Below the pieces are notes generated by a model. That model was not told where the DNA came from. It did no database searches and was given only the letters and a program-made list of their open reading frames with translations. Below, piece by piece: positions 1 through 64,000 of a stretch of DNA of 64,000 bases; the stretch's first letter is position 1; each line of letters starts with the position of its first letter. Source of the stretch: a virus; the IMG/VR virus record IMGVR_UViG_3300033153_004214, positions 64,001-128,000 of that record, one strand, 5' to 3'. The translations under genes and the position numbers were made by a program.

Positions 1-1
1 C

Positions 2-151
2 CAGAAGGCGGGTCCTAATAGTCGATGCCCCTGTGGTTCAGGGAAGAAGTTCAAGAAGTGCTGTGGCAGTCGTGCTCGACGACAGCAGCAGATACGTGAG
101 CGTGACCGTAGACGTGCAGCAGAAAAGGAAGGTTCTGCTGCCAGTGAATAG
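2..151 (+). CDS. SEC-C zinc motif protein, C-terminal part
   Basis: Only the last 49 codons are inside the window. They carry CPCGSGKKFKKCCG, the SEC-C zinc-binding motif (CxCxSGxxxxxCC) known from the SecA C-terminus and many small accessory proteins, followed by a basic Arg/Gln/Glu tail and a TAG stop. The same motif recurs in the gene at 6718, so the phage has at least two SEC-C genes. The motif suggests a zinc-stabilised protein or RNA contact; the real role is unknown. The start lies upstream of the window. Confidence 0.75.
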   Translation, partial: QKAGPNSRCPCGSGKKFKKCCGSRARRQQQIRERDRRRAAEKEGSAASE

Positions 152-359
152 GAGGAAAGGCCGTGGTCCGGCCAGTTTAACCCCACCGGAGTGCCTTGAT
201 CCAAAGTACAAGTACAATGTGGTCAAGGATGGTAAGCTGATCGGGTCAACGGACTGTGTCCACAATATGCGTCGTAAGGCTATGTTCAAGAAGGCGCAGT
301 TGTGGTTCATTCAGTCTTGGGGCCATGCTCCATTATTGGTTGAGGACTATGGGAGGTAG
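144..359 (+). CDS. hypothetical protein, start uncertain
   Basis: The open frame has a convincing C-terminal half (PKYKYNVVKDGKLIGSTDC and a basic-aromatic stretch near IQSWG). It begins either at GTG 144, overlapping the stop of the SEC-C gene, or at ATG 33 inside that gene. I prefer GTG 144 because the upstream residues read like an out-of-frame translation of the SEC-C gene. The GGAGGA at 151-156 sits after this GTG and may instead serve another start. No family is recognised. Confidence 0.5.
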   Translation: MNRRKGRGPASLTPPECLDPKYKYNVVKDGKLIGSTDCVHNMRRKAMFKKAQLWFIQSWGHAPLLVEDYGR

Positions 360-361
360 TC

Positions 362-556
362 ATGTTTGCGTTTATGTTGACCGTGATGGTAGCGTTGCAT
401 ACCTTACTGGCACTGGCAGTCATTTATGGTCTGAAGACCCACAGGCTGGAAGATGCTTCAGGGTCTCAGGTTGGTGCAACGTTTCTCTTGATGTTCTTCA
501 TGGTCAATATGATATGTTTCGTTCTGTGCGCAATGGCACTGAACTCACAGGGGTAG
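362..556 (+). CDS. small membrane protein
   Basis: 64 residues with two hydrophobic stretches, about residues 2-20 and 40-58, separated by a short polar loop (KTHRLEDASGSQ). This fits a two-helix inner-membrane protein. GGGAGG lies about 6 bases before the ATG, and the next gene starts 3 bases after the stop, so it is translated as part of the local gene string. Such proteins are common in phage early regions; function unknown. Confidence 0.7.
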   Translation: MFAFMLTVMVALHTLLALAVIYGLKTHRLEDASGSQVGATFLLMFFMVNMICFVLCAMALNSQG

Positions 557-559
557 GAT

Positions 560-1660
560 ATGTCAAGCAAGCATGACCCCTTCGTCAAGGAGGGTGACAT
601 CATTGTTCTCCGGTCCCAGACCGAGACCATCAAGGGTGAAGTTGCAGCGGTGAAGCCCGGCAATGTTGTCTGTATCAACAACGACTATTACAGTCTCAAG
701 TCTGACAATTGGTACATGATCAAGGTTATCGAGCGGGAGCAAGCTTCTTGTGAGATCGTGATCAAGTATCATTGCAAGCAGTGTGGTGCGAAGATACATC
801 CCCAAGAAGGATGGCCCGAGTGTACGTGTGGGCTGTGCTTGACTGCTGAAGAGAAGGAAACATATCTCAAGGCGAACCAGCCCTACGTTCTATGTGGTGC
901 TTGTGGGGGTAGTGGTCGCGTCAAGGGTGGTGCTGCAGATGAGGAACCTAAGGAACTCATGTGTCTTCGATGCAAGGGTCTCGGCTACCTCCTGATCAAG
1001 GATAAGCATGAACTTGATGCGGTAGGATACCTTTTTGGTCCAGCCACTCCTGATGGTGACAATACGATGAGGAGCGTGCTGGACCAACCCATTGGTCCCG
1101 GGGGACCCCAGAGACCTTCGAGAGGAATGTCTCTTGAGATCGTATCGATGATTGAGTCGATACGGCTCAACATTACCGAGGTTGTTGCTGACTGCATTGA
1201 TAGCGACCCGATATCTCTGAAGAAGAGTTGGAATGCGGATAAGCTGTTAAAGTGCCTTACTGCGTGTATGCCAAAGAAGGGACTTACCCGGAAGCCGCAG
1301 ATCAAATTGATAGTTCCTACTAGAGGCCAGATGGTCCAGTATCTATTTGACCGTGTTCATAATGCACTGGATCAGTTTGAGAGCACTACCTGCACCATGG
1401 AAGTGGCTGAGCAAAAGAAGTTGGATAAGCTACAGGGTGAAGTCGAGTATGCCATGAAACGGTGGCTGAAGTTCACCCGGACGTGCAACGGCAAGTCTCC
1501 TCATGAGAAGGTCGATGGCACCTATGCTTTCACGTCCGTCCTTCCTGTTATGGACCCGCATCTTGGAGAGCAGAGAATACAGGTGAATTTCCTTCTTGAT
1601 GAGCCTGAAGTATATGAAGGCTCCGAGGGGGAGGACTGGCATATCGGCGGTGGTCTTTAG
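560..1660 (+). CDS. zinc-finger protein with DnaJ-type CxxCxGxG motif
   Basis: 366 residues. Residues 8-60 look like a small beta domain (EGDIIVLRSQTETIKGEV). Two Cys clusters follow: CKQCGAKI...CTCGLC (about 72-92) and CGACGGSGRVKGG...CLRCKGLG (about 112-145). The latter matches the DnaJ central zinc-finger pattern CxxCxGxG. The C-terminal half is helical and unmatched. No J-domain is present, so it is not a DnaJ. The start follows GGGGTAGGAT with good spacing. A nucleic-acid or protein scaffold role is inferred only. Confidence 0.65.
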   Translation: MSSKHDPFVKEGDIIVLRSQTETIKGEVAAVKPGNVVCINNDYYSLKSDNWYMIKVIEREQASCEIVIKYHCKQCGAKIHPQEGWPECTCGLCLTAEEKETYLKANQPYVLCGACGGSGRVKGGAADEEPKELMCLRCKGLGYLLIKDKHELDAVGYLFGPATPDGDNTMRSVLDQPIGPGGPQRPSRGMSLEIVSMIESIRLNITEVVADCIDSDPISLKKSWNADKLLKCLTACMPKKGLTRKPQIKLIVPTRGQMVQYLFDRVHNALDQFESTTCTMEVAEQKKLDKLQGEVEYAMKRWLKFTRTCNGKSPHEKVDGTYAFTSVLPVMDPHLGEQRIQVNFLLDEPEVYEGSEGEDWHIGGGL

Positions 1661-1668
1661 GAGAGACG

Positions 1669-2184
1669 ATGATGAAGATGCACATCGGCAAGTCAGGCCG
1701 CAAGAAGCTCATGCTTCCTGTCGAGTTCGTTACCGAGACAGCAGCGATTCTTGCCCGCAGCAGGTCATGACACGCGAGGCGGAGATGGTTGGGTCGATTG
1801 ACGATCTCGTGCGGCGTGGTCGGCAGGCATCGGTGTCACCCTGACCACTTAACGGTCTGCTGCCCTTAATAAGAATGTCCTTAGTCAGGCGGAGCTTTTG
1901 ATTGCCGGGCAGATTACCGGGGCACACGACAAGAAGGCTATCTTCAGTTGGATCAAGGACAACGCGGACATGGACAGGCAGAAGGAGTTCATGGCTTCGT
2001 TGGCGAAGCTTCAAATCGGCCAGTTCTGGTTCTGATCTCCTCGCTGGCTGGAGATGCTTGCGCAGGTAGATATCAGGAAGAGGAACACTTTCGACTCTTC
2101 AGCCACGCCCAAGGCGGGGAGACGGCGCAGTGTCCCGAAGAAGGTTCGGACCTGATTCAGTTGACCCCGGAACTGTTCCAGTAA
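1669..2184 (+). pseudogene. interrupted gene, at least four lesions
   Basis: A GGAGAG site precedes ATG 1669. Protein-like sequence then jumps frame repeatedly. Frame one runs 1669-1770 (IGKSGRKKLMLPVEFVTETA). A second frame runs from ATG 1767 (SIDDLVRRGRQASV). A third opens near 1857 (LSQAELLIAGQITGAHDKKA) and meets TGA at 2033, after which the same frame continues coherently to 2155 (PRWLEMLAQVDIRKRN). The last frame ends SDLIQLTPELFQ at TAA 2182-2184. One ancestral gene of about 170 codons with several indels or stops explains this best; a string of tiny overlapping genes is the alternative. Confidence 0.5.
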
Positions 2185-2207
2185 GGAAAGTTTTTTCTAG
2201 GAATAAC

Positions 2208-2235
2208 TTGACTTTGCTCGATAACCCCGTATATT
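2208..2235 (+). promoter_or_regulatory. sigma70-like promoter
   Basis: TTGACT (2208-2213), 16-base spacer, TATATT (2230-2235), with CCCCG before the -10. It sits 43 bases upstream of the coiled-coil gene at 2278 and belongs to the promoter family repeated through the window. Confidence 0.75.
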
Positions 2236-2277
2236 CTTTTCAGGTTGGTACAGCCCATATCAGGAAGGAAGTGGAGC

Positions 2278-2613
2278 ATGTCGAAGCCGTTCAAGCCGGG
2301 CAAGAAGAGCAGCAAGTCGTCGCAGGAGAAGAATGGTCTGGCGAAGGAGGTCGCGGTCGTCGCTGACAAGATCAGCGGTCAGTTGACCGAGATCGTCGAG
2401 AGGCACGTCAGCGAGCGGATCAAGGTCCTGATGAACCAGTTGAAGCAGGTGCGAGAGCGGTTGAGCGTGGCCAAGCTTCGGCTGAAGACCGAGGTCGATG
2501 CGCTGAAGACGGAGAAGCAGATGGCGGTGGCAACGCTCTGTCAGACCAAGCAGCGTCTTGCCACTGTCGAGCAGGAGCGCGATGCTCTCATCAAGAGGCT
2601 CAAGGGGAAGTAG
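2278..2613 (+). CDS. coiled-coil protein
   Basis: 111 residues. The first 20 residues are basic and Ser/Lys-rich, and the rest is one long predicted helix with heptad-like Leu/Val spacing (about residues 30-108: KVLMNQLKQVRERLSVAKLR). ATG 2278 is chosen over the upstream in-frame GTG at 2245 because GGAAGGAAG lies just before it and the promoter's -10 ends at 2235. It has its own promoter, so it may be separately expressed. Likely an oligomeric scaffold or nucleoid-type protein; no family match. Confidence 0.7.
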   Translation: MSKPFKPGKKSSKSSQEKNGLAKEVAVVADKISGQLTEIVERHVSERIKVLMNQLKQVRERLSVAKLRLKTEVDALKTEKQMAVATLCQTKQRLATVEQERDALIKRLKGK

Positions 2614-2626
2614 GAGGGGTCAAAAA

Positions 2627-2649
2627 GAATTTGCATTTTTTGCAAATTC
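2627..2649. promoter_or_regulatory. inverted repeat GAATTTGCA-N5-TGCAAATTC
   Basis: Perfect 9-base arms around five T residues, ending 4 bases before the -35 box of the next promoter. The core TTTGCA-N5-TGCAAA recurs at 7414 and 7592 with the same spacing, which argues for a DNA-binding site rather than a terminator. There is no downstream T tract. Confidence 0.55.
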
Positions 2650-2653
2650 CTAC

Positions 2654-2681
2654 TTGACTCTATGCTACCACCCCGTATACT
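2654..2681 (+). promoter_or_regulatory. sigma70-like promoter
   Basis: TTGACT (2654-2659), 16-base spacer, TATACT (2676-2681) preceded by CCCCG. Drives the gene at 2717. The palindrome at 2627-2649 lies immediately upstream, in an activator-like position. Confidence 0.8.
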
Positions 2682-2716
2682 CCTTGTAGCTGGAACCCAG
2701 AAGAGAGGAGTTGGAA

Positions 2717-3082
2717 ATGATGATGGCAGCGACGAGGACAGGCAACTACACGTTCATGTCGCACTGGTTCCTGATTCGTGATGATGACGGTACCATCCGT
2801 GATGCCACCGAAGACCAGCCGGAAGGTTCCGAGCGTAGCATCGAGGTCGAGTTCGACTTCAGCGCCGAAGAGCCTATGGTCATGCACGACCGTGACGGTG
2901 GCGGTTACCCCGGTTCCCCTGCCGAGTGCGACATCACCAAGGTCAGGGTGCTCTTTGGTGGAGAGCCTGACGAGGAGTGGGTTGATCTTCCCATGGAATT
3001 GGTCAACGAAACCATGGGCGCGACTCTGACCGAGCAGGCATGGGAGTACATGAAGGAGCAGGGTGATGACCCCTACTGCTAA
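2717..3082 (+). CDS. acidic hypothetical protein
   Basis: 121 residues, strongly acidic (Asp/Glu about one in five), with a beta-rich N-terminal part (NYTFMSHWFLIRDDDGTIRD) and a helical C-terminus. ATG 2717 follows GAGGAG at 2705-2710; the in-frame TTG at 2711 is inside that site and is rejected. First gene after a clear promoter. No family is recognised. Confidence 0.65.
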   Translation: MMMAATRTGNYTFMSHWFLIRDDDGTIRDATEDQPEGSERSIEVEFDFSAEEPMVMHDRDGGGYPGSPAECDITKVRVLFGGEPDEEWVDLPMELVNETMGATLTEQAWEYMKEQGDDPYC

Positions 3083-3326
3083 CGTCACGTTCACTCCTGC
3101 GAAGCTCAAGTGTCTCAAGCAGCAGTACGAAGATGCTGTGGAGCAGGGTACAGACGTGTTTGTCTTCGAGGGGCACGAACTCCTTGTTGACTATGCCAAG
3201 TATTTGATCCAGTACCTTGAGGGCCAGTTCGCTGGGCGGGACACGCCTCACGAGGCTGGCATGTGCAGTTGTCTTCAGTGCATGAAGAAGAGGGAGGCGC
3301 TCGTACACAGAAGGGCTATCAGATGA
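3066..3326 (+). CDS. hypothetical protein with C-terminal Cys pair
   Basis: 86 residues, mostly helical (PAKLKCLKQQYEDAVEQG) with MCSCLQCMKK near the C-terminus, possibly half of a metal site. It overlaps the end of the 2717 gene by 17 bases, and its own stop overlaps the next start (ATGA), which is typical of translational coupling. No family is recognised. Confidence 0.6.
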   Translation: MTPTANVTFTPAKLKCLKQQYEDAVEQGTDVFVFEGHELLVDYAKYLIQYLEGQFAGRDTPHEAGMCSCLQCMKKREALVHRRAIR

Positions 3327-3616
3327 CATACCCGCGAGAACGACTTCTGGGGAAGTATGCCATCTTCTGCGACCTTTGTCACAAGCAACTGAATCCAGGC
3401 GACTGGTTCTATAGTCGGAAGAGCAAACGATTCTGCTGTCCGACCTGTGCGCGACGCGCGGCCTTGATCGAGAGCGGGAGCATCTGCGGAATCTGTTATA
3501 GCCGAACTGCGTTATGTCACAACTGCGGCGGTAGCCGCTGTACGGGAAGGACCTGTGGTGACTGTCCAACCTGCAGCTATGAACAGCAAGCGGCGGCGCC
3601 AAGGCGGTGTGGGTGA
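3323..3616 (+). CDS. Cys-rich zinc-finger protein
   Basis: 97 residues with CDLCHKQL, CCPTC, CGIC, CHNCGG and CGDCPTC, enough ligands for two to three zinc sites. ATG 3323 overlaps the previous stop as ATGA. The final residues (QQAAAPRRCG) run into a GC-rich stretch that, in the other frame, is the Ala-rich tail of the repeat family at 3675-5478. The natural C-terminus may therefore have been replaced by recombination. Function unknown. Confidence 0.65.
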   Translation: MTYPRERLLGKYAIFCDLCHKQLNPGDWFYSRKSKRFCCPTCARRAALIESGSICGICYSRTALCHNCGGSRCTGRTCGDCPTCSYEQQAAAPRRCG

Positions 3617-3678
3617 CGATGAAGCGCATCCCACTGGTGAAACTTGCTGAGCAAGCCATCAGAGATGAGGTCGTATGA
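3583..3678 (+). pseudogene. 3' remnant of the Ala-rich repeat gene family
   Basis: This frame ends MKRIPLVKLAEQAIRDEVV, nearly identical to the C-termini of the full copies ending at 4859 (RIPLVRLAKQAIREETA) and 5478 (RIPLVELAERAIRDEVV). Upstream it reads GGAKAVWVT and then hits TGA at 3580-3582. The rest of the copy is missing, fused instead to the zinc-finger gene. A start at ATG 3619 could still make a 19-residue peptide. Confidence 0.65.
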
Positions 3679-3770
3679 AGCTCTATAAATTAACCGATCA
3701 GAAGATGCGGACATACAGGGGTTTCCAGTGGGAACTCGGCCGCTGGTATGAAACGAGCGGAGTGGTATGA
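3675..3770 (+). pseudogene. 5' remnant of the Ala-rich repeat gene family
   Basis: 31 codons start MKLYKLTDQKMRTYRGFQWE, the conserved N-terminus of the family, then stop at TGA 3768 because a 19-base tandem duplication (3744-3781) shifts the frame. The start overlaps the remnant stop as ATGA, the same junction that links the full copies. This suggests an ancestral head-to-tail array. Confidence 0.65.
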
Positions 3771-3781
3771 AACGAGCGGAG
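3744..3781. repeat. 19-base tandem duplication
   Basis: The unit TGGTATGAAACGAGCGGAG occurs twice back to back. The second copy creates a new ATG (3767) that opens the SWIM-like frame, while the first copy ends the N-terminal remnant. Looks like a replication-slippage or recombination scar. Confidence 0.9.
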
Positions 3782-3952
3782 TGGGCCAAGCATCAGCACT
3801 ATCAGCGGGAGGAGCGGGAGTGGATTGTGCAGGGAAGCAACCGAGAGCATTAAGTCCTCAAGATCGGGGAGAAATTTTTGTGTGACTGTTGGCCGTATAA
3901 ACGGAATGGTGACTGTAAGCATATAACTGCCGTTAGGGAAGAGTGTCTTTAG
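3767..3952 (+). pseudogene. SWIM zinc-finger protein with in-frame TAA
   Basis: Codons 1-28 end EWIVQGSNREH, TAA follows at 3851-3853, then the same frame continues VLKIGEKFLCDCW...NGDCKHITAV to TAG 3950. Known SWIM proteins read W.V.GS...Y.V...CxC...CKH, so TAA sits where Tyr is expected. CDC and CKH are the SWIM ligands. Either a nonsense mutation or a base error. A second SWIM protein, split by an intein, lies at 56652. Confidence 0.6.
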
Positions 3953-3966
3953 AGGGAGGTGGAGCG

Positions 3967-4164
3967 ATGTCCGCTAAGAAGCCGAAGAAGGGGCCGCGTG
4001 GTTGCGTGGATTGCCACAATCGTGGCAGATCATACCAGAAGATTGTAGAGGGGGAAAGGGCCAAGGTCCCCGGGATCAAAGGATACTGCTCTGTCAATGG
4101 TGCGTTTGTCCCGCGCAAGGGTGAGGTTTGTGATAGCTTCCGCTGGAAGCGGGGTGCCAAATGA
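3967..4164 (+). CDS. small Cys-containing basic protein
   Basis: 65 residues, Lys/Arg-rich at both ends, with CVDCHNRG, YCSVNG and VCDSF supplying four Cys. GAGGGAGGTGGAG precedes ATG 3967. Its stop overlaps the start of the Ala-rich gene (ATGA). A small zinc-binding protein is likely; the partner is unknown. Confidence 0.6.
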   Translation: MSAKKPKKGPRGCVDCHNRGRSYQKIVEGERAKVPGIKGYCSVNGAFVPRKGEVCDSFRWKRGAK

Positions 4165-4859
4165 AGCTCTACAAGCTGACTGACCAGAAGATGCGGACTC
4201 ATAAGGGCCTCCGGTGGGAGCTTGGCCGATGGTATGAAATGAATGGAGAGGATGACTCGGGCTGGTTATACTTCTACACGAATCCGCTGCTTGCGGTGCT
4301 GCTGAATCCAATTCATGCAGACTTTAAGAATCCAAAGCTCTTTGAGGCCGAGGGTGAGATCGGCAAGCGCAATTACAATATCCGAGTAGGATGCAAGCGC
4401 GGGCGTGTTGTGAAGGAAATCAAGCTACCAAAGATCACAACAGCACAATGTGTACGATGGGCTATTTTGTGCTCGTTGGAAGCTTATGACCAGCCGGAAT
4501 ACAGGCGGTGGGCGGCAGACTGGTTGTTGGGGAAAGACAGAACGACGACGGCGGCGGAGGCGGCGTTGACGGCGGCGGCGGCGGAGGCGGCGTTGACAGC
4601 GGCGGCAGAGGCGGCGGCGGAGGCGGCGGCGTGGATGGCGAGGGCGGCGAAGGTGGAGGCAGAGGCAGCCGCGAGGGCGGCGAAGGCGGCGGAGGCGGCG
4701 GTGAAGGCGGTGGAGGCGGCGGCGTTGGCGGGGTGGGCGGCGAAGGCGGAGGCAGCGGAGGCGGCGGCGGAGGCGGCGGCGTGGGCGGCGAGGGCGGCGG
4801 CAGCGCGCATCCCACTGGTGCGTCTGGCGAAGCAAGCCATCAGGGAGGAGACCGCATGA
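4161..4859 (+). CDS. Ala-rich repeat protein, full-length family member
   Basis: 232 residues. Residues 1-125 are a conserved head (MKLYKLTDQKMRTHKGLRWE...LLAVLLNPIHADF...VRWAILCSLEAYDQPEYRRWAADWL) that loosely resembles phage proteins of the DUF7666 type (KGF..dl.CRGFQ...). Residues 126-215 are almost only Ala with Glu, Trp, Lys and Arg every third to fifth position, a long amphipathic helix. A fixed tail RIPLVRLAKQAIREETA follows. Two or more copies lie in tandem with ATGA junctions. Function unknown. Confidence 0.7.
   Translation: MKLYKLTDQKMRTHKGLRWELGRWYEMNGEDDSGWLYFYTNPLLAVLLNPIHADFKNPKLFEAEGEIGKRNYNIRVGCKRGRVVKEIKLPKITTAQCVRWAILCSLEAYDQPEYRRWAADWLLGKDRTTTAAEAALTAAAAEAALTAAAEAAAEAAAWMARAAKVEAEAAARAAKAAEAAVKAVEAAALAGWAAKAEAAEAAAEAAAWAARAAAARIPLVRLAKQAIREETA
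4548..4803. repeat. GCG/GAG-rich low-complexity tract coding Ala repeats
   Basis: Irregular tandem GCGGCG, GAGGCG and GTGGCG units encode the Ala-rich helix. All six frames stay open here, which is why long Gly-rich and Pro-rich shadow frames appear. The tract is prone to slippage and unequal recombination; a related tract occurs at about 5188-5427. Confidence 0.8.
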
Positions 4860-5478
4860 AGCTCTATAAATTAACCGATCAGAAGATGCGGACATACAGG
4901 GGTTTCCAGTGGGAACTCGGCCGCTGGTATGAAACGAGCGGAGAGGGTGGCCTGTGTGGTCCGGGATGGCTGACCCACGACTCTTTGAGGCCGAGGGGGA
5001 GACAGGCAAGCGCAACGGCGACCTCAAGGTGGGCTGCAAGTGCGGACGCATTGTGAAGGAAATCAAGCTACCAAAGATCACAACAGCACAACGTGTACGA
5101 TGGGCCATTCTGTGTTCGCTAGAGGTCTATGACCAGCCGGAATACAGGCGGTGGGCGGCAGACTGGTTGTTGGGAAAAAACAGGACGGCAGAGGCAGCGT
5201 GGCCGGTGGCGTGGGCGACAGAAGCGGCGGAGGCAGCGTGGACGGCAGAGGCGGCGGCATGGGCGGCGACAGAGGCAGCGGAGGAGGCGGCGTGGGCGGC
5301 GGCTAGGGCGACAGAGGCGGCAGTAGCGATGGCAGCGGAGGAGGTGAAGGCGGCGGCATGGGCGGCGAGAGCGGTGGAGGCGGCAAGGGCGGCGAGAGCG
5401 GTGGAGGTGGCGGCGAGGGCGGGGCGTATTCCATTAGTAGAGCTTGCTGAGCGAGCCATCAGAGATGAGGTCGTATGA
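4856..5478 (+). pseudogene. second Ala-rich repeat copy, out-of-frame internal deletion
   Basis: Starts with the family N-terminus (MKLYKLTDQKMRTYRGFQWE) at ATG 4856, ATGA-coupled to the first copy. Against copy one it lacks about 20 codons (the LLAVLLNPIHADF part) and shifts frame near 4975. The first frame dies at 5056. The family sequence resumes in another frame (PRLFEAEGE...) through the Ala tract to RIPLVELAERAIRDEVV at 5478. ATG 4966 could restart the second part. Broken copy or programmed shift; broken is more likely. Confidence 0.6.
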
Positions 5479-5612
5479 CACTCTTCAAGTTGACTGATCA
5501 GAAGATGCGGACATACAGGGGTTTCCAGTGGGAGCTTGGCCGCTGGTATGAAACGAGCGGGGAAGGCGACTGTAATGGACCTCATCAACTAGGGCATCTC
5601 TTTCACGTTTGA
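5475..5612 (+). pseudogene. truncated third Ala-rich family N-terminus
   Basis: 45 codons: MTLFKLTDQKMRTYRGFQWE and LGRWYETSGEGD match the family head, then the sequence leaves the family and stops at TGA 5610. It is coupled by ATGA to the second copy. Shows that the array once extended further or has been repeatedly cut by recombination at the same point (after ETSGEG). Confidence 0.6.
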
Positions 5613-5727
5613 TACTATTGGCAGCTTCTCGTCTTTGGTCACAGTGGGGACCGACGACGAGAAGGTCATGGAGAAGTTGGAGGGCGGTCACTTCCGTATG
5701 AATGGGATCAGGGCGGTGCGGGTATAG
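5575..5727 (+). pseudogene. short structural-like protein with in-frame TAG
   Basis: ATG 5575 (after GGGGAAGGCG) reads MDLIN, then TAG 5590, then GISFTFDTIGSFSSLVTVG...GGHFRMNGIRAVRV to the stop at 5725. The downstream part is clearly protein-like. CAG to TAG (Gln to stop) would explain it. No family is recognised. Confidence 0.45.
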
Positions 5728-5732
5728 CGCAC

Positions 5733-5761
5733 TTGACTCGATACGGCGTATGATGTATGCT
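5733..5761 (+). promoter_or_regulatory. sigma70-like promoter
   Basis: TTGACT (5733-5738), 17-base spacer containing ATACGGCGTAT, then TATGCT (5756-5761). It is 20 bases upstream of the gene at 5781. Confidence 0.65.
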
Positions 5762-5780
5762 CGTATCGGTTGGAGGCATA

Positions 5781-6179
5781 ATGCCGCTGGGAAAGCGTAG
5801 GACGATCACAGAGAAGACACTCAAGGCCCTGCGTATCCTTAGGGATCACGCAGCCAAGAAGGCGCTGCACCATTTTTACGGTCCTACCGGGATGACAGCC
5901 ACCGCGTTCGCTCAGGAGATGTGGCCCGACTCTCCTGCGTGGAACATGAGCTATGGTGGTGTGAGTACAGATCGTCCATCGGTCCCGGGGACTGGGATCG
6001 TTCTCTCCGCAGGCAGCTATCTCCAGAAGCTCTGGCTGCGGAAGCTGGTGTGCATGGAGAGGCACAACGATATCAAGTTTTGGTATCTGAGTGCGACAGG
6101 AACAAAAGCTCTGCAAGATGCAGACCAGAAGAAAGAAGGGGGACGGACATGTCGGAAGAAGCGAAGAAGGAAAAGCTGA
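5781..6179 (+). CDS. possible small DNA-binding protein
   Basis: 132 residues, basic at both ends (MPLGKRRTITEKTLKALRIL; C-terminal TCRKKRRRKS). The middle (TAFAQEMWPDSPAWN...GSYLQKLWLRKLVCMERHN...YLSATGTKAL) resembles a winged-helix layout with an aromatic wing strand. Preceded by TTGGAGG and its own promoter. The regulator role is inferred from shape and charge only. Confidence 0.55.
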   Translation: MPLGKRRTITEKTLKALRILRDHAAKKALHHFYGPTGMTATAFAQEMWPDSPAWNMSYGGVSTDRPSVPGTGIVLSAGSYLQKLWLRKLVCMERHNDIKFWYLSATGTKALQDADQKKEGGRTCRKKRRRKS

Positions 6180-6709
6180 GCGAGGAGGAGATCGGTCGAA
6201 AGATTGCTGCCGGTCGGCAGCGCCGGAAACAGGCGCAGGAGGCCCGTAAGGAGTACCACCGGAAGCGGTCGATCCTCCGCAAGGAGTTGGCCCTCCGCAA
6301 GGGGATCACCTACAGGTACCTCCGGCCCTGCAAGCGGCTCAAGCACTGCAAGGACGGCAGAACCCGCTCTGTGCAGCCTGCCAAGGGTGGTATTGTTGTG
6401 GCATATCAGGCGCAGGACTCCAATCAGATGAGATTGGCCGTCTCGATCTGCCTGCCTAACGATACATTCGACAAGCTTGAGGGTAAGCGTCGAGCCTACG
6501 AGCGCCTGTTATTCGTGCCGCAGACAGACCCTACCGAGGATGGTCTTGGCGTCATGCACGTCTGTCTGACGGGGCGTGCGGAATTCCGAGACTCGGACTT
6601 CCTGCCTGCGATGATTCGTGCAGTGGTGCGCAACGCAGTGGCGAACCTGCGTAAGGTTTCCGACCGGCGGTGGTTCGCTCGGGAAATCCTGCCGTCTCTT
6701 CACTTCTAG
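6149..6709 (+). CDS. hypothetical protein, basic N-terminal coiled region
   Basis: 186 residues. Residues 1-65 are a highly charged helix (Lys/Arg/Glu), followed by a beta-rich domain with VVAYQAQ, RLAVSICLP and GVMHVCLTGRAEFRD. ATG 6149 lies inside the end of the 5781 gene with GGGGGACGG before it, so the two are probably coupled. No family is recognised. Confidence 0.6.
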   Translation: MSEEAKKEKLSEEEIGRKIAAGRQRRKQAQEARKEYHRKRSILRKELALRKGITYRYLRPCKRLKHCKDGRTRSVQPAKGGIVVAYQAQDSNQMRLAVSICLPNDTFDKLEGKRRAYERLLFVPQTDPTEDGLGVMHVCLTGRAEFRDSDFLPAMIRAVVRNAVANLRKVSDRRWFAREILPSLHF

Positions 6710-6717
6710 GAGGCCGC

Positions 6718-7131
6718 ATGGGCGGGCTGCGCAACTGGAAGTTCACGACGGATACCGGTAACAGTATCGGTGTTGTTGCCACGTCGAAGACACAGGCAAG
6801 GAAGCAGTTCAAGCACATGTTCATGAACTTGGGCAGGGTCGTCAGCATTGAAGACGACGGCCCTGCTCAGCAGCCTCTTCCGAATCCGTGGAAGCAGGAA
6901 GCTGCGAAGAAGCCGGTCAAGGCCATCAAGAAGCAGCAGAAGCAAAGACCGAATGAGAGGTGCGCTTGTGGCTCAGGGAAGAAGTTCAAGAGGTGTTGCG
7001 GAAGCAAAGTTCGCAGAGCACGCCTTGTGCGGCCAGTGCAACCGAGTTCACCCAAACAAGACGAGCAGGACCTGCACGGACTGCGGGAAGACTCTGTGCC
7101 CGAGGTGCCGGGTGAAGGACAAGAACGGTGA
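6718..7131 (+). CDS. SEC-C motif protein
   Basis: 137 residues. N-terminus GGLRNWKFTTDTGNSIGVVA, a central Lys-rich linker, then CACGSGKKFKRCCG (about 98-111), the SEC-C zinc motif. The tail after about residue 115 overlaps the next zinc-ribbon frame and may not be native. AGGAGG is perfectly spaced before ATG 6718. Paralogous to the partial gene at the window start, with the same overlapping downstream layout. Confidence 0.7.
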   Translation: MGGLRNWKFTTDTGNSIGVVATSKTQARKQFKHMFMNLGRVVSIEDDGPAQQPLPNPWKQEAAKKPVKAIKKQQKQRPNERCACGSGKKFKRCCGSKVRRARLVRPVQPSSPKQDEQDLHGLREDSVPEVPGEGQER

Positions 7132-7174
7132 TCTCATTTGTCTGGACTGCGAGCGCCTGTTGCATCTGAATTGA
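6953..7174 (+). CDS. zinc-ribbon protein, start uncertain
   Basis: The C-terminal 50 residues are a clear double CxxC ribbon (CGQCNRVH, CTDCGKTLCPRC, CLDCE). The start is unclear: ATG 6953 or GTG 6968 (GAGAGG just upstream) both lie inside the SEC-C gene. The overlap of about 180 bases is long for this genome, so a missing base that splits one SEC-C/zinc-ribbon fusion is possible. Confidence 0.5.
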   Translation: MRGALVAQGRSSRGVAEAKFAEHALCGQCNRVHPNKTSRTCTDCGKTLCPRCRVKDKNGDLICLDCERLLHLN

Positions 7175-7187
7175 GAGGGAGTCGAGC

Positions 7188-7391
7188 GTGTGGAGCCCTG
7201 CTTCAAGCCGATCAATGACATTGACAGCCACACCTTCAAGACTCAGATCAGTAGAGGTCCCGCTCTGTAGCACGTGTAGGCATGTCTTTGATGGGATCAG
7301 TCCTCAAGTGAATCCAACCATGTGTGATGTTTGTGGCGATGACCACAGTAAGCACGAAGACGAAAAGAAAGAAGAGAAATCTTCAAAATAG
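7188..7391 (+). CDS. zinc-finger protein, probably frameshifted near 7265
   Basis: From 7188 the open frame ends VPLCSTCRHVFDGISP...MCDVCGDDHSKHEDEKKE, a CxxC...CxxC finger with a charged tail. Its first 22 residues look out of frame. GTG 7190, two bases on, reads the more natural MEPCFKPINDIDSHTFKTQI before a stop at 7268. A one-base shift around GCTCTG would join the two. GAGAGGGAG provides the ribosome site for either. Confidence 0.5.
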   Translation: MWSPASSRSMTLTATPSRLRSVEVPLCSTCRHVFDGISPQVNPTMCDVCGDDHSKHEDEKKEEKSSK

Positions 7392-7413
7392 TTGAAAATG
7401 AAGGGGTCGATTT

Positions 7414-7430
7414 TTTGCAGTTTCTGCAAA
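7414..7430. promoter_or_regulatory. dyad TTTGCA-N5-TGCAAA
   Basis: Perfect 6-base arms with a 5-base spacer (GTTTC), the same geometry as 2630-2646. Candidate operator. Confidence 0.55.
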
Positions 7431-7591
7431 CAGAAGAAGAGACGAATACTGGAGAGAAGGATGGTCTACGCTATCAATAACGGCAATGTTGCTAGTAGAG
7501 GAAGAACCATGTCGTTATGCCACGACAAATATGACCATCGAAATGGCTTGAAACATGGTGTTCACAGCATTTTAGCTGCACGAATCGCAAA

Positions 7592-7608
7592 TTTGCTAAT
7601 ATTGCAAA
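7592..7608. promoter_or_regulatory. dyad TTTGCT-N5-TGCAAA
   Basis: One arm differs by one base from the other two sites; spacing identical. An overlapping GCAAATTTGC palindrome (7587-7596) extends the symmetry. Candidate operator paired with 7414. Confidence 0.5.
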
Positions 7609-7688
7609 TAAGTGAAATCACCCATTGAATGTAGGGTGAAAGAACAGGGATTCAGCCTGTGTGGATAGCCGGTTGAAAGGAAATAGTC

Positions 7689-8204
7689 ATGCTCGAAGAC
7701 AAATGCCATGTTCCTGAGGAAGTTCTTGAGGTCTACTCCGTACATCGTGAAATCGGAAGTTCGTTCATTCATCCGAGCGTCGATCAGAAACTCAAGTGCG
7801 AGATATGTGGCCCCGGCGTTCTCATCCGTGGGCTTGACCTTACTGATGAAGAGGTGAAGCTGGTAGAGAAGGCGATGAACCTTGCGTTCACACAGGGTGT
7901 CATCACCCAACGGATGCAGAAGTCTGAGGAGCGGATTGAAAAACTCGAAGCTACCGTCGAGAAGCAGGCGGCATGGGCACTCAGTATTTTGGAGCTTGGC
8001 CAGCCTTGGTTGGATGAGGACGAGAAGGTGCAGGCACTGGAGCCGCAGGTCGATGCGCTCAACAATGGTCAACAGTATGCTGGTGACTCCGGGGAAGCTC
8101 ACCTGCTTATAGACTATCTAGCTGCTACGAAGGCAAAGCGGGTAGCGGGTGACAAGATACTGGAGATCATCAGAAGCACGTTGGCCTTAAAGAATAGTAC
8201 TTGA
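7689..8204 (+). CDS. coiled-coil hypothetical protein
   Basis: 171 residues. A single CEIC pair near residue 37, then mostly helix with a clear coiled segment (QRMQKSEERIEKLEATVEKQ, about 75-95). GAAAGGAAATAGTC precedes the ATG. Located just downstream of the paired TTTGCW dyads, so it is the most likely target of that control. No family is recognised. Confidence 0.65.
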   Translation: MLEDKCHVPEEVLEVYSVHREIGSSFIHPSVDQKLKCEICGPGVLIRGLDLTDEEVKLVEKAMNLAFTQGVITQRMQKSEERIEKLEATVEKQAAWALSILELGQPWLDEDEKVQALEPQVDALNNGQQYAGDSGEAHLLIDYLAATKAKRVAGDKILEIIRSTLALKNST

Positions 8205-8229
8205 CATCTATCCTACCACTCCGTATACT
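8201..8229 (+). promoter_or_regulatory. sigma70-like promoter
   Basis: TTGACA (8201-8206), 17-base spacer, TATACT (8224-8229), preceded by TCCG. Its -35 overlaps the stop of the 7689 gene. Probable driver of 8256 and the DNA ligase. Confidence 0.85.
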
Positions 8230-8255
8230 TCTCGCAGGCAAGGAGGGCTGAATCA

Positions 8256-8492
8256 ATGGTAACGGTGTCTAGCAATTACAGTACTGAGCAAAGGCGTCGA
8301 GAGGCAGAACAAATTCGTGCGCTCTACCGAGAAGCTGCTCAGGCATTGCGTAGGGTAGGGCGAAAATTGCGGACATCACCGGAAGGTCGCTTCTTGTGGG
8401 CTACTAAACACAAGACGGCCATCAGCGGTTTGGCTGCGTCCATTGAGATACTGGCTTCTGATGTACCGCATTTCTCTTCAGACCTTTCGTGA
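8256..8492 (+). CDS. small helical hypothetical protein
   Basis: 78 residues, basic and helical (EQRRREAEQIRALYREAAQA). AAGGAGG lies 9 bases before the ATG and a strong promoter 27 bases upstream. First gene of the ligase transcript. No family is recognised. Confidence 0.65.
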   Translation: MVTVSSNYSTEQRRREAEQIRALYREAAQALRRVGRKLRTSPEGRFLWATKHKTAISGLAASIEILASDVPHFSSDLS

Positions 8493-8502
8493 GGGAGTAG
8501 TC

Positions 8503-9801
8503 ATGGCGAAGAGCACGAAGATCGCAACCATCCTGAAGAAGTTGGAGAAGACCAAGAAGAAGGATGAGCAGATTGAACTGCTGAGAGAACTTCAGAAGGA
8601 TCAGGTTGCGAAAGAGATCATCATAGCTGCCTTGAACCCCTACGTGACCTACGGGGTCAAGCCCAAGAAGCCGGGTCCGATCACCAAGCCTGCTGATATC
8701 GATGAAGCTATCCAGTGGGAATGGGAGTGGATGGCATCCACCCTGCATGCGCTGGCCACGAGGAGGCTCACAGGGAAGGCGGCAAGGGAACAGATCGAGA
8801 AGTCGAGCAGGAAGTGCCGACCGATTCTTGACCGTATCCTGAAGAAGGACCTGAGGTGCGGGGTCCACGCCAAGACAATTAACACAGTCTTCCCGGGGCT
8901 GATTCCCATGTTCGAGGTGGCATTGGCCGACGAGGGCTTCGTGATCATCAATGGGAAGATTGTTCAGAGGGTTCCGGTCGAGCCGAAGTACCCTGTCTGG
9001 GTCGAGCCGAAGTACGACGGGGTCAGATGCATCGCTCTGGTGGATGGCAAGGGGGGCGTCAGGCTCCTATCGAGAAAAGGGAAACCGTTTGATAACTTCC
9101 CGCATATCACTGCTGCGATATCTAAGTATTTGCATTCCAGTGAACCGATGATGCTGGATGGTGAGGTGGATGGTGCCGTGTTCAAGGAAGTCATGAAGGT
9201 TGCCCAGCGGAAAGAAGGAAAGGATGATAGCGAGCTTTCCTATCGTGTCTGGGATTGCATGCACCGGGACCACTTCCTGCAGCAGGTCCAGTTGTACTCA
9301 CTCCAACAGCGGCAGAATCTGTTGGCCGCACTCCTGCAGGATAATGATAGGATCACCCGAGCGCCGGGGCGTATGGTGAACAGTGAAGAGGAGATGCTGG
9401 AACTCTTCCTGCAGATGAGGAAGATGGGGTACGAAGGTCTCATCCTGAAGCCGCTGAACCTGTCTTACTCGTTCAAGAGAGACAGAAGCTGGATCAAGGT
9501 GAAAGAGCGTTTTGCTGACGATTATAAGGTCACTGCCTTCATCGAGGGTGAAGGGAAGTATGCCGGTCAGCTTGGTGCCATCGAGATCGATGTAGATGGT
9601 GTTGAGGTTGATGTCGGTAGTGGCTTCAAGGATGCAGAGCGTGCTGACATCTGGAAGCACAAGAAGAAGTATCTTGGTCGCTGGCTGGAAATCCAATATC
9701 AAGAGAAGACTGATGACGGCTCTCTTCGATTTCCTGTGGTGAGTAGAGATGCTGGTGGGAACATCAAGTGGCGTGTGGACAAGGATATGGATGAGGAGTA
9801 G
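8503..9801 (+). CDS. lig: ATP-dependent DNA ligase
   Basis: 432 residues. The nucleotidyltransferase core shows motif I EPKYDGVR (catalytic Lys near residue 170), LLSRKGK (motif Ia region), motif III LDGEVDG, motif IV YEGLILKPL and motif V WIKVK, followed by an OB-fold with EGKYAGQLGAIEI. It also has an N-terminal helical domain of about 150 residues. It joins nicks in duplex DNA using ATP; in phage it acts in replication and recombination. GAGGGAGTAGTC sets ATG 8503. Length is within the range of small viral ligases with an N-terminal extension. Confidence 0.95.
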   Translation: MAKSTKIATILKKLEKTKKKDEQIELLRELQKDQVAKEIIIAALNPYVTYGVKPKKPGPITKPADIDEAIQWEWEWMASTLHALATRRLTGKAAREQIEKSSRKCRPILDRILKKDLRCGVHAKTINTVFPGLIPMFEVALADEGFVIINGKIVQRVPVEPKYPVWVEPKYDGVRCIALVDGKGGVRLLSRKGKPFDNFPHITAAISKYLHSSEPMMLDGEVDGAVFKEVMKVAQRKEGKDDSELSYRVWDCMHRDHFLQQVQLYSLQQRQNLLAALLQDNDRITRAPGRMVNSEEEMLELFLQMRKMGYEGLILKPLNLSYSFKRDRSWIKVKERFADDYKVTAFIEGEGKYAGQLGAIEIDVDGVEVDVGSGFKDAERADIWKHKKKYLGRWLEIQYQEKTDDGSLRFPVVSRDAGGNIKWRVDKDMDEE

Positions 9802-9804
9802 ATC

Positions 9805-10041
9805 ATGGCTATGGTTGACAAAGACGAGGTGCGGCATGTAGTACGAAAGGCGGAGAGCGCGTGCTCGAAGTCAGCGGACTATCACGAGGTAGCCGATTGG
9901 CTGGACGAAGTCGCTGCCGAGATGAAAATGGAGGCTGAGAAGAGCGTCTTTTCGGCGAGACCTGCGAGGCCGGTCTTGACGATGCAGGACGTTCGCGGTT
10001 TGGCAAAGGACTTGCGCGAGAGAGCGAAGGCAGGCGACTAA
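9805..10041 (+). CDS. small acidic-helical hypothetical protein
   Basis: 78 residues, helical, mixed charge (HEVADWLDEVAAEMKMEAEK). It starts 3 bases after the ligase stop, so it is co-transcribed. No family is recognised. Confidence 0.6.
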   Translation: MAMVDKDEVRHVVRKAESACSKSADYHEVADWLDEVAAEMKMEAEKSVFSARPARPVLTMQDVRGLAKDLRERAKAGD

Positions 10042-10077
10042 TGGCGCGGGCCTAATTTTCATTGGTAGGAGTAGTCA

Positions 10078-10521
10078 GTGTTGTCCCTGATTAAGTTGGA
10101 TATCGAAGCCCTTCGCATTGAGAACATCGTCCACACCTTCGCGTTAGGCTGCAAGACCATTGATGTCAAAGTTGCATGGGGCCTTGACGGTGAGGAGATG
10201 CGACTGCCCTTTAGGGCTGTGAAGCATGTGCTCGAAGAGTGGTCATGGGAAGGACGGTCTCCTCTTGAAGCAGGAGGAGAGGACCCTCACTGGAGCCTGA
10301 TACTGGAGGCTGAACTGTGCTATCCGATCATCGTGACGCAGGAACCTCTGGAAAAGAATCTGACTGTGGTGGATGGCAGGCACCGGGTGGTGAAGGCATG
10401 GCTCCTCGGTGAGAAATTCATAGCTGCGAAGTTCATAGACTATGAAGTCCTTCGGAAGGAAGCTGCTATCTCGGAGGCAGAGATACAGGATCAATTGGCG
10501 CGTATACCAGACTTGGTTTGA
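10078..10521 (+). CDS. ParB/sulfiredoxin-like domain protein
   Basis: 147 residues. The C-terminal part has LTVVDGRHRVVKAWLLGEKF, matching the ParB-type signature (DGxHRxxAA..G). The preceding PIIVTQEPLEKN fits the strand before it. GTG 10078 follows TAGGAGTAGTC. Such domains occur in partition proteins, DNA modification factors and phage nucleases; without a helix-turn-helix domain this is unlikely to be a partition ParB. Role unresolved. Confidence 0.7.
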   Translation: MLSLIKLDIEALRIENIVHTFALGCKTIDVKVAWGLDGEEMRLPFRAVKHVLEEWSWEGRSPLEAGGEDPHWSLILEAELCYPIIVTQEPLEKNLTVVDGRHRVVKAWLLGEKFIAAKFIDYEVLRKEAAISEAEIQDQLARIPDLV

Positions 10522-10588
10522 TGGGGGAAGTGATTGGTGCCGGGGAAGCCGTGGCAGATAGCTATAACCTTTGAGAAAGAGGAGAAAG

Positions 10589-11077
10589 ATGATTCGTGCG
10601 ACTAGCAGGAAAGTGTATCAGAAGATCGTGAATGATATGGCCCCCGGACTCCGCAGGAAGATATGCGAAACCCTTTTGTACGGGAATGCCAATCTGACTT
10701 CTTCTGAGATAGCTCAGCGATTGGGTTGCCCAAGGGATTCTATTTCTCCTCGGATGAAGGAGTTGATTGATCGTGGTTTGGTTGAGGAACGGGGCACTCG
10801 GGATTGCACAGTCACTGGGCAGTCCAAGATCACGTATTGGTTAACTGGTCAACCGGAACAGAAGCCCACGGATACCAAGGTGAAGAAGCCCACCAAGAAG
10901 CAGATCGAGAAGATGTTCCAAAAGATCAAAGCGGTGCGCATGGATACGGCTGGTTCTGGCGGTTTTCTTGGAAGTGCTCAATACTATCTCGGGGTACAGA
11001 GAGCGTTGGGTTGGGTGCTGGGTCGCTATGACGTGACACCTGATGACGTGACGGTGGTGGCAAAAGAAATTTCCTAA
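10589..11077 (+). CDS. winged helix-turn-helix protein
   Basis: 162 residues. Residues about 18-65 form a winged HTH: LTSSEIAQRLGCPRDSISPR followed by MKELIDRGLVEERGTRD, the MarR/ArsR-like recognition helix and wing. The C-terminal half is Lys-rich then a short domain (GSAQYYLGVQRALGWVLGRY). ATG 10589 follows GAGGAGAAAG. Candidate phage regulator, possibly for the TTTGCW dyads; that link is not shown. Confidence 0.7.
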   Translation: MIRATSRKVYQKIVNDMAPGLRRKICETLLYGNANLTSSEIAQRLGCPRDSISPRMKELIDRGLVEERGTRDCTVTGQSKITYWLTGQPEQKPTDTKVKKPTKKQIEKMFQKIKAVRMDTAGSGGFLGSAQYYLGVQRALGWVLGRYDVTPDDVTVVAKEIS

Positions 11078-11085
11078 GAATATAC

Positions 11086-11114
11086 TTGACAGGCTGCATA
11101 CGAGGCGGTAGTAT
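11086..11114 (+). promoter_or_regulatory. sigma70-like promoter
   Basis: TTGACA (11086-11091), 17-base spacer, TAGTAT (11109-11114). It precedes the XRE gene at 11137. Confidence 0.7.
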
Positions 11115-11136
11115 ATACGGGAAAGGAGGCCCACCG

Positions 11137-11385
11137 ATGGCCAAGAAGAAGAGTCTCACGGAAGTGATGGCGAAGAGGATGCGGGAGGTCCGCAAGCAGA
11201 AGGGCATGACCACCACGAAGCTGGCCGAGAAGGTCGGCATCACACAGGCGCAGGTGTCCCGGCTGGAGAACGGGCATCAGGGGTTCAGGTCGGCCACGCT
11301 GGAGAAGATCGCCAAAGCGCTCAAGGTCCCAGCGGTCGTGCTGGTTACGGACGACGAGAAGGTGCTGGCCCTGTTCGGGGCCTAG
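11137..11385 (+). CDS. XRE-family transcriptional regulator
   Basis: 82 residues, a single Cro/C1-type HTH: MAKRMREVRKQKGMTTTKLA then EKVGITQAQVSRLENG and a third helix TLEKIAKALKVPAVVLV. AAAGGAGGC sets ATG 11137; the longer in-frame start overlaps the promoter and is rejected. It is a one-gene transcript with its own promoter and terminator, typical of a phage repressor or Cro-like switch protein. Confidence 0.9.
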   Translation: MAKKKSLTEVMAKRMREVRKQKGMTTTKLAEKVGITQAQVSRLENGHQGFRSATLEKIAKALKVPAVVLVTDDEKVLALFGA

Positions 11386-11403
11386 ATCACCATGCCCGTT
11401 GCC

Positions 11404-11443
11404 GGGGCCTCAGGTCCACATGACTGAGGCCCCATTTTCTTTT
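11404..11443 (+). terminator. intrinsic terminator
   Basis: Perfect 10-base stem GGGGCCTCAG (11404-11413) / CTGAGGCCCC (11424-11433), 10-base loop, then ATTTTCTTTT. Ends the XRE gene transcript. Confidence 0.95.
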
Positions 11444-11453
11444 GGAAACATAC

Positions 11454-11482
11454 TTGACATACGGAGAAGACGATAGTATTAT
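11454..11482 (+). promoter_or_regulatory. sigma70-like promoter
   Basis: TTGACA (11454-11459), 17-base spacer, TATTAT (11477-11482). Starts the transcript of the genes from 11525. Confidence 0.8.
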
Positions 11483-11524
11483 TCTTGCATGATGACCAGT
11501 AGGTGATGAGGAGGGAGCAGTGCG

Positions 11525-11932
11525 ATGAACAAGACTACCGCGCGGGCCTTGCGGCAGCGGGTTAATGCGGTCAGGCGCAAGGCTCTCCCCAAGGTCAAGG
11601 TTCTTCAGGCACGAGCTAATGCGCTTCTCGCTCGCATTGAAAAGCACTGGTTGCAGTTCCAGCCCGGTAGGCACTACAGGGGCGTGCCTGTCCTTCATCG
11701 ACCTCTCACCGAGGCGGATGTCCGTAAGAACATCATGCTCCGCAAGGAGTACGCCGCTCTTCGGCGGGAACTCAATCAGTGGGACTCCTTTGTGCTGAAC
11801 CCCAACTGGGGTATACCATATCGGCTTGCCGTGTTCATTAAGAGCAAAAAGACTCATGATCACACAAAGCTTGAGCAGTCGGTGAGAAAGTTCCTCAAGC
11901 GTTTTGATAAATTCCTCGAAGGAAAAAACTGA
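11525..11932 (+). CDS. basic helical hypothetical protein
   Basis: 135 residues, very basic (VRRKALPKVKVLQARANALL), predicted mostly helical. GAGGAGGGAGC precedes ATG 11525. First gene after a clear promoter. A nucleic-acid role is likely from charge; no family is recognised. Confidence 0.6.
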   Translation: MNKTTARALRQRVNAVRRKALPKVKVLQARANALLARIEKHWLQFQPGRHYRGVPVLHRPLTEADVRKNIMLRKEYAALRRELNQWDSFVLNPNWGIPYRLAVFIKSKKTHDHTKLEQSVRKFLKRFDKFLEGKN

Positions 11933-12126
11933 TGCCCGTCGATCAGACCAAGCCTGTCTGCTGCAGGTGCTCCGGCCAAGAAGACATTCAGGACGTTCAG
12001 ATACGTCATGGCTTCAAGACCTACTCACCTTTCCGCAAGGCCATGTGCGCTCCCTGCCGGAAGTTCTTGGAGCACAGGTGGCGGTACGCGAACCCCAGTA
12101 AGAGGAAGAAGAGAAGGCATGAGTAA
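11932..12126 (+). CDS. zinc-finger microprotein
   Basis: 64 residues: CCRCSGQED ... MCAPCRKFLEHRW gives a CxxC...CxxC site, with a basic tail KRKKRRHE. The TGATG overlap with the previous gene indicates coupling. Function unknown. Confidence 0.65.
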   Translation: MPVDQTKPVCCRCSGQEDIQDVQIRHGFKTYSPFRKAMCAPCRKFLEHRWRYANPSKRKKRRHE

Positions 12127-12322
12127 GCAGGATCACATCAAACAGGCTCGTGCGATGAGTCACTACCAGAGGGCCATGTGGGACAAGGGACCGTGCAGCC
12201 ACTGCGGCAAGATCAGGGTGCTGGTCACTTGTCCTTGTCGATCATGTGACCGGCTTGAAGCGCAACACCAATCTCGATGGTGCGTGTGCAAGAAATGTGC
12301 CCAGTTGCTTATGCCCGTGTAG
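12119..12322 (+). CDS. zinc-finger microprotein
   Basis: 67 residues with CSHCGK, TCPCRSCDR and CVCKKC, three Cys pairs. ATG 12119 overlaps the preceding gene's stop by a few bases. Probably one or two zinc sites; function unknown. Confidence 0.65.
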   Translation: MSKQDHIKQARAMSHYQRAMWDKGPCSHCGKIRVLVTCPCRSCDRLEAQHQSRWCVCKKCAQLLMPV

Positions 12323-12347
12323 TTGTGGGGTAGAAGAGGAATAATCC

Positions 12348-13049
12348 ATGTGTACATCGTATGCAAATCGTGATTATCGTGTCGCTGTCTTCCTCGATGG
12401 CTCCAACATCAATGGCAGCTTCAGACAGTTGTATGGTGAAGGAGCCAATTACGAGAAGGTCCTCGACAAGGTCCTGATGGGCAATAAGCTCCACAGGGCT
12501 ATTGCTTACGCGGTGCGTCTTGGCGACATGGAGCGGTGGCTGAAGTTCATGGGCCACATTGGCTTTGAGGTGAAGGTCAAGGAACCGATCCGGCGCGAGG
12601 ACGGTACCACCAAGGCTGACTGGGACCTCGGCATCTGTCTCGATGTGGTGAATCAGGTCCTCCTTGGTGCAGTCGATGCCATCGTCCTGCTTTCTGGTGA
12701 TGGTGACTTTGCGGACCTGATCAAGTGGTGTCAGTCTCGCGGGGTCATCGTCATCGTGGGTGGAGTGGCTTCGAGCACGGCAATGGCAGTGAAGGAGAAC
12801 GCTGACAAGTTCATCCCGCTGGGGCCGGAGCTTGCGCTGAAACGCCCTACCCCTTCAAACAATGAAGTGTTTCAAGAGGACGTGGGGCCTACTTCTATTC
12901 CGGAGGAGAAGAGTGACGCTCATTGCTTACCTACTGACGATGACCATCGAGGACGCCAAGTTGTATCTGGGGTGCCGAGGATGGAATACTCGGGTAGCAT
13001 GGGTGCGAAAGAGAAGAGTGATGGTCAAGCCTCCTCTGGAATTTCCTGA
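12348..13049 (+). CDS. NYN-domain (PIN-like) putative ribonuclease
   Basis: 233 residues. Residues 12-165 fit the NYN/LabA fold: VAVFLDGSNI (first Asp), KADWDLGICLDVV (second acidic cluster) and LLSGDGDFADLIKWC (third), then GVIVIVGGVASSTA. These acidic residues bind metal for RNA cleavage in the PIN superfamily. The tail after FIPLGPEL is low-complexity and overlaps the next gene by 29 bases, so it may be frame-shifted. A GAAGAGGAATAATCC site precedes the ATG. Possible role in RNA turnover. Confidence 0.8.
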   Translation: MCTSYANRDYRVAVFLDGSNINGSFRQLYGEGANYEKVLDKVLMGNKLHRAIAYAVRLGDMERWLKFMGHIGFEVKVKEPIRREDGTTKADWDLGICLDVVNQVLLGAVDAIVLLSGDGDFADLIKWCQSRGVIVIVGGVASSTAMAVKENADKFIPLGPELALKRPTPSNNEVFQEDVGPTSIPEEKSDAHCLPTDDDHRGRQVVSGVPRMEYSGSMGAKEKSDGQASSGIS

Positions 13050-13191
13050 TCGTTGTCATGACTGTGATGCGCCAGTCTCGAAGAAGATGATCTACGTGAA
13101 CGAGATGGTCAACGAGGGCCGGAAGAAATACTATGTTCTTGTCGGTCTTCTCTGTGGTCCGTGCGCGGACAAGAGGAAGGAGCTTTACTGA
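13021..13191 (+). CDS. zinc-finger microprotein, paralogue of 15404
   Basis: 56 residues: PDRCHDCDAPVSKKMIYVNE then GRKKYYVLVGLLCGPCADKR. Closely similar to the 15404 product and to the truncated 16606 product. GTG 12913 (after GGAGGA) would add about 36 residues in frame, but the paralogues start here. The stop overlaps the next ATG (TGATG). Confidence 0.65.
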   Translation: MVKPPLEFPDRCHDCDAPVSKKMIYVNEMVNEGRKKYYVLVGLLCGPCADKRKELY

Positions 13192-13550
13192 TGGCTGAGC
13201 ACAAGTGCGGCAGGCTTCGCCTTCGTCACGTCGCGGATGAAGGAAACGGTTACAAGACGATCACAGCCGCCTGCGACGAGTGTCATGAGGTCGTTACCTT
13301 CAAGCACTGCCTTCCTAAGGGCATAGCAGAGTTCGCGGTGGACACCGGACAGAATAGGCTGGTTGAGCCTGCTGTTTTCGAGATCAGCCATGAACCTCTT
13401 GAGGAAATGGTCTGGCTGGATGGGACACCTGTTCTTCACCAGCCGGTGCAAGACATGACGAAGTTGGAGGTCATTGATTTCCCCACGGTCGAGGTGTTGT
13501 TCAAGTGGAGGAACGACGTAATGTCTAAGGCAGAGGAGAAGCTTGGCTAG
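13191..13550 (+). CDS. hypothetical protein, paralogue of 16774
   Basis: 119 residues starting EHKCGRLRLRHVADEGNGYK with CDECHEVVTFKHC (possible zinc site) and a conserved VEPAVFEISHEPLEEMVW block. About 65 per cent similar by eye to the 16774 product; both follow the same zinc-finger gene, so a two-gene unit was duplicated. A CTTGG-N5-CCAAG hairpin overlaps the stop. Confidence 0.65.
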   Translation: MAEHKCGRLRLRHVADEGNGYKTITAACDECHEVVTFKHCLPKGIAEFAVDTGQNRLVEPAVFEISHEPLEEMVWLDGTPVLHQPVQDMTKLEVIDFPTVEVLFKWRNDVMSKAEEKLG

Positions 13551-13564
13551 ACCAAGAATGGCTC

Positions 13565-13593
13565 TTGACATCATACACGTATGAGAGTATGTT
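13565..13593 (+). promoter_or_regulatory. sigma70-like promoter
   Basis: TTGACA (13565-13570), 17-base spacer with CATACACGTATG, TATGTT (13588-13593). Upstream of the MazG-like gene. Confidence 0.8.
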
Positions 13594-13618
13594 CCTCTCG
13601 TGAACTAAGGAGGAAGCA

Positions 13619-14260
13619 ATGGCTATCACACAGCACTTTGACCGTGTCAAGAAGTTCATGCAGCTTGCCCAGCAGGAGACCCCTGAGAAGATCACTCCCC
13701 CAGATGCGAAGACGGCAGAGCTTCGTGCTCGTCTCGTGCTGGAGGAAGCCTTCGAGCTTGTCAGTGCTCTGGGTGTCAGGGTTGACGTGAAGAGTGAACT
13801 GCAAGAGGGCAGCGGTTGGAATGGCGCACTCGCGTTCAAGGACCTGCAGTTCGAGGCGGTCTCGGCTCCTGACCTTATTCAGATCGCCAAGGAGTCTGCG
13901 GATGTCTCGGTCGTCAACGTGGGCACGCTGATCGCCTGCGGGATCGAGGACGTTGCAGTGCTGAAAGAGGTGGACGAGAACAACCTCCTGAAGTTCAAGC
14001 ATGTCTGTCCGAAGTGTGGTGTAGAGCAGGATGAAGATGACATGACTCTTGGTGAGGCTGTCGAAAGAGTGGGTGCCCCCGGGAACCCACCGCCTGGTAC
14101 TCGTGTATGCCTCAATCATGATTGCGGCCATACATGGCAGTCGGGCTACCGCCGGGCTGACGGTAAATGGGTCAAGCCCAAGAACCATCCCAAGCCTGAC
14201 ATCCAAGGTGTCTTTAGGAAGCAGGACGACCAGCGGATTGAGAGGGAGAAGAATGGATAA
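13619..14260 (+). CDS. MazG-like/PRA-PH superfamily pyrophosphohydrolase with zinc ribbon
   Basis: 213 residues. AELRARLVLEEAFELVSALG supplies the ExxE pair and IAKESADVSVVNVGTLIACG the ExxD pair of the all-alpha NTP-pyrophosphatase fold, followed by a DENNLLKF-type tail helix. A zinc ribbon is inserted after it (CPKCGVEQ ... CLNHDCGHTW). Known relatives hydrolyse nucleoside triphosphates to monophosphates and may adjust nucleotide or alarmone pools. Strong AAGGAGGAAGC site and own promoter. Confidence 0.75.
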   Translation: MAITQHFDRVKKFMQLAQQETPEKITPPDAKTAELRARLVLEEAFELVSALGVRVDVKSELQEGSGWNGALAFKDLQFEAVSAPDLIQIAKESADVSVVNVGTLIACGIEDVAVLKEVDENNLLKFKHVCPKCGVEQDEDDMTLGEAVERVGAPGNPPPGTRVCLNHDCGHTWQSGYRRADGKWVKPKNHPKPDIQGVFRKQDDQRIEREKNG

Positions 14261-14939
14261 GCCAAGCGGTTTTTCTAGGATGCAGAAGGTGGCTGTAATT
14301 ATTAACCGGCTCAGCTACCATCAAGGGCATACTGTGTCGCTGTCACCGCAGCAAGCGGACATGCTGATGGCATATCTTCTCGATAAGCAGCGGGCGCTTA
14401 CAAATGCGGAGGACAAGCTCGATATCATCGTGCGTGAGTTACAGGGTGATGACCCGGCGGAGATCGCAGCGGATCATGGTGGCTATGGTCTGGACCACTC
14501 TCCTGAGGTGATGGCCGTTCGTAAAGAGGTCGCGCATATGGAAGCCAAGCACGAGAACTTTCGTTTGGACATGGAAGACTGGATGCTGCATGGTAATGGC
14601 TCTAATGACCTCGCTGGTATCCTGAATAAGTATGGCTCTAACTACGAGGTGGAGATGTTCGCACGGGAAGCAGAAGAGATGAGGGAGGCCAAGCGGTGGG
14701 TGGACAAGGTTCATGTCAACATCATACCTGAGGTAGTGTTGACCGGGGAAGATAGTGACTATCAGGTAGAGTGGGCCGGTCACTTCATTGGCCATGTCCA
14801 GAAGACCTGTGACACCAGTGGTAGTGCAACGCGGTGGCGCTTCATGACGTGGGACGGTTACAAAGAGGATGGTTGGGGCACCCGGGACTTCGCACTCCAG
14901 AAGCTGCTTCATGCAGTCGAGGAAAGGGACAGTGGATGA
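14253..14939 (+). CDS. hypothetical protein
   Basis: 228 residues. N-terminal helix-turn pattern (LSPQQADMLMAYLLDKQRAL), a long middle helix, EMREAKRWVDKVHVN near residue 150 and a C-terminal beta part with CDTSGSATRWRFMTWDGYK. The EAKRWVDK string recurs in the 15100 product. ATG 14253 sits inside the end of the MazG-like gene after GGGAGAAG. No family is recognised. Confidence 0.6.
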   Translation: MDKPSGFSRMQKVAVIINRLSYHQGHTVSLSPQQADMLMAYLLDKQRALTNAEDKLDIIVRELQGDDPAEIAADHGGYGLDHSPEVMAVRKEVAHMEAKHENFRLDMEDWMLHGNGSNDLAGILNKYGSNYEVEMFAREAEEMREAKRWVDKVHVNIIPEVVLTGEDSDYQVEWAGHFIGHVQKTCDTSGSATRWRFMTWDGYKEDGWGTRDFALQKLLHAVEERDSG

Positions 14940-15103
14940 ACGCTCACTACAGGCTTTGGATGATTATCTCTGTCATTTGTGTCCTGCGTACTGTCATAAG
15001 CATCTGCACGACAGGGTTAGGCACCGAGGCTGATCTACATTTGACAGGTGCTGTAGCCGCGTTCGCTCTGGCGAGGACCTTTTGGCTGGAGGCTGACGAG
15101 TGA
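14936..15103 (+). CDS. small membrane protein
   Basis: 55 residues with two hydrophobic helices (about 6-26 and 33-50). ATGA coupling to the previous gene and GTGA coupling to the next. Function unknown. Confidence 0.65.
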   Translation: MNAHYRLWMIISVICVLRTVISICTTGLGTEADLHLTGAVAAFALARTFWLEADE

Positions 15104-15414
15104 CGGACAAGAAGACATGGATGGTGGCGCAGGTCCGTGACAAGTATTATGCCATGGATACTGAGACCTACAAGGTTTATGATCCTCATGATCTTTCTAG
15201 GATGACATCGTGGTTCAACAAACAGAGGTTCACTGAGGCTGAGGCCAAGCGGTGGGTAGACAAGATGAACGCGAAGGGGCCTGCGGTCGAGGTCAGTGGT
15301 AAAAAGGATGAAAATGGGCCGTTTGAGGAGCGAGGCCCAGAATTGCTTGATGATACTGCGGAGTTCTATGATCAGCCTTTTGTTCCAGAGAATGGAGAGG
15401 ATGATGGTCAATGA
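15100..15414 (+). CDS. hypothetical protein
   Basis: 104 residues from GTG 15100. KTWMVAQVRDKYYAMDTETY is beta-like; EAEAKRWVDKMNAKGP matches the 14253 product. The C-terminal third is acidic. Overlaps the next gene by 11 bases. Confidence 0.6.
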   Translation: MTDKKTWMVAQVRDKYYAMDTETYKVYDPHDLSRMTSWFNKQRFTEAEAKRWVDKMNAKGPAVEVSGKKDENGPFEERGPELLDDTAEFYDQPFVPENGEDDGQ

Positions 15415-15574
15415 GCCGATCAAGTTTCCTGACCGATGCCGCGACTGTCATGGCCCTCTGTCGCCGTCAATCGCGTATCTGAATGCGGAGGTCAAGGAGG
15501 GTCGGAAGAAGCGATACATCCTCGTGGGACCGCTCTGTGATGACTGCGCAAACAAGAGAAGGGCGAAGCGATGA
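15404..15574 (+). CDS. zinc-finger microprotein, paralogue of 13021
   Basis: 56 residues: PDRCRDCHGPLSPSIAYLNA and GRKKRYILVGPLCDDCANKR. Two CxxC pairs. ATG 15404 preferred over 15401 because GAGAGG then has proper spacing and the paralogue starts there. Confidence 0.65.
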   Translation: MVNEPIKFPDRCRDCHGPLSPSIAYLNAEVKEGRKKRYILVGPLCDDCANKRRAKR

Positions 15575-15756
15575 GCAATGACATACGTGTTCTGGTAGCG
15601 TGGGGCCTGATGGTTGTCGGATTCGGGATCGGTTACGGACTTGGCTATGAATGCGATGCTCCTGAGTGGGCGCGGTGGGGAATGTCTCTCGTCCTCGGTC
15701 ATCTATTTTGGATTCAGGCTTGGCTTGCGACGGAAAACCGGAGGGGAAAGAAGTGA
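15571..15756 (+). CDS. small membrane protein
   Basis: 61 residues with two hydrophobic segments (LVAWGLMVVGFGIGYGLGY and MSLVLGHLFWIQAWLA). ATGA overlap with the gene before. Similar architecture to the 14936 product, again next to a zinc-finger gene. Confidence 0.65.
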   Translation: MSNDIRVLVAWGLMVVGFGIGYGLGYECDAPEWARWGMSLVLGHLFWIQAWLATENRRGKK

Positions 15757-15775
15757 GCCGCGAACAGGAGATCAA

Positions 15776-15907
15776 ATGAAGTGTTGAATTTGCGGTAAGG
15801 TCATCAATCTCGTTGTTTTCGGAGCACTGAAGGACGTGTGCTATGGTTGTCTGACAAAGGACGAAAGAGACGAGCATGCTGTTCGAGAAGAACGTGGGGG
15901 TAGTTGA
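15776..15907 (+). pseudogene. zinc-finger microprotein with in-frame TGA
   Basis: Reads MKC, TGA (15785-15787), then ICGKVINLVVFGALKDVCYG and CLTKDERDEHAVREE to TGA 15905. The stop falls inside what would be CWIC, the first half of a CxxC...CxxC finger, so TGG to TGA is the simplest explanation. GGAG lies just upstream. Either nonsense mutation or base error. Confidence 0.5.
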
Positions 15908-15944
15908 CACGGCGAAGTTACTTCCCACCGAAAGAGTGTGAGAA

Positions 15945-16136
15945 ATGAAGGCCAGATGGCGCAAGTGCGAGAGGTGTGGGCAAGAGTTCTATGACCTGTA
16001 CGGGAAATGGACTCTGTGTCACGATTGTCAGCGATGGGCTAACCAGCGACTTTCTCCCGGCGAAATCATCGTGGCCGTTATAGTTGGAATCGTGGTCGTT
16101 GGGTTGGTCGTTTTCTTGATGGGAGGTCAGCAGTGA
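15945..16136 (+). CDS. zinc-ribbon membrane protein
   Basis: 63 residues. CERCGQEFYDLYGKWTLCHDC is an N-terminal zinc ribbon; residues 40-60 (IIVAVIVGIVVVGLVVFLMG) are one transmembrane helix. The 20286 product has the same plan. GTGA coupling to the next gene. Possibly a membrane-tethered binding module. Confidence 0.7.
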   Translation: MKARWRKCERCGQEFYDLYGKWTLCHDCQRWANQRLSPGEIIVAVIVGIVVVGLVVFLMGGQQ

Positions 16137-16609
16137 CCGACAGGCTAGACCCGGAAGTAAGGGCGATGATCGAGCAGTTGAAGATTCAACTATGCGATAA
16201 CCTTCACGGACATTCATATCTCGACTCTGACTCGGGGGAGCCCTTCTGGTCGAAGAAGATGGTTGAGGATGCCATCACTGCGTCTATCCCACGCACAGGA
16301 GTTGACGAGTTCGAGATGGGCGAGATGTATCAACCCACCTATGAGCAGTACGTCGAGCATACTCGGAAGAATCTCGATACAGCACGTGACCATCTCGAAT
16401 ATGTCGCCGTGTACGACCCGGACGGTTGGCGGTGCGCATTGGAGGAATTTGAAAAGCGGGTACTGTCGTACCGTTACGCTGTCGGGGCTATGTATCGTCA
16501 CGGACCGAACGAGAAAGTGTCGGGGATGGTGATGGGAGACCTGAAAATCCAACCTGTTACTCCGGCAGATTTTGTTGAGATCACTCTCGTACTGGACGGC
16601 ACAAAATGA
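16133..16609 (+). CDS. hypothetical protein
   Basis: 158 residues from GTG 16133, mostly helical, acidic N-terminal half, ending with a short beta stretch (LKIQPVTPADFVEITLVLDG). No family is recognised. Overlaps the next gene by 4 bases. Confidence 0.6.
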   Translation: MTDRLDPEVRAMIEQLKIQLCDNLHGHSYLDSDSGEPFWSKKMVEDAITASIPRTGVDEFEMGEMYQPTYEQYVEHTRKNLDTARDHLEYVAVYDPDGWRCALEEFEKRVLSYRYAVGAMYRHGPNEKVSGMVMGDLKIQPVTPADFVEITLVLDGTK

Positions 16610-16746
16610 CCATCACGAAGGAACTGCGAAGGTCGGCAATCAAGCGCATGAAGGAGGGTCGGAAGAAGTACTACATTATGGTCGGCCCTTTCTGTGCTGA
16701 GTGTTTGACTAAGAGAAAGAAGCTTGACATACCGTCTAAACGATAG
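16606..16746 (+). CDS. truncated paralogue of the GRKKYY zinc-finger proteins
   Basis: 46 residues: MTITKELRRSAIKRM replaces the first CxxC half, then EGRKKYYIMVGPFCAECLTK matches the 13021 and 15404 products. With only one CxxC it cannot form the same zinc site. Part of the duplicated two-gene unit with 16774. Confidence 0.55.
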   Translation: MTITKELRRSAIKRMKEGRKKYYIMVGPFCAECLTKRKKLDIPSKR

Positions 16747-16752
16747 TAAGGT
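16724..16752 (+). promoter_or_regulatory. weak promoter candidate
   Basis: TTGACA (16724-16729), 17-base spacer, TAAGGT (16747-16752). The -35 is coding for the 16606 product and the -10 is poor, so it may be chance. It would serve 16774. Confidence 0.35.
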
Positions 16753-16773
16753 GTTGCGCGAAAGGAAGTATCG

Positions 16774-17121
16774 ATGGTTGAGCACAAGTGCGGCATTCTC
16801 CGGTTACTATCTGTCGCAGACGAGGAAGAAGGCTACAAGACAGTTACAGCCGTCTGCGACGAGTGTCAGAAGGTCATCGCCTTTAAGCACTGCTTCCCTA
16901 TCGGCATATCATGGTTTGTAGTGGATACTGAGCAGGCTAGTTTGGTTGAGCCTGCTGTCTTCGAGATTAGCCATGAACCTCTTGAGAAAATGGTGTGGGC
17001 GGATGGATGTCCGGTTCAGGATATGACAAAGTTGCAGGTCATTGATCTCGACATAGCTGAAATGTTGTATAAGTGGACAAATGAGGTAAAGAAGAGGAAC
17101 AGGATCGATGGCGGGCAATAG
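16774..17121 (+). CDS. hypothetical protein, paralogue of 13191
   Basis: 115 residues: EHKCGILRLLSVADEEEGYK, CDECQKVIAFKHC and VEPAVFEISHEPLEKMVW align with 13191 without gaps except a short deletion before VQDMTKLQVIDL. GAAAGGAAGT precedes the ATG. Possible zinc site C..C-x2-C..C. Confidence 0.65.
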   Translation: MVEHKCGILRLLSVADEEEGYKTVTAVCDECQKVIAFKHCFPIGISWFVVDTEQASLVEPAVFEISHEPLEKMVWADGCPVQDMTKLQVIDLDIAEMLYKWTNEVKKRNRIDGGQ

Positions 17122-17383
17122 GCACAAGATAGTTAGATTTCGGTGCAAGGTATGCGGTCGCTGTATGTATGCTAAGATACTGATGAAGCCTAATTGCCCC
17201 AGATGTGGCAATCGTATGGTACACACCAAACATACGGCTTGCCCCTACAAGAGAAAGAATATCAAGGACAAGAAGGAACCCGACAAGCGCAGGTGTATCG
17301 AGTGCAATGCCATCCTACGCTCTTCCAACCCCAATGATGTATGTGCTCTCTGTCAACGGAACCCCGACTGGAACAGGCGGTAG
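17108..17383 (+). CDS. double zinc-ribbon protein
   Basis: 91 residues, basic, with CKVCGRC...CPRCGNRM and CIECNAILRS...CALCQRN. Overlaps the previous gene by 14 bases. A nucleic-acid role is inferred from the Lys/Arg content. Confidence 0.65.
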   Translation: MAGNRHKIVRFRCKVCGRCMYAKILMKPNCPRCGNRMVHTKHTACPYKRKNIKDKKEPDKRRCIECNAILRSSNPNDVCALCQRNPDWNRR

Positions 17384-17385
17384 GC

Positions 17386-17823
17386 ATGGCACTGATCGAT
17401 AAGGTCAAGGGCATATCTGTTGATAAGACAGCAGCCCTTGTTACGTCACAATCGAAGCAGACTTTCGATGACACTAAGCATCTTGATCCTCGAATGATCC
17501 ATAGTGACACTCCTCTACCGGTGAAGGAGTATCCGAAGAACAACCCACATCCTGACCTGACAGGTCGCAGGTATGGATGGTTGACGGTCGTTGGTCTTCT
17601 GGATCGTGAGAAGGTCTACTCTTCCCCGAGGCGTGCTTCTAAGCGAGGAGCACCGTGGGTGGTTCGATGCGTATGTGGTGCTTATGAGACACGACGCCGG
17701 AAAGCATTGATGAACCCCAAGAATAGGGTGGATCGTTGTCACGTTTGCCAGAAGATAGCGACCATGAAGCGTCATAGAGATTACCTTGATGGCAAGCCGC
17801 AAAAAGAGCAATGGGAGTATTAG
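17386..17823 (+). CDS. zinc-binding hypothetical protein
   Basis: 145 residues. The C-terminal half (LTGRRYGWLTVVGLLDRE, WVVRCVCGAYETRRRKALMN, CHVCQ) resembles the small domain seen beside HNH or AP2 domains in phage endonucleases (GxxxGxLTV...CxCG). No catalytic HNH residues are present. Could be a degenerate homing-endonuclease relative. Confidence 0.5.
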   Translation: MALIDKVKGISVDKTAALVTSQSKQTFDDTKHLDPRMIHSDTPLPVKEYPKNNPHPDLTGRRYGWLTVVGLLDREKVYSSPRRASKRGAPWVVRCVCGAYETRRRKALMNPKNRVDRCHVCQKIATMKRHRDYLDGKPQKEQWEY

Positions 17824-17864
17824 GCAGCAGTGATGGTTAACACATTCTTGTATAAGGACTGTGC

Positions 17865-17893
17865 TTGATAACATATGCATAACCATGTATGTT
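17865..17893 (+). promoter_or_regulatory. sigma70-like promoter
   Basis: TTGATA (17865-17870), 17-base spacer with ACATATGCAT, TATGTT (17888-17893). Upstream of the exported protein gene. Confidence 0.75.
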
Positions 17894-17917
17894 CCTTATG
17901 TAGATAAGGAGGTCGTC

Positions 17918-18964
17918 ATGTCAAAGCTCATTGGGTTCATCCTGCTTCTTGCTGCTGCGACTGCAACGGCAACTGAAGTCACTGTACCGGTAGGGGTCGA
18001 AGACTTGCTCAGCGGCAGGTACAAGGATGTTCGTACCAAAATCAAAGCCGCCACCAAGGAATTTAAGGTACCCGATCCAAAACTCAAAGCGACACTGGCC
18101 GTCACCAGTATTCTGGAGGCCAGAGCTACTTCCATTATCAACAATGCAAAGAAGCTCATTGGCCAGAAGGTGACGTTGGCTACAAACAAGAAGTCTGTTA
18201 AAGGTCGGGTGGCCACCGTTGATGAGCATGGCATTACCATTACTGTGTACTTGGTGATTAACAGACAGGTGGTTGGGGAGAGCAAGCGGAAGCTCGAATG
18301 GAATGATCTCACTCCTGCTGAGATGGAGAAGCTGGCTGGAGATTGGCAACCGCCGGGCGCGGACGGTCATGTTGCTCGTGCTATTCTTGCTCTTAGTTCA
18401 GGAGATATTTCTTCCGCTGGCGTTATTATCAAGCATGCCTCAGATCATGCACTTACTGACTATATCGTTGGAAAGATTAAGACCGCTAAGGTGGCTCTTG
18501 CGAAGGCTGAGGCGCGAGCAAAGATAAATGTAGCATCCAGTCAAAGTTCTGACAGGAGGACCCTCGTTTCGATACGGGTCGCTGATAAGGCGGTGCATCC
18601 AACGGTAGGTGATCTGACGACCAATTCGTTGGTTGGCAACAACCGGCAATACGTGTTTGCGTCAGTGCCTAAAGAACTTGACGGATATAAGTTCTTGCGG
18701 ATGGACTGTCGAGCAAACGGAGATTACGAGTACACGTTGACATATAGGACAAACCTTTTTGCACTTGTTGTAACGAAACCCACTGATGGCAGGGAATTGT
18801 TAGAATCTGGGTGGCAGAAGACTTCAGTCACAATCAGGTCGAATGCTGGTGATTTACTCCTTGTATACCGAAAGATGCACAAGGCAGGAACCTATAGCAT
18901 GAAGAGCACCGGGAATTGGGCATACATGATTTGCGGAAAAGACCTTGATTTTCAATTCAAGTGA
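17918..18964 (+). CDS. exported hypothetical protein
   Basis: 348 residues. MSKLIGFILLLAAATATATE is a classic Sec signal peptide, with likely cleavage near ATA-TE. A helical region (40-100), an SH3-like strand set (GQKVTLATNKKSVKGRVATV) and a C-terminal beta domain (KFLRMDCRANGDYEYTLTYR) follow. AAGGAGGTC fixes ATG 17918. An exported protein in a phage early-type region suggests envelope modification or superinfection exclusion; no family is recognised. Confidence 0.7.
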   Translation: MSKLIGFILLLAAATATATEVTVPVGVEDLLSGRYKDVRTKIKAATKEFKVPDPKLKATLAVTSILEARATSIINNAKKLIGQKVTLATNKKSVKGRVATVDEHGITITVYLVINRQVVGESKRKLEWNDLTPAEMEKLAGDWQPPGADGHVARAILALSSGDISSAGVIIKHASDHALTDYIVGKIKTAKVALAKAEARAKINVASSQSSDRRTLVSIRVADKAVHPTVGDLTTNSLVGNNRQYVFASVPKELDGYKFLRMDCRANGDYEYTLTYRTNLFALVVTKPTDGRELLESGWQKTSVTIRSNAGDLLLVYRKMHKAGTYSMKSTGNWAYMICGKDLDFQFK

Positions 18965-19044
18965 TCACATTGGTTACTGCTCTCATGCTGGGTGGCACCA
19001 CCTGCGCGGAGTGCAAGGGTTCAGGAAAGAAGAAGACAACATGA
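18961..19044 (+). CDS. 27-residue peptide with CxxCxGxG motif
   Basis: GTG 18961 overlaps the TGA of the exported gene. MITLVTALMLGGTTCAECKG then SGKKKTT: a hydrophobic start and a DnaJ-type CAECKGSGKK end. May be a tiny membrane-linked zinc-dimerising peptide, or the start of a gene broken by a frameshift with 18992. Confidence 0.4.
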   Translation: MITLVTALMLGGTTCAECKGSGKKKTT

Positions 19045-19255
19045 GGTATTCAAGACTAATCTGCACAACCCGGTCTCATGTCTTGGCCGAAACGACAGCA
19101 ATGTCTGTAGGGTTGATGACGAGGACCGTGAATGTTTCTACTGGCATAACCAGCCAGCACCAAGGTGGTGCCCGTTTTGGAAAGAGTTCGCTGTCCTCTT
19201 GAGCACCAACAGTGAAGAAGATCGGATACTAGCGAACAAGGAAAAGAAGGCATGA
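18992..19255 (+). CDS. Cys-rich protein, start probably lost by one base
   Basis: The convincing part is FKTNLHNPVSCLGRNDSNVC...ECFYWHNQPAPRWCPFWKEF to the stop at 19253. No good start exists in this frame after GTG 18992. ATG 19041 is one base out of frame: adding a G (ATGGAGGTA for ATGAGGTA) would give MEVFKTNLHNP. Zinc binding by four Cys is likely. Confidence 0.5.
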   Translation: MAPPARSARVQERRRQHEVFKTNLHNPVSCLGRNDSNVCRVDDEDRECFYWHNQPAPRWCPFWKEFAVLLSTNSEEDRILANKEKKA

Positions 19256-19869
19256 GTCTTGTACTCTGGTCAGGCGGATGTGACTCCACACTATTGTTGC
19301 ATCAGGTGGCTTCCGAGAAGGCCACCAGGGACGACCCGGTGCGTGCCCTGTCGATAGTCCATGATCAGGTGCCCGCCAACAAGGAACAGGCTCAGGCTCG
19401 CAAGAATATCCTCAAGGAGTTCAAGCGCCGGGGCCTTCACGTTGTCCATTCCACTGTTCGAGTCAAGACGACAGGACTCTTCTCGGTTAAGGGTGGTGGC
19501 AACACGCAGGCAGTGCTCTGGCTCGGGTTGGCAGTGCCTTACTTGTTCAAAGACGAGGACCTCTACGCTGGCTACATTCGTGGCGACGACTACTGGCACT
19601 ACGAGGGCTGGCTGCAGGAAGCCTTTAAGAATCTCAAGCACGCCAAGTATCTAAAGGGCAGGCTGCGCACCCCGCTAGAGTGGCTGACGAAGGGCGAGGT
19701 GATCAAGGAGTTAAAGCAGAAGAAGCTTCTGCGCCTGACGTGGTACTGTGAGAACCCCAAGAAGAATGGGAAGCCTTGCGGCAAGTGTCACTCCTGCAAG
19801 GTTCACCGCACCGGGGTCTGGCAGTTGAAGCAGGGAATGTTTGATCGGAAGGTATTGTCCAGTGGCTGA
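19252..19869 (+). CDS. queC: QueC-like 7-cyano-7-deazaguanine synthase
   Basis: 205 residues. SLVLWSGGCDSTLLLHQVAS is the PP-loop (SGGxDST) that activates with ATP. The end has CENPKKNGKPCGKCHSC, the QueC four-Cys zinc site. QueC makes preQ0 from carboxy-deazaguanine; phage copies usually feed 7-deazaguanine DNA modification that blocks restriction enzymes. No QueD, QueE, FolE or DpdA is in the window. It is somewhat short and divergent, so another PP-loop substrate is possible. ATGA-coupled to 18992. Confidence 0.75.
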   Translation: MSLVLWSGGCDSTLLLHQVASEKATRDDPVRALSIVHDQVPANKEQAQARKNILKEFKRRGLHVVHSTVRVKTTGLFSVKGGGNTQAVLWLGLAVPYLFKDEDLYAGYIRGDDYWHYEGWLQEAFKNLKHAKYLKGRLRTPLEWLTKGEVIKELKQKKLLRLTWYCENPKKNGKPCGKCHSCKVHRTGVWQLKQGMFDRKVLSSG

Positions 19870-20280
19870 GAGTAGGTTTCCGCCGGTCGGTGTTGCTGCT
19901 ATTTTAATCAAGGATGACAAGGTCTTGGTTTCGAAGAGGCTAGCCGGTAAGCTGCAGGGGCAGTACGCTGCGCCCGGGGTCACCTTGAATGGATGGAGAC
20001 CTTTGAGGAAGCCACGGTCAAGGAACTCAAGGAAGAGACCGGTATCAAGACCACGGTGGATAACTGCGAGGTGGTTGGTGTCGATCAAGGCTTCGCGGAG
20101 GATGAAGACTTCTGCTGGGTCATCGTCTTTGTTTATGTCAAAGCGTGGGCTGGTGATCCTCAGAGATCGGAGCCGGAGAAGCAGGGGCCGTGGGAGTGGG
20201 TGTCATTGACTGATCTCCCTGAGAAAATGCTTGGACCTCTGCGGAAGATGTATGTGAAGTTTTTGGGCGACTTGGGGTAA
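19862..20280 (+). pseudogene. Nudix hydrolase, frameshifted
   Basis: Part one from GTG 19862 reads PPVGVAAILIKDDKVLVSKR and GQYAAPGVTLN. Part two from 19993 reads METFEEATVKELKEETGI, completing the Nudix box (E-x7-xELxEExG). The frames differ by one base at AATGGATGG (19989-19997), so the intact enzyme needs one or two bases inserted or removed there. The active-site Glu residues are intact. It would hydrolyse a nucleoside diphosphate derivative. ATG 19993 alone would lack the first strands. Confidence 0.7.
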
Positions 20281-20285
20281 TCGTT

Positions 20286-20489
20286 ATGAAGTGGTACGAG
20301 TGCAGCAAGTGCGGCTGCTACTTTCAAGACACCGTCAAGCTGCCTAAGCCTCCTTGCTGCAGAGAATGCCGGGACCTCCCACCAAAATTGATAGAATTGC
20401 CTCCGGCTGAGTTGGCCATGGTTCTTGTCGGTGCAGGCATCTTCGCCATTGTGTTTTATTTCTTGTATATCTTTCTCCGACGTATGTAA
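20286..20489 (+). CDS. zinc-ribbon membrane protein
   Basis: 67 residues: CSKCGCYF...CCRECRDLPP then one transmembrane helix (AMVLVGAGIFAIVFYFLYIF). Same plan as 15945. Function unknown. Confidence 0.7.
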   Translation: MKWYECSKCGCYFQDTVKLPKPPCCRECRDLPPKLIELPPAELAMVLVGAGIFAIVFYFLYIFLRRM

Positions 20490-20495
20490 AAGAAC

Positions 20496-20524
20496 TTGAC
20501 AGATATGCTACCCCACGGTATGTT
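20496..20524 (+). promoter_or_regulatory. sigma70-like promoter
   Basis: TTGACA (20496-20501), 17-base spacer, TATGTT (20519-20524). It overlaps the upstream in-frame ATG of the next gene and so decides its start. Confidence 0.8.
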
Positions 20525-20547
20525 TGTATGAGCATAAGGAGAAACTT

Positions 20548-21021
20548 TTGAGCAAGCAGAAGAGCGTGGTTGACCAGATTGTCAACCGGTGCAAGCACTT
20601 CAATGGCTTCCGAGGTTATTTCGCCAAAGACCCGAAAGCTCAGGCGTGCAAGTGCGGCATCAAGGTCCGTGCGCTCGTGGGCGGCGATGACTTTGGATGG
20701 ATTCCGAGAGCACCGTGCCTCGCGGACCATGAGACTGACGTGGTCTGCTCGAAGCGTGAGTTTCCCACCAGAGAAGAAGCAGAGGCCGAGGCGCGGGAGA
20801 GTGAAGCCCATACCAAAGCCACACTTTTGGCTATGAAGCGGTGCATCGAGGATAGCGATGACCGTGGCTTCAGCGTCTTCGATTCTGACAACAGGCCCGA
20901 CGTGGCCGGGGAGATTCAGTGCCCGGCCTGCGGTGGTACACTCAAGTATTCGCGGTCTGGATACAATGGACATATTTGGGGTAAGTGCGAGACTGAAGGC
21001 TGTCTTCAGTGGATGCAGTAG
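20548..21021 (+). CDS. zinc-finger protein from a TTG start
   Basis: 157 residues. CKHFNGFRG, ACKCGIKV, and a C-terminal CPACGGTLKYSRSG...CETEGC ribbon. TTG 20548 has AAGGAG 6 bases upstream and lies downstream of the promoter, whereas the longer ATG 20524 overlaps the -10. Function unknown. Confidence 0.65.
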   Translation: MSKQKSVVDQIVNRCKHFNGFRGYFAKDPKAQACKCGIKVRALVGGDDFGWIPRAPCLADHETDVVCSKREFPTREEAEAEARESEAHTKATLLAMKRCIEDSDDRGFSVFDSDNRPDVAGEIQCPACGGTLKYSRSGYNGHIWGKCETEGCLQWMQ

Positions 21022-21030
21022 GGAGCAACC

Positions 21031-21369
21031 GTGGCGATTATTCCTGTGGATGCGGACCATATCCGTGCCAAGTGTGTCGAAGGAAACTTGCAGATTGATT
21101 GGTATGCTGATCCACAGGATTCACCTGAGTGGTGGAACAAAGACCTTGGCTTTTCTACCACGGTTGATCAGGAGTATGGCACACGGGTAGCTATGGTGAT
21201 CAATGAGCTTGTTGAACGTCTGGTTGAATCAGAACGTCTTCGTGCGGCTGAAAATCGTCAAACCGCAGAGCAGGTTACTCGGGCACGTAAGGCAGAGAAA
21301 GTTCAGGAAGCGGCTGAGGCTCGTGCGGTTGAGTTGAAGAAGGAAGTTAAGAAGTTGACCAAGGAGTGA
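21031..21369 (+). CDS. coiled-coil hypothetical protein
   Basis: 112 residues from GTG 21031. Residues 55-110 are a long charged helix (VERLVESERLRAAENRQTAE). Upstream part has WYADPQDSPEWWNKDLGF. No family is recognised. Confidence 0.6.
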   Translation: MAIIPVDADHIRAKCVEGNLQIDWYADPQDSPEWWNKDLGFSTTVDQEYGTRVAMVINELVERLVESERLRAAENRQTAEQVTRARKAEKVQEAAEARAVELKKEVKKLTKE

Positions 21370-21371
21370 TT

Positions 21372-21572
21372 ATGCCTGATCTGTCAGACTGTTACTTGTA
21401 CGTCAAGCCGGAGGTCACGGGTGAGCGTTGGGATCGTTCGATCATTGCTCACCTCACGGTTGGTGGCATAGCTCTCTGCGGCTATGATGGCGACGAGCAG
21501 TGGGACTGCCACATCACGCAGGTGCGCGTCTGTGAAAAGTGCCGGGCGGAATTGAAGAAGCAGGGTGGCTGA
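21372..21572 (+). CDS. small hypothetical protein with Cys pair
   Basis: 66 residues, beta-like middle (IIAHLTVGGIALCGYDGDEQ) and CEKCRAELKK at the end. AAGGAG at 21360-21365 serves ATG 21372. Confidence 0.6.
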   Translation: MPDLSDCYLYVKPEVTGERWDRSIIAHLTVGGIALCGYDGDEQWDCHITQVRVCEKCRAELKKQGG

Positions 21573-21594
21573 TGACAGCCGAGGAACTAGCATA

Positions 21595-21972
21595 ATGGCA
21601 TACGATCCAGAACTGGACGAGACGATCTTTGAGGACCACGTTGAGTCTGACCACCCCAGCGGTCAGCAGTGGATCGAGTTCAAGGTCTGTCGGTACAACG
21701 CTGGCGACCCCAAGCTCCAGTTGACCCGTGCCAGTGGCAATGGCATGCACGCCAAGCTTGGTCGCATGACTAAGGGTGAGATTGAGCGCATCCGTGACAA
21801 GATGACAGAGCTTCTCGCCATGGACCTCGATGAGATCGAGACCCCACGGCTGCAGGACAAGAGAGCCAAGGAGGCTGACGACCGGCGACCGCCGCCTCAG
21901 GGTGGCAGTGACGACTTCGATCCTGACGGCCACCATGCAGAGTTGCCACCTGACTCGGAGATTCCTTTCTAG
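21595..21972 (+). CDS. PC4/p15-like single-strand DNA-binding protein candidate
   Basis: 125 residues. WIEFKVCRYNAGDPKLQLTR then MHAKLGRMTKGEIERIRDKM fits the PC4 (transcriptional coactivator p15) pattern of strands then a helix, known in phage such as T5 as a ssDNA-binding fold. The end is an acidic tail finishing PPDSEIPF, close to the DDDIPF tip by which bacterial SSB recruits partners. Both signals point to a phage SSB. The beta positions are inferred by eye. Confidence 0.55.
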   Translation: MAYDPELDETIFEDHVESDHPSGQQWIEFKVCRYNAGDPKLQLTRASGNGMHAKLGRMTKGEIERIRDKMTELLAMDLDEIETPRLQDKRAKEADDRRPPPQGGSDDFDPDGHHAELPPDSEIPF

Positions 21973-21980
21973 GAACAGTT

Positions 21981-22211
21981 ATGTCGATGCAGGACTATCA
22001 CAATTTCAAGCGCATTCCTCTGGTCACGATGGCAGAATGGGATATGTTGACTAAGTTTCGTCGCTTCATCTTCTCGGATAAGGGAAGAGCCAAGCGTGCG
22101 AAGCTCCTGCTCGACAGGGCGGTTCGATACCTCCGTTCCTCGCGTCCATTCTTCACAACACCGTCAAGGAGGTCTTTGAAGTCCAGTAGGAGGAGGAGAT
22201 ATGCGAGTTAA
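21981..22211 (+). CDS. hypothetical protein, C-terminus probably shifted
   Basis: The first 50 residues (KRIPLVTMAEWDMLTKFRRF) read well. The Ser/Arg-rich end covers the ribosome site of the next gene, while another frame ends naturally LHNTVKEVFEVQ at TAG 22187-22189, just before AGGAGGAGG. A single-base shift near 22130 would reconcile them. Confidence 0.5.
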   Translation: MSMQDYHNFKRIPLVTMAEWDMLTKFRRFIFSDKGRAKRAKLLLDRAVRYLRSSRPFFTTPSRRSLKSSRRRRYAS

Positions 22212-22422
22212 AATAGATAAGTCTGATCCTGATAACCCCAGTCGAGTGTCTGGTCGAATTTATTTCGATGAGCCACCACTCCATCTGCTTGGCAAGACGG
22301 CTGCGGAACTCAGGGCTATCGGTCTCGACATTCCTGAGGAGATACCCGGGTGCTCCAAGGCCAAGCAGGCACCTGATGGTGGCTGGCAGTTTGATTGGGT
22401 CACAGTGGAGTTCGTTCTTTAG
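22201..22422 (+). CDS. small hypothetical protein
   Basis: 73 residues, beta-like (SRVSGRIYFDEPPLHLLGKT ... WQFDWVTVEFVL). Very strong AGGAGGAGGAG site. No family is recognised. Confidence 0.65.
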   Translation: MRVKIDKSDPDNPSRVSGRIYFDEPPLHLLGKTAAELRAIGLDIPEEIPGCSKAKQAPDGGWQFDWVTVEFVL

Positions 22423-22431
22423 GGAGAAGCC

Positions 22432-22515
22432 ATGTGGAGTCTTAGAGGTCTCATGGATACGTGCTCTGAGAGTCAGATTGACATGGCTTGCGTCAAAAGC
22501 GTCCAGTTCAACTAG
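22432..22515 (+). CDS. 27-residue peptide
   Basis: MWSLRGLMDTCSESQIDMAC then VKSVQFN. GGGAGAAGCC precedes the ATG and it starts 9 bases after the previous stop. Possibly translated; function unknown. Confidence 0.4.
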   Translation: MWSLRGLMDTCSESQIDMACVKSVQFN

Positions 22516-22558
22516 GACATGATCTGCGACCGGGATGGAGACAATCAGGAACTCAAGG

Positions 22559-22882
22559 ATGGGTGACTGGATTGAGAAAGCCAAGGAGCGCATGAAGCGG
22601 ACACGCTTGCCATCGATAGAGGACTGTGATGATGTCCGACGAGCAATCGTTGAGATCGAGCGACTGAAGGGGGCGCTTGAGCAGGCGTTTCCTACCGAAG
22701 CCGACCTTGATTGGTTGATGACTGCTTTCCAGCGCGAGCACCCGAATCCCGACATCTGGATGCGGCAGCACGCGGAGGACCTGGGGGCCAGGGCCATTGC
22801 GAAGGTGATCGTGAGCGTGTGGGAGGCCGGGCGTATCAAGACCGAGAAGGTTCAGAAGGCCCTTAAGAAAAAAAGCACTTGA
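22559..22882 (+). CDS. helical hypothetical protein
   Basis: 107 residues from ATG 22559 (an in-frame ATG at 22535 would add 8). Helical, with ARAIAKVIVSVWEAGRIKTE near the end and a Lys-rich tail. The stop lies within the next promoter's -35. No family is recognised. Confidence 0.6.
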   Translation: MGDWIEKAKERMKRTRLPSIEDCDDVRRAIVEIERLKGALEQAFPTEADLDWLMTAFQREHPNPDIWMRQHAEDLGARAIAKVIVSVWEAGRIKTEKVQKALKKKST

Positions 22883-22906
22883 CACGGCCATACGAAGTAG
22901 TAGAGT
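22879..22906 (+). promoter_or_regulatory. sigma70-like promoter
   Basis: TTGACA (22879-22884), 16-base spacer with CATACG, TAGAGT (22901-22906). Upstream of 22928. Confidence 0.65.
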
Positions 22907-22927
22907 ACGGTCGTGAACGGAGGACCC

Positions 22928-24199
22928 ATGCTGAACGCTGATGACGCTGAGCGGGCGCAGGCCGATGCCGTCCGCAGGGCGAATGAAGAGGAAGCACCGA
23001 TGCCTGTCGATGAAGAGGCGAAGGACTACCGCAGGGCCATGGATGTCTTGATCGATCTCCGCGAGTGCCTCCACCGTCTGCGGGTGAACGGCACAAGGGA
23101 TGAGGTTGAGATCGCGGATGTCTATGCGAAGTTGCACACCGCCATAGATGACTTCGAGGAAAAGCTCGCTGCGTTCCTCGGTGCTCAGCCTCCCTACGCC
23201 ACCGAGGTCATCATGGACCGTGATCGTGACAAGAAGGAATGGACGGTTGAGCCGGTTAATGTCGAAGAGAATCCTCACTGCAAGCCATGGCGTGTGGCAG
23301 GTCCTACCCATATCTCCTACATGTTCGACCACGAGGAACATGCCAATCGTCTCTGTCAGCGGTTGAACATTGCACATGAGATGGGCTGGCAGGCAGGGTT
23401 CAGCGAAGCCCACAAGCTGGTGCGGCTGGGTGAGCGGCAGAATGAGAGCCTTCGCAGTCAGGTGAAGCTTCTTGGTGACGACATCATGAAGTTGGGCATT
23501 GGCCTGCCCCGGCTTGATGAGGACCATCCCAATGGCATGGGTGCTTGTGAAGCTGCTGCCATCGGCCTGAAGGAACTCAAGGAGAAGTGTAATCAGTTGG
23601 AGGACCAGTCGAGTTGGGCTAATAGGCAGGTTGCTAAAGCAGCAGAGCTTCTCTTTGAGGTTCGTACCGTCAGGGTGCCTGTGGCTATGCGGGATGGCTA
23701 TGATTCGGCCATCAGGTTGGTTAAGGAGACTTTCGCTCCGATCATGGCTGAACTGTTGACTCGTGAGGCTGGAACGGACCCGAGTCGGGAAGAGGAGTTC
23801 AAAGCCCGTAACGAGGTGGTTGATATCCTCGTCCGCGAGGTGGACAAGATATTGTCACGCCCCACCAAGGAGCGCCCCGGTCTCACGATCCCAGAGGAAC
23901 TCTGGAACTTCGCGGAGAAGATCACTGAGGCACAGGATGGCAATACCATCGAGGCGGCTTCGGGTATTCACACAACCAAGGTCCCTGAAACCAACGTCGA
24001 GTTGGTGCCTCTGCGCGAGCATCCTACTCTGGTCCCTTATGATCAGACAATCTATTGCAGGTGCGGGTGGCGGGGTACCAAGGAGGACTTGGTCGAAAGC
24101 ATTACGTTAGCGTGCCCACGGTGCGGCATTGCGGATTATCTGCTTGTTGAAAAACAGATCGAGGAGTCGAAGGATGATGGAGGTCGATCTGTGATATAA
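22928..24199 (+). CDS. large helical protein with C-terminal zinc ribbon
   Basis: 423 residues, mostly helical with coiled segments (LKELKEKCNQLEDQSSWANR), and a final ribbon CRCGWRGTKEDLVES...CPRCG. CGGAGGA sets ATG 22928. Its length makes it the largest protein of the left half apart from the ligase. No family is recognised. The structured non-coding gap follows directly. Confidence 0.65.
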   Translation: MLNADDAERAQADAVRRANEEEAPMPVDEEAKDYRRAMDVLIDLRECLHRLRVNGTRDEVEIADVYAKLHTAIDDFEEKLAAFLGAQPPYATEVIMDRDRDKKEWTVEPVNVEENPHCKPWRVAGPTHISYMFDHEEHANRLCQRLNIAHEMGWQAGFSEAHKLVRLGERQNESLRSQVKLLGDDIMKLGIGLPRLDEDHPNGMGACEAAAIGLKELKEKCNQLEDQSSWANRQVAKAAELLFEVRTVRVPVAMRDGYDSAIRLVKETFAPIMAELLTREAGTDPSREEEFKARNEVVDILVREVDKILSRPTKERPGLTIPEELWNFAEKITEAQDGNTIEAASGIHTTKVPETNVELVPLREHPTLVPYDQTIYCRCGWRGTKEDLVESITLACPRCGIADYLLVEKQIEESKDDGGRSVI

Positions 24200-24209
24200 A
24201 CAGTAAGAC

Positions 24210-24395
24210 GCTTCAGGCTAACGGGTTGGCAAGTATGGCACGAGAGTGCAGAGCAATCCCTAGCTGGAGGAAATAGACGCTTGCCGAGAATCCAGTGTGC
24301 GCCCTGAGTTGGGAGGCCTGAAGCAAAATGGAATTGATGCTTCCATCGTCTAGTCTGGTTTAGGATACTGGATTCGCTGGTGTTTGATAGGGATT
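24210..24395 (+). ncRNA. candidate pseudoknotted structured RNA
   Basis: The 236-base gap between 24199 and 24436 pairs extensively with itself: 24210-24218 with 24316-24324 (9 perfect pairs), 24228-24233 with 24280-24285 (6), 24238-24241 with 24246-24249 closing a GAGA tetraloop, 24288-24298 with 24365-24375 (11, one G-U), 24328-24333 with 24341-24346 (6), and 24255-24262 with 24388-24395 (8). The fourth crosses the first, a pseudoknot. The order matches P3, P4-P6, P8, P7 of a group I core, but no conserved P7/guanosine-site sequence is seen. Part (24346-24373) also resembles a tRNA-Glu D-arm. No promoter of the local type was found. Confidence 0.55.
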
Positions 24396-24435
24396 AAGAA
24401 GGACGAAGGCGAGTCAGTGCAGGAGAGGAAGAAGA

Positions 24436-24669
24436 ATGCCTAGCTGCGGATGGCGATCCAACCATTCGTGCCCGCGTGAAGAGCCTTGCTACGATCACTT
24501 CGAAACTGACAGCGATGCTTCGAAGTATCTGGAGTCGAGAGGCTACTCCATTCATCGCTTCGTGATCCGACCTTCTCGAAACGTTGAGATCACGGAGAAG
24601 GACAAGTCGGCCATCTGCTTTCTGCTCAATGAGTGGAACTGGGCCTATGCGGGACCTGATTTTGAGTGA
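24436..24669 (+). CDS. small hypothetical protein
   Basis: 77 residues, Cys near the start (CGWRSNHSCPREEPC) and SAICFLLNEWNWAYAGPDFE at the end. GGAGAGGAAGAAG precedes the ATG. No family is recognised. Confidence 0.6.
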   Translation: MPSCGWRSNHSCPREEPCYDHFETDSDASKYLESRGYSIHRFVIRPSRNVEITEKDKSAICFLLNEWNWAYAGPDFE

Positions 24670-25003
24670 GTTCTTGATCCGTATCGACAAAAGCACCCTC
24701 CGCCGGAACCCCCATGTCGGGGAGACTCGTCGTTTCATCCCCGGGCCAGTTGTCACGAATGAAGATGGTAGTCAAACATGCGAGCGTATTGAGGTCAGTG
24801 GTCCTGCACCCCTGTGGCTCTATGGGTTTGAGGATACCGAGGTTGAGTGTGGGGAGTGCCACAAGCGATTCAGCTTTAGGCTGCTTCTTGACTGTGAAGA
24901 CTGTGAGGGAAACCGTTTCGAGGTTTGCCCGAAATGTGGTGAGAAAGACTGCTGTGACATTACCTTTGAGACCCCGGCGGAGGCGTTCAAGAGAAAGGAC
25001 TGA
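24662..25003 (+). CDS. zinc-finger protein, TTG start uncertain
   Basis: About 113 residues. CGECHKRFSFRLLLDCEDC then CPKCGEKDCCD give three or more Cys pairs. No ATG lies at the right place; TTG 24662 or TTG 24674 overlap or follow the previous stop. The frame is convincing, the start is not. Confidence 0.6.
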   Translation: MSEFLIRIDKSTLRRNPHVGETRRFIPGPVVTNEDGSQTCERIEVSGPAPLWLYGFEDTEVECGECHKRFSFRLLLDCEDCEGNRFEVCPKCGEKDCCDITFETPAEAFKRKD

Positions 25004-25005
25004 TC

Positions 25006-25224
25006 ATGTCCATGCTTTGGGAAGATGCTCGGTCGAGTAACATATCTAAGGTCGGTTACGACGAAGAGACAGGACAGTTGCATGTGATGTTCCACTCCGG
25101 GGCAGTCTACCAGTACGATAATATCCCCAAGGAGGTCTACGAGACCTTCAAGGAGAATCACTTCAGTGGTCGCTGCCTGAACGCCATGATCAAGGGCCGG
25201 TACGACTACAGTAGGATTCACTAG
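25006..25224 (+). CDS. KTSC-domain protein
   Basis: 72 residues: SSNISKVGYDEETGQLHVMF, GAVYQYDNIPKEVYETF and GRCLNAMIKGRYDYSRI match the KTSC pattern (SSnI..igYd....L.v.F..G..Y.Y.nVP..vy). This small domain is common in phage and next to lysyl-tRNA synthetase-like proteins; its role is not known. Confidence 0.85.
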   Translation: MSMLWEDARSSNISKVGYDEETGQLHVMFHSGAVYQYDNIPKEVYETFKENHFSGRCLNAMIKGRYDYSRIH

Positions 25225-25228
25225 CTTC

Positions 25229-25834
25229 GTGAACGAGTTCAAGCACACCGCTATTGGTGCTCTTCTCAATCGGCACGCAGGGGAGGACGCTTGGGTCTTT
25301 GGTAAGGGACCCAGTCTTGATGGTTTTGATATGGGTGTGGCAGGCGTATTGCGTATCTGTATCAATGAGAGTGCTGCAGTTGTACCGGCCCCAAGCTATT
25401 TCTTTGCACATGACTGTGTTCCCATTGAACGGGTAGCGGTGCAATGGCCGGAGGGTTGTAAGGCTGTCCTAGAGGATGGCATGGTTAAGCATGCAGTGGA
25501 CAGTGGCATTCCGCAGGAGGCGGTGTACCAGTACTCCAAGCGTGACAAGGACAAGTCGGTGCTCTTCCTTTCTCCTAAGGAGATTGCGGAGCAGAATATA
25601 CTTCATGGCATGAATGGGACCGTTCACTCGGCCCTGCACTTTTGCAAGTTGGTTGGAGTTCGTTGTGTCCATATGGTGGGCTTCGATGGTACTGGTGGTT
25701 ACGCTGCTTGTGTGAATGTGGATTCCAGCGAGGGCCGTAATCACAAGCAGATTAATCGGTACACGATGAAGATGCTTAAGCTGTTGAGGATACCGATGAC
25801 CGTTTGGCCTTGGGGGGCCTCTCATGAAGCTTAA
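25229..25834 (+). CDS. MptE/DUF115-like Rossmann protein
   Basis: 201 residues. AWVFGKGPSLDGFDM near the N-terminus matches the xGxGPSL loop of MptE-like and sialyl/GT42-related proteins; FAHDCVPIERV and NGTVHSALHFCKLVGVRCVH with MVGFDGTGGY fit later fold elements. Could be a phosphotransferase or glycosyltransferase relative. GTG 25229 follows the KTSC stop. Stop coupled to the next ATG. Confidence 0.6.
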   Translation: MNEFKHTAIGALLNRHAGEDAWVFGKGPSLDGFDMGVAGVLRICINESAAVVPAPSYFFAHDCVPIERVAVQWPEGCKAVLEDGMVKHAVDSGIPQEAVYQYSKRDKDKSVLFLSPKEIAEQNILHGMNGTVHSALHFCKLVGVRCVHMVGFDGTGGYAACVNVDSSEGRNHKQINRYTMKMLKLLRIPMTVWPWGASHEA

Positions 25835-26045
25835 GCTTGGCGATACAGCCTACATCATCTATCGGGGTCGCCGGTACAAGGGTATCGTTGAGGTGATCCG
25901 CTGGGGCGACACAGAGCGCGTAGGAGACCCGCAGGAGGTCTGGGTGTTGGTTCCAGAGCTTGATCTTCAACGACCGTTCCACAGGCCCTTTAATGAGGTC
26001 TACAGGACCTCTCGCGCAGCAAAGGATGCTCTTCTTTTAGTTTGA
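25824..26045 (+). CDS. small beta-rich hypothetical protein
   Basis: 73 residues: KLKLGDTAYIIYRGRRYKGI and VWVLVPELDLQRPFHRPF suggest an SH3-like barrel. Overlaps the previous gene by 11 bases. No family is recognised. Confidence 0.6.
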   Translation: MKLKLGDTAYIIYRGRRYKGIVEVIRWGDTERVGDPQEVWVLVPELDLQRPFHRPFNEVYRTSRAAKDALLLV

Positions 26046-26069
26046 CACTTTGGCACACTGTGATACTAT
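26042..26069 (+). promoter_or_regulatory. sigma70-like promoter
   Basis: TTGACA (26042-26047), 16-base spacer, TACTAT (26064-26069). Predicted start near 26076 falls exactly at the first arm of the inverted repeat. Confidence 0.65.
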
Positions 26070-26076
26070 ATTTCCA

Positions 26077-26565
26077 CGCACGCAGGCAGGTAACGCACGC
26101 AGGTACGAAGGAGGTGTGTCGTGGGTAAAACACTTAAGGTTGTATGTCCCATTGTCGAAGAAGGTGATTCCGCCGCACCCGTATCAGGTGCCGAAGTATT
26201 CATCTTTGATGTCAAAGAGATGACTGTCTTCCAATCGAACACCCATTGCTTTGTTGTGGTGGGTAAGAAAGGGGAGGCTCGGTGCGTGGCTGTCGCTTCT
26301 ACATCCGATGTTCAGTCGAAGAGCATCAAAGAGGTAATAGGGATCGGTGTCCCTGCCTTTCGCACGTTCCTCTCCGTCGATGCCAATGAGATTGAGAGAC
26401 TGCAGAAGGCTGGCCAGCCGCTGCCTTGCAGGTACTTTGCTCTCAAGCTTGACAACGGGGAGTCGGACTTCCTCGCAGTGGATAGTGGTCATCGTGTCTA
26501 TCTGGAAAATGAGCAGGGCGACACGATGAAGCGATTGGCCTAGTAATCACGCCTGCCTGCGTGCG
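26077..26565. repeat. 14-base inverted repeat flanking one gene
   Basis: CGCACGCAGGCAGG (26077-26090) and its exact complement CCTGCCTGCGTGCG (26552-26565) bracket the gene 26121-26543. CGCACGCAGG also recurs as a direct repeat at 26094-26103. The left arm is at the predicted RNA start and the right arm is followed by CTTTCCTTCTT, so the two ends of the message could pair. No transposase is present. Confidence 0.75.
26121..26543 (+). CDS. hypothetical protein flanked by inverted repeats
   Basis: 140 residues from GTG 26121 after AAGGAGGTGTGTC. Beta-rich: EVFIFDVKEMTVFQSNTHCF, VGKKGEARCVAVAS, RYFALKLDNGESDFLAVDSG. No family is recognised. Single-gene transcript with its own promoter and 14-base complementary sequences at both ends of the message. 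Confidence 0.65.
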   Translation: MGKTLKVVCPIVEEGDSAAPVSGAEVFIFDVKEMTVFQSNTHCFVVVGKKGEARCVAVASTSDVQSKSIKEVIGIGVPAFRTFLSVDANEIERLQKAGQPLPCRYFALKLDNGESDFLAVDSGHRVYLENEQGDTMKRLA

Positions 26566-26574
26566 CTTTCCTTC

Positions 26575-26603
26575 TTGACTTAATACCAACCATCCCGTAT
26601 ATT
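26575..26603 (+). promoter_or_regulatory. sigma70-like promoter
   Basis: TTGACT (26575-26580), 17-base spacer, TATATT (26598-26603), preceded by TCCCG. Confidence 0.85.
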
Positions 26604-26625
26604 GCTGATGTTGCGGGAGGTTGTT

Positions 26626-26697
26626 ATGGAGTCCGGTCTCAGGGAAACCCGTCCGATCCCGTTCGTCGCATGGGACGGAGAAGGCAAGAAGAAGTAG
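26626..26697 (+). CDS. 23-residue peptide
   Basis: MESGLRETRPIPFVAWDGEG then KKK, two TAG stops. GGGAGG precedes ATG 26626 and a strong promoter lies 23 bases upstream. FVAWDGEG resembles the first strand of a DnaQ-type exonuclease (xxDGEG), so this may be a truncated fragment. Probably expressed. Confidence 0.45.
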   Translation: MESGLRETRPIPFVAWDGEGKKK

Positions 26698-26776
26698 TAG
26701 TTCGCCCAGCAGATAGCGTGCGTGACCGGGATTGTCTGCCCGGCACCCCCTTCTGCATCAGAAAGGAGGTTACGCC

Positions 26777-26797
26777 ATGGGGAGTGGGAGAAGCTGA
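26777..26797 (+). other. 6-codon mini-ORF behind a perfect ribosome site
   Basis: AAAGGAGGT (26762-26770) then ATG GGG AGT GGG AGA AGC TGA (MGSGRS). A strong site in front of almost no coding sequence, within an RNA that then runs into the terminator at 26832. May be a leader peptide, a ribosome-binding decoy, or a relic. Confidence 0.4.
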
Positions 26798-26831
26798 ACC
26801 CACACACACATGAAAGCGTGACAACTTCGGG

Positions 26832-26868
26832 GATAGGGCCAGCGCGGTATTGGCTGGCCCTATCTTTT
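26832..26868 (+). terminator. intrinsic terminator
   Basis: 12-base stem GATAGGGCCAGC (26832-26843) / GCTGGCCCTATC (26853-26864), 9-base loop, TTTT. Ends the short transcript from 26603. Confidence 0.95.
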
Positions 26869-26870
26869 GC

Positions 26871-26900
26871 TTGCCAAGAGAAGGTTGTCAGCCGTATATT
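26871..26900 (+). promoter_or_regulatory. promoter with TTGCCA -35
   Basis: TTGCCA (26871-26876), 18-base spacer, TATATT (26895-26900) preceded by GCCG. Directly after the terminator, so the downstream structural block starts here. Confidence 0.65.
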
Positions 26901-26920
26901 CCTGTAACAGGGGGACGGTT

Positions 26921-27049
26921 GTGGAGCAGAACATTGATCTCCTTCTGGAGCCGCTTATGCACACAGTGAAGCATGTTGTTATCAGCCTCGCGGCACTGGC
27001 GTTTGCGGGGGTGGTAATTTGGCTCGTTCTTAACATGGAGGCCCTATGA
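26921..27049 (+). CDS. small membrane protein
   Basis: 42 residues from GTG 26921 (GGGGGACGG before it): a polar start and one transmembrane helix (VVISLAALAFAGVVIWLVLN). ATGA coupling to the next gene. Could be a small holin-like or packaging-associated peptide; not known. Confidence 0.55.
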   Translation: MEQNIDLLLEPLMHTVKHVVISLAALAFAGVVIWLVLNMEAL

Positions 27050-27270
27050 CCCTCAAAGAAGAACTGGAGCAGTTCCTACAGGACAATCTGTTCATGGAAC
27101 CGGACTTGCTGCTCAAGGAGTTCCGGTCGAAGTTCGGGCAGCACGCCATGATGTTCAAGGACATCCCCGACAAGCCGGAGGCGACCAAGGTGGACACCTA
27201 TCTGGTTGTCAACGGCACTGAGGTCTTCGCGGTGTGCCGGGGCGTGAGGGCCGAACTCCAAAGGCGGTAG
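27046..27270 (+). CDS. small hypothetical protein
   Basis: 74 residues: LKEELEQFLQDNLFMEPDLL then a basic helix and a beta end (VDTYLVVNGTEVFAVCRG). Leads into the large structural gene. No family is recognised. Confidence 0.6.
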   Translation: MTLKEELEQFLQDNLFMEPDLLLKEFRSKFGQHAMMFKDIPDKPEATKVDTYLVVNGTEVFAVCRGVRAELQRR

Positions 27271-27278
27271 CAGAGGAC

Positions 27279-29402
27279 ATGACCGTGGCAGGTACTCCTC
27301 GCATTCTATCGCTGCACAACGAGCTTCCTGAGGTCGGCGTTGCCGAAATTGAGTATCCAGATGGCTCGGTCTACAAGTACGAGTTCGACGGTGGCAACGT
27401 CCCAATACTGAGGCAAAAGGCTCGTCATGAACCCGGTCTCGCCGCCAATATCATCAAGAAGATTGCCTACGAAACGAGGAAGACCAAAGAAGGAACGAAG
27501 GTTGTCCGTCAGCTACCGAAGGACAGGCTCCCACCCAAGCTGGGCTACGAGCAGACGAGGCTCTTTCCTGAGTCGATGACCTTCGAGGATATGATCAACG
27601 AGGCTGTAAGGATCACCGGGCCGACACTACCTCCTGTTGATCCACGACAGATGCGTTTGTTCCCTGAGGGTGATCCTCTTGAAGGATGGTACACTGGTTC
27701 TGTTTTTACTAACTACGACTCATGGGACGTAGTTGATAATGAGGACGATTTCGAGTCGGCTGTTTTACAGGTCGCATCTGTTGTAGAAAATATTGAAATA
27801 GAAATGGAGCAGTACACAGCCGAGTGGACACACCCGGAGATTGGCGAGTGGGTAGGGCTGGATGAAACCTATTCGAGTGTTGCTGATGCAGAGAGGGCTG
27901 CTCAGGAAGCAGCGTATGAATGGATTTCTGCGCGGACATCGGAACTAGAGTTGGAACGAGAAGAAGCAGAGGGTGATGAAGAAGCGTTAGCAGAAATCGA
28001 TGATGATCCTGATGAGGATGATATTGAAGTTCGTACAGACATCGCTAATACTGATGCCTACGTTAGTGGTCAAGTAACTTTCTATTCAGAAGAGTTCGAT
28101 GACACTGTAGCTACCTTCGATGTGTATGGTAATGGTGACTCATATTTGGTTAGTATCGATAATGAAGACTGGCTCTTAGCCATGCAGCAGTTAGGCTATA
28201 ACATCAAAGTGGGTTCCCACGAGGGTATGCCTGAGCGGAGACTAAGCGCCCATGTCACGGAGGCAGTACAGGTCCTTGGTCCTTCTCTACCATCGGAGGA
28301 CCCGAGGCAGTCTACCCTGTTCGCAACCAAGTTGGATGCTTCACTAGAGACAATCGTTGATCACCTTCTTCAAGCTGGGTTCAAGAGCCACCAGATGACA
28401 GCAGAAAACGGTGTGGCCAACGAAGATTGGATACCGGTTAGCCCGGGGATATTCCGCTATGTGTACGCAGATGAAGATGATGATCCAAATGGATGGCTGG
28501 ATGGTCCCTATGGTCGTGGTGGTATTTTCCTTGATGTGGGGGATGTAGGAGAGGAAGGAGTCAAGTTCATAGCAAACCTTGGTGCATCGTCATGGACACC
28601 AGACTGCCCGGAACAGAAGGATGCGGAACTGGCAGTGCGTGCCTTGCGTCGTGCAGGCTATGAGGTTAATGAACGGCCCAGTAGGAGTCGGATTCCTAGT
28701 TACCTTGCAAGTCCACCTACTAGCAGACGAGCGGAGTCCCTGCAGAGCTTCGAAGACATGGTTGCATTCTTGCGGCTGCAGGAGTCTAAGAATCCGGCGG
28801 CGAAGCAAATCCTCCTGTTGGAGGATGCACCTATTCGTGTCCAGACAGTCAATCGACATCTTGATACCTTTGGTAGACCAGCCGAACATGTCTACCAGAT
28901 AGTGGCGATCTCGCCTGATGTGAAGCTGGGTGTCGATGACACTGTGGTTGGTTACATTGACTATACGTACTTGCCTAGTGATGACCTCATCCACATCAAC
29001 ATGATCGAGGTCATGGAGGAGTACCGGCGACAAGGCATCGGTACAAAGATGATTCAAGCTTTGAAGCAGGAGTGGCCTGACCAGAAGATCAATTGGGGTA
29101 TGTTGGTGGGCCATGGTGCTGAGTTCAAGAGATCACTGGGTGAAGACCAGCAGACTCATGGCTATGCATGTGTTATGGGTGATATCCCCGATGTGAAGAT
29201 ATCACTAGATAACATGCGTGAGCAGATTGATCCCAAGGACCTTGTGGACGAAGACCTCGGTGATCCGAAGAAGGAGGGTCCTTGGGAGCAGGTGAAGATC
29301 GATAAGATCAAGGGCTACCACAGCGACGAGATCAAGGAGGTTGGCTCAACACACGTACTGACTGGTTCAAGGAAGTTGACAGTGGTAGCCATGATTCAGT
29401 AG
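27279..29402 (+). CDS. giant modular protein A, GNAT-like domain, putative internal head protein
   Basis: 707 residues. TFEDMINEAVRITGPTLPPV (about 103-122) and TEAVQVLGPSLPSEDPRQST (about 327-346) are two of nine (x)EAVxIxGPTP modules in the region. An acidic middle precedes the second. Residues about 590-625 read MIEVMEEYRRQGIGTKMIQA, the acetyl-CoA loop of a GNAT acetyltransferase. The frame ends at 29402, but protein-like sequence continues in the -1 frame (GGWLNTRTDWFKEVDSGSHD) into the next gene, so A and B may be one protein of about 1,200 residues. ATG 27279 follows GCAGAGG. Confidence 0.65.
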   Translation: MTVAGTPRILSLHNELPEVGVAEIEYPDGSVYKYEFDGGNVPILRQKARHEPGLAANIIKKIAYETRKTKEGTKVVRQLPKDRLPPKLGYEQTRLFPESMTFEDMINEAVRITGPTLPPVDPRQMRLFPEGDPLEGWYTGSVFTNYDSWDVVDNEDDFESAVLQVASVVENIEIEMEQYTAEWTHPEIGEWVGLDETYSSVADAERAAQEAAYEWISARTSELELEREEAEGDEEALAEIDDDPDEDDIEVRTDIANTDAYVSGQVTFYSEEFDDTVATFDVYGNGDSYLVSIDNEDWLLAMQQLGYNIKVGSHEGMPERRLSAHVTEAVQVLGPSLPSEDPRQSTLFATKLDASLETIVDHLLQAGFKSHQMTAENGVANEDWIPVSPGIFRYVYADEDDDPNGWLDGPYGRGGIFLDVGDVGEEGVKFIANLGASSWTPDCPEQKDAELAVRALRRAGYEVNERPSRSRIPSYLASPPTSRRAESLQSFEDMVAFLRLQESKNPAAKQILLLEDAPIRVQTVNRHLDTFGRPAEHVYQIVAISPDVKLGVDDTVVGYIDYTYLPSDDLIHINMIEVMEEYRRQGIGTKMIQALKQEWPDQKINWGMLVGHGAEFKRSLGEDQQTHGYACVMGDIPDVKISLDNMREQIDPKDLVDEDLGDPKKEGPWEQVKIDKIKGYHSDEIKEVGSTHVLTGSRKLTVVAMIQ

Positions 29403-29449
29403 CTCGATCTATCGCCGGAGTAGACAATGCCATCGAAGCTCGTAAGCAG

Positions 29450-30865
29450 ATGTTTGCTGATGGCTGGGTGCGTGTTGTTCAAAATGGCATCGAACTAGAC
29501 CCCAAGACAGCAAACTTGCGGAGTGTGAAGCATTTCGTTGATGTGATGAATGCGACTGAACTTTGGTTGGACTTTGTTGACGCTGGCAATCGATGCGTCT
29601 CCGTGAAGTTGGATCGTGAAGAGATGCTTGATCTGGATTCATGGGGTCAAGCCATGCTTCGTGCGGCGCGAGGAAAGAAGCAGGAATCCTTGACTGAGGC
29701 TGAAGAGTCCATGGGTCAGCAGTTCACTGATGCCATGGAGGACCTCATCGGTGAGGGCGCAGTCGGTTTCATGGGTCCTTTCATCATCGTCAATGACAAG
29801 GGCAACAAGACGGCGACCACGCTGGAGATGAGCTTCCATCCTGAGGGCTGGGGCGATCTTCCTCTCATGAACCTTGGCTTCATCGGTGTGGCCCCTGAAA
29901 ATCGCAGGAAGGGCAATGCAGGTAGAGTGTTGAACCTGTTGACCAGTGTTGCTGATAAGAAGGGTTGGCGCATGGGTCTTGATGTCCAGCCCACCAAGAT
30001 GAGGGGTGACCGTCGCGTTCCAATGACCAAGCGACAGCTTACTGTTTGGTATAAGAGGTTTGGGTTCAAGCCGGGCAAGTACGGCAACATGGTGCGGAAC
30101 CCTGTTGAGTACACAGTTCCTACGGAGCCGAAGCCGAATGCAGGGGTCAGGGTGATCGCCAATGATCCTACCGCTGAGAAGCCGTTGAAGCTGGATGATA
30201 AGACGCGAGAGATTGATATGGATGAGTCACTGATTGAAGGTAAACGTGTGTGTGCTTGGTGTAAGAAGGTCATGGGAACTAATAAAGAAATACCAGATGG
30301 GGAGGTATCACATGGTATCTGTAAGGCGTGTGTTGATAAGCTGAATAAGGAACTAGATGGATTAAAGAAGCCAAAGGACAAGTCGTTGGCTGAAGCAGCC
30401 GGTCCTCGTGAGGTGAACTGGCGCTACTCCGATGATGCACTTGGAATAGTGCCGTACCAGATGGGCTTGAGGGGCTATCAAGCGTACACAGTTAAGATGA
30501 CTATCGATGAGTTCCTTGCGCTCAACCCATCGCCTGACGCGAGCAAGGAGAGTCGTGCCTTCCTTGTAAGTGCGATGGAGAAGGGCGCTGCGATAGCTCC
30601 TCCCTTCATATATGTTGACTGGGAGGATGGCCACTGGAAAGTTTGGCAACATGAAGGTCGTACACGATCTACCATGGCTAAGCAGTTCACTGGTTCTGGC
30701 GATACTCTTATCCCGGTGACAATCTTCCCATACAATGAGAACTCCAAGTTGCATCTGGACAGGATGACTCCAGAGCAGAAGGAGCAGATGTACACGTTCC
30801 ACGCTGACAAAGCTGTGGTCAACCCAAACTTTGTGGTAGTCGCAAAGCCCAACCAACCTGTATAA
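29450..30865 (+). CDS. giant modular protein B, GNAT-like and ParB-like regions
   Basis: 471 residues from ATG 29450, though coherent sequence extends upstream to about 29306 without a start codon. MNLGFIGVAPENRRKGNAGR and KRQLTVWYKRFGFKPGKYGN are GNAT motifs. A CAWCKKVM...GICKAC zinc site is followed by SLAEAAGPREVNWR, an LxE-Ala site. The C-terminal part has IYVDWEDGHWKVWQHEGRTR and TLIPVTIF, a HEGRxR pattern seen in ParB-like folds. Possible packaged acetyltransferase. Confidence 0.6.
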   Translation: MFADGWVRVVQNGIELDPKTANLRSVKHFVDVMNATELWLDFVDAGNRCVSVKLDREEMLDLDSWGQAMLRAARGKKQESLTEAEESMGQQFTDAMEDLIGEGAVGFMGPFIIVNDKGNKTATTLEMSFHPEGWGDLPLMNLGFIGVAPENRRKGNAGRVLNLLTSVADKKGWRMGLDVQPTKMRGDRRVPMTKRQLTVWYKRFGFKPGKYGNMVRNPVEYTVPTEPKPNAGVRVIANDPTAEKPLKLDDKTREIDMDESLIEGKRVCAWCKKVMGTNKEIPDGEVSHGICKACVDKLNKELDGLKKPKDKSLAEAAGPREVNWRYSDDALGIVPYQMGLRGYQAYTVKMTIDEFLALNPSPDASKESRAFLVSAMEKGAAIAPPFIYVDWEDGHWKVWQHEGRTRSTMAKQFTGSGDTLIPVTIFPYNENSKLHLDRMTPEQKEQMYTFHADKAVVNPNFVVVAKPNQPV

Positions 30866-30887
30866 TGGTGTGGGGATGGAGAACCAG

Positions 30888-33800
30888 ATGGCAGATGATA
30901 GAACACTCGACTCCGAAGCTGCAAAAATGCTCACGCAGTATGAGGACGAGCCGACCTCGATCTGGCTCTACACTGACATGTCAGTCAAGGATCGTATGGC
31001 ATGGGCCTACCTCGCGGCAGACGCATTCAAGAGTGTCCCTTTCAAGAAGGACATGGTTAGGGCCTTTGTCGAGGCGATGACCAAGGTCACTGATCCTCCC
31101 GAGACTTTCTGGGAGCAGATCAAGGACAAGGACGATGCTCGGGCCAATTATCTTGGTCAGTTGGACTGGGACATCGAGACAGTCCCTCTTGACGAGATAG
31201 GTGTCTATCCTCGTTTCTCAAGCTACCCTAATGAGTGGTGTAAAGGTAACGTGGCTGAGACAGCTAAGCGCATTACGGAGGATGAGAGCCACCCGGACAA
31301 GAAGGCGAAGCTCCTTCAGATGTCTGAGAAATATCAGACAATCTTGAAATTCCTGCCGCCTATTCTAGTTCCGGGTGGCATCCTTCGAGGCGAACAGCCG
31401 GGTTACGAGTTGACGAAGTACACCTGCGATGACGGCAACCATCGGCTCGTGGTTGCTGCCCTTGCGGGTGAGAAGGAAGCTGTCTGCTTCGTGGGGAAAG
31501 CGAAGGAGCACAAGGAAGTTCCTGTCGCTGAACTGGAGCCGCAGAAGGCTGAGTCCTTGAAGCTGGGGCAGTCCTTGTCTGAAGCTGTTAGGATTAGTGG
31601 TCCAACTCCTGTATCTAGAGACCCACGACAAGCCAGTCTTTTGCCTCCTATTGATGCTATTATGTTGATGCATACTATCGGTGACAGACTTATGATCATT
31701 TCAGGCGATACACGTGATGGGGATGGCTGTACATGGAGTGGGCAACAGAGTATTCACGGGGGCATACTAAGAAATAAGTATGAGATTCTATTTCGTGACC
31801 CTGATACAGGCGGTTGGTTTATTGCGGAATTTTTCTCTTCTACCGACTCAGCAGCAGATGCCGAAGTTATTCTTCTACGAGTGCATAATAGTAATAACCC
31901 TAATGACGCTGAACTTATTCGTAATGTAGCTACTGAGTTTACCAAAGAAGGTTACATGGTAGGTCAAGCTGGTCCGAACTTGTTTGTCTACGATCCAAAT
32001 AGGGTTGACAGACCGCACGACTGGGGTCGCAGGCAAACGGAAGCAGTACAGATTCGAGGGCCATCTGCTGCCCGTACTGATCCTAGACAATTAGTTCTTT
32101 TTACTCAGCAGAAGAGGACGCTTGATACTGTGCTTGATCTTCTTCGTAGGGCCGGTTGGCTTGTTAACGATTCCCAATGGGGTGATCCTCGCAGCATAGC
32201 TCGGATGTACACGGTAAGTACCCCGAGTGATTATCCTATCAGGTTCTCAATATACACAGATAGAATCTTTTCCGGTCTTGTCGTTCTCGCGCACGTCATT
32301 CCTTTCCAACTGGTTGGAAAGGTAAGTGAAAACATCCGCAAGGCCATGCAGGTATTGGAGAATGCTGGCTTTGAGGTGACAGAAGAGATCAACAATAGGC
32401 TCTGGGATATCAAGCTTCCTGATGAGCCAATGCCGGAGCCGAAAGCTGTTGGCGAATCTACTTTTTCTTTGAAACTTGGGCAGTCCTTGTCTGAAAAGAA
32501 GAAGTTCAAGAAGATCAAGGGTGCTCCAAGCATCTTGGTAGTGGGTCTTTTGCCCGGCCAAGCGGAGCGAGTGCGCCAGAAGTTCCGTAATAAGGCCAAT
32601 CTTGCTTTTGTGGTCGAGAAGGATGTCAGTGCTCCTATCCCGCCGAGGGCTGACTGGGCTGTTGGTCTGACTTCATTCATCAGTCATAAGCAGGATGGCA
32701 AGGTAGCTGGTGTCTACGGGAAACGGTATCTTCGTGTGATCGGTGGCGTCTCTTCTGTTATAGCCAAGATTAATAACATTCTTGCTGGTAAGCCGTATGA
32801 GAGTCTTCCATCGCCAGCTACACTACGCGAAGCCGTGAATATCGCCGGGCCAAGTAGATCGCAGGAGCAACCGGGCCAACAACGGTTCTTCGGTAGTTCA
32901 TTCGATGACATGCTTGACCTACTGGCTGACAACAATTGGCAGATAGAACGTGACCCTGACCTAGAAAGATTGACTTTTGTTACCCGGGGGTATTCAGTGT
33001 TTCCACGCATAATGTATGGAAGCACAGTACGCAAGAGGAATCCTGTATCCATTTATCTCTATGCTCGGCAGTCACCGGGTCACCCGGTGACTGCTACAGT
33101 GATGAGTACAGGTGGATTTGTCAGTGAACACAATCTGCTTGAGATCATAAAACTGTTGAAGAATAGTCATTTTGATGCTACATTAATGACAAGCCCAACC
33201 TCCACGTTGCAGCCAGCATGGAGTGTGAAGCTTCCAACTGAACCGGTACCGACTGTCCAGACCGAGGCGGTCTACATTCAGGGGCCGACACCGGAGCGGC
33301 GAGATGTGCCGGGGCAGATGATGATCAGCCCTGTGTTTATTGGAGGGTTGGAAGTAGAAAAGCTCACTCGCCAAATCGAGTCAATAGGTTTGGTCAAGGT
33401 TCCTGAAGCATCCAGTGCAGACACCATTGTCTTCACAGATCGTGAAACTGGTGGTATTGTCAAACTCGTTATACAGAGTTCTGTCGGGGGTAATGAAGTT
33501 GTCGGTCTTATGCCTAATTTTGATCCTCATACAGTAGTCTCAGAGATACCGGAGGACGAATTTCCTGACATCAGGCGTGACCATGAATTGTATATGCGAG
33601 TAGCTACTGCCCTTCAGGCAATGGAGGATGTGGAAACTCGTTCGGTTCAAGCTGATGAGCTTTTAGGTGAAGCTATTCAGATCGCTGGTCCCACTCCCAA
33701 AAAATTAGATACTCCCGGACAAATGCGGTTAGGGTATGTTGGTGGTGGCCCAAGCATTGCATCAGGAGAATACCTCGTTAATCTGTTGAGGGGTGTTGGG

Positions 33801-35048
33801 TACCAACAGGTAGAATATCCTGTTGAGATTCCACAGCCGACTACTGAGTTCGACTGGAAGCGGTACAAGTTGCTTCAAGGTATCTATGTCCCAGAAGTTT
33901 ATAGTGGTGGAGCGCCAGTGGCGAGCAGTGAATGGCACAAGCAAACCTTGCCAGAGGCTATAGAGGTTCTTAATAGCCTCATGCAGAATGAACAGGTCAC
34001 TACAGGTAAAGTCAAGTTCTACCATGGGGAGCCTCGGCCAAACGCCCCCACAGCCGAGTTCGATGCTGAAGGTAATTTGACAGCGGCTGAAAGCGCATGG
34101 TTCAATGATATGAATAAGTATGGTTTCATAGCCCAGTTTGGAAAGCCGATTCAGCGAAAGCTTGCTGCGGCGCACCCAACAAGGGTTCGTGAGATTGATG
34201 AGATACGCCATAGCCGTCATGGTCAGGAGTATTGGGTTCTCATGTCACCGGGACCCAAAAGCAGGCGTGGTTATGTTTTCCTTGAGCATCAATACGCAGA
34301 TCAGTGGAGTGGGGAAGGTTCCGATCCACTTGATGCTGTATCGATACGTCCTGTGGCCGGTCCTAGCGATGCAGGACGTAAAAGGGACCAGCAGGCATAT
34401 GTTGATGCTTTGAACTTGATCTATAAGTCAGGTATCACACCTCTGTATGTTGATCCAGAAAAGATTGGCATAAGAGATCAGCCTGTTGCAAATTCGTCTG
34501 CATGCTTCTTTAGTGAGCCTCCAACAGAAGCCACTCGTGAACAAGTGATGACAAGAGTCTCTAAGTATGATCCCCATATTGGGGACGAGATGCTTGAGAT
34601 CACACCTCTGGGTGAAGCGGTTCAGATTGCAGGACCTAGTGGTGCAACAGAGACACCCGGACATTTGAATCTGTTCCTTGGCAGGAATTTCTACCGGATT
34701 AAGAATGAGCTACTCAAGCGGGGCTACAAAGACGAGGGTCGGTTGGGACTTGTAGATTCTTCCGCTATTCTGTCGGCTAAGGTAAGATTGCCGAATAACG
34801 AGTCAGTAGATGGCTACATGTCTCTGATTAGCTATGAAGATGATCAGGAAAATATCGGGCACACCTTCTTGTTCCCATATCATGCTCCAGACAAGACCAT
34901 TGTTGACTTCTCTGATAAGTTGGCCACCAGATATACTGGTGAGCTTCTGGATATGCTGGGTTACGAGATAGCTCTGTTTGGTGCTGGCTTTCGTGTAGAT
35001 GCTGCTCCTGAAGAGTTTACCAGAGCAGTGGAGAGTAGCCTTGGGTAA
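30888..35048 (+). CDS. giant modular protein C, six GPTP modules, ParB-like N-terminus
   Basis: About 1,386 residues. The N-terminal part has VPLDEIGVYPRFSSYPNEWC and CDDGNHRLVVAALAGEKEAV, a ParB-like nuclease-fold signature. Then come six modules: SEAVRISGPTP, TEAVQIRGPS, REAVNIAGPS, TEAVYIQGPTP, GEAIQIAGPTP and GEAVQIAGPS. Most are followed by an amphipathic helix such as TLDTVLDLLRRAGW. Between modules 2 and 3 lies a LVVGLLPGQAERVRQKFRNK domain like DUF2325. ATG 30888 is preferred (GGAG at 30878). Inferred polyprotein, cut at LxE-Ala sites. Confidence 0.65.
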   Translation: MADDRTLDSEAAKMLTQYEDEPTSIWLYTDMSVKDRMAWAYLAADAFKSVPFKKDMVRAFVEAMTKVTDPPETFWEQIKDKDDARANYLGQLDWDIETVPLDEIGVYPRFSSYPNEWCKGNVAETAKRITEDESHPDKKAKLLQMSEKYQTILKFLPPILVPGGILRGEQPGYELTKYTCDDGNHRLVVAALAGEKEAVCFVGKAKEHKEVPVAELEPQKAESLKLGQSLSEAVRISGPTPVSRDPRQASLLPPIDAIMLMHTIGDRLMIISGDTRDGDGCTWSGQQSIHGGILRNKYEILFRDPDTGGWFIAEFFSSTDSAADAEVILLRVHNSNNPNDAELIRNVATEFTKEGYMVGQAGPNLFVYDPNRVDRPHDWGRRQTEAVQIRGPSAARTDPRQLVLFTQQKRTLDTVLDLLRRAGWLVNDSQWGDPRSIARMYTVSTPSDYPIRFSIYTDRIFSGLVVLAHVIPFQLVGKVSENIRKAMQVLENAGFEVTEEINNRLWDIKLPDEPMPEPKAVGESTFSLKLGQSLSEKKKFKKIKGAPSILVVGLLPGQAERVRQKFRNKANLAFVVEKDVSAPIPPRADWAVGLTSFISHKQDGKVAGVYGKRYLRVIGGVSSVIAKINNILAGKPYESLPSPATLREAVNIAGPSRSQEQPGQQRFFGSSFDDMLDLLADNNWQIERDPDLERLTFVTRGYSVFPRIMYGSTVRKRNPVSIYLYARQSPGHPVTATVMSTGGFVSEHNLLEIIKLLKNSHFDATLMTSPTSTLQPAWSVKLPTEPVPTVQTEAVYIQGPTPERRDVPGQMMISPVFIGGLEVEKLTRQIESIGLVKVPEASSADTIVFTDRETGGIVKLVIQSSVGGNEVVGLMPNFDPHTVVSEIPEDEFPDIRRDHELYMRVATALQAMEDVETRSVQADELLGEAIQIAGPTPKKLDTPGQMRLGYVGGGPSIASGEYLVNLLRGVGYQQVEYPVEIPQPTTEFDWKRYKLLQGIYVPEVYSGGAPVASSEWHKQTLPEAIEVLNSLMQNEQVTTGKVKFYHGEPRPNAPTAEFDAEGNLTAAESAWFNDMNKYGFIAQFGKPIQRKLAAAHPTRVREIDEIRHSRHGQEYWVLMSPGPKSRRGYVFLEHQYADQWSGEGSDPLDAVSIRPVAGPSDAGRKRDQQAYVDALNLIYKSGITPLYVDPEKIGIRDQPVANSSACFFSEPPTEATREQVMTRVSKYDPHIGDEMLEITPLGEAVQIAGPSGATETPGHLNLFLGRNFYRIKNELLKRGYKDEGRLGLVDSSAILSAKVRLPNNESVDGYMSLISYEDDQENIGHTFLFPYHAPDKTIVDFSDKLATRYTGELLDMLGYEIALFGAGFRVDAAPEEFTRAVESSLG

Positions 35049-35571
35049 GATCATAGTCAATCTGCTCGAATCCTGCCTGCCACCATCTTCGTTTGAGGAT
35101 GCGGTGGACGCTTCTGTCTCAGGGGACCAAGGTCTTGCTGCGGCCTTCGTTCAGGGTCTTGGTGAGGCTGTTCGCATTTCTGGACCCACTCCTACACCGG
35201 AGACCTCCGGGCAGCAGAAGTTGTTCAATGTGAATGCTACAATAGAAGAGATATCCGATTTGTTGGCGAAGCGTTTCAACCGGGACATATCAGGTGGTGG
35301 GGTCCTGAAATTGTCGAAATTCCATGACCCTGAAACTGCCGGGCAGTTTTTACTGCGGCTTAACTATCAACAACCGTATTACAGGTACCCAAAATTGGAA
35401 CCAGTCGCTGGTATGTATGATCCTGCGGCGGCGCGAAGAATAGATCAGAATGCATTCGCAGATGCACTTCAGTACTTGAGTGACAACAAGATTCCATGGC
35501 ATCTTGTCAGGGGCGAGAACTATGCGATCATAGGAGAAGAAAAGCCATACATGGAGCAGCCACCAAGGTAG
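35041..35571 (+). CDS. small GPTP-module protein
   Basis: 176 residues from TTG 35041, overlapping the previous stop. SSFEDAVDASVSGDQ and LGEAVRISGPTPTPETSGQQ put both recurring motifs in one short protein, then TIEEISDLLAKRFNRD and a helix-beta domain ending WHLVRGENYAIIGEEKPYM. It looks like one module of the giant proteins on its own. Confidence 0.6.
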   Translation: MGKIIVNLLESCLPPSSFEDAVDASVSGDQGLAAAFVQGLGEAVRISGPTPTPETSGQQKLFNVNATIEEISDLLAKRFNRDISGGGVLKLSKFHDPETAGQFLLRLNYQQPYYRYPKLEPVAGMYDPAAARRIDQNAFADALQYLSDNKIPWHLVRGENYAIIGEEKPYMEQPPR

Positions 35572-35583
35572 CTTATTTTTGCA

Positions 35584-35611
35584 TTGTAGAAAGCAGTGGC
35601 GTTCGTATATT
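35584..35611 (+). promoter_or_regulatory. promoter with TTGTAG -35
   Basis: TTGTAG (35584-35589), 16-base spacer, TATATT (35606-35611) preceded by TTCG. Fits the -10 part of the local consensus; the -35 is weak. Precedes the acidic core protein gene. Confidence 0.55.
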
Positions 35612-35645
35612 GTTGTGACTGGGGAAGAACTTCGGAGGGCACGAT

Positions 35646-38600
35646 ATGAAGCTGGACAAGGCAGCGGTTGCGGCGAAGATCGCGAAGTACTACCAGACCC
35701 AACTGACACAGGGTCCTGTGGATGTGGTGGTGTCCGCGTTCGAGGAAAGACCAGAAGGTGGTCATCTCGCCAAGGCGGAAGTCGCCTTCAAGACCGATGT
35801 CGAGTCGGGTAACGCCGATAAGATCGCATTGACCATCGGCTGCAGTGACGAGGGGGTCCTCGATTGGAGTAGCGCCGTTATCGATGCGACCGGCGATGAA
35901 AAGCCCGCGCCCTCTCTCGCCGCAGCGAGCGTCGATCCTGAGGCATTCAAGGACAGGAAACCTCCTGAGAACGATGAGGTGCCGACCCCTATGCCTGCTG
36001 ATGCTGCGAAGCCTGAGAAGGAGATGCCAAAGCCTGACTCAGGTGTCGAGTTTGTCACTGACGAGAAAACCGGTGGCGAAGCAACTCCAGCTGACAAGGA
36101 TCACCCAGCTGCTGCGCTCGCCATGGAGTCGAAGAAGCAAAAGCGGCGTGAGGCTCGCGCGAGGGTCAAGCCAGCCGATGAGCTTGGCTGGCCGACCGGC
36201 GATGCACTCCTCGTGGACGAGAAGACGATGCCTCGCGTGCGGATCAACGAGGATGGCACTGCGGTTGATGGTGAAGGCCAGACAGCGGAAGAGGATGGCT
36301 TCAGCATTGATGAACTCCTTGCAGACGAAGAAGCATCAGGTGAGATCGACTTCGAGTCGCTGCCTGAGTCGCAGCAGACGCAGCTTGCCGCAGCCGCGAT
36401 GGCTGGTGCAGCAGCCTCTGCCGGGGTAGAGGCTCCTGCAAGTATTGTTCACCCCCTCGAAGAGTCCATGGCTCCGGCTGCTCAGGTCACCGAAGATGAT
36501 GATGATGACGACGACAAGTACGACATGGATGGTGAACTGAACGCTGGTGAGCCGAAACCAGCGGAAGAGACAGCCGCCACAGGTGCTGTAGATACTTTCA
36601 TCAACAATCTGGCTGCGGACTTTGCGGACCAGAATGAGGAGACGATGCTCAAGTCCGTGGAAGCCTTCTGCTCATCTCTTGGTATCGATTGCACCGAAGA
36701 CATACTTAGCAGGGCGCGGGCGGCTATTGGCGGTGGGGCCAGTGACGCTGAAGATGTGGTCGCTGCTGAGACAAGTATCGTTACTATTGATCCAGTCATT
36801 GGTCTGGCCAACCTCGTTGGTGGTGTAGACGATGAGTTGGCTGAACCCGATGAGGAGACTGACGAAGAGGAAGACCTCATTTTCGATGAGATCGAGGACG
36901 AAGACGTTGAAGATGATATGGAGGCCGCTGCTGAGGAAGGCTGTCCTGCTCCCGGCAGTAAGATTAAGAGTAAAGGACAAGGGCGCGGTCTCGCACGTGG
37001 GCGGGGTAAAGGTCCGATAGGTGTTCCAAAGAATGAGGCTATAATAGGAAGAGGACGAGGGCTGGCCAGAGGCAGGGGTAGAGGCCCACTGGGTCGTCCT
37101 GCGCTCAATATCAGTGACGAGGACGTTGAAGACAACAAGGCCGCAGCTACTGCGGCTGGTTGCCCCGCTCCCGGTAGCAAAATCAGAAGCAAAGGCAAGG
37201 GCAGAGGTCTCGCACGAGGTAGGGGTAAAGGCCCTGTTGGTGTGCCTGTCAAAGAAGACAAGTCCAGCGGTTCTTCAGAGGAGGAAACCGCGCACGTGGA
37301 GGAGAGTGTCATGCGGAACTCTATGGTTGTCCGTCTTGGTGAGACCGCGAGTGTGAGGGGTATCGCTGAGGCGATCCACGAGCGGTTCCCTGAACTGAAG
37401 TACGTTATCCTTGAAGCAGAGGATGGCGAGGGGAGGCAGTTGCTGTTCAACGTCGATCCCGAATGGGACCTCGACGCCACAGTGAATCAGGTCAACGAGG
37501 CGCTGCAGGCCAAGGTGCTTCTGGCCGATGCGACGGCTGGTCCTGAACTGACCGAGGACGAGGTCGCGTCCTACAGCTTCGGTCTTGCTGGCGGTTCGCA
37601 GGGCATCGGCATGGACAAGGAAGGCTATCAGGGTCAGAAGAACCCGACCACGCAGAAGGACCCGAACTATGGCGAGAAGAACACCTCGCCCGGCCCCAAG
37701 AACCTCAGCGGCACGCCTGAAGGTGAGCAGGGTGGAGCGCAGGCTGCGGGTACCCAGCCTACCAAGGGTGATAAGAAGAAGCAGCAGAAGGTTGGCCCTT
37801 CCACGAATGATAGCGGCACTGACGGTTCGCCCGGCCCCAAAAAGCTCGCCAAGGTCAAGAAGGACGAGTATGGTGGTTCGGGCAACAAGTCCGGTGCCAA
37901 GAAGGCCAAGGAGTCCTTCGAGGACGCGATGACCACGTTCCTCACTGAGACCGTTGTTACGCATCTCAAGGAGCAGAACCCGTTCGCTGTCGAGGCGGAA
38001 GAGGAAGAAGAAGCCGACAGCGTCGATGCTGATGTCGCTGCGGAGATGGGTGCCGAGGAAGCCGACTACGGTGCCGAGTTCGCGGAGGCTCCTGACCTTG
38101 ACCCTGTGATTATCTCGATGGTGCAGGCGCAGGCCGACCACAGCCTTGAAGCCGCTCACGAGGTTGCCGAAGCCTACTTCTCAGAACAGGGCATGGAGTA
38201 CAGCGATGACATGCGCTCGAAAGTGGAAGAAATCTTCAAGTCCTTCAGTGAGCCTGCAGTTGCTGCTGAGGAGGAGGAAGCCGAGGAAGAGGTCGTGGTC
38301 GATGAGCCTGAGGCTGAGGGTGGCGAGGCCGTCGAGGTGGAGACCGAGGCTCGGGGCATGGAGTACGAGTCGATTGCCCGTAAGGTCCTTGGTGACGAAC
38401 TCTACGAGAAGATGATCTCGGCCAAGAAGCGCCTCAAGCAGGAGACCATGGAGGCCGTCGCGGATGACGAGAAGCTGACGCAGCGCATCCGCGAGCGTGT
38501 CGAGAAGGTCCTGAATGAGGAGTCGGGTGCCGGGTCCGTCATCACGCAGAAGGACCATAGTGGCCATCCTGACTCATGGCAGCGTGTTCAGATGAAGGCG

Positions 38601-39215
38601 GGAACCCGCACCAAGACCGGTAAGATCAAGCCCAATGTGAAGTTCAAGGGCAAGGTCCGCGTGGTCTGGGATGACGGGCATGAAGAGTTCATCGAGCCGA
38701 GCAAGCTTAACAACGTCGCTGGCAAGAAGAAGGCCGGTGGTGAGCAGGCGAAGGTGGGTGGCGATAAGGCCCCTCAGATGTCCACAAAGGAATGGGGAGG
38801 TAAGAAGGGGCTGGAGTCGATCCAGCGCGAGAGCGAGCAGCGTAGGCGTCTCGACACTGCCGTGGAGCACCTTGTACACGGCGGCAAGTTCCCTGAGAGC
38901 GAACTCATCGAGGTGCTCATCGAGCGGGCTGACGAATTCAAGGCTCCTCTCAAGGGTCTCGAAGAAGATGCTGAGGAGACCGAGGAAGAGGAGACCAAGC
39001 TCGAAGAGTCGAAGAAGGATGAGAAGGCTCCTGTCACCGAAGACGAAGACGGTGAAGAGGAGGGTGAGCTTTCCGAGGAGGAACTCGAAGAGATGGCTGA
39101 GGCCCTCCTTGATGACGAGGAGTTCACCATCATCTCTGAGGACATGGATGGGGGCGAAGAAGAGTTCAGCGTGACCCTTACCGAAGACGAGATGTCGGAA
39201 GTCGAGGACGAGTAG
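35646..39215 (+). CDS. acidic prohead-core-like protein with RG-rich repeats
   Basis: 1,189 residues, with runs of Asp and Glu (DDDDDDDKYDMDGE; EAEEEEEADSVD). A globular N-terminus of about 90 residues comes first. At about 430-535 lie GCPAPGSKIKSKGQGRGLAR and two further RGLARGRGKGP-type repeats, basic islands in an acidic chain. ESFEDAMTTFLTETVV (about 757) matches the recurring FExxVxxxL motif. Acidic scaffolds of T4-like proheads (gp22, gp67) are cut into small acidic peptides inside the head; this protein fits that role by composition and place. GGAGGGCACGAT precedes ATG 35646. Confidence 0.6.
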   Translation: MKLDKAAVAAKIAKYYQTQLTQGPVDVVVSAFEERPEGGHLAKAEVAFKTDVESGNADKIALTIGCSDEGVLDWSSAVIDATGDEKPAPSLAAASVDPEAFKDRKPPENDEVPTPMPADAAKPEKEMPKPDSGVEFVTDEKTGGEATPADKDHPAAALAMESKKQKRREARARVKPADELGWPTGDALLVDEKTMPRVRINEDGTAVDGEGQTAEEDGFSIDELLADEEASGEIDFESLPESQQTQLAAAAMAGAAASAGVEAPASIVHPLEESMAPAAQVTEDDDDDDDKYDMDGELNAGEPKPAEETAATGAVDTFINNLAADFADQNEETMLKSVEAFCSSLGIDCTEDILSRARAAIGGGASDAEDVVAAETSIVTIDPVIGLANLVGGVDDELAEPDEETDEEEDLIFDEIEDEDVEDDMEAAAEEGCPAPGSKIKSKGQGRGLARGRGKGPIGVPKNEAIIGRGRGLARGRGRGPLGRPALNISDEDVEDNKAAATAAGCPAPGSKIRSKGKGRGLARGRGKGPVGVPVKEDKSSGSSEEETAHVEESVMRNSMVVRLGETASVRGIAEAIHERFPELKYVILEAEDGEGRQLLFNVDPEWDLDATVNQVNEALQAKVLLADATAGPELTEDEVASYSFGLAGGSQGIGMDKEGYQGQKNPTTQKDPNYGEKNTSPGPKNLSGTPEGEQGGAQAAGTQPTKGDKKKQQKVGPSTNDSGTDGSPGPKKLAKVKKDEYGGSGNKSGAKKAKESFEDAMTTFLTETVVTHLKEQNPFAVEAEEEEEADSVDADVAAEMGAEEADYGAEFAEAPDLDPVIISMVQAQADHSLEAAHEVAEAYFSEQGMEYSDDMRSKVEEIFKSFSEPAVAAEEEEAEEEVVVDEPEAEGGEAVEVETEARGMEYESIARKVLGDELYEKMISAKKRLKQETMEAVADDEKLTQRIRERVEKVLNEESGAGSVITQKDHSGHPDSWQRVQMKAGTRTKTGKIKPNVKFKGKVRVVWDDGHEEFIEPSKLNNVAGKKKAGGEQAKVGGDKAPQMSTKEWGGKKGLESIQRESEQRRRLDTAVEHLVHGGKFPESELIEVLIERADEFKAPLKGLEEDAEETEEEETKLEESKKDEKAPVTEDEDGEEEGELSEEELEEMAEALLDDEEFTIISEDMDGGEEEFSVTLTEDEMSEVEDE

Positions 39216-39228
39216 TCAACTATTAATT

Positions 39229-39257
39229 CTGTATCAATTAGTATTTATTTGATACAG
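39229..39257 (+). promoter_or_regulatory. hairpin abutting a ribosome site
   Basis: CTGTATCAA (39229-39237) pairs perfectly with TTGATACAG (39249-39257), 11-base AT-rich loop, immediately before GGGGAGAAG and ATG 39268. No T tract, so not a terminator; it may protect or expose the ribosome site or stabilise the message end. Confidence 0.55.
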
Positions 39258-39267
39258 GGGAGAAGAC

Positions 39268-41019
39268 ATGAAAGATCACGTGGATAGCCCAGAGGTCGAT
39301 GTCCTCATCGAGGGCAAGCGTCGGTTCGATGAGGTCATAGCTGACATTCCCATCGACCAGTCTTCTCGTGTCTACATGGTCCGCGTCAAGGATGGGATGG
39401 TTGACGATCAGGGCTGGATCACCGTTGACGAGGCTCGCAGGAAGAACGCTCTTGACCGTCGCAGATATGGCAAGACCATCAACCGCTACTTCAACAACAA
39501 GGACTTCGCAGGAGCCTACATCGATGACTCTACCGGTGCCGGTGAAGCAATGGGTCCTGAGATGCCCGGTGGGGAAATGGCTGGACCTCCTGATGTTGGT
39601 GGTACGCCCGATCTTCCTGAGGACCCGGCTCTTGCCGGTGGCCCTCAGGGCGGTGGCGAAGCACCTCCGCCAATGGAGCCGTTCGATCCCAGTATGCCAC
39701 CACCTCCTGAAGAGGCAGGGCTTCCGGGTACGGACGAGTTTCCTGAGCCGATGCCGGGTGGTGTGCTCGATACGATGGGGGAGGAGCCGGGTCTTGGTGA
39801 CGAGTTCAGCGACGACCTTGATGACGAGTTTAGCGACGACCTTGGTGACGAAGAGGACCTCTTTGGCGCGGGTGACGAACTAGGCGATATTATCTCCGGC
39901 GAGGAAGTAGAAGAAGAAGAGCCTTTCGAATTAGAAGTTCCTCGCCGCATCAGACTCGTTCCTGTCAAGGAATCAAAGGAGTCTTTTGAAAATCTCGTGG
40001 AGGACACGCTCCTTGAGATGTCGAACAGCACGGCTGCAGAGACATGGGCGCAGGGTGGCAGACTTCCACCGGGTCGGTTGGTTGGCGACCGGAGAAGGGC
40101 TGCACTTGCGTTCACTGACAACCGTGCGTATTCCTACGGTCTCCCTATCGCGCAGATCGATAGGGAGAACAATGTAGCTCGTGTTCACTCCGGCACGAGG
40201 CCAAGTGGGTACCGATACTCCATGACGACCACCAGCCACATCGAGATTGTGAATAATGCGCTCCACATGGCTGGGATCGAAACAGAGACGGCTGAGTTCG
40301 AGCATCCTGAGGGTGAGCATTTCGCTATGCCTAGCATGAGCATGGACATAGGAGGTTTGCGCTCCTATCAGGATGTGGAGGCTCCTGAGCTTCCGGTCGC
40401 GCAGCGACGTGAGATGCCACGGTACCGGCGTCCTCGCAGCCTGCAGTTGGGTCTACCGATTGGAGAATCACAGAAGGAAGCCTTCAAGGACGCTTGGATC
40501 ACGACTGAGCAGATGGAGAACATCTGCTCTGACTGTGCCAAGCAGATGAAGGAATCGAAGATCACCCGCGTTCGCGCCGATGTGTTCCTCCTTGGCGAGA
40601 AGAGTGAGCGGGACACCAAGGCATCCGGGGGTGACGGTTGGCCCAAGAAGGTGAAGAAGGGCCGCTTCACTGAGTGGTGCCGCAGGAACGGCTTCGAGGG
40701 CGGTGCCAGTGTGGCATGTGCCAAGAAGGCCATGGATTCGGACGACGCCTCCGTGCGTGGAATGGCCTCTTTCTATATGAACACTGTCAAGCCGGGCGGC
40801 AAGACTGCCAGCGCGGTGGGTGACAAGGAGGAGTCGATGCAGATCAAGGACACGAGCGAAGAGGGCGTCATGGAGGCCCTGATGGATGGGGACATCTCTG
40901 CTGCAGAGGCTGCGGAGATGTTGGAGAAGTGCAAGGTTCCACCCCAGTTCAAGTCGAAGCTGGACAACAAGGCGGCGAAGGTCAAGCGTGCCAAGAAGAA
41001 TGCAACCGACAAGAAGTAG
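39268..41019 (+). CDS. acidic structural-type protein with Cys-containing domain
   Basis: 583 residues. N-terminal 85 residues basic and globular, then a Pro/Gly/Asp/Glu-rich disordered stretch (GDEFSDDLDDEFSDDLGDEE), then KESFENLVEDTLLEMS (recurring motif), a beta domain, and near 440-510 an SDCAKQMKESKI ... GRFTEWCRRNGFEGGASVAC region known from phage proteins that end ..A.FYMN..K. The C-terminal 60 residues are helical and Lys-rich. Probably another head-core component. Confidence 0.6.
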   Translation: MKDHVDSPEVDVLIEGKRRFDEVIADIPIDQSSRVYMVRVKDGMVDDQGWITVDEARRKNALDRRRYGKTINRYFNNKDFAGAYIDDSTGAGEAMGPEMPGGEMAGPPDVGGTPDLPEDPALAGGPQGGGEAPPPMEPFDPSMPPPPEEAGLPGTDEFPEPMPGGVLDTMGEEPGLGDEFSDDLDDEFSDDLGDEEDLFGAGDELGDIISGEEVEEEEPFELEVPRRIRLVPVKESKESFENLVEDTLLEMSNSTAAETWAQGGRLPPGRLVGDRRRAALAFTDNRAYSYGLPIAQIDRENNVARVHSGTRPSGYRYSMTTTSHIEIVNNALHMAGIETETAEFEHPEGEHFAMPSMSMDIGGLRSYQDVEAPELPVAQRREMPRYRRPRSLQLGLPIGESQKEAFKDAWITTEQMENICSDCAKQMKESKITRVRADVFLLGEKSERDTKASGGDGWPKKVKKGRFTEWCRRNGFEGGASVACAKKAMDSDDASVRGMASFYMNTVKPGGKTASAVGDKEESMQIKDTSEEGVMEALMDGDISAAEAAEMLEKCKVPPQFKSKLDNKAAKVKRAKKNATDKK

Positions 41020-41052
41020 TACCCCCTCACCCGCCTGTTAGGGGAACCGGGC

Positions 41053-44000
41053 ATGAGCAAACAGAATCCGCTGGACTTCGAGACCATGGTGGATCAGGTT
41101 CTCGAAGCTAAGGCCCAGAAAGGCCAGATCACCAAGGCGGCAAAGCAGTTTGGTCTCAGGCCCAAGCAGATCAAGGACGCTCTCGCCTCGATAGACCCCT
41201 CCGGTCGATCTTCCTACGGCGACTGGCTCATCAAGATGTGGATGAAGGGGGATATCGATCCCACGAAGGATGCCGACCGCATCAAAGAAGTAATGCGGGC
41301 ATGGCATGAACTGAAGAAGCGGGCCTTCCTGCCAGATAAGTTTGCTGTTCTGACCTCTAGGAAGTACCCGGACTTTGAAACTTTGGTCAAGGTTGTCAGG
41401 GAGTACATGCTTCGTCTTCCCAAAGAGTTTCAAGTACAAGGAGAAGAAGAGGAACGAGTAGCGCCCGGCAGGGAGTTCATTGCTACTCACTATACTGACT
41501 ACGAGGAAGCGAAAGATTATCTCAACAGGCCAGTGTGGAGTCGAAGGGACCATCCGCCTGCTGCTCGACCACGTTACCTGGGTGGAACAATTCATTCAGA
41601 CCGTGAGGGTTCATGGTGCATTCGTAACCCGGAGTATTTTTCTTCTGAACTCGATGAAGAAGGTGGTTTCATCGGCGTGATGAAGTATGAGCCTGACATG
41701 GTGAAACCGAATGTAGTACCGGACCCGATTGATACTATTCGTCGTTATGAAGCTGGTGAACTTGGGTCTGAGGATGTGCCTTATTGGGTGGAAGATGAAG
41801 ACCTTCGCCAGTACGCTGTTGATAAGCATGGTGGTGGTTATCTCGTAAAGGATGAGCTTCCCTATACGACGATCTACCTTGCTCAGATCGTAAGAGGGCA
41901 TGTTGTACTTTGGGACAACAATGACAAACCGTATGCCGCTACCGAGGACATAAGCTCCTCTCCTGCGAGCAGCCCGGAACCAGCGGAACCATTCATGGCG
42001 TCTTTTGGTTCGGTGTCGGAGCAACTTAATGCAATGCGAGGTGCCGTTGCTGATGCTTCTCCAGAGGTGAGGCAGGCAGTCGAAAACTTTATTAACATGG
42101 TGTATGTCTCGCCAGAAGTTGAAGAGCGCATGGCTGAGTATTCCGATGTGCTTGATGGTCGAAAAGTCAATCTTGATGATCTCATGAAGCAAAGGGCTGG
42201 TGTCAACAAAGTCACACGGGTAGCTAACCTCCGTGATTTCACGCAGAGGTTCTCAGAGGTACCGGGTGTTGAGGTGTTTGGTGATGAGGATGATCCTACT
42301 ATTCTGGTTCATGTGAACGTTCAAGATCAGGGTGTCTGGGACTACCTCGCGCGGATCGCTACAGGTGAGTCCATGGCTCCTGACATTGAAAAAGAAGTGA
42401 TGCGGGAGATAATGCTCAGTAAGTTTATCAATGAGTACCTTAATCCAAATAAACCAGATACTTACTTTGGTCAGCACGCTTACGATAAGTTCCATAGGAT
42501 TGAACAAGAACAGGGTGCTGTACCCGGGCAGGTGACAATAGTTAAGGCTAATAAAGAGTGGGGCCAACTACCCGGCATTGAAAGTGAACAGAAATGGAAG
42601 GCGATATTCGAGCGTGCCATGCAGAGGCTTGGTGCGACATGGAATTTTAATCCAAAGGATAACACCCTGACTCTTGAGGGTGCGACGTTCAAGGACATCA
42701 TCGATGAATTGGAGATAGAGGACTTATGGTACGTCTACGATCCACAAGCAGAGGTTCCTCGTATCCAGATAAAGCGACAGCAGCAGCAGCAGTTGCTTCC
42801 TCCTTTCCAGTATAAGTATAAGAATGAGGAACCGCCACAGTACCAGTTGGCCACGGCTCTTGAGAACACTCAGTTCGAGCGCCTCGTCGAAAAGAAAGTC
42901 AGGAAGGACAAGTCAAAGGCTGCTGGTAAGAAGGCTGCTGGTAAGAAGGGTGCTGAGAAGAAGGACTCTAAGAAGAAGAAAGCTGACAAGCGCACTGAAG
43001 AAGAGAAGGACCGTCAGTCCAATATCTATCAGTGGTTCGCTGGCCTTCCAATGCGGCCCATGCCTGAGAAGGCCGACTTTAAGAGGTCCTTGGAGTTCTT
43101 CGGTAAGCACGCCTTCTCGAACAAGGTGAAGGTTGCGGAGGTCAACAAGAAGAAGAAGTTTGCCAAGCTGGTCTCCGAGCAGACTTCTGATGTGAACCCG
43201 GATGATGTGGCGTTCCTGCGACGGCATCTGCTTGCTCGTGGTTTTCGGGTCAAGCCCGTGAAACCTTGGCCCGGCGGTGAGTACGTTCGGATGAAGCTCT
43301 TCCGTATCGGGCAGGACTTGCTCGCGCCCATCGCCCCTGAGGCGACACCATTCCTCCCTCCCGAGGCTGGGGAGCATTTCAAGCATCTCGTGCCGCAGGA
43401 AAGCTTTGAAGGCGCTGTGGAGCGGCTGATGGAGAAGGTCCCAATGTTCAAGGGGGAACCACGTATTGGGCCTCGCGCAGGCGATTCGTTTGTGGACGCG
43501 GTGGACTTAGAACTGCAGCACATGACAGGCATGACATTGGGCACATGGATAGATTGGCTTGGGCAGCAGGGTGTTACGCCGAAAGCCGTTATGCTTGGAT
43601 TGGATTACGCCTTCAGGCAGGGCTATTCGTCTGCGGAGACTGCTACCTATCTGGTTTCAAGAGCGACAAAGGGTTTTGGTTCTTCTACTACGATGCCTTT
43701 TGGGGAGAACAAGCCTCAATTCGACAGGCTTGTGGAGAAGGCTCTTGGGCTGGCGGCGCAAGAAGGCATTGGCGTCAATGATGTAGACCCTGAAGAGCTT
43801 CGCATGGGTATCAAGGTCGAGAAGGAGCATGGTGGAAGTGAGAGTGACTGGATCAGGATCGCACTCGACCACCTTACGGAAGACCCCAAGTACTACTCCA
43901 AGGGTAAGGCGAAGGGCTTCTTCCACGAACTCACTGGTGAGGACAGCCACGAGCGAGTTCGTGGGCCGGAGGTCGAAGAGGAGACTGACATGGGCGACCC

Positions 44001-45123
44001 TGCAAACTTCTCCGAGGAGTCATGGACGGAGTCGTTGCTCGACGAGGCAGGACCCACTGGCTCGGACTTGATGTACCGCCACTTCAACCCGGACTGTTGG
44101 AAGTGTGGGAAGAAGCTGGACCACAAGGATATGGCTTCTGGCAAATGCCAGCAGTGTTTTTCAGACATCTCTGGCGAGCCTCGGTTCCCACACCGTAAGC
44201 CTAAGTGGAACCCAAAAGCTTCTGGGAAAGGTCGGCGCATTGATGTCACAACGAGGCCCAAGACTGCGTGGGAGAGCAGCATGAAAGACTTTGAAGGGCT
44301 GGTTGAGGAGAGTCAGTGCAATGACCTGATTGAGTCGCTCTCCAAAGCGCAGCGTGTCTTGGTGATTGAGGAACTGCTGGAGTTCCGGCAGGAGCGACCG
44401 GGCCAGCAGTACGGGACGGGACCCAGGCAGAGGCAAATGCCAACGATCACGCCACCCGCTCGTGGGCCAAATGCGCAGCAACAGCAGCAACCGCAGCAAC
44501 AGCAGGGACAACTCAACGACAGAGAGCGGACAGTCCTTGGATGGTACATGGCTGCTTCGGGTAAGGGTGGCAGCGTGGACGCTTATCCGCCGCAAGAACA
44601 GGTGGAGTGGTTCAACGACGCTGGTCGCCTCAAGGGAATCGTCAGTGCTCTAGCCCAAGAGCGTTGGTTCCCGAAGGTGATGAGCATCCTGTTTCCTGAT
44701 GACAGGGCGCGGTATGCGTTCCTCGCTGACAAGGTCAGGGGCATCAGCCGAGGTGCTAACAAGGCAGTTGCCCCGGGCGGTGAGCGACCACCTGCCCGTG
44801 GTGCTTTCCAAGCGCCCCGGCGAGAGAGTGTTGAGAAGAAGTCTGGCAAGCTCTATGAGTTCTCGACTCCTGAGCGCCAGTCTGCTATCCTGTGGGCACG
44901 CGGCGTTCCGGTGAGCCGGAACAACCCCAAGACACCGATGTGGTTCCAAGAGAACGAAGCCTACGCTCTCTGGGACAAGATCGCGGAGGTTGACCGTGAG
45001 ACGAAGTCGGCTAAGGTTCTGTCGCCCAAGGTCACCTCAGCGTTGACAGGGCGGCAGATCAAGATAGTGGAGAACGCTCTCCGCTGCACGCAGTTCGCGG
45101 TGGAGTTTGTTGAGGGCTGGTAA
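41053..45123 (+). CDS. giant modular protein D, multiple FExLVE motifs
   Basis: 1,356 residues. Recurring motif at DFETMVDQVLEAK (start), DFETLVKVV, QFERLVEKKV, ESFEGAVERLMEK, QFDRLVEKALGLA and DFEGLVEES. Between them lie an ATHYTDYEEAKDYLNRP domain, a long Lys/Ala linker (KSAAGKKAAGKKGAEKK-like), a CWKCGKKLD...CQQC zinc finger near residue 1015, and a Gln-rich stretch. Each motif starts a new domain, suggesting a bead-on-string internal head protein. Preceded by GGGGAACCGGGC. Confidence 0.6.
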   Translation: MSKQNPLDFETMVDQVLEAKAQKGQITKAAKQFGLRPKQIKDALASIDPSGRSSYGDWLIKMWMKGDIDPTKDADRIKEVMRAWHELKKRAFLPDKFAVLTSRKYPDFETLVKVVREYMLRLPKEFQVQGEEEERVAPGREFIATHYTDYEEAKDYLNRPVWSRRDHPPAARPRYLGGTIHSDREGSWCIRNPEYFSSELDEEGGFIGVMKYEPDMVKPNVVPDPIDTIRRYEAGELGSEDVPYWVEDEDLRQYAVDKHGGGYLVKDELPYTTIYLAQIVRGHVVLWDNNDKPYAATEDISSSPASSPEPAEPFMASFGSVSEQLNAMRGAVADASPEVRQAVENFINMVYVSPEVEERMAEYSDVLDGRKVNLDDLMKQRAGVNKVTRVANLRDFTQRFSEVPGVEVFGDEDDPTILVHVNVQDQGVWDYLARIATGESMAPDIEKEVMREIMLSKFINEYLNPNKPDTYFGQHAYDKFHRIEQEQGAVPGQVTIVKANKEWGQLPGIESEQKWKAIFERAMQRLGATWNFNPKDNTLTLEGATFKDIIDELEIEDLWYVYDPQAEVPRIQIKRQQQQQLLPPFQYKYKNEEPPQYQLATALENTQFERLVEKKVRKDKSKAAGKKAAGKKGAEKKDSKKKKADKRTEEEKDRQSNIYQWFAGLPMRPMPEKADFKRSLEFFGKHAFSNKVKVAEVNKKKKFAKLVSEQTSDVNPDDVAFLRRHLLARGFRVKPVKPWPGGEYVRMKLFRIGQDLLAPIAPEATPFLPPEAGEHFKHLVPQESFEGAVERLMEKVPMFKGEPRIGPRAGDSFVDAVDLELQHMTGMTLGTWIDWLGQQGVTPKAVMLGLDYAFRQGYSSAETATYLVSRATKGFGSSTTMPFGENKPQFDRLVEKALGLAAQEGIGVNDVDPEELRMGIKVEKEHGGSESDWIRIALDHLTEDPKYYSKGKAKGFFHELTGEDSHERVRGPEVEEETDMGDPANFSEESWTESLLDEAGPTGSDLMYRHFNPDCWKCGKKLDHKDMASGKCQQCFSDISGEPRFPHRKPKWNPKASGKGRRIDVTTRPKTAWESSMKDFEGLVEESQCNDLIESLSKAQRVLVIEELLEFRQERPGQQYGTGPRQRQMPTITPPARGPNAQQQQQPQQQQGQLNDRERTVLGWYMAASGKGGSVDAYPPQEQVEWFNDAGRLKGIVSALAQERWFPKVMSILFPDDRARYAFLADKVRGISRGANKAVAPGGERPPARGAFQAPRRESVEKKSGKLYEFSTPERQSAILWARGVPVSRNNPKTPMWFQENEAYALWDKIAEVDRETKSAKVLSPKVTSALTGRQIKIVENALRCTQFAVEFVEGW

Positions 45124-45290
45124 TGCGACTGAGCTTTGACCAGTTGATTACGGAAGCACTCCTTTTAGAGAAAAAGTCGGTGGTTGACGGCAAGAAGTGG
45201 TACCACTGCCATACGCACAGGGTCATGGCCATTAGGCCAACGTTGAAGGGTGCGATAAGCGCCTTCGATTTCATCAAGACCACGTCGTAG
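45123..45290 (+). CDS. small protein with T4 internal-protein-like N-terminus
   Basis: 55 residues: MRLSFDQLITEALLLEKKSV then a short basic body. T4 internal head proteins I-III begin MKTYQEFI(N/A)EA and carry the capsid-targeting signal cut after (I/L)xE; this start is closely parallel (SFDQLITEA). TAATG overlap with the giant gene before it. Strong candidate for a packaged peptide. Confidence 0.6.
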   Translation: MRLSFDQLITEALLLEKKSVVDGKKWYHCHTHRVMAIRPTLKGAISAFDFIKTTS

Positions 45291-45303
45291 GAGGAGGTGC
45301 ATT

Positions 45304-45660
45304 TTGTTCGACTTCCAAAGTAGTATATTCGATGTACCGGGCGCACAGTCGGTGATCTTCACAGTTATCGATGATCTTGGCACTCCTCGGGTCGCAGCCT
45401 TGATGAACAGGAGTGCCTTCACCCTGACCTGCCAGTATCAATATTCGGATGACGGTGGCGGAACATGGAAGGACCTTGGCATCGCGTTCGACCTTGCGCC
45501 ATTTGGTTCCGGTGGTGAGGAGCTTGACGTGCGCGTCATCACACAGCTTGGTCGCATCCGTCTTCTCGCGTCGGGCGGTGCGAGTGCCAAGGAACTCAGC
45601 GTTGGTGTTATGCGGTCGAGCATCAACCCGAGCGCGGTATTCCCGATTATTGCCATCTAG
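45304..45660 (+). CDS. beta-rich structural-type protein
   Basis: 118 residues from TTG 45304 behind TAGGAGGAGG. Beta-strand pattern (AQSVIFTVIDDLGTPRVAAL, FTLTCQYQYSDDGGGTW, RIRLLASGGASAKELSVGVM). Resembles small head-decoration or tail proteins in style, with no specific match. Confidence 0.6.
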   Translation: MFDFQSSIFDVPGAQSVIFTVIDDLGTPRVAALMNRSAFTLTCQYQYSDDGGGTWKDLGIAFDLAPFGSGGEELDVRVITQLGRIRLLASGGASAKELSVGVMRSSINPSAVFPIIAI

Positions 45661-45668
45661 GAGAAGTG

Positions 45669-46190
45669 ATGAATAGGGCTGAGGCAGTCTCTAAGTTGAT
45701 AGAGAGGATGCTTGACTTCACAGAACCTCTTTCATCGCAGCCGGAGGCCCATATACAACCGGGGATTTCGTATACTCCGGTTGAGTTCGGCATCAAGCAT
45801 GACTACGCAACTGAGCAACTGATTCGTGACACAATGGCTCGGCACAGTGTGGTTATTGTCGAGATCGATGACATCCCTCGGGAGCCTTCCAAGAATGTTC
45901 CGAAGGAACTACGTCAATTGGTGCGGAAGTTCAAAGGAGGCCCTGACGAGCAAAACCTTATATGGCATGTCAAGGCTCTTGTACCAGACGAGCCTAATGA
46001 CGAATTGGTCTACGATATTCAGGACGTGCTTGAAGAAACGTTCGGCCTGATGTATTTCGCAGTGAAGCACGATGCAGAGTGGGGTATTGATCGAAACCAG
46101 CGTGAGTCTCTCAACTTTTCTGACCTAGTTGACGGTCTCATGCGCGGGGATAAGTTGATTGAGGAGCGCAAGCGTGGGCGATCTCGCTAA
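45669..46190 (+). CDS. hypothetical protein of the structural block
   Basis: 173 residues. IERMLDFTEPLSSQ start, a beta middle (SVVIVEIDDIPREP), and ESLNFSDLVDGLMRGDKLIE near the end, a further copy of the FxxLVxxL motif. TAGGAGAAGTG precedes ATG 45669. Overlaps the next gene by 17 bases. Confidence 0.6.
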   Translation: MNRAEAVSKLIERMLDFTEPLSSQPEAHIQPGISYTPVEFGIKHDYATEQLIRDTMARHSVVIVEIDDIPREPSKNVPKELRQLVRKFKGGPDEQNLIWHVKALVPDEPNDELVYDIQDVLEETFGLMYFAVKHDAEWGIDRNQRESLNFSDLVDGLMRGDKLIEERKRGRSR

Positions 46191-47328
46191 CAAGGTTTGT
46201 GAGGGCATCGCCAACGGAATGTCTCCTGAGGCTGCTGCCAATACGTTGATCTCTCCCTCCCGATGGGAACATAACCTCTTTGCGCCCGCCCGTGATCTCC
46301 AAACGGCCTATAAGGCTTTCCTCAGAGGAGACATCTCTGTAGGAGAGCTTTATTTCCTTGCCATGGATGTGGCTTCCGGTGCTGATGCTGTGGCAGACCT
46401 TGCGTCCCGCGTCAGCCAAGGCTACGGCAAGGGTGCGAGCATTGACGACGTTCCTTCTGTCAACATCGAACCAGAAGACTTGCTGGAACCTGACGTGGTT
46501 ATTGAAGCGTTGACAGAGACACGAGTCCATGATCTGTCCCCTGCGCAGCAGGCGGAGCTTGAGAAAGCCTATCAGGAGCGACCACCAGAGGATGTGCAGG
46601 ACTTTTGGAAGCGGTTTGTGACTCCAAACATCGAAAAGTACAGGGAGCCTGAACCAGCTGAAGAGGTCGAGGGACCCAATGTTCTTCAGTACGCTCTTCA
46701 GTTTCCGGGCATGGTCGATAAGCTCATGCGGCAAGGTTACCCCCGTGGGCAGGCGGAACGCATCGCGTCGAAGTGGGCCAGAAGCTGGACGCCTGAAGCA
46801 GCATTTGCTGCCAAGGATATGGCTGCGGAACGACCACCGAAAGTTCATAGATCACCGAAGTCTCGTGCCTACCGGGTACCAGAAACCCCGGTCGAGATCG
46901 AAGACGATCCTCATTATATCCGCAACCACATGATAGAAATTGCCAACAAGGGTGATGACATCACTCCTGAAGATGTGCGTTATCTACATAAAGTTGCAGG
47001 CAAGTATGGTACACATGACGTTGGTGGAGACGCCTTCAACCTTCTGAATGCACTAGGAGACCTTGGTCTTCTTGGTCCTGAGAAACCAAATGTTCGTCAG
47101 ATAGGTACTCGTACCAAAGACTTCTCGGTGATGAGTCCCGAAGATGCAGTGGCTGTCTTGCGAGGCCAGCAAAAGGAACCCAATCAGGACCTATCCCGTG
47201 CGAAAGAAGCATTGAGGAAACTAGGATACCCTGTCAGACGGGCGGAACAGGCTCTACAACAGGCTGCTGCTGAGGGTGCCATAGGCGAGACTGATCTCAT
47301 AACAAAAGCACTCACACATCTAGCTTAA
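46174..47328 (+). CDS. hypothetical protein of the structural block
   Basis: 384 residues from GTG 46174 (GAGGAG 7 bases upstream). Mostly helical; repeated short helices such as GMSPEAAANTLI, QGYPRGQAERIASKWA and RKLGYPVRRAEQALQQAAAE look like UBA-type three-helix units. Last gene before the GroES transcript. No family is recognised. Confidence 0.6.
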   Translation: MGDLANKVCEGIANGMSPEAAANTLISPSRWEHNLFAPARDLQTAYKAFLRGDISVGELYFLAMDVASGADAVADLASRVSQGYGKGASIDDVPSVNIEPEDLLEPDVVIEALTETRVHDLSPAQQAELEKAYQERPPEDVQDFWKRFVTPNIEKYREPEPAEEVEGPNVLQYALQFPGMVDKLMRQGYPRGQAERIASKWARSWTPEAAFAAKDMAAERPPKVHRSPKSRAYRVPETPVEIEDDPHYIRNHMIEIANKGDDITPEDVRYLHKVAGKYGTHDVGGDAFNLLNALGDLGLLGPEKPNVRQIGTRTKDFSVMSPEDAVAVLRGQQKEPNQDLSRAKEALRKLGYPVRRAEQALQQAAAEGAIGETDLITKALTHLA

Positions 47329-47331
47329 CCC

Positions 47332-47360
47332 TTGACATCATACGTTTCATCCTGTATTAT
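47332..47360 (+). promoter_or_regulatory. sigma70-like promoter
   Basis: TTGACA (47332-47337), 17-base spacer with CATACG, TATTAT (47355-47360). Directly upstream of a strong hairpin and not of a gene. Confidence 0.8.
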
Positions 47361-47366
47361 TCTACA

Positions 47367-47436
47367 CTCTTCTGGGGCGGTGGTCGGGTGGGCCAAGGAA
47401 GCGGTCTACTACCCTACCCGGCCACCGCATTTCATT
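47367..47436 (+). ncRNA. candidate small RNA: long hairpin with own promoter
   Basis: Predicted start near 47367. 47377-47389 pairs with 47416-47428 (13 pairs, one G-U), extended by GGG 47390-47392 with CCC 47412-47414; ATTTCATTTC follows. It could be a 70-base RNA ending at its own terminator, or a terminator for the structural block with an unrelated promoter before it. The next promoter (47453) starts the GroES gene. Confidence 0.5.
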
Positions 47437-47452
47437 TCTGACAAAAAAGTGT

Positions 47453-47481
47453 TTGACTCATACGGCCAATACAGATATATT
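47453..47481 (+). promoter_or_regulatory. sigma70-like promoter
   Basis: TTGACT (47453-47458), 17-base spacer, TATATT (47476-47481). Upstream of the GroES-like gene. Confidence 0.8.
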
Positions 47482-47535
47482 TCAGGGGTGAGACATATTG
47501 TGAGACGTATATTACAGTAGGAAAGGGGACGGAAC

Positions 47536-48000
47536 GTGCCACAGGACATTCGCAGCTATTCTTTGGAGGAGGCCGAGGCCCTGCCGGTCTTTATGGAGCC
47601 GCAGCATGACCAGCTTGTTGTGGCACCAGTCAGGTTTGACGAGAGTATCATCAAGCTGCCCGAGACGGTAGGTGCGGACTCGCAGCTAGTGTACCTCGTG
47701 ATTGCGGCAGGGCCGGGTCGCATGCGGGCGGATGGCGAACGCATGCCCATGGACTTCGAGGTTGGTGATCTGCTCCACATGTCCGGTCGCCAGCTATTGA
47801 CTGCTTTCTCTTTCAGGGGCTACGTCACCTACATCGTCACCTGCCAGAGTGTAGCGGCAAAGGTGGACAAGGAGAAGCTCTTCGACGTGGTCAAGAGAGC
47901 GAAGGCCGGGGAGTTTCAACCGAAGAAAGATGAAGACAAGCTGGAGAAGAAGTTCGGGAAGGGCGAAGACAAGCCGAAGGTCGAGATCGCAACTAGCTAG
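47536..48000 (+). CDS. GroES-like co-chaperonin
   Basis: 154 residues from GTG 47536 after AGGAAAGGGGACGG. QHDQLVVAPVRFDESIIKLP, QLVYLVIAAGPGRMRADGER, MDFEVGDLLHMSGRQLLTAF and GYVTYIVTCQSVAAKVD follow the Cpn10 order (core strand, GxG turn, VGD turn, final strand). The C-terminal 50 residues are an extra Lys/Glu tail. Phage T4 gp31 shows how such proteins cap host GroEL to fold the large capsid protein. It sits right after the head-type block. Confidence 0.85.
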   Translation: MPQDIRSYSLEEAEALPVFMEPQHDQLVVAPVRFDESIIKLPETVGADSQLVYLVIAAGPGRMRADGERMPMDFEVGDLLHMSGRQLLTAFSFRGYVTYIVTCQSVAAKVDKEKLFDVVKRAKAGEFQPKKDEDKLEKKFGKGEDKPKVEIATS

Positions 48001-48013
48001 GCAGTTCCGATCC

Positions 48014-48066
48014 TGTCCATGGTCGGTGCTGCTTGCCATGAAAGGTAAGGAGACCGACCATGGACG
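48014..48066 (+). promoter_or_regulatory. hairpin sequestering ribosome site and start codon
   Basis: 48014-48027 pairs with 48053-48066 (13 Watson-Crick plus one G-U) and contains the ATG at 48060. An inner helix 48032-48037 with 48044-48049 (one G-U) covers part of the AAGGAG site at 48047-48052. As RNA, both the ribosome site and the start would be paired. Candidate thermosensor, protein-binding site or ribosome-opened switch. Confidence 0.7.
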
Positions 48067-48260
48067 CGGCAACCCTCAGAAGTGAATCCCGGAACCTTCG
48101 CTTGATGATCATCAAGGAGGTCATGCTCGACACACTTGGGCTTGACAGTGCTGCGGCTATCGCTGCAGACAATGGGGATACCCTTGTCCTTCGGGGCAAG
48201 AAGGGTGCCGTGCGGGTCCGTGCGTCGGGTGGCAAGTTGTATGCAGAGAAGGTGGCGTGA
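48060..48260 (+). CDS. small protein behind the hairpin
   Basis: 66 residues: NLRLMIIKEVMLDTLGLDSA and NGDTLVLRGKKGAVRVRASG, a helix followed by a beta hairpin. ATG 48060 is inside the strong hairpin. It is 60 bases after the GroES stop, so probably on the same RNA. No family is recognised. Confidence 0.6.
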   Translation: MDAATLRSESRNLRLMIIKEVMLDTLGLDSAAAIAADNGDTLVLRGKKGAVRVRASGGKLYAEKVA

Positions 48261-48603
48261 TGGACGTAGTTGAACGAGAGTGTAAGCACCACGGTTTGAC
48301 TCGCTATGCACGTGAGAAGTGCAGTGGTTACTATCGTTGCGTCAAGTGCAGGAATGCAAAGACTACTAGATACCGAAAAGATCGCATTGATAAGTTAAAG
48401 CGCCATTTTGGTGGTAAGTGTGCATTGTGCGGGTATGACCGGTGCTTAGATGCGTTGGACTTCCACCACGAGGACCCTGATGAGAAGGAGTTTAGCTTCC
48501 GCGAAAAACGGTATCTTGCTTGGGACAAGTTGGTGGCTGAGGCGAAAAGTGTAAGCTTGTCTGCGCGAACTGCTATAGAGAGATACATTCATCGAGTGGC
48601 TGA
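48260..48603 (+). pseudogene. HNH endonuclease, one base missing
   Basis: Frame one: SGYYRCVKCRNAKTTRYRKD, GKCALCGYDRCLDALDFHHE and AWDKLVAEAK. After GCGAAAAGTG (48543) the other frame continues KCKLVCANCYREIHSSSG to TGA 48601. The canonical HNH end is KCxLVCANCHxExH, so one A is missing from a run of A residues. Zinc Cys pairs and the DFHH catalytic segment are intact. Read unshifted, the frame would run to 48679. Free-standing phage HNH enzymes are often homing endonucleases, here beside tRNA-like DNA. Confidence 0.75.
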
Positions 48604-48634
48604 CCAGCTTCACGTCGCTCTTTGGCAACGTAGA

Positions 48635-48714
48635 CCGGGAGTACTCGGATGGGAGCAACTAGAACTAGGTCGCGCCTGATAATAGGGTAGGTTCAATTTC
48701 TGCTTCCCGGTTCA
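48635..48714 (+). tRNA. degenerate tRNA-like element
   Basis: Acceptor CCGGGAG (48635-48641) pairs with TTCCCGG (48704-48710); T-arm GTAGG-TTCAATT-TCTGC (48687-48703) is good; D-arm CTC-N6-GAG lacks G10. The total is 76 bases, but the anticodon arm does not form (CCTGATAATAGG is the nearest hairpin) and no CCA is encoded. Probably a pseudo-tRNA or a tRNA damaged by indels; no anticodon is assigned. Confidence 0.35.
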
Positions 48715-48749
48715 TTCTTTGACAAGAAGAACTGAAAGGACATCCTCAC

Positions 48750-49319
48750 GTGACAGCAGGGCGCAAGGTCAACTCACAGAGCCGCGACTGGTGCACGCCG
48801 CCGAAGTATGTTAAGGCTGTGCGAAAGGTCTTCAGCGGGCACATTGCTCTAGACCCATGCTCCAACAAGTGGTCCATTGTGAAGGCTGATAGGGAGTACC
48901 GTCTCCCAAAGGAGGATGGGCTTAAAGTTCCATGGGATGGCCTAACAATCTATGTCAATCCTCCGTATGGTTCAGATCGTGAGCGCGGCACAACAATCAA
49001 GGACTGGCTTCGTAGGTGTGCACTTGCGTTTGAGTCTGGTAATGCTCAAGTTTTGGCCCTCGTCCCCGTTGCCACCAATACGCGCCATTGGAAGGACTAT
49101 GTGTGGGGATGCGCAACCGCCGTGTGCTTTCTCTATGACACGAGGCTTCGGTTTCTCGTAAATGGCAAGGATGGGGGAAAAGGTGCACCAATGGCATGCG
49201 CCATGATCTACTGGGGTGCGCACTTCGACAGGTTTCAGGATGTCTTTATGCAGCATGGTGCGGTGGTGGACATCCACGGTCTACAAGGAAAGGCAATAGG
49301 CCCGCATTTTACAACCTGA
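48750..49319 (+). CDS. phage-type DNA adenine methyltransferase (Dam)
   Basis: 189 residues from GTG 48750. SRDWCTPPKYVKAVRKVFSG, IALDPCSNKWS and IYVNPPYGSD are the substrate-strand, SAM-site and catalytic (NPPY) motifs of the phage Dam family (N6-adenine). GKGAPMACAMIYWG fits the last strand. No partner restriction gene; the usual role is self-marking of phage DNA. A second member lies at 51532. Confidence 0.85.
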   Translation: MTAGRKVNSQSRDWCTPPKYVKAVRKVFSGHIALDPCSNKWSIVKADREYRLPKEDGLKVPWDGLTIYVNPPYGSDRERGTTIKDWLRRCALAFESGNAQVLALVPVATNTRHWKDYVWGCATAVCFLYDTRLRFLVNGKDGGKGAPMACAMIYWGAHFDRFQDVFMQHGAVVDIHGLQGKAIGPHFTT

Positions 49320-49612
49320 TGCTTTTCTTGCTTCACCTTGTTGAAGAAAAATTTGAGAATTTTCTCTGTTTGTTCGGGTGTGATAGTAGCTGATGGCGCG
49401 GACAATGCAAAACGATGTAAGGGGTGTTCGTCCTGCCACCCGGCTCCTTGCTCTTTGACACGATGGGGGGCCACATGTGCATGCCAGCCTGATCAGTTGG
49501 CACGAGAATTAATTCAGGCCCCCGCCACTGTGGAGACCAGCAGGTATTCGGTGGTGAGCCAATTTCTGTAGGGGTTATACCCCAAGCCGTAACGCCTGCT
49601 GGTTTCTGTTGT
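49320..49612. other. 293-base gap before tRNA-Pro
   Basis: No convincing gene. Contains an AT-rich hairpin (49346-49364, GAAAAATT..AATTTTC) that recurs in similar form at 49917-49937, a TTCGGGTG...CACCCGG pairing (from about 49373) around a TGCAAAA loop that looks like a failed tRNA-Cys, and GC-rich hairpins up to the tRNA. A 77-codon Cys-rich frame (49338-49571) has no ribosome site. Confidence 0.4.
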
Positions 49613-49691
49613 CGGGGTGTAGCGCAGCTTGGTTTAGCGCGTCTGGTTTGGGACCAGAAGGTCATCAGTTCGAATCTGATCACCCCGACCA
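49613..49691 (+). tRNA. tRNA-Pro (anticodon TGG)
   Basis: Acceptor CGGGGTG / CACCCCG, D-arm GCGC...GCGC, anticodon stem TCTGG-TTTGGGA-CCAGA with TGG, T-arm ATCAG-TTCGAAT-CTGAT, discriminator A and encoded CCA (49689-49691). All stems pair fully. Reads CCA and, by wobble, other Pro codons. Confidence 0.97.
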
Positions 49692-49948
49692 TTTTTAGCT
49701 GCTATTTCTGCGCAATGGTTTGTTATTGCATGCTCACTCGTGCTACTGGGGTCTTGGCGGGATCGATAGCTGCTACAGTCTTGCAAATGACGGTGATAGC
49801 ATCGGTAACTGCTGTTTTCGCTATTGTAACGGCGCTACACTTGAAGTGGGTGCTCAGATGGCTCAAAATTCATCTCCTAGCCGCTGTAAACATGCTAGTG
49901 ACGGCCATGCCTCATCGAAAAAAAATTTCAGAATTTTCTTGAATCTTT
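49692..49948. other. 257-base gap with tRNA-like fragments
   Basis: A Cys-rich 110-codon frame (49720-50052) crosses it but lacks a ribosome site and runs into the HNH fragment out of frame. A GTC-TTGCAAAT-GAC hairpin and GGGTGCTCAGATGGCTC (D-arm-like) suggest tRNA debris. The A-rich hairpin at 49917-49937 repeats the one at 49346. Confidence 0.35.
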
Positions 49949-50152
49949 GTGAAGCATGGCGATCCGCCACCGTATTCCCGCGATATACCGCCCGGCGATA
50001 TGTTCGTTTGGGCGTGCTTGGAGAAAATCAAACAGGAGATAGCAAAGTGTGAGGTGCATTGCGCAAACTGTCATCGTATGCGGACCACGAAAAGGGATGG
50101 TGGCGAAGTTGATTCGAGTCCTACCACTCCCGCCACAATAGAAGGGAAGTAA
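49949..50152 (+). pseudogene. HNH endonuclease C-terminal fragment fused to a tRNA 3' end
   Basis: GTG 49949 reads DMFVWACLEKIKQEIAKCEV then HCANCHRMRTTKRDGG, the second half of an HNH domain; the first half (CxxC...DFHH) is absent. The last 13 codons translate TTCGAGTCCTAC-CACTCCCG-CCA, which is the T-loop, acceptor strand and CCA of a tRNA. An insertion-deletion between an HNH gene and a tRNA explains both. Confidence 0.6.
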
Positions 50153-50153
50153 G

Positions 50154-50414
50154 ATGTCCAATGACAAGCCTGCCATTCCGTATGACCTCGCCCGCCGCGC
50201 CGTGATCCCGTTTGGGAAGTACAAAGGTCAGACCCTCGACATGATCAGTACGCACGTGGACGGCTCTCCTGACCCCGAAGGTCTCAAGTACCTTGACTGG
50301 CTGGTCGGGGAATACAAGTGGTTCAAGGAGCACTGCTCCGATCTCTACGATCATGTCGTAGCGTTCCTCGAAGATTCGGCTGTCAAGGCCGACCTCGAAG
50401 AAGTCCTCGCCTGA
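50154..50414 (+). CDS. DUF3820-like protein
   Basis: 86 residues: AVIPFGKYKGQTLDMISTHV and GLKYLDWLVGEYKWFKE match the (I/M)PFGKYKG...YLxWL pattern of DUF3820, a small fold also found fused to exonuclease X. GAAGGGAAGTAAG precedes the ATG. Probably a nucleic-acid-associated accessory. Confidence 0.75.
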   Translation: MSNDKPAIPYDLARRAVIPFGKYKGQTLDMISTHVDGSPDPEGLKYLDWLVGEYKWFKEHCSDLYDHVVAFLEDSAVKADLEEVLA

Positions 50415-50422
50415 AACACTAA

Positions 50423-50496
50423 CGCGGCATAGCTCACATTGGCTAGAGCAATGGTTTTATAAACCATGGGTTCTTGTTCGATTCCGAGTGCCGCCT
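50423..50496 (+). tRNA. tRNA-Ile-like (anticodon TAT)
   Basis: Anticodon stem ATGGT-TTTATAA-ACCAT is perfect with TAT at its centre, reading the rare Ile codon ATA. D-arm GCTC...GAGC and acceptor GCGGCA/TGCCGC are good, but position 1-72 is C-C and the T-stem has four bases on one side (CTTG) and five on the other (CCGAG), as if one base were missing. No CCA encoded. Functional if that base is an error. Confidence 0.7.
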
Positions 50497-50519
50497 TCAG
50501 ATTTTCTTTCACAAATCAC

Positions 50520-50548
50520 TTGACTCCATACTCGTCTCACCGTATGTT
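50520..50548 (+). promoter_or_regulatory. sigma70-like promoter
   Basis: TTGACT (50520-50525), 17-base spacer with CATAC, TATGTT (50543-50548). Drives the cold-shock gene, whose leader has a GGGAG-N5-CTCCC hairpin (50570-50584). Confidence 0.8.
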
Positions 50549-50603
50549 TCCTACGTGAACGTTAGGTCTGGGAGCATGACTCCCGTAGGAAAGGACGGTC
50601 GCA

Positions 50604-50816
50604 ATGCCGGGACGCAAGACGGGACAGGTGAAGTGGTTCAACGAGCAGAAGGGCTTCGGATTCATCACACCGGACGACGGGTCTTCGGACGTGTTTGTCC
50701 ACTACAGCGCCATTGAGGCCGAGGGCTTCAAGACGCTTCAGGAGGGCCAGCAGGTCGAGTTCGGGGTCGAGCACGGGGACAAGGGTCCTCGCGCCACCAA
50801 GGTCGTGACGAAGTAG
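50604..50816 (+). CDS. cold-shock-domain protein
   Basis: 70 residues: [20 protein letters not shown] (RNP1 KGFGFI), [20 protein letters not shown] (RNP2 VFVHY) and [17 protein letters not shown], a complete CspA-type OB-fold that binds single-stranded nucleic acid and melts RNA structure. Own promoter and a 50-base structured leader, as in cellular csp genes. AGGAAAGGA precedes the ATG. Confidence 0.97.
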
Positions 50817-50823
50817 ATGTGAT

Positions 50824-50897
50824 GGGGCAGAGCCGGGGTGTAAGCAGCCTCCGAGACCGCACCTCCTGGGGACACATAACGCCTCGGTTTCTGCCCC
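50824..50897 (+). terminator. branched hairpin between csp and tmRNA
   Basis: GGGGCAGA (50824-50831) pairs with TCTGCCCC (50890-50897); inside, CCGAG (50851-50855) pairs with CTCGG (50883-50887). Ends with GCTATGTTCTTT. May terminate the csp message and/or form the leader of the tmRNA precursor; as a terminator the T tract is weak. Confidence 0.5.
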
Positions 50898-50919
50898 GCT
50901 ATGTTCTTTGACAACCAGT

Positions 50920-51319
50920 GGGGCCGATATAGATTCGACGTGTTGGTCGAGTTGTGTTGCTGCGCTCCGAGGATACCCGGTTGGCCTCGTTAATCATCCG
51001 GGGAAACGATCAACTGCCAAGGATGACAAGAAGGTCATCAAGGTAGACTTCACGCTGCGTAAGGGCACCAGCGTTCGCGTTGCTGCCTAGCCTAGCCGAA
51101 GTCTCCGTCACTGAGTAGCCGCCAGTGGCTAACCCCGCTCCTGCACAAGTCCCGGTGCAGCAGAAGGCAACAGGGACGGACGGCACCCAGAGGGTGTTGA
51201 CTTCAGGGAAAGCGACCTGAGAGGCTTGCCTTGTGTGCCGGATACAGAACACTTGGCTACGAGCGTAGACGCGCATGATGAACCCGGCACGGACGGGGGT
51301 GCAAATCCCCCCGGCTCCA
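50920..51319 (+). ncRNA. ssrA: tmRNA (transfer-messenger RNA)
   Basis: 5' GGGGCCG (50920-50926) pairs with 3' CGGCTCC (51312-51318), one G-U; AGATTCGAC follows as in cellular tmRNA. The T-arm is GGGGG-TGCAAAT-CCCCC (51295-51311). The PK1 pseudoknot forms: CGAGG 50968-50972 with CCTCG 50985-50989, CCCGG 50976-50980 with CCGGG 50998-51002. The tag frame runs to TAG 51088 and ends SVRVAA; starting at GCC 51016 it would be 24 residues and Lys-rich. CCA is not encoded. It rescues stalled ribosomes and marks products for proteolysis. SmpB is not in the window. Confidence 0.93.
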
Positions 51320-51388
51320 GATAACTCCACTTTATCGTTGCCTTGTATTTCCACCTGCGCTATGGGGGATTACGAAAGGAGCGACAAA

Positions 51389-51628
51389 GTGATCACAATA
51401 ACATGTGTGACGTGTGGCAAGAAGAAGAAGCAGATTCCTAAAAAGGAATTTCTGCGGCAACTTCAAATACGTGTCGAACGCTGCCCGCATTCGGGAGTGA
51501 TGGCACAAAAGGATGGGCGGGAGGTAGAGGGATGGTTGATAAAGCATTGCTATCTTCAGAGAAGATGGATTGGGAAACGCCGGATGACCGCTTTGCGGAG
51601 TGGAACGAGGAGTTTCGATTCACGATAG
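51389..51628 (+). CDS. small zinc-knuckle-like protein, C-terminus uncertain
   Basis: GTG 51389 behind AAAGGAGCGAC. TITCVTCGKKKKQIPKKEFL and VERCPHSGVMAQKDGREVEG are the credible part. The frame then overlaps the Dam gene by 97 bases, which is unusual here, so the true end may be near 51530. Two Cys pairs at most. Confidence 0.5.
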   Translation: MITITCVTCGKKKKQIPKKEFLRQLQIRVERCPHSGVMAQKDGREVEGWLIKHCYLQRRWIGKRRMTALRSGTRSFDSR

Positions 51629-51960
51629 ACGTATGCGCTCGCGCTGATAACACGAAGTGCAGCAGGTTTTTCTCCCCGAACGACGATGCGCTCTCGATGA
51701 GTTGGGGCCATGGAGAGCGGTGTTGGATGAATCCACCTTATGGCCGTGAGATTGTCAAGTGGATGAAAAAGGCGCACGACGAAGCGTTTTTGGGAGGAAA
51801 TCTGATCGTTTGTCTTGTACCGGCTCGAACAGATACCGGTTGGTGGCATGACTATGCAATGAGGGGTGATATCCGATTTCTGCGTGGACGGATTAAGTTT
51901 GTTGGAGCGAAGAGCGGAGCGCCGTTTCCAAGTGCGCTCGTAATCTTTGATGGACGATAG
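51532..51960 (+). CDS. phage-type DNA adenine methyltransferase (Dam), second copy
   Basis: 142 residues. DWETPDDRFAEWNEEFRFTI, DVCARADNTKCSRFFSPNDD and CWMNPPYGREIVKWMKKAHD are the DxxTP, SAM-site and NPPY motifs; FPSALVIF is the last strand. Shorter than the 48750 enzyme and more like the classic phage Dam. GGGAGGTAGAGGG sets ATG 51532. Two divergent copies suggest two target sites. Confidence 0.9.
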   Translation: MVDKALLSSEKMDWETPDDRFAEWNEEFRFTIDVCARADNTKCSRFFSPNDDALSMSWGHGERCWMNPPYGREIVKWMKKAHDEAFLGGNLIVCLVPARTDTGWWHDYAMRGDIRFLRGRIKFVGAKSGAPFPSALVIFDGR

Positions 51961-52045
51961 GGAAAGTAATTGGGGGCACTCAAGAATGCCCGAAGGTATC
52001 AGGAGCCACTGTTACACGCACTCCACTTCTTTGAGAGGAAGACAA

Positions 52046-53194
52046 GTGATCGAGAAGATTGGTGTGGTGGGCTGCGGTTTCGTTGGTGGCGCAGTGATGT
52101 CCGGGTTCAAGAAGCGTGGGTACGAAGTCGTCGGTTATGACCCGGGCATCTGGGAAGATGTTTCCTTCCTTGCGCTCAAGGCTGCTGACTGCATTTTCGT
52201 CTGTGTCCCCACACCTGAACTTTTCAACGGTAGCTGTGATGTTTCTCGCGTATTGAGCACCTTGAACAAGCTCAGCCGACTAAAGTACTCAGGACTTGTG
52301 GTCATCAAGTCCACAGTTGATCCAAAGTCGGTCAGGTTTCTGGTCGAGAAGTTCTCCGATCTTCGTATCGCTACGAACCCAGAGTTCCTGACGGCACGCA
52401 ATGCTCAGGCAGACTTCGACAAGCCCACGCACATTGTCATTGGGGTCTCGAACAGGGATGATGCCGAGGTGCTCTTCAAGCTGTACCACAAAAACTGGCC
52501 CAATACTCCCACTGGTGTTTACAGCCCTGAAGCTGCGATGATGATGAAGTATATGACCAATTCATGGTTCGCCACCAAGGTCACCCTGATGAATGAGTTC
52601 TACCTCGTGTGGCAAGCCTTAGGTTACGGGGATTGGGAAAGCGTCGTGGAGGCTTTCAGTCTTGACCCCCGTGTAGGTCCGACTCACCTGCAGGTCCCGG
52701 GGCCTGATGGCAAGTTTGGCTTTGGCGGTGCATGCTTCCCCAAGGATACAGCAGCTATGCAACAGTTGCAACAGAAGATGGGCACGAGTGCCGAGGTACT
52801 CGATGCAGTGCTGTCAGTGAATGAAAAGATTCGTGGTGCCAACCCGGATGAGCCGGGTTGCGGAGAGAAAGGACGGGACGAGATGGATGAGCAGAAGGAT
52901 GCTGCCCCTGAGCAGCCCAAGGACGAGGCTGTACCCGCCGCCGATGAAGCCGTGACCAAGAACGCCGCCCCCACCGACGAGAACACGACCGATGCCCCCG
53001 CCGATGCCAACGCTGCCCCCGAGGCAGTTGAGGATAAGGCCGATGCGCCCGGCAACGGGTCCGTTGACGGCGAAGGGGCTGCGCCCGTCGAGGAATCGGT
53101 CGAGAAGGCCGACGCCCCGGCAGACGATGCCGCGCCCGTCGAGGAGTCCGCTCCCGCGAGCGATGACGCTGCCGACGCCGAGAAGTCCGAGTAG
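52046..53194 (+). CDS. UDP-glucose/GDP-mannose dehydrogenase-type enzyme fused to acidic tail
   Basis: 382 residues from GTG 52046. IGVVGCGFVGGAVMSGFKKR (NAD site), FVCVPTPE, VIKSTVDPKS, NPEFLTARNAQADFDKPTHI, MKYMTNSWFATKVTLMNEFY and GFGGACFPKDTAAM (catalytic Cys) match UDP-sugar 6-dehydrogenases. The usual C-terminal UDP-binding domain is missing. After NEKIRGANPDEPG comes a Glu/Ala/Pro/Asp-rich tail of about 100 residues. ATG 52883, with GGAGAGAAAGGACGGG upstream, may be a separate start, so a lost stop could have joined two genes. Confidence 0.8.
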   Translation: MIEKIGVVGCGFVGGAVMSGFKKRGYEVVGYDPGIWEDVSFLALKAADCIFVCVPTPELFNGSCDVSRVLSTLNKLSRLKYSGLVVIKSTVDPKSVRFLVEKFSDLRIATNPEFLTARNAQADFDKPTHIVIGVSNRDDAEVLFKLYHKNWPNTPTGVYSPEAAMMMKYMTNSWFATKVTLMNEFYLVWQALGYGDWESVVEAFSLDPRVGPTHLQVPGPDGKFGFGGACFPKDTAAMQQLQQKMGTSAEVLDAVLSVNEKIRGANPDEPGCGEKGRDEMDEQKDAAPEQPKDEAVPAADEAVTKNAAPTDENTTDAPADANAAPEAVEDKADAPGNGSVDGEGAAPVEESVEKADAPADDAAPVEESAPASDDAADAEKSE

Positions 53195-53259
53195 GCTTCC
53201 GCTGGCTTAAACGTTCAGCGGATGGTGGAGGGCAGCAGGATGAACTGTCGCCCCCAAAC

Positions 53260-53296
53260 GGTGGGGGAGGGAGCGCCTCCCCCACCTTTGCTTCTT
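53260..53296 (+). terminator. intrinsic terminator
   Basis: Perfect 11-base stem GGTGGGGGAGG (53260-53270) / CCTCCCCCACC (53276-53286), 5-base loop, TTTGCTTCTT. A weaker CCGCTG/CAGCGG hairpin (53199-53221) precedes it. Confidence 0.9.
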
Positions 53297-53306
53297 GGAG
53301 ACGACC

Positions 53307-53669
53307 GTGGATGAAAAATGGTTAAAGATTGAGTTACTCCATACTGGTGATGAACTCGACTTCATGTCTCCAGACGGCATACTTCACTGCGTAGTGATTC
53401 AGAAGCAGGGTATGCAGGTGCAAGTACAGGACATGAAGCGACCTGTCTTTAAGAAGTGGCTCTCTGCCAGTCAGGTCGAGTTTGAATGTGTGACCAAGCA
53501 GGAATTGGAGACACGGAGCGAGTCGATAATCGATGATGAGGATGAGGAGTTCAAGGGCAACGAACTCACAGGCTTCAAGGGGAGCGAGTTCAAGGCTCCT
53601 TGGTTTCATAATGATGATGACGACGATGACGATCCTGCTGACTGGTGGAAGAAAGGCAAGAAAGACTAG
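53307..53669 (+). CDS. hypothetical protein with acidic C-terminus
   Basis: 120 residues from GTG 53307. Beta-rich start (WLKIELLHTGDELDFMSPDG, HCVVIQKQGMQVQVQDMKRP) like an SH3 or KOW barrel, then an acidic Asp run and Lys tail. No family is recognised. Confidence 0.6.
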   Translation: MDEKWLKIELLHTGDELDFMSPDGILHCVVIQKQGMQVQVQDMKRPVFKKWLSASQVEFECVTKQELETRSESIIDDEDEEFKGNELTGFKGSEFKAPWFHNDDDDDDDPADWWKKGKKD

Positions 53670-53678
53670 GGGGACAGC

Positions 53679-54191
53679 ATGTCGAAAGAGAAGAAGGACC
53701 CTTACGCGGTCGAGAGGAAACCTCCGATCATCAGCCACATCGCCGGGCGCAGGCTGCGGAACGAGTCTGCCTTCGGCCAGCGGCACAGACCGGGTGGTCC
53801 TATCGCCGCGCGATCCCGTAAGTTCAAGGGCATTGAGCCGCCGTCGCCAGTCAAGCCTGAGGACCGAGAGCGGCGGGCCAGCAAGCCGACCAATATGACC
53901 TTGAAGGCTGCGGGGTCCCCGGACTTCGAGTATGAGGAGCCGACTGAGCGAGTGGACATCGATGAACTTCCTGACGGCACCAAGCTCAAGTTCGACGGTG
54001 ATCCTCGCATTCACGAGTACGCGGTGATCTTGGACAAGAACGACAAGGTGCTTGGCAAGGTGCGCCGGGTCACCTACGATACAGACAAGATGAAGACGGA
54101 ATGGGAAGCGACAGACGGGGAGTGGTCCGAGATTTTCCCGTCGCGGCTGGTTGCCGCACGTGCGCTCTTCGGCAGGCTCAAGGAAGAATAG
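53679..54191 (+). CDS. basic hypothetical protein
   Basis: 170 residues. Disordered basic first half (AGRRLRNESAFGQRHRPGGP), then a beta domain (RIHEYAVILDKNDKVLGKVR, YDTDKMKTEWEATDGEW). GGGGGACAGC precedes the ATG. No family is recognised. Confidence 0.6.
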   Translation: MSKEKKDPYAVERKPPIISHIAGRRLRNESAFGQRHRPGGPIAARSRKFKGIEPPSPVKPEDRERRASKPTNMTLKAAGSPDFEYEEPTERVDIDELPDGTKLKFDGDPRIHEYAVILDKNDKVLGKVRRVTYDTDKMKTEWEATDGEWSEIFPSRLVAARALFGRLKEE

Positions 54192-54200
54192 GGGGACGGA

Positions 54201-54731
54201 ATGCCGGAAGACATGGATGGTGCCGTTGGGCCTACAGGTAACTGTGCTGGCAACGGTGAACCGGACGGTACGAATATGGAGTTCGAGGAGATGAGTGAAG
54301 GGGCACCCGAAGACGAAGATCAATTCATCATGCCCAGCACCTCGTCACTGCGGCAGGGGAACATTGATGAGATTCAGGTGTCTCCGGGTAACGATGCCCT
54401 CATGGATTGTCTCCTGCAGAAGCGGGTTAAGAATTCACAGTTCTGTGGGCATCCAAGGTGCATTGGGGAGGCCCATCTCTGTGTTGATCTTCGGTGCGCT
54501 GAACGGTGCCCTCTGGTTGAACATCCGGTCTTCGTGACTGCCAAGGTGCCTGAGATGCTGGAGAACACGAAGTATGGCGCAGTGGGCATCCCTCAAGAGA
54601 AGCTCATGCACTGCGGCAAGTGTAACTGTAATTTGCAGGTGACCATCCAGCAGCTTCACATGGCCGAGCAGGTGACCTGTCCGTCCTGTGGCCACGTCAA
54701 CAAGTCACGCCTCGGGGAGCAGGGGTTATAG
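54201..54731 (+). CDS. Cys-rich zinc protein
   Basis: 176 residues. Acidic disordered first 60 residues, then FCGHPRCIGEAHLCVDLRCA and a final ribbon CGKCNCNLQ...CPSCGHVNK. Two or three zinc sites. Ends 7 bases before a tRNA-like gene. Confidence 0.65.
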   Translation: MPEDMDGAVGPTGNCAGNGEPDGTNMEFEEMSEGAPEDEDQFIMPSTSSLRQGNIDEIQVSPGNDALMDCLLQKRVKNSQFCGHPRCIGEAHLCVDLRCAERCPLVEHPVFVTAKVPEMLENTKYGAVGIPQEKLMHCGKCNCNLQVTIQQLHMAEQVTCPSCGHVNKSRLGEQGL

Positions 54732-54738
54732 ACTAGGT

Positions 54739-54842
54739 GTTGAGGTGGCGGAACTGGCAGACGCAGGGCGCACAAGGCCCTGTGAGAGTGAAAGCTAGTA
54801 AGTAGCCCTTACGTACAGGTTCGACTCCTGCCCTCAGCACCA
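54739..54842 (+). tRNA. tRNA-Leu-like, unusual anticodon and long variable arm
   Basis: Acceptor GTTGAGG/CCTCAGC, D-arm GTGGCGGAACTGGCAGACGC as in Leu tRNAs, T-loop TTCGACT with CCTGC, encoded ACCA. The anticodon hairpin is CAGGGC-GCACAAG-GCCCTG: a 7-base loop without U33. Canonical numbering from the D-arm gives CAA (Leu), stem centring gives ACA. The variable region is about 33 bases, 15-20 longer than normal. Total 104 bases. Confidence 0.65.
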
Positions 54843-54853
54843 AAGGAGTAGCC

Positions 54854-54985
54854 ATGGTGATCTGGCCTCTTTGGCTGGTGTACTGGGTGCTTCTTTTCAG
54901 TATGGCTGAAGGTGGCATCGTCGCTACCGGATTCGCCTACTACCTCCTCTATTGCAACCTAGAATTCCCCAAAGATTCTTTCTAG
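54854..54985 (+). CDS. small membrane protein
   Basis: 43 residues: MVIWPLWLVYWVLLFSMAEG and GIVATGFAYYLLYCNLEF form two hydrophobic helices. AAAGGAG precedes ATG 54854, overlapping the tRNA 3' end region. Function unknown. Confidence 0.65.
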   Translation: MVIWPLWLVYWVLLFSMAEGGIVATGFAYYLLYCNLEFPKDSF

Positions 54986-54991
54986 TTCCTC

Positions 54992-55020
54992 TTGACAGCA
55001 TACGGACTTTGTCGTATATT
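54992..55020 (+). promoter_or_regulatory. sigma70-like promoter
   Basis: TTGACA (54992-54997), 17-base spacer with CATACG, TATATT (55015-55020). Near-perfect member of the family; drives the peptidase. Confidence 0.9.
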
Positions 55021-55043
55021 ACTTACATGAAAAGGAGACTGTT

Positions 55044-55859
55044 ATGAACCTCAAGTGCTCGATTTGTATAACCGACCTGATGGCGGACCTGCAGGGCCTG
55101 TGTGACATCACCAAAGGAGACAGGGACCCTGATGCCGCCCGCTGTGAGTACATCATCAAGATGCTGCTCGACTATAGTATCCCCTTTCGCGTGGAGATGT
55201 ACAAGAACTACACCCCAATCAACATCATCGTTGAATTTGGCAAGAACCCTCATCTATTCGTAGTTGGGGGTCACTATGATGTCATTGGGAATACCTCCGG
55301 TGCCAACGACAACGGTATGGGTATTATGGCTCTGATCTCCTTGGCTAGAAATCTCATACAGGCCAACTACGAAGGTGATCTTACCATTGTTTTCTTCGAC
55401 AACGAAGAGAATCTCGCTGGCAAGGGTTGCTATAAGGACATGGGTTCTGTTTGCTACATCAAGAAGGCTACAGAGGAGGAGCGGCATGCCAACAAGACCC
55501 TGATCCTTGATGTCATCGGTGTTGGTGACACGCCCTACATCTCGACCCGGGGGACGCTCTATGAGGACGAGAAGGTCTTCGAGCACCTGACCACGTGGAC
55601 CAAGAGCATTCCGCCTAGCGACAACCTGTGTTTCATGGAGGCTGGGTGGCCGGTGTGGCTGCTCTGTTCGGCATGGGAGCATGAGGTCCGGGGCGGCTAC
55701 CCCGAGACCTACAATCGATTCCACTCGCCGGAGGACACACCGGATCAGGACGGTATGAATCCGAAGATGGTGCTGGATATCGTAGACCGTGTTGCCAATT
55801 TGGTCCGGGCTTGGAATCACGAGTACACGGAGCCGGTCGAGATCAAGCGAATCTCCTAG
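55044..55859 (+). CDS. M28-family zinc aminopeptidase-like protein
   Basis: 271 residues. LFVVGGHYDVIGNTSGANDN holds the metal ligands His and Asp, GDLTIVFFDNEENLAGKGCY the catalytic Glu pair, and NRFHSPEDTPD the last His. The order H-x-D, D, EE, D, H fits M28 co-catalytic zinc peptidases. No signal peptide is seen, so it acts inside the cell. Unusual in phage; it could trim peptides or act on a host peptide signal. Strong AAGGAGACTGTT site and own promoter. Confidence 0.8.
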   Translation: MNLKCSICITDLMADLQGLCDITKGDRDPDAARCEYIIKMLLDYSIPFRVEMYKNYTPINIIVEFGKNPHLFVVGGHYDVIGNTSGANDNGMGIMALISLARNLIQANYEGDLTIVFFDNEENLAGKGCYKDMGSVCYIKKATEEERHANKTLILDVIGVGDTPYISTRGTLYEDEKVFEHLTTWTKSIPPSDNLCFMEAGWPVWLLCSAWEHEVRGGYPETYNRFHSPEDTPDQDGMNPKMVLDIVDRVANLVRAWNHEYTEPVEIKRIS

Positions 55860-55875
55860 TCGGCCCTTTTCTGAC

Positions 55876-55903
55876 TTGATCTTTCTCACGTGGCCCGTAT
55901 ATT
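55876..55903 (+). promoter_or_regulatory. promoter with TTGATC -35
   Basis: TTGATC (55876-55881), 16-base spacer, TATATT (55898-55903) preceded by GCCCG. Start of the sugar-transferase run. Confidence 0.7.
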
Positions 55904-55923
55904 GCTATGGGTGAGGAGGCGTT

Positions 55924-56649
55924 ATGCCACGTGAGAAGTGCGGCGTGATCAGCATGGGGGCGGGCAAGAAGTACAATTCTGAGTTCAATCATATCCAAGA
56001 GCTTCGGATGATGGTCAAGATGCTCCGAAAGGTTCATCCTGACCTGCCCATTATGGTGTGGACCGCCCCTGTCAGGGAGGTGCCCGGGGCTGTCGTTCGT
56101 TCCATATCTAACCTTGTGGGTGCAGGGTGGTGGAAGAAGTACGAGAACGCCAAAGACGTTCCTTGGGGCGGCAAGTTCCGAGTCATCAATGGCTTCAAAC
56201 TCCTAGCTCTCAAGGATGCTCTTAAAGCATTCGAGACAGTCCTCTGGCTGGATGGTGAAGTCAGGGTCATGAAGAAGCTTAATCCGATCCTCGACCCAAA
56301 AGAAGACTTTGATATCGCCATGGCCCGCGACTACGGGAACAAAGGTCTTTGTGACTGGTGGAATGGTGGCGTGATCGTTGTTCGCAACACGCCGGGTGGC
56401 CATGCGGTCCTCGACGACGCATGGAAACGGTGGGTCGCTGAGAAGAGACTATCTGAACAAGCCATGATCAGTCGATCCATCAAGCAACTCCGTAAGGACA
56501 GGGTGATCAAGTTTCGTGAGTTGAACAACCGTATCTGGAATGTGCGACCGGGCCTTGCGTCGAGTATGCCTATACCGGAGAGGAAGCACGCTGCGATCCT
56601 TCATACCCGGGGTCATCCCTTTACGGGAGACGAGAGAATCTGGAGCTAA
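55924..56649 (+). CDS. nucleotide-diphospho-sugar transferase-like glycosyltransferase
   Basis: 241 residues. FETVLWLDGEVRVMKKLNPI is the sugar-nucleotide binding strand with a DxE in place of DxD, FDIAMARDYG and CDWWNGGVIVVRNTPGGHAV the acceptor and product strands seen in GT8/GT77-like enzymes. GTGAGGAGGCGTT precedes ATG 55924. First gene of the transcript that runs to the window end. Confidence 0.75.
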   Translation: MPREKCGVISMGAGKKYNSEFNHIQELRMMVKMLRKVHPDLPIMVWTAPVREVPGAVVRSISNLVGAGWWKKYENAKDVPWGGKFRVINGFKLLALKDALKAFETVLWLDGEVRVMKKLNPILDPKEDFDIAMARDYGNKGLCDWWNGGVIVVRNTPGGHAVLDDAWKRWVAEKRLSEQAMISRSIKQLRKDRVIKFRELNNRIWNVRPGLASSMPIPERKHAAILHTRGHPFTGDERIWS

Positions 56650-56651
56650 CC

Positions 56652-57827
56652 ATGAATCGACTTCAGGAAGCACGACGGCGAATCCTAGAGATGACGGGCC
56701 GAGACCTCTGGGGTGGTATTGACTGGGATTTCATTTCGATGGCACAGCACTTTAATGCTGTGCAGGACCTTGGCACCCGGTTCTCTGGCGTTGATGGTGA
56801 CATGGTTCACTTCGACACACAGTCCGAGAGCACGCCGGGGCACGAATGGCATCAGTGGATTCGGATGACTGAGCTACCGGATGTCATTGAAGACCCGGAC
56901 ATGACCATACAGGACAAGGTCAGGCTGGCGCTACAGGGTGATCTTCAAGTCCACTGCAACTGCTTTACCGGGGATGTGAAGGTTCGTTTGTTGGACGGTC
57001 GAGAGCTATCCTTTGAGGAGATTTGGGAAGAGTTTGGTTCCAAAAAGTCATTACGGGTCTGCTCTTCTGATGAAAATGGTAACTTTGTTCCCAAGAAGGC
57101 CACCTGTATCAAAACGCGAAAGGTCAAGAAGCTCATTCGAGTGACCTTGGACAATGATGAGTCCTTCACCTGCACTCCAGATCACAAGATCAGGATGCGT
57201 GATGGTTCTTACCGGAGGGCAGACGGGTTGAATCTAAAGGATAGTCTGCTATCCTTGTTTAAGGTTGGGGTTATAGACAACCATAAGGTTGTTTCAGTAG
57301 AGCAGCTATCAGTGTCCAAGCCAGTCCAAGTCTATTGTCTCAATGTGGCTGGGACTCATAACTTTGCACTGGTTGCTGGGGTCTACGTGCACAACTGTCC
57401 TGCGTTCAAGTATTGGGGCTACCAGTACATCACTACGCAGCTTGGGGCGGCTGTGACCCCCGAGCATCGACCACCCAACGTAAGAAACCCGCAGCGCAAG
57501 GGAGACGTGTGCAAGCACCTCGCTTTGGTGCTCAGGGTTCTTCCCTTTTGGTGGAACAACATCGCTGGGGAACTTGCCAAGCAAGGGTACGACCGATTCA
57601 CTCAGCCCAAGGTTCAGCAGCAAGGTGAGCAGGAGCGGGCACAAGCTGACCAGATACAGCAGGACGATGACCAGCAGAAGGACTTCAACCAGCAGACTAG
57701 ACAGGCTTTCTTACGGGACCTGTGGGGTAGAACTGGGCGACGAGAACGGGGAGAGGAATCTCTCAAGAGGGGACGGCGTTGCAAAACGTTCGAGGAGCTA
57801 GTGGAAGAACAACTGAACTCTGTATAG
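56652..57827 (+). CDS. SWIM zinc-finger protein interrupted by a mini-intein
   Basis: 391 residues before splicing, 246 after. Removing residues 104-248 joins LQVHCN to CPAFKYWGYQYI, restoring CxCP...KGDVCKHLALVL, the SWIM zinc site (C-x-C-xn-C-x-H). N-terminal 100 residues are helical and include FISMAQHFNAVQDLGTRFSG; after the finger comes a Gln-rich region and the end TFEELVEEQLNSV, another FExLVE copy, linking it to the head-block proteins. The extein depends on splicing to form its zinc site. Confidence 0.85.
   Translation: MNRLQEARRRILEMTGRDLWGGIDWDFISMAQHFNAVQDLGTRFSGVDGDMVHFDTQSESTPGHEWHQWIRMTELPDVIEDPDMTIQDKVRLALQGDLQVHCNCFTGDVKVRLLDGRELSFEEIWEEFGSKKSLRVCSSDENGNFVPKKATCIKTRKVKKLIRVTLDNDESFTCTPDHKIRMRDGSYRRADGLNLKDSLLSLFKVGVIDNHKVVSVEQLSVSKPVQVYCLNVAGTHNFALVAGVYVHNCPAFKYWGYQYITTQLGAAVTPEHRPPNVRNPQRKGDVCKHLALVLRVLPFWWNNIAGELAKQGYDRFTQPKVQQQGEQERAQADQIQQDDDQQKDFNQQTRQAFLRDLWGRTGRRERGEESLKRGRRCKTFEELVEEQLNSV
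56961..57395 (+). other. mini-intein (Hint domain, no homing endonuclease)
   Basis: 145 residues. First residue Cys (CFTGDVKVRLLDGRELS, block A), SFTCTPDHKIRMRDG (block B with Thr and His), then VYCLNVAGTHNFALVAGVYV (block F) and final HN followed by Cys+1 (block G). All residues for standard splicing are present. No LAGLIDADG or HNH insert fits between B and F, so it cannot home by itself. Confidence 0.9.
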
Positions 57828-58663
57828 CAGTTCGTTGTCACAAGTACCCTGACTTCGTACTGGATACAGTCGATTCGATCTTTCACTATGCCGCAACATT
57901 TCCTCACGTCATGCTGGCCATCGACTGCGGTGGTGGTGGAGACATCCAAGCGCAGTCGAAGGTTGCGGCTGTTGTTAAGAAAGCATACCCGCAGGTTTCG
58001 ATCTTCAAGGCACGGCAGCAGTTTGGCTGGGGTGCCGGGATGTATGGTCTCCTCTGCGACACCATCAAGTGGGCGCGGCAGAATCTTCGGTTCAAGCATT
58101 TCCTGACACTCGACTACGACGCGCTCTTCATTGGCGAAGGCCCGGACGCTCGTATGTTGCAGGATGCGGCGATCCCAAATACCGGGTTGATCGCGTCGAA
58201 CAACGGACCCAGTAAGCACTGGTCTGCTACCTTCCGCCGAAAGAAGGTCAAGGTCGAAGCGATCACAGGAGGTAGGACACCGGACCCTGCCCTGTGGAAG
58301 CCCGGCGACAGTGTTCTTGGAAGCATTATGCTTTTGACAGGTCCCTGTCTCACGGCCATGGAGAAGCAGGGACTGTTTGGAGGTGCTTATCGGAACGTCC
58401 GCAAGACAGCCAACATCTCTGATGATGCTTGGCTACGCTTCCTTGTTGGGCTTGCTGGGTTCAAGACGATCAACAACCGGTCCTATGCTTACAACTACTG
58501 GTCTAAGCCAGCCAACTATGAGACTGTGCTGAAGGAGAAGCCTGACTATCTACTTTGGCACCCAACGAAGATGGCTTCCGGGGGCAGGCCGATCAATGAA
58601 GTAGTCGAGCGGGCGTGTCGGAACTGGTTCCGCAAGCGGCGCGGAAAGAAGCCATTGAAATAG
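57779..58663 (+). CDS. glycosyltransferase-like protein
   Basis: 294 residues from TTG 57779 (GAGGGGACGG before it), overlapping the SWIM gene by 49 bases. HVMLAIDCGGGGDIQAQSKV, FGWGAGMYGLLCDTIKWARQ and HFLTLDYDALFIGEG (a DxD-like DYD) suggest a GT-A fold; LFGGAYRNVRKTANISDDAW would be the acceptor side. Sits in the glycosyltransferase run. Confidence 0.65.
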   Translation: MQNVRGASGRTTELCIAVRCHKYPDFVLDTVDSIFHYAATFPHVMLAIDCGGGGDIQAQSKVAAVVKKAYPQVSIFKARQQFGWGAGMYGLLCDTIKWARQNLRFKHFLTLDYDALFIGEGPDARMLQDAAIPNTGLIASNNGPSKHWSATFRRKKVKVEAITGGRTPDPALWKPGDSVLGSIMLLTGPCLTAMEKQGLFGGAYRNVRKTANISDDAWLRFLVGLAGFKTINNRSYAYNYWSKPANYETVLKEKPDYLLWHPTKMASGGRPINEVVERACRNWFRKRRGKKPLK

Positions 58664-58671
58664 GAGGCGTT

Positions 58672-59400
58672 GTGGACATCTTGATGCCAGCATTCAATGC
58701 AGCTAAGACCTTGTCCCGTGCTGTAATATCAGTGGCTAATCAGTCGTCCCCAGACTGGCGTCTTCAAATCCTTGTGGACCCGGCGTCCAAGGACGCAACC
58801 CTGAGCGTGGCGAACCGATTGAAGACACGTATCAACGGTCGAATCTTTGTCAACATAGGGCAGAAGGCAGGTCTTCCTGTCATGTACCGAGAGATCATTG
58901 ATAGGGCTGAACCGAAGGATGATATTTGTGGTTTCCTCGACTCAGATGACATTCTCTACCCCAAGGCTGTTGAGAGGGTACTGAAAGTCTACAAGAAGAA
59001 ACCGGATGCTGGTTGTGTCTGGACCCAGTTCCATTTTTTACCACAACGTGTCCGTGGGTGGTCGTCTCCGTTACCGGAGCGCAGGAGCTTCAAAGCTGCG
59101 TTCATGAACGAGTGGTGGGGTGCCCAGCATTTCAGGACGTTCAGGAAGAGTATCTATGACAAGGCGACCTTTGAGATTCCTTTGAACCTACCATTCGCGG
59201 TTGATCATAGCTTGGCGCTCCGGCTGGCGTCCGCTGATCCCAAGGGATATTTCCTCAATGAAATTCTTTATGGGTACTACATGGGGTTAGGCTCGATCTC
59301 GAAGAAACACAAGGTAGCGCAACGCAGGTGCTACAAGCAGGGTCTTAGGATGTTCAAGGCCCACATGCGCAAGCTACGGGCTGTTAGGGGAAAGCGATGA
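58672..59400 (+). CDS. family 2 glycosyltransferase
   Basis: 242 residues from GTG 58672 behind TAGGAGG. VDILMPAFNAAKTLSRAVIS, LQILVDPASKDATLSVANRL and ICGFLDSDDILYPKAVERVL are the GT2 nucleotide-sugar and DxD (DSDD) motifs. ATGA-type coupling with the next gene. Adds a sugar to a growing glycan or glycosylated target, substrate unknown. Confidence 0.9.
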   Translation: MDILMPAFNAAKTLSRAVISVANQSSPDWRLQILVDPASKDATLSVANRLKTRINGRIFVNIGQKAGLPVMYREIIDRAEPKDDICGFLDSDDILYPKAVERVLKVYKKKPDAGCVWTQFHFLPQRVRGWSSPLPERRSFKAAFMNEWWGAQHFRTFRKSIYDKATFEIPLNLPFAVDHSLALRLASADPKGYFLNEILYGYYMGLGSISKKHKVAQRRCYKQGLRMFKAHMRKLRAVRGKR

Positions 59401-60299
59401 AGATTCTCGTTGTTCAGCCCTACGGGTTTGGTAACTCAGTGCTGGCTACTCCAATGCTGGAAGCTCTGCGCAGCCTGCCGCAGAAGCATGTCATCCACTG
59501 CGCCTATGACGTGAAACGGTGGGCGGCAGGGATCATCCTGAAGGACATCCCGTTTGTGCAGAAGGTATTCGGCATGAATGATCCTCAGACGGTCAAGGAG
59601 AAGTACGATCTTGTCATTGCGGGTAGCTATCAACCGAGTTTTAAGGCCAAGTACAAGGTTCCACGCATCCTTCTGCCGATGCCAAAGCGACCACCGGGTA
59701 CAAACCAGCAGGCGTACCAGACTGTCTTCAAGAAGCATGAGGTAGAGTACCTGCTTGACGCCGCGAGGCATCTTGGCTTCGTTGGAGACACTCCCTATCC
59801 CTTTATCAGCAAGGCTGAGGAAGTGAAGTTTGTTGATGAGAAGAAGCGTGTGGTCTTTGGTATTGGTTATTACAAGGGAGACGCATGGAGCCGAAAGAAG
59901 CATTGGGGTAACGATCAGTTTGCAAAGCTTGCAGACGATATTGCCATACTCGGTGGTGAGGTATACATTATCGGAGGCCCCCGGGACGTGGTCGATGCCA
60001 AGGCAATTGCCAGCATAGCTGATTCCAGTCCTCGGATCATGTGCGGGAAGTTTGGGCTTCACATGACATTTGGGCTGATCAAGTCTTGTGACTGCTTTAT
60101 AGGGAATGACACTGGCTTCGCTCACGCGGCTGCTGCATTGGGTATACCAACGATGGGCATCTTCAAGTATGGGGTTTCAAGTGCGGTGAAGAATGCACCT
60201 ATGGGACCAAAGGCTACTCATGTTGTAGTTCGGAACGTTGACACCGGTTACGCAAAGATTCAGAAATGGCTACAAGAGGTTGTCTTGTTGGGGGCCTAA
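59397..60299 (+). CDS. family 9 glycosyltransferase (heptosyltransferase-like)
   Basis: 300 residues. KILVVQPYGFGNSVLATPML (N-terminal GDxxLxTP-like start), KKHWGNDQFAKLADDIAILG, EVYIIGGPRDVVDAKAIASI and CDCFIGNDTGFAHAAAALGI (the D(S/T)GxxHxAAA motif) identify GT9. In bacteria these transfer ADP-heptose to lipopolysaccharide. Start overlaps the previous stop. Confidence 0.9.
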   Translation: MKILVVQPYGFGNSVLATPMLEALRSLPQKHVIHCAYDVKRWAAGIILKDIPFVQKVFGMNDPQTVKEKYDLVIAGSYQPSFKAKYKVPRILLPMPKRPPGTNQQAYQTVFKKHEVEYLLDAARHLGFVGDTPYPFISKAEEVKFVDEKKRVVFGIGYYKGDAWSRKKHWGNDQFAKLADDIAILGGEVYIIGGPRDVVDAKAIASIADSSPRIMCGKFGLHMTFGLIKSCDCFIGNDTGFAHAAAALGIPTMGIFKYGVSSAVKNAPMGPKATHVVVRNVDTGYAKIQKWLQEVVLLGA

Positions 60300-61111
60300 T
60301 GATCGGTATAGGCATATTGAGCTACAACAGACTTGACGATCTAATGCGTTGTGTTAGATCGATTAAGTTCAGGACCAAGGGTCTTCCCATCGAGATTATG
60401 GTCTTCGACAATTCTGACAAGACCGACATGCCAAGGGAATACATCCAGAAGGCACACCCTGAGGTTATTCTTTTGACAGACCCTAATGAGCGGAATATTG
60501 GTTGTACCCGTAGTCGGAATATCATGTACCAGACCTTCAAAGAACGACACCCAAATTCAGACTGGCTGGTCATTATGGATCAGGATGTGGAAGTCCACCA
60601 TGGCTGGCTTCATATGATGCTCCGAACTGCTTGGAAGTACCCACAGGCTGGTATAGTGGCATGGCCAGTAGCCAATATGCGGCCAAGTTATGTGGACATG
60701 AAGAATGGTTGTATTACTGCAGCAGCGTCCCTGTGTCATCTACATCGCATGCAGGCACTGAATGATGTTGATGGTGTTTGGCGAGGCCCATGGGACCCTC
60801 GGTTCTTCTTTTTCCGGTTTGACTCCTTGATGTGTGATCGGATGAACCTACTGGGTTGGCGAACTCACATTATTCTAGACCTGTATAAACAGGGAGTTCC
60901 GTGGGAGAAGCAGCCCGGTCTGATTACACATCATCACCCCCACCAAGGAGTGAAAAGTAATCCAAACTACTTGAAGATAACGAGGGCCTCGGATAGACTG
61001 TATAGACGGATACAGAGGGAAGAAGGCTGGCGTCCTTTCGATCCTCGGAAGGACCCATATTTGATGGGAGAAAGCAATGGCTCCGGGCCACGACTCGTAC
61101 AGCCCAGATAA
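60299..61111 (+). CDS. family 2 glycosyltransferase
   Basis: 270 residues. IGIGILSYNRLDDLMRCVRS, IEIMVFDNSDK, NIGCTRSRNIMYQTF and WLVIMDQDVEVHHGW (DQD for DxD) are GT2 features; WDPRFFFFRFDSLMCDRM fits the acceptor (ED-like) part. TAATG overlap with the previous gene. Confidence 0.85.
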   Translation: MIGIGILSYNRLDDLMRCVRSIKFRTKGLPIEIMVFDNSDKTDMPREYIQKAHPEVILLTDPNERNIGCTRSRNIMYQTFKERHPNSDWLVIMDQDVEVHHGWLHMMLRTAWKYPQAGIVAWPVANMRPSYVDMKNGCITAAASLCHLHRMQALNDVDGVWRGPWDPRFFFFRFDSLMCDRMNLLGWRTHIILDLYKQGVPWEKQPGLITHHHPHQGVKSNPNYLKITRASDRLYRRIQREEGWRPFDPRKDPYLMGESNGSGPRLVQPR

Positions 61112-61739
61112 ATCCGTCGCGGACCACACTATGTACTGGCAGAAGCGTGCCGAAGAACAAGGCAAGCGTTGTGTGGTTCATTGCTCCCACAGTCAAGAGG
61201 ATGCTGATAGGGAGGAGCATATCTTATCCAACCACTTTGGCCTTGCGTTGCGCGGGCTGAAGATAGGCGGCTTCCCTCCTGATGCGCAGGTGCTGGACTT
61301 TGGGTGCGGGTGGGGTCGCTGGACACGTTTTATTGCTGACGTGATTGACGCTCATGTAACCGGTGTTGACATCGCACCGGCTCACATTGAAAAGGCTAAT
61401 CCCTCGATGAGCACATCCTTCGTTTTGCGGGAAGACCCGCTCTCACCGCTGCCCTTCAAAGATCATAGCCTTGATCTGATCTTCACTTGCACTGTCCTTC
61501 AGCATCAGGTCCGGTCTGACATCTTGGACTATACCTTGGACGAGTTCGACCGTGTTCTCAAGAAGACAGGCTCTCTTATGATGTTTGAGGCGACGGCTAA
61601 CATCCCGCCCAAGAAGCATATCCATTTTCGTACCCTTGAGGATTACCAGAAGCTCATCCCATGGGCATTTCTTAGGTCCGGGTGGAAGCATGTTATCCGG
61701 GGTGAAGAGCATAGCATCATATTGGGAGGACGAAAATGA
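61077..61739 (+). CDS. SAM-dependent methyltransferase
   Basis: 220 residues. AQVLDFGCGWGRWTRFIADV (motif I, SAM site), VTGVDIAPAHIEKANP (motif II), LDLIFTCTVLQHQVRSD (motif IV) and LKKTGSLMMFEATANIPPKK match class I small-molecule methyltransferases (Methyltransf_11 type). Within a glycosyltransferase run it may O-methylate a sugar. Overlaps the previous gene by 35 bases. Confidence 0.88.
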   Translation: MAPGHDSYSPDKSVADHTMYWQKRAEEQGKRCVVHCSHSQEDADREEHILSNHFGLALRGLKIGGFPPDAQVLDFGCGWGRWTRFIADVIDAHVTGVDIAPAHIEKANPSMSTSFVLREDPLSPLPFKDHSLDLIFTCTVLQHQVRSDILDYTLDEFDRVLKKTGSLMMFEATANIPPKKHIHFRTLEDYQKLIPWAFLRSGWKHVIRGEEHSIILGGRK

Positions 61740-62521
61740 CAGGCAAGCTGCCCTTCAGAGATGCGCTTCCAAGGAAGCCGAAGATCACGATCCACACCAG
61801 TTGCAAAGGCCGGGCGAAATATGTCAAAGTGACGTTGCCTTCTTCGCTGGCGGCTGCGAAGGCGGATGGCAATTGTGAAGTCCTCCTCATAAGCTACTCT
61901 TCGCCTGACGGACTGGGTGATATGGTCAAGAAAATGTGGATGAAGGAGATCAAATCAGGTCTCCTGACTTACTATTACATCGGTAGCCAGAAGTACTTTG
62001 CCTTTTCTCATTCGCGGAACCTTGGTGTCCGTTTGGCAACCGGTGACATTGTTATCAATGTTGACGCAGACATTGCGATAGGTCCCAACTATCTTCGAGA
62101 GATTCGCCGTCTCTACAGAGAGAATGTTTTGCAGGCGGTTCATCTCCGTGGTATGGCCGGATGGATGGCTATGGTCAAACAACATGTGGAACAACTTGGC
62201 GGCTACGACGAGCGCATGGACGATGGCTACGGCAGGGAAGACACTGATCTTTTGCGCCGGGCCGAGGCTGCTGGCCTCACGGTGACTATGCTGGAGCCGC
62301 CCCGGGGTTGGCGGAGACTCAACCACCATCCTGACATCAAGGATAAGTACGCTAAGTCGAAGCACGAGCGTGGGGCCACATGGCGGCACACCGAGAAGGA
62401 GCATGATCGAATGTCGCATGACGCTCTTCGGCGTGGCATACTTGTGGCCAATCAGGAGAAGACATGGGGTTTCGCATCCGCCATGTTCAAGAACTTTGAC
62501 GAGGTGGTCAATGTCGGTTAA
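61736..62521 (+). CDS. family 2-like glycosyltransferase with galactosyltransferase-type C-terminus
   Basis: 261 residues. ITIHTSCKGRAKYVKVTLPS, HSRNLGVRLATGDIVINVDA then DIAIGPNYLREI (DAD), and LGGYDERMDDGYGREDTDLL (the GxDE...GxEDxD acceptor motif of Glyco_transf_7C). ATGA-coupled. Probably transfers a hexose or hexosamine. Confidence 0.87.
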   Translation: MTGKLPFRDALPRKPKITIHTSCKGRAKYVKVTLPSSLAAAKADGNCEVLLISYSSPDGLGDMVKKMWMKEIKSGLLTYYYIGSQKYFAFSHSRNLGVRLATGDIVINVDADIAIGPNYLREIRRLYRENVLQAVHLRGMAGWMAMVKQHVEQLGGYDERMDDGYGREDTDLLRRAEAAGLTVTMLEPPRGWRRLNHHPDIKDKYAKSKHERGATWRHTEKEHDRMSHDALRRGILVANQEKTWGFASAMFKNFDEVVNVG

Positions 62522-63398
62522 GTATAACGCTACTCGCGCCGGGTACAACAATAACTGGGGTGATTGCATTGCGCCCCAACTCTTTGAGTGGCTGTCCGGG
62601 GAGAAGCCTAAGGTCCTTCCCAGTCTCCATGGGTTACCCGGTATCAAGGATCGTGTGCTTCTCATGGTCGGTAGTGTGATGAAGATGGCCGATGCCAAGT
62701 CAGGTGTTTGGGGCATAGGATACATCAATAGTAAGTACACGTTCCGAGAGCGAGGGTTCCCTGTCTACGCGGTGCGCGGACCCCTGACTCGTAATCGACT
62801 TGTGCAGCAGGGTGTCAAGTGTCCTGAGGTCTACGGGGATCCGGCTCTTCTCTTCCCCAAGTTCTACAAGCCGGATGTCCCAGTAAAGTTCGACCTTGGT
62901 GTGATCCCTCACTACATCGACAAGGGCCGACCATGGCTCCAGCCATGCAGGAAGGAGCCGGGTGTCCGGGTCATCAATATCCAGCAAGGGGTCTTCTCCT
63001 TCGTTCAGGAGGTCCTGTCGTGCGCGAGGATCGCGTCAAGCTCTCTTCATGGTCTCATTGTTGCGGACGCCTACGGAATCCCGTCACGATGGCTTAGATT
63101 GTCTGACGACGTGGCTGGCAAGGGGTTCAAGTTCCGTGACTACTATGGTTCCATTGGGTCAAAGGTTCTGCACCCTATGGATGTCCCGGGTAGTCGCCCC
63201 ATTCGAGAAGTCATAAGTGAGTGTGCGCTCAACCCTGTTGACCCAACGGTAATTGAGAAGCTACTGGCAGCATGTCCGATCAGAAAGGAAGACCTAGATG
63301 AAGCTTGTACTGATCAGCCCACCCCAACCGTACCTTCTGGCACACCACACACAGGTGCCTCTGGGTCTTCTTTATCTGAGTGCAGTCCTGAAGCGTGA
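62511..63398 (+). CDS. polysaccharide pyruvyltransferase family protein
   Basis: 295 residues from ATG 62511. NNNWGDCIAPQLFEWLSGEK, MVGSVMKMADAKSGVWGIGY, VYAVRGPLTRNRLVQQGVKC, YGDPALLFPKFY and IASSSLHGLIVADAYGIPSR are the PS_pyruv_trans signature blocks (xNxGD, RGxxS-like, GDP, SxRxH-like, ADAYGxP). Known members add pyruvate ketals to exopolysaccharide. The last 33 codons overlap the next gene and are probably not native. Confidence 0.85.
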   Translation: MSVKYNATRAGYNNNWGDCIAPQLFEWLSGEKPKVLPSLHGLPGIKDRVLLMVGSVMKMADAKSGVWGIGYINSKYTFRERGFPVYAVRGPLTRNRLVQQGVKCPEVYGDPALLFPKFYKPDVPVKFDLGVIPHYIDKGRPWLQPCRKEPGVRVINIQQGVFSFVQEVLSCARIASSSLHGLIVADAYGIPSRWLRLSDDVAGKGFKFRDYYGSIGSKVLHPMDVPGSRPIREVISECALNPVDPTVIEKLLAACPIRKEDLDEACTDQPTPTVPSGTPHTGASGSSLSECSPEA

Positions 63399-64000
63399 AC
63401 GACCGCAGGTGGACGTGGTGGTCGCGGACTGTTCAGGCATGTCGATTACAGAAGCCGCTGAGGGTCTTCCTGAGGCAGATGTATTCGGGTATTCCTGCAC
63501 CACGCTCGACTACCTCACCATGAAGGACCTTCGGAGTCGGCTTGAAACACGTTTCCCCAAGGCCATGCACATCATTGGTGGCCCCCATGTAACGGCGCTC
63601 CCGACAGAAACTCTTCTGGACGGGTTCGATGTCGCTTTCATTCGTGAGGCTGAGAAGACGATTCTCAACTTTGTGGATGATTGGGAACGCAAGATCACCA
63701 AGGAGGTCTATGACCCGCAACAGTGGCTTGACCTTGAGTGGCTACCACGGCCAGACCGTGCCGCGCTCGACTGGACAGGTGGCCGCGTGCTCGCCAACTC
63801 CAAGGATGACAAGAGCGCGAACATCATGGCTTCGCGTGGTTGTCCCTTCGACTGCGCCTTCTGCGCGAGCCAGGTCATGTGGAAGAGGAAGGTCCGCTGG
63901 CGGGAGCCTGCTGACGTGGTAGCTGAGATCGCAGAGTGTCAGAAGGAGTTTGGTACCGAGGTCTTCCGTTTCTCCGATGATAACATGACCACAAGCAGGA
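63298..64000 (+). CDS. radical-SAM protein with B12-binding-type N-terminus, partial
   Basis: Runs off the window end; 234 codons visible. KLVLISPPQPYLLAHHTQVP and GLLYLSAVLKRERPQVDVVV, GYSCTTLDYLTMKDL and HIIGGPHVTALPTETLLDGF form the cobalamin-binding-like domain; SRGCPFDCAFCASQVMW is the CxxxCxxC iron-sulphur motif. Members include methyltransferases and sugar- or lipid-modifying enzymes, fitting the glycan cluster. Confidence 0.92.
   Translation, partial: MKLVLISPPQPYLLAHHTQVPLGLLYLSAVLKRERPQVDVVVADCSGMSITEAAEGLPEADVFGYSCTTLDYLTMKDLRSRLETRFPKAMHIIGGPHVTALPTETLLDGFDVAFIREAEKTILNFVDDWERKITKEVYDPQQWLDLEWLPRPDRAALDWTGGRVLANSKDDKSANIMASRGCPFDCAFCASQVMWKRKVRWREPADVVAEIAECQKEFGTEVFRFSDDNMTTSR

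Follow-up and report, generated by a model that had tools for sequence, protein, structure and literature searches.

Several long open reading frames (ORFs) of a large, uncultured bacterial virus from IMG/VR repeat one peptide, EAVxIxGPTP, behind a possible protease site, which raises the question of whether they encode polyproteins that are cut into small domains in the forming head. The window analysed here comprises 64,000 bases (positions 64001-128000 of a 145,011-base virus record). Unless stated otherwise, coordinates refer to the window, features lie on the plus strand, and a slash marks a proposed cut. A first-pass annotation had proposed that these ORFs are strings of cargo domains released by a prohead protease. 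We consider it probable, at roughly 0.6, that the long ORFs at 27-35 kb, together with 29450-30865 and 41053-45123, which have another junction style, encode head-cargo polyproteins processed in trans; their cutting, packaging and injection are what we infer from the evidence below.

Nine conserved modules in three ORFs

A six-frame scan for EA(V/I)x(I/V)xGP(T/S) found exactly nine modules, all on the plus strand, with E codons at 27600, 28260, 31581, 32040, 32829, 33264, 33669, 34614 and 35164, within 0-3 bases of where the first-pass annotation had placed them. Neither pattern nor profile search found the module in the remaining 81 kb of the record. Two modules lie in ORF A (27234-29402): INE/AVRITGPTLPPVDPRQMRLF (module 1, 27594-27662) and VTE/AVQVLGPSLPSEDPRQSTLF (module 2, 28254-28322). 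Six lie in ORF C (30870-35048), namely LSE/AVRISGPTPVSRDPRQASLL (module 3, 31575-31643), QTE/AVQIRGPSAARTDPRQLVLF (module 4, 32034-32102), LRE/AVNIAGPSRSQEQPGQQRFF (module 5, 32823-32891), QTE/AVYIQGPTPERRDVPGQMMIS (module 6, 33258-33329), LGE/AIQIAGPTPKKLDTPGQMRLG (module 7, 33663-33734) and LGE/AVQIAGPSGATETPGHLNLF (module 8, 34608-34676). The ninth, LGE/AVRISGPTPTPETSGQQKLF (35158-35226), is in ORF D (about 35041-35571).

The claim that (L/I)xE precedes the modules holds exactly for six of them (INE, LSE, LRE and LGE three times) but not for VTE (28260) or for QTE (32040 and 33264), in which P3 is poor. The exact fits named earlier, LSE, LGE and INE, were all correct, but the list had omitted LRE at 32829. 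PxQ and the hydrophobic pair described after the module core are each present in seven of the nine, PxQ being replaced by PGH and SGQ in the other two.

The degenerate DNA pattern of the module core matched seven times in the window and 0.00 times in 100 dinucleotide shuffles, which rules out a chance origin. Recent tandem duplication was also ruled out, as third-position identity among the modules was random (0.44 for the two-fold codon of E, 0.22 for A, 0.28 for G and 0.17 for P). All nine modules share the same E, A, G and P residues. Because the codons of these residues vary freely and the core is not more alike in DNA (identity 0.55) than in protein (0.57), the peptide is under selection, and recent copying does not account for the likeness.

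Relative entropy was 1.1-1.9 bits from P15 to P4, 2.25 at P3 and 2.0 at P2, reached 3.2-3.9 from P1 (E) to P8' (except 2.7 at P3' and 1.6 at P5'), and was high again at P13'-P16'. Conservation therefore sets in precisely at the P1 residue expected for a gp21 cut. P3, the position that gp21 reads, is the most conserved column upstream of P1 and the only clear preference there, with residues I, V, L, Q, L, Q, L, L and L in modules 1-9. L or I at six of nine against a background of 13.7% gives a binomial probability of 4e-4 uncorrected, or ~5e-3 over ~14 upstream columns, which is supportive rather than decisive because the units partly share ancestry.

The helix claimed to precede each module was not established, AF2 being too weak for this. 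For the unit-4 family (five-row alignment, pLDDT 60), AF2 gave, at low confidence, an alpha+beta core with disordered first 13 and last 12 residues; these ends may match the expectation for accessible junctions. A PDB fold search with this model returned nothing below E=0.25, the model being too weak for fold assignment, and AF2 of unit 9 alone (pLDDT 40) was useless.

Prohead protease and leader peptides

T4 gp21 cuts head substrates at L/I-x-E, and the T4 internal proteins IPI, IPII, IPIII and Alt carry a capsid-targeting sequence (CTS) that is cut by gp21 (PMC9026906, PMC3012670). The first-pass annotation had suggested a search outside the window for a gp21-like (S77/S78) protease, and took the lack of any prohead protease as grounds for abandoning its proposal. 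These grounds fall away, because a gp21-type protease of 503 residues is encoded outside the window (genome 133000-134511). It matches PF03420 (Peptidase_S77, E=8.3e-12), PHROG 207 (E=4e-30) and PDB 5jbl (T4 gp21, E=3e-6), and its pairwise alignment with T4 gp21 covers 163 residues and keeps the HP and SSRG regions; the S78 model found no match in this genome. A gp23-type capsid gene directly follows the protease gene, and a gp20-type portal is also encoded. The capsid protein and its counterparts in eight relatives all carry LxE with N or Q as the next residue (LYE/N, LFE/N, LLE/N, LLE/Q) at the expected propeptide border, a site set by position from T4 gp23 FLTE/A, and we infer from these sequences that the capsid propeptide would be cut there. 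Elsewhere in the genome, the 994-aa terminase large subunit (L003:16785-19766, genome 54785-57769) contains a LAGLIDADG element (PF14528), probably an intein, and a 919-aa ORF (L003:3768-6524, genome 41768-44527) fuses a uracil-DNA-glycosylase domain to a family A DNA polymerase.

Leader-like peptides accompany the candidate sites. SMTFEDMINE (27573-27602) ends at the proposed scissile E before module 1 and resembles the TYQEFIAE/A of T4 ipII and ipIII, both of which start with MKTYQEFIAE/A. SLKLGQSLSE precedes module 3 and recurs inside unit 4 (32466-32495), where it is followed by K and an unrelated domain without the EAV module; the leader or site and the module are therefore separable. Further leader-like sequences are ESFEDAMTTFLTE/T (37911-37949) in the acidic 1189-aa ORF 35646-39215, ESFENLVEDTLLE/M (39979-40017) in ORF 39268-41019, and the N-terminal leader MSKQNPLDFETMVDQVLE/A (41053-41106) of the 1356-aa ORF 41053-45123, which contains FETMVDQVLE/A. 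The last ORF has several further internal F-E/D-x-x-V copies and a degenerate junction, SLLDE/AGPTGS (approximately 44032-44064), before a CxxC..CxxC segment. A 55-aa ORF (45123-45290) that has its own ribosome-binding site, GAGG 7-8 nt upstream, starts with MRLSFDQLITE/A, the N-terminal leader closest to that of T4. Two other properties of these ORFs were recorded: the acidic 1189-aa protein is of low complexity with repeated GRGLARGRGKGPxGxP blocks, making it a candidate scaffold or DNA-binding head protein, and DUF5661 (PF18905, E=9e-11) lies at 43750-43902 within the 1356-aa ORF.

In the giant proteins, (S/T/D/Q/N)(F/Y/W)(E/D/Q)x(L/M/F/A/I)(I/V/M) occurs 12 times against 0.9 expected (~13-fold; at most 5 in 300 shuffles) and SLxE(A/G/K) five times against 0.54, the latter being at chance level in other parts of the genome; as the F-E-x-L-V and SLxE motifs were defined after seeing the data, these counts indicate enrichment, not proof.

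Domains between the sites and a related phage

ORF A (722 aa) consists of an N-terminal part, the leader, unit 1, unit 2 and a C-terminal GNAT acetyltransferase, whose core (residues 567-613, 28932-29072) matches PF00583 with E=5.8e-8. ORF B (29450-30865, 471 aa) comprises a weak GNAT-like segment, a zinc ribbon and a C-terminal domain. It has no full EAV module; SLxE/A or SLxE/G sites stand at its domain borders, namely SLTE/A (E codon 29696-29698), SLIE/G (30236-30238) and SLAE/AAGP (30392-30394). The zinc ribbon, a 52-aa segment with four cysteines (268, 271, 291 and 294), lies exactly between the last two sites (30239-30394). Both ORFs are thus multidomain, but the 'cargo' identity named in the first-pass annotation is not supported for most domains: the GNAT of ORF A is the sole one passing the Pfam cut-off among the listed polyvalent domains, and in ORF B the GNAT match is weak and the zinc ribbon was recognised by eye. 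ParB-like 'DGNHR' and 'EGRTR' segments in ORFs C and B, a visual impression, were dropped for want of Pfam support. No Pfam peptidase was found in ORFs A-D or F, a search that may miss remote homologs.

ORF C (1392 aa) carries its six modules within one chain. ORF D is a stand-alone unit of ~176 aa from a TTG with GGAG 7 nt upstream: a propeptide of ~42 residues with SFEDAV, then LGE/A, module 9 and one domain. ORF D overlaps ORF C in a different frame (34999-35048) and may start at ATG 34999 or TTG 35041, or a frameshift may join C and D. Alignment of the inter-module domains largely upheld the claim of a new domain after each module, since for most pairs of units the likeness is confined to the 20-40 module residues; units 4 and 5 are paralogous, with 32% identity over ~127 residues in a direct comparison.

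A 54-kb relative, G011, was recovered by way of the capsid protein and reaches the same locus, with a homolog of gene 109304-109660 of the record. Beside this homolog are three long ORFs (552 aa, 1080 aa and no less than 966 aa), the 1080-aa one with an AAA ATPase domain, and the G011 giant proteins are likewise multidomain (AAA plus zinc ribbons). Four ORFs begin with the leaders MAKNEIQKAVDRLVGE/Q, MSRDEIKKAVDPLTE/G, MARNEIENAVDSLVNE/Q and VARNEIRKAVDRLVGE/Q, the last starting at a GTG behind GGAG; their pattern is M-A-R-N-E-I-x-x-A-V-D-x-L-V-x-E/Q. Further copies of this peptide lie in the interior of giant chains: SIESAVDKVLGE/P, AIERAVDKVLAE/Q and SIEGAVDQILKE/K. These seven copies, four N-terminal and three internal, compare with 0.57 expected (maximum 3 in 200 shuffles). 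A second junction, (V/L/P)RE/QxGEP, also recurs (in the 552-aa protein, REQ three times against 0.12), and a zinc ribbon lies between two of its copies; a four-Cys zinc ribbon between two sites is found in both phages. Another phage of the lineage thus also reuses an N-terminal propeptide at internal junctions, with other junction letters, and this is the strongest support for the polyprotein reading. Most G011 sites are VxE or xRE/Q, not L/I-x-E, and this differing P3, often V, may reflect drift in protease specificity.

No module-bearing relative was found by tblastn of ORFs A, C and F, the C-terminal part of ORF B and the consensus module against 50,697 phage records, or by protein and DNA pattern scans of IMG/VR or in genome contigs. 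Three pattern matches (L046-L048) were taken as chance, their context being unlike the module, and matches of ORF B (L056-L059) extended no further than the zinc ribbon. Other observations made during the searches concern G011, with a 408-aa protein almost wholly of cysteine-rich C-x-x-x-C repeats (CEVGCEVTCEV..., L036:3045-4271, minus strand) and a Sigma-70 region 2 protein (PF04542, E=2e-12; L036:7635-8054, minus strand) among the giant head-cargo candidates, and two phage proteins. The cultured Xanthomonas phage phiXF1 encodes a 1338-aa multidomain AAA protein, gp14 (L052:11797-15813), that starts with MNRIQRQALTE/A and is a candidate counterpart in a cultured phage; inspection by eye found no repeated junction in it. 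Tunturiibacter phage Tunturi_5 gp273 (L049:4180-8649; 1489 aa, multidomain, NUDIX-annotated) contains a GNAT that shares 50% identity with that of ORF A over 68 residues.

Proposed processing and alternative readings

In the model that we favour, short leaders, often F-(E/D)-x-(L/M/A)-(V/I), would direct the chain to the prohead core in the manner of the T4 CTS. Cleavage of the junctions after (L/I)-x-E by the gp21-type protease would follow, freeing small domains that mostly start with AVxIxGP(T/S)P...PxQxxLF; these domains would remain DNA-associated and pass into the host when the phage infects. The protease gene, the P3/P1 pattern (exact in six of the nine modules), the distinct domains, the single-unit gene D and the same architecture in G011 all fit the polyprotein reading of the first-pass annotation. 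The three modules that lack L or I at P3, and the failure to find the EAV module in any other record searched, count against it. The two QTE sites, of modules 4 and 6, may be cut poorly or left uncut, giving two-domain products. More tentatively, one chain per gene could deliver up to ~7 effector domains to the head in a fixed ratio, and the ~20-residue N-terminal tag shared by the freed domains (AVxIxGPTPxxxDPxQxxLF) could itself serve as a further signal (DNA association, ejection or host docking).

The arrangement resembles that of T4 internal proteins in its gp21-family protease and its diverse cargo behind a shared leader. As in T4 CTS cargo, the ORFs at 45123 and 41053 and the four G011 ORFs have what appears to be a short N-terminal leader with an aromatic/hydrophobic core followed by x-x-E. 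However, T4 has a single N-terminal leader per gene, whereas here leader and site recur within one chain and the conserved peptide follows the proposed cut. The proteases phiKZ gp175 and SPN3US gp245 cut head proteins, including ejected ones, after x-x-E, and some propeptides are cut several times; as far as the available excerpts of these sources go, the substrates lose an N-terminal propeptide, and release of several domains from one chain is not described (PMC10052503, PMC9026906). Phage P1 DarB is likewise a giant protein that is packaged in the head and injected, and it bears an N-terminal signal for targeting, but it has one such signal and no string of self-similar units (PMC9024508).

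Alternatively, ORFs A, B, C and F could be packaged and injected intact as 'polyvalent' proteins, with EAVxIxGPTP as a linker or docking peptide spread by ancient duplication of linker and domain. Polyvalent proteins, described from phages and conjugative elements, are large chains of unlike small domains, GNAT included, that are predicted to be injected (Iyer et al. 2017, PMC5512222). The phage chains described here likewise hold two or more unlike domains. Some multidomain GNAT-type phage proteins are known to be delivered whole; the same authors draw a polyprotein analogy and propose processing by an embedded metallopeptidase, rather than by a separate prohead protease at repeated junctions as suggested here (PMC5512222). 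The paralogy of units 4 and 5 and the QTE of two modules agree with intact delivery. So do the totals of LxE, which are at chance (9 against 9.5 expected in ORF A, 12 against 13.7 in ORF C) and therefore indicate no purge of sites within the domains of these ORFs; (L/I)xE is a short motif. We nevertheless consider intact delivery unlikely, because it leaves unexplained the P3 peak, the abrupt rise in conservation at P1, the second use of one leader in front of an unrelated domain and the internal reuse of N-terminal leaders in G011.

Targeting without general cutting is less likely still. Leaders and modules would then be repeated prohead-core binding sites that provide avidity, with the protease trimming just the first. 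The leader motif is indeed enriched in the giant proteins, and in the T4 CTS targeting, which depends mainly on residues 4 and 7, is separable from processing, which depends on residues 8 and 10 (PMC9026906). However, targeting in T4 acts upstream of the cut, whereas conservation here is strongest downstream of it, and the domain borders of ORF B coincide with candidate sites. Finally, (Q/H)xxLF closes five modules and QxxLL one more, endings that we take to resemble clamp-binding peptides, but several others end in IS, LG or FF and the T4 and G011 sites lack QxxLF, making it very improbable that the retained peptide is a sliding-clamp-type docking motif or other host-binding tag to which cleavage is incidental.

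In a literature search, which mostly covered papers outside subscription, 'polyvalent protein' and 'prohead protease' co-occurred only in PMC5512222, the latter term in its reference list.

It is characteristic of eukaryotic RNA viruses to make true polyproteins that a separate protease releases. To our knowledge, the prohead proteases of tailed phages trim propeptides and core proteins and do not free several mature domains per chain. If the polyprotein reading and its cutting inside the forming head are true, the chains would be the counterpart, in a virus of bacteria, of the polyproteins that RNA viruses of animals and plants make, and would offer a possible answer to how 'polyvalent' proteins without a peptidase of their own are processed. 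The junction peptides would then supply a sequence rule by which injected proteins still hidden in large uncultured phages could be recognised and divided, and would suggest a programmable way of loading several proteins into a phage head in a fixed ratio.
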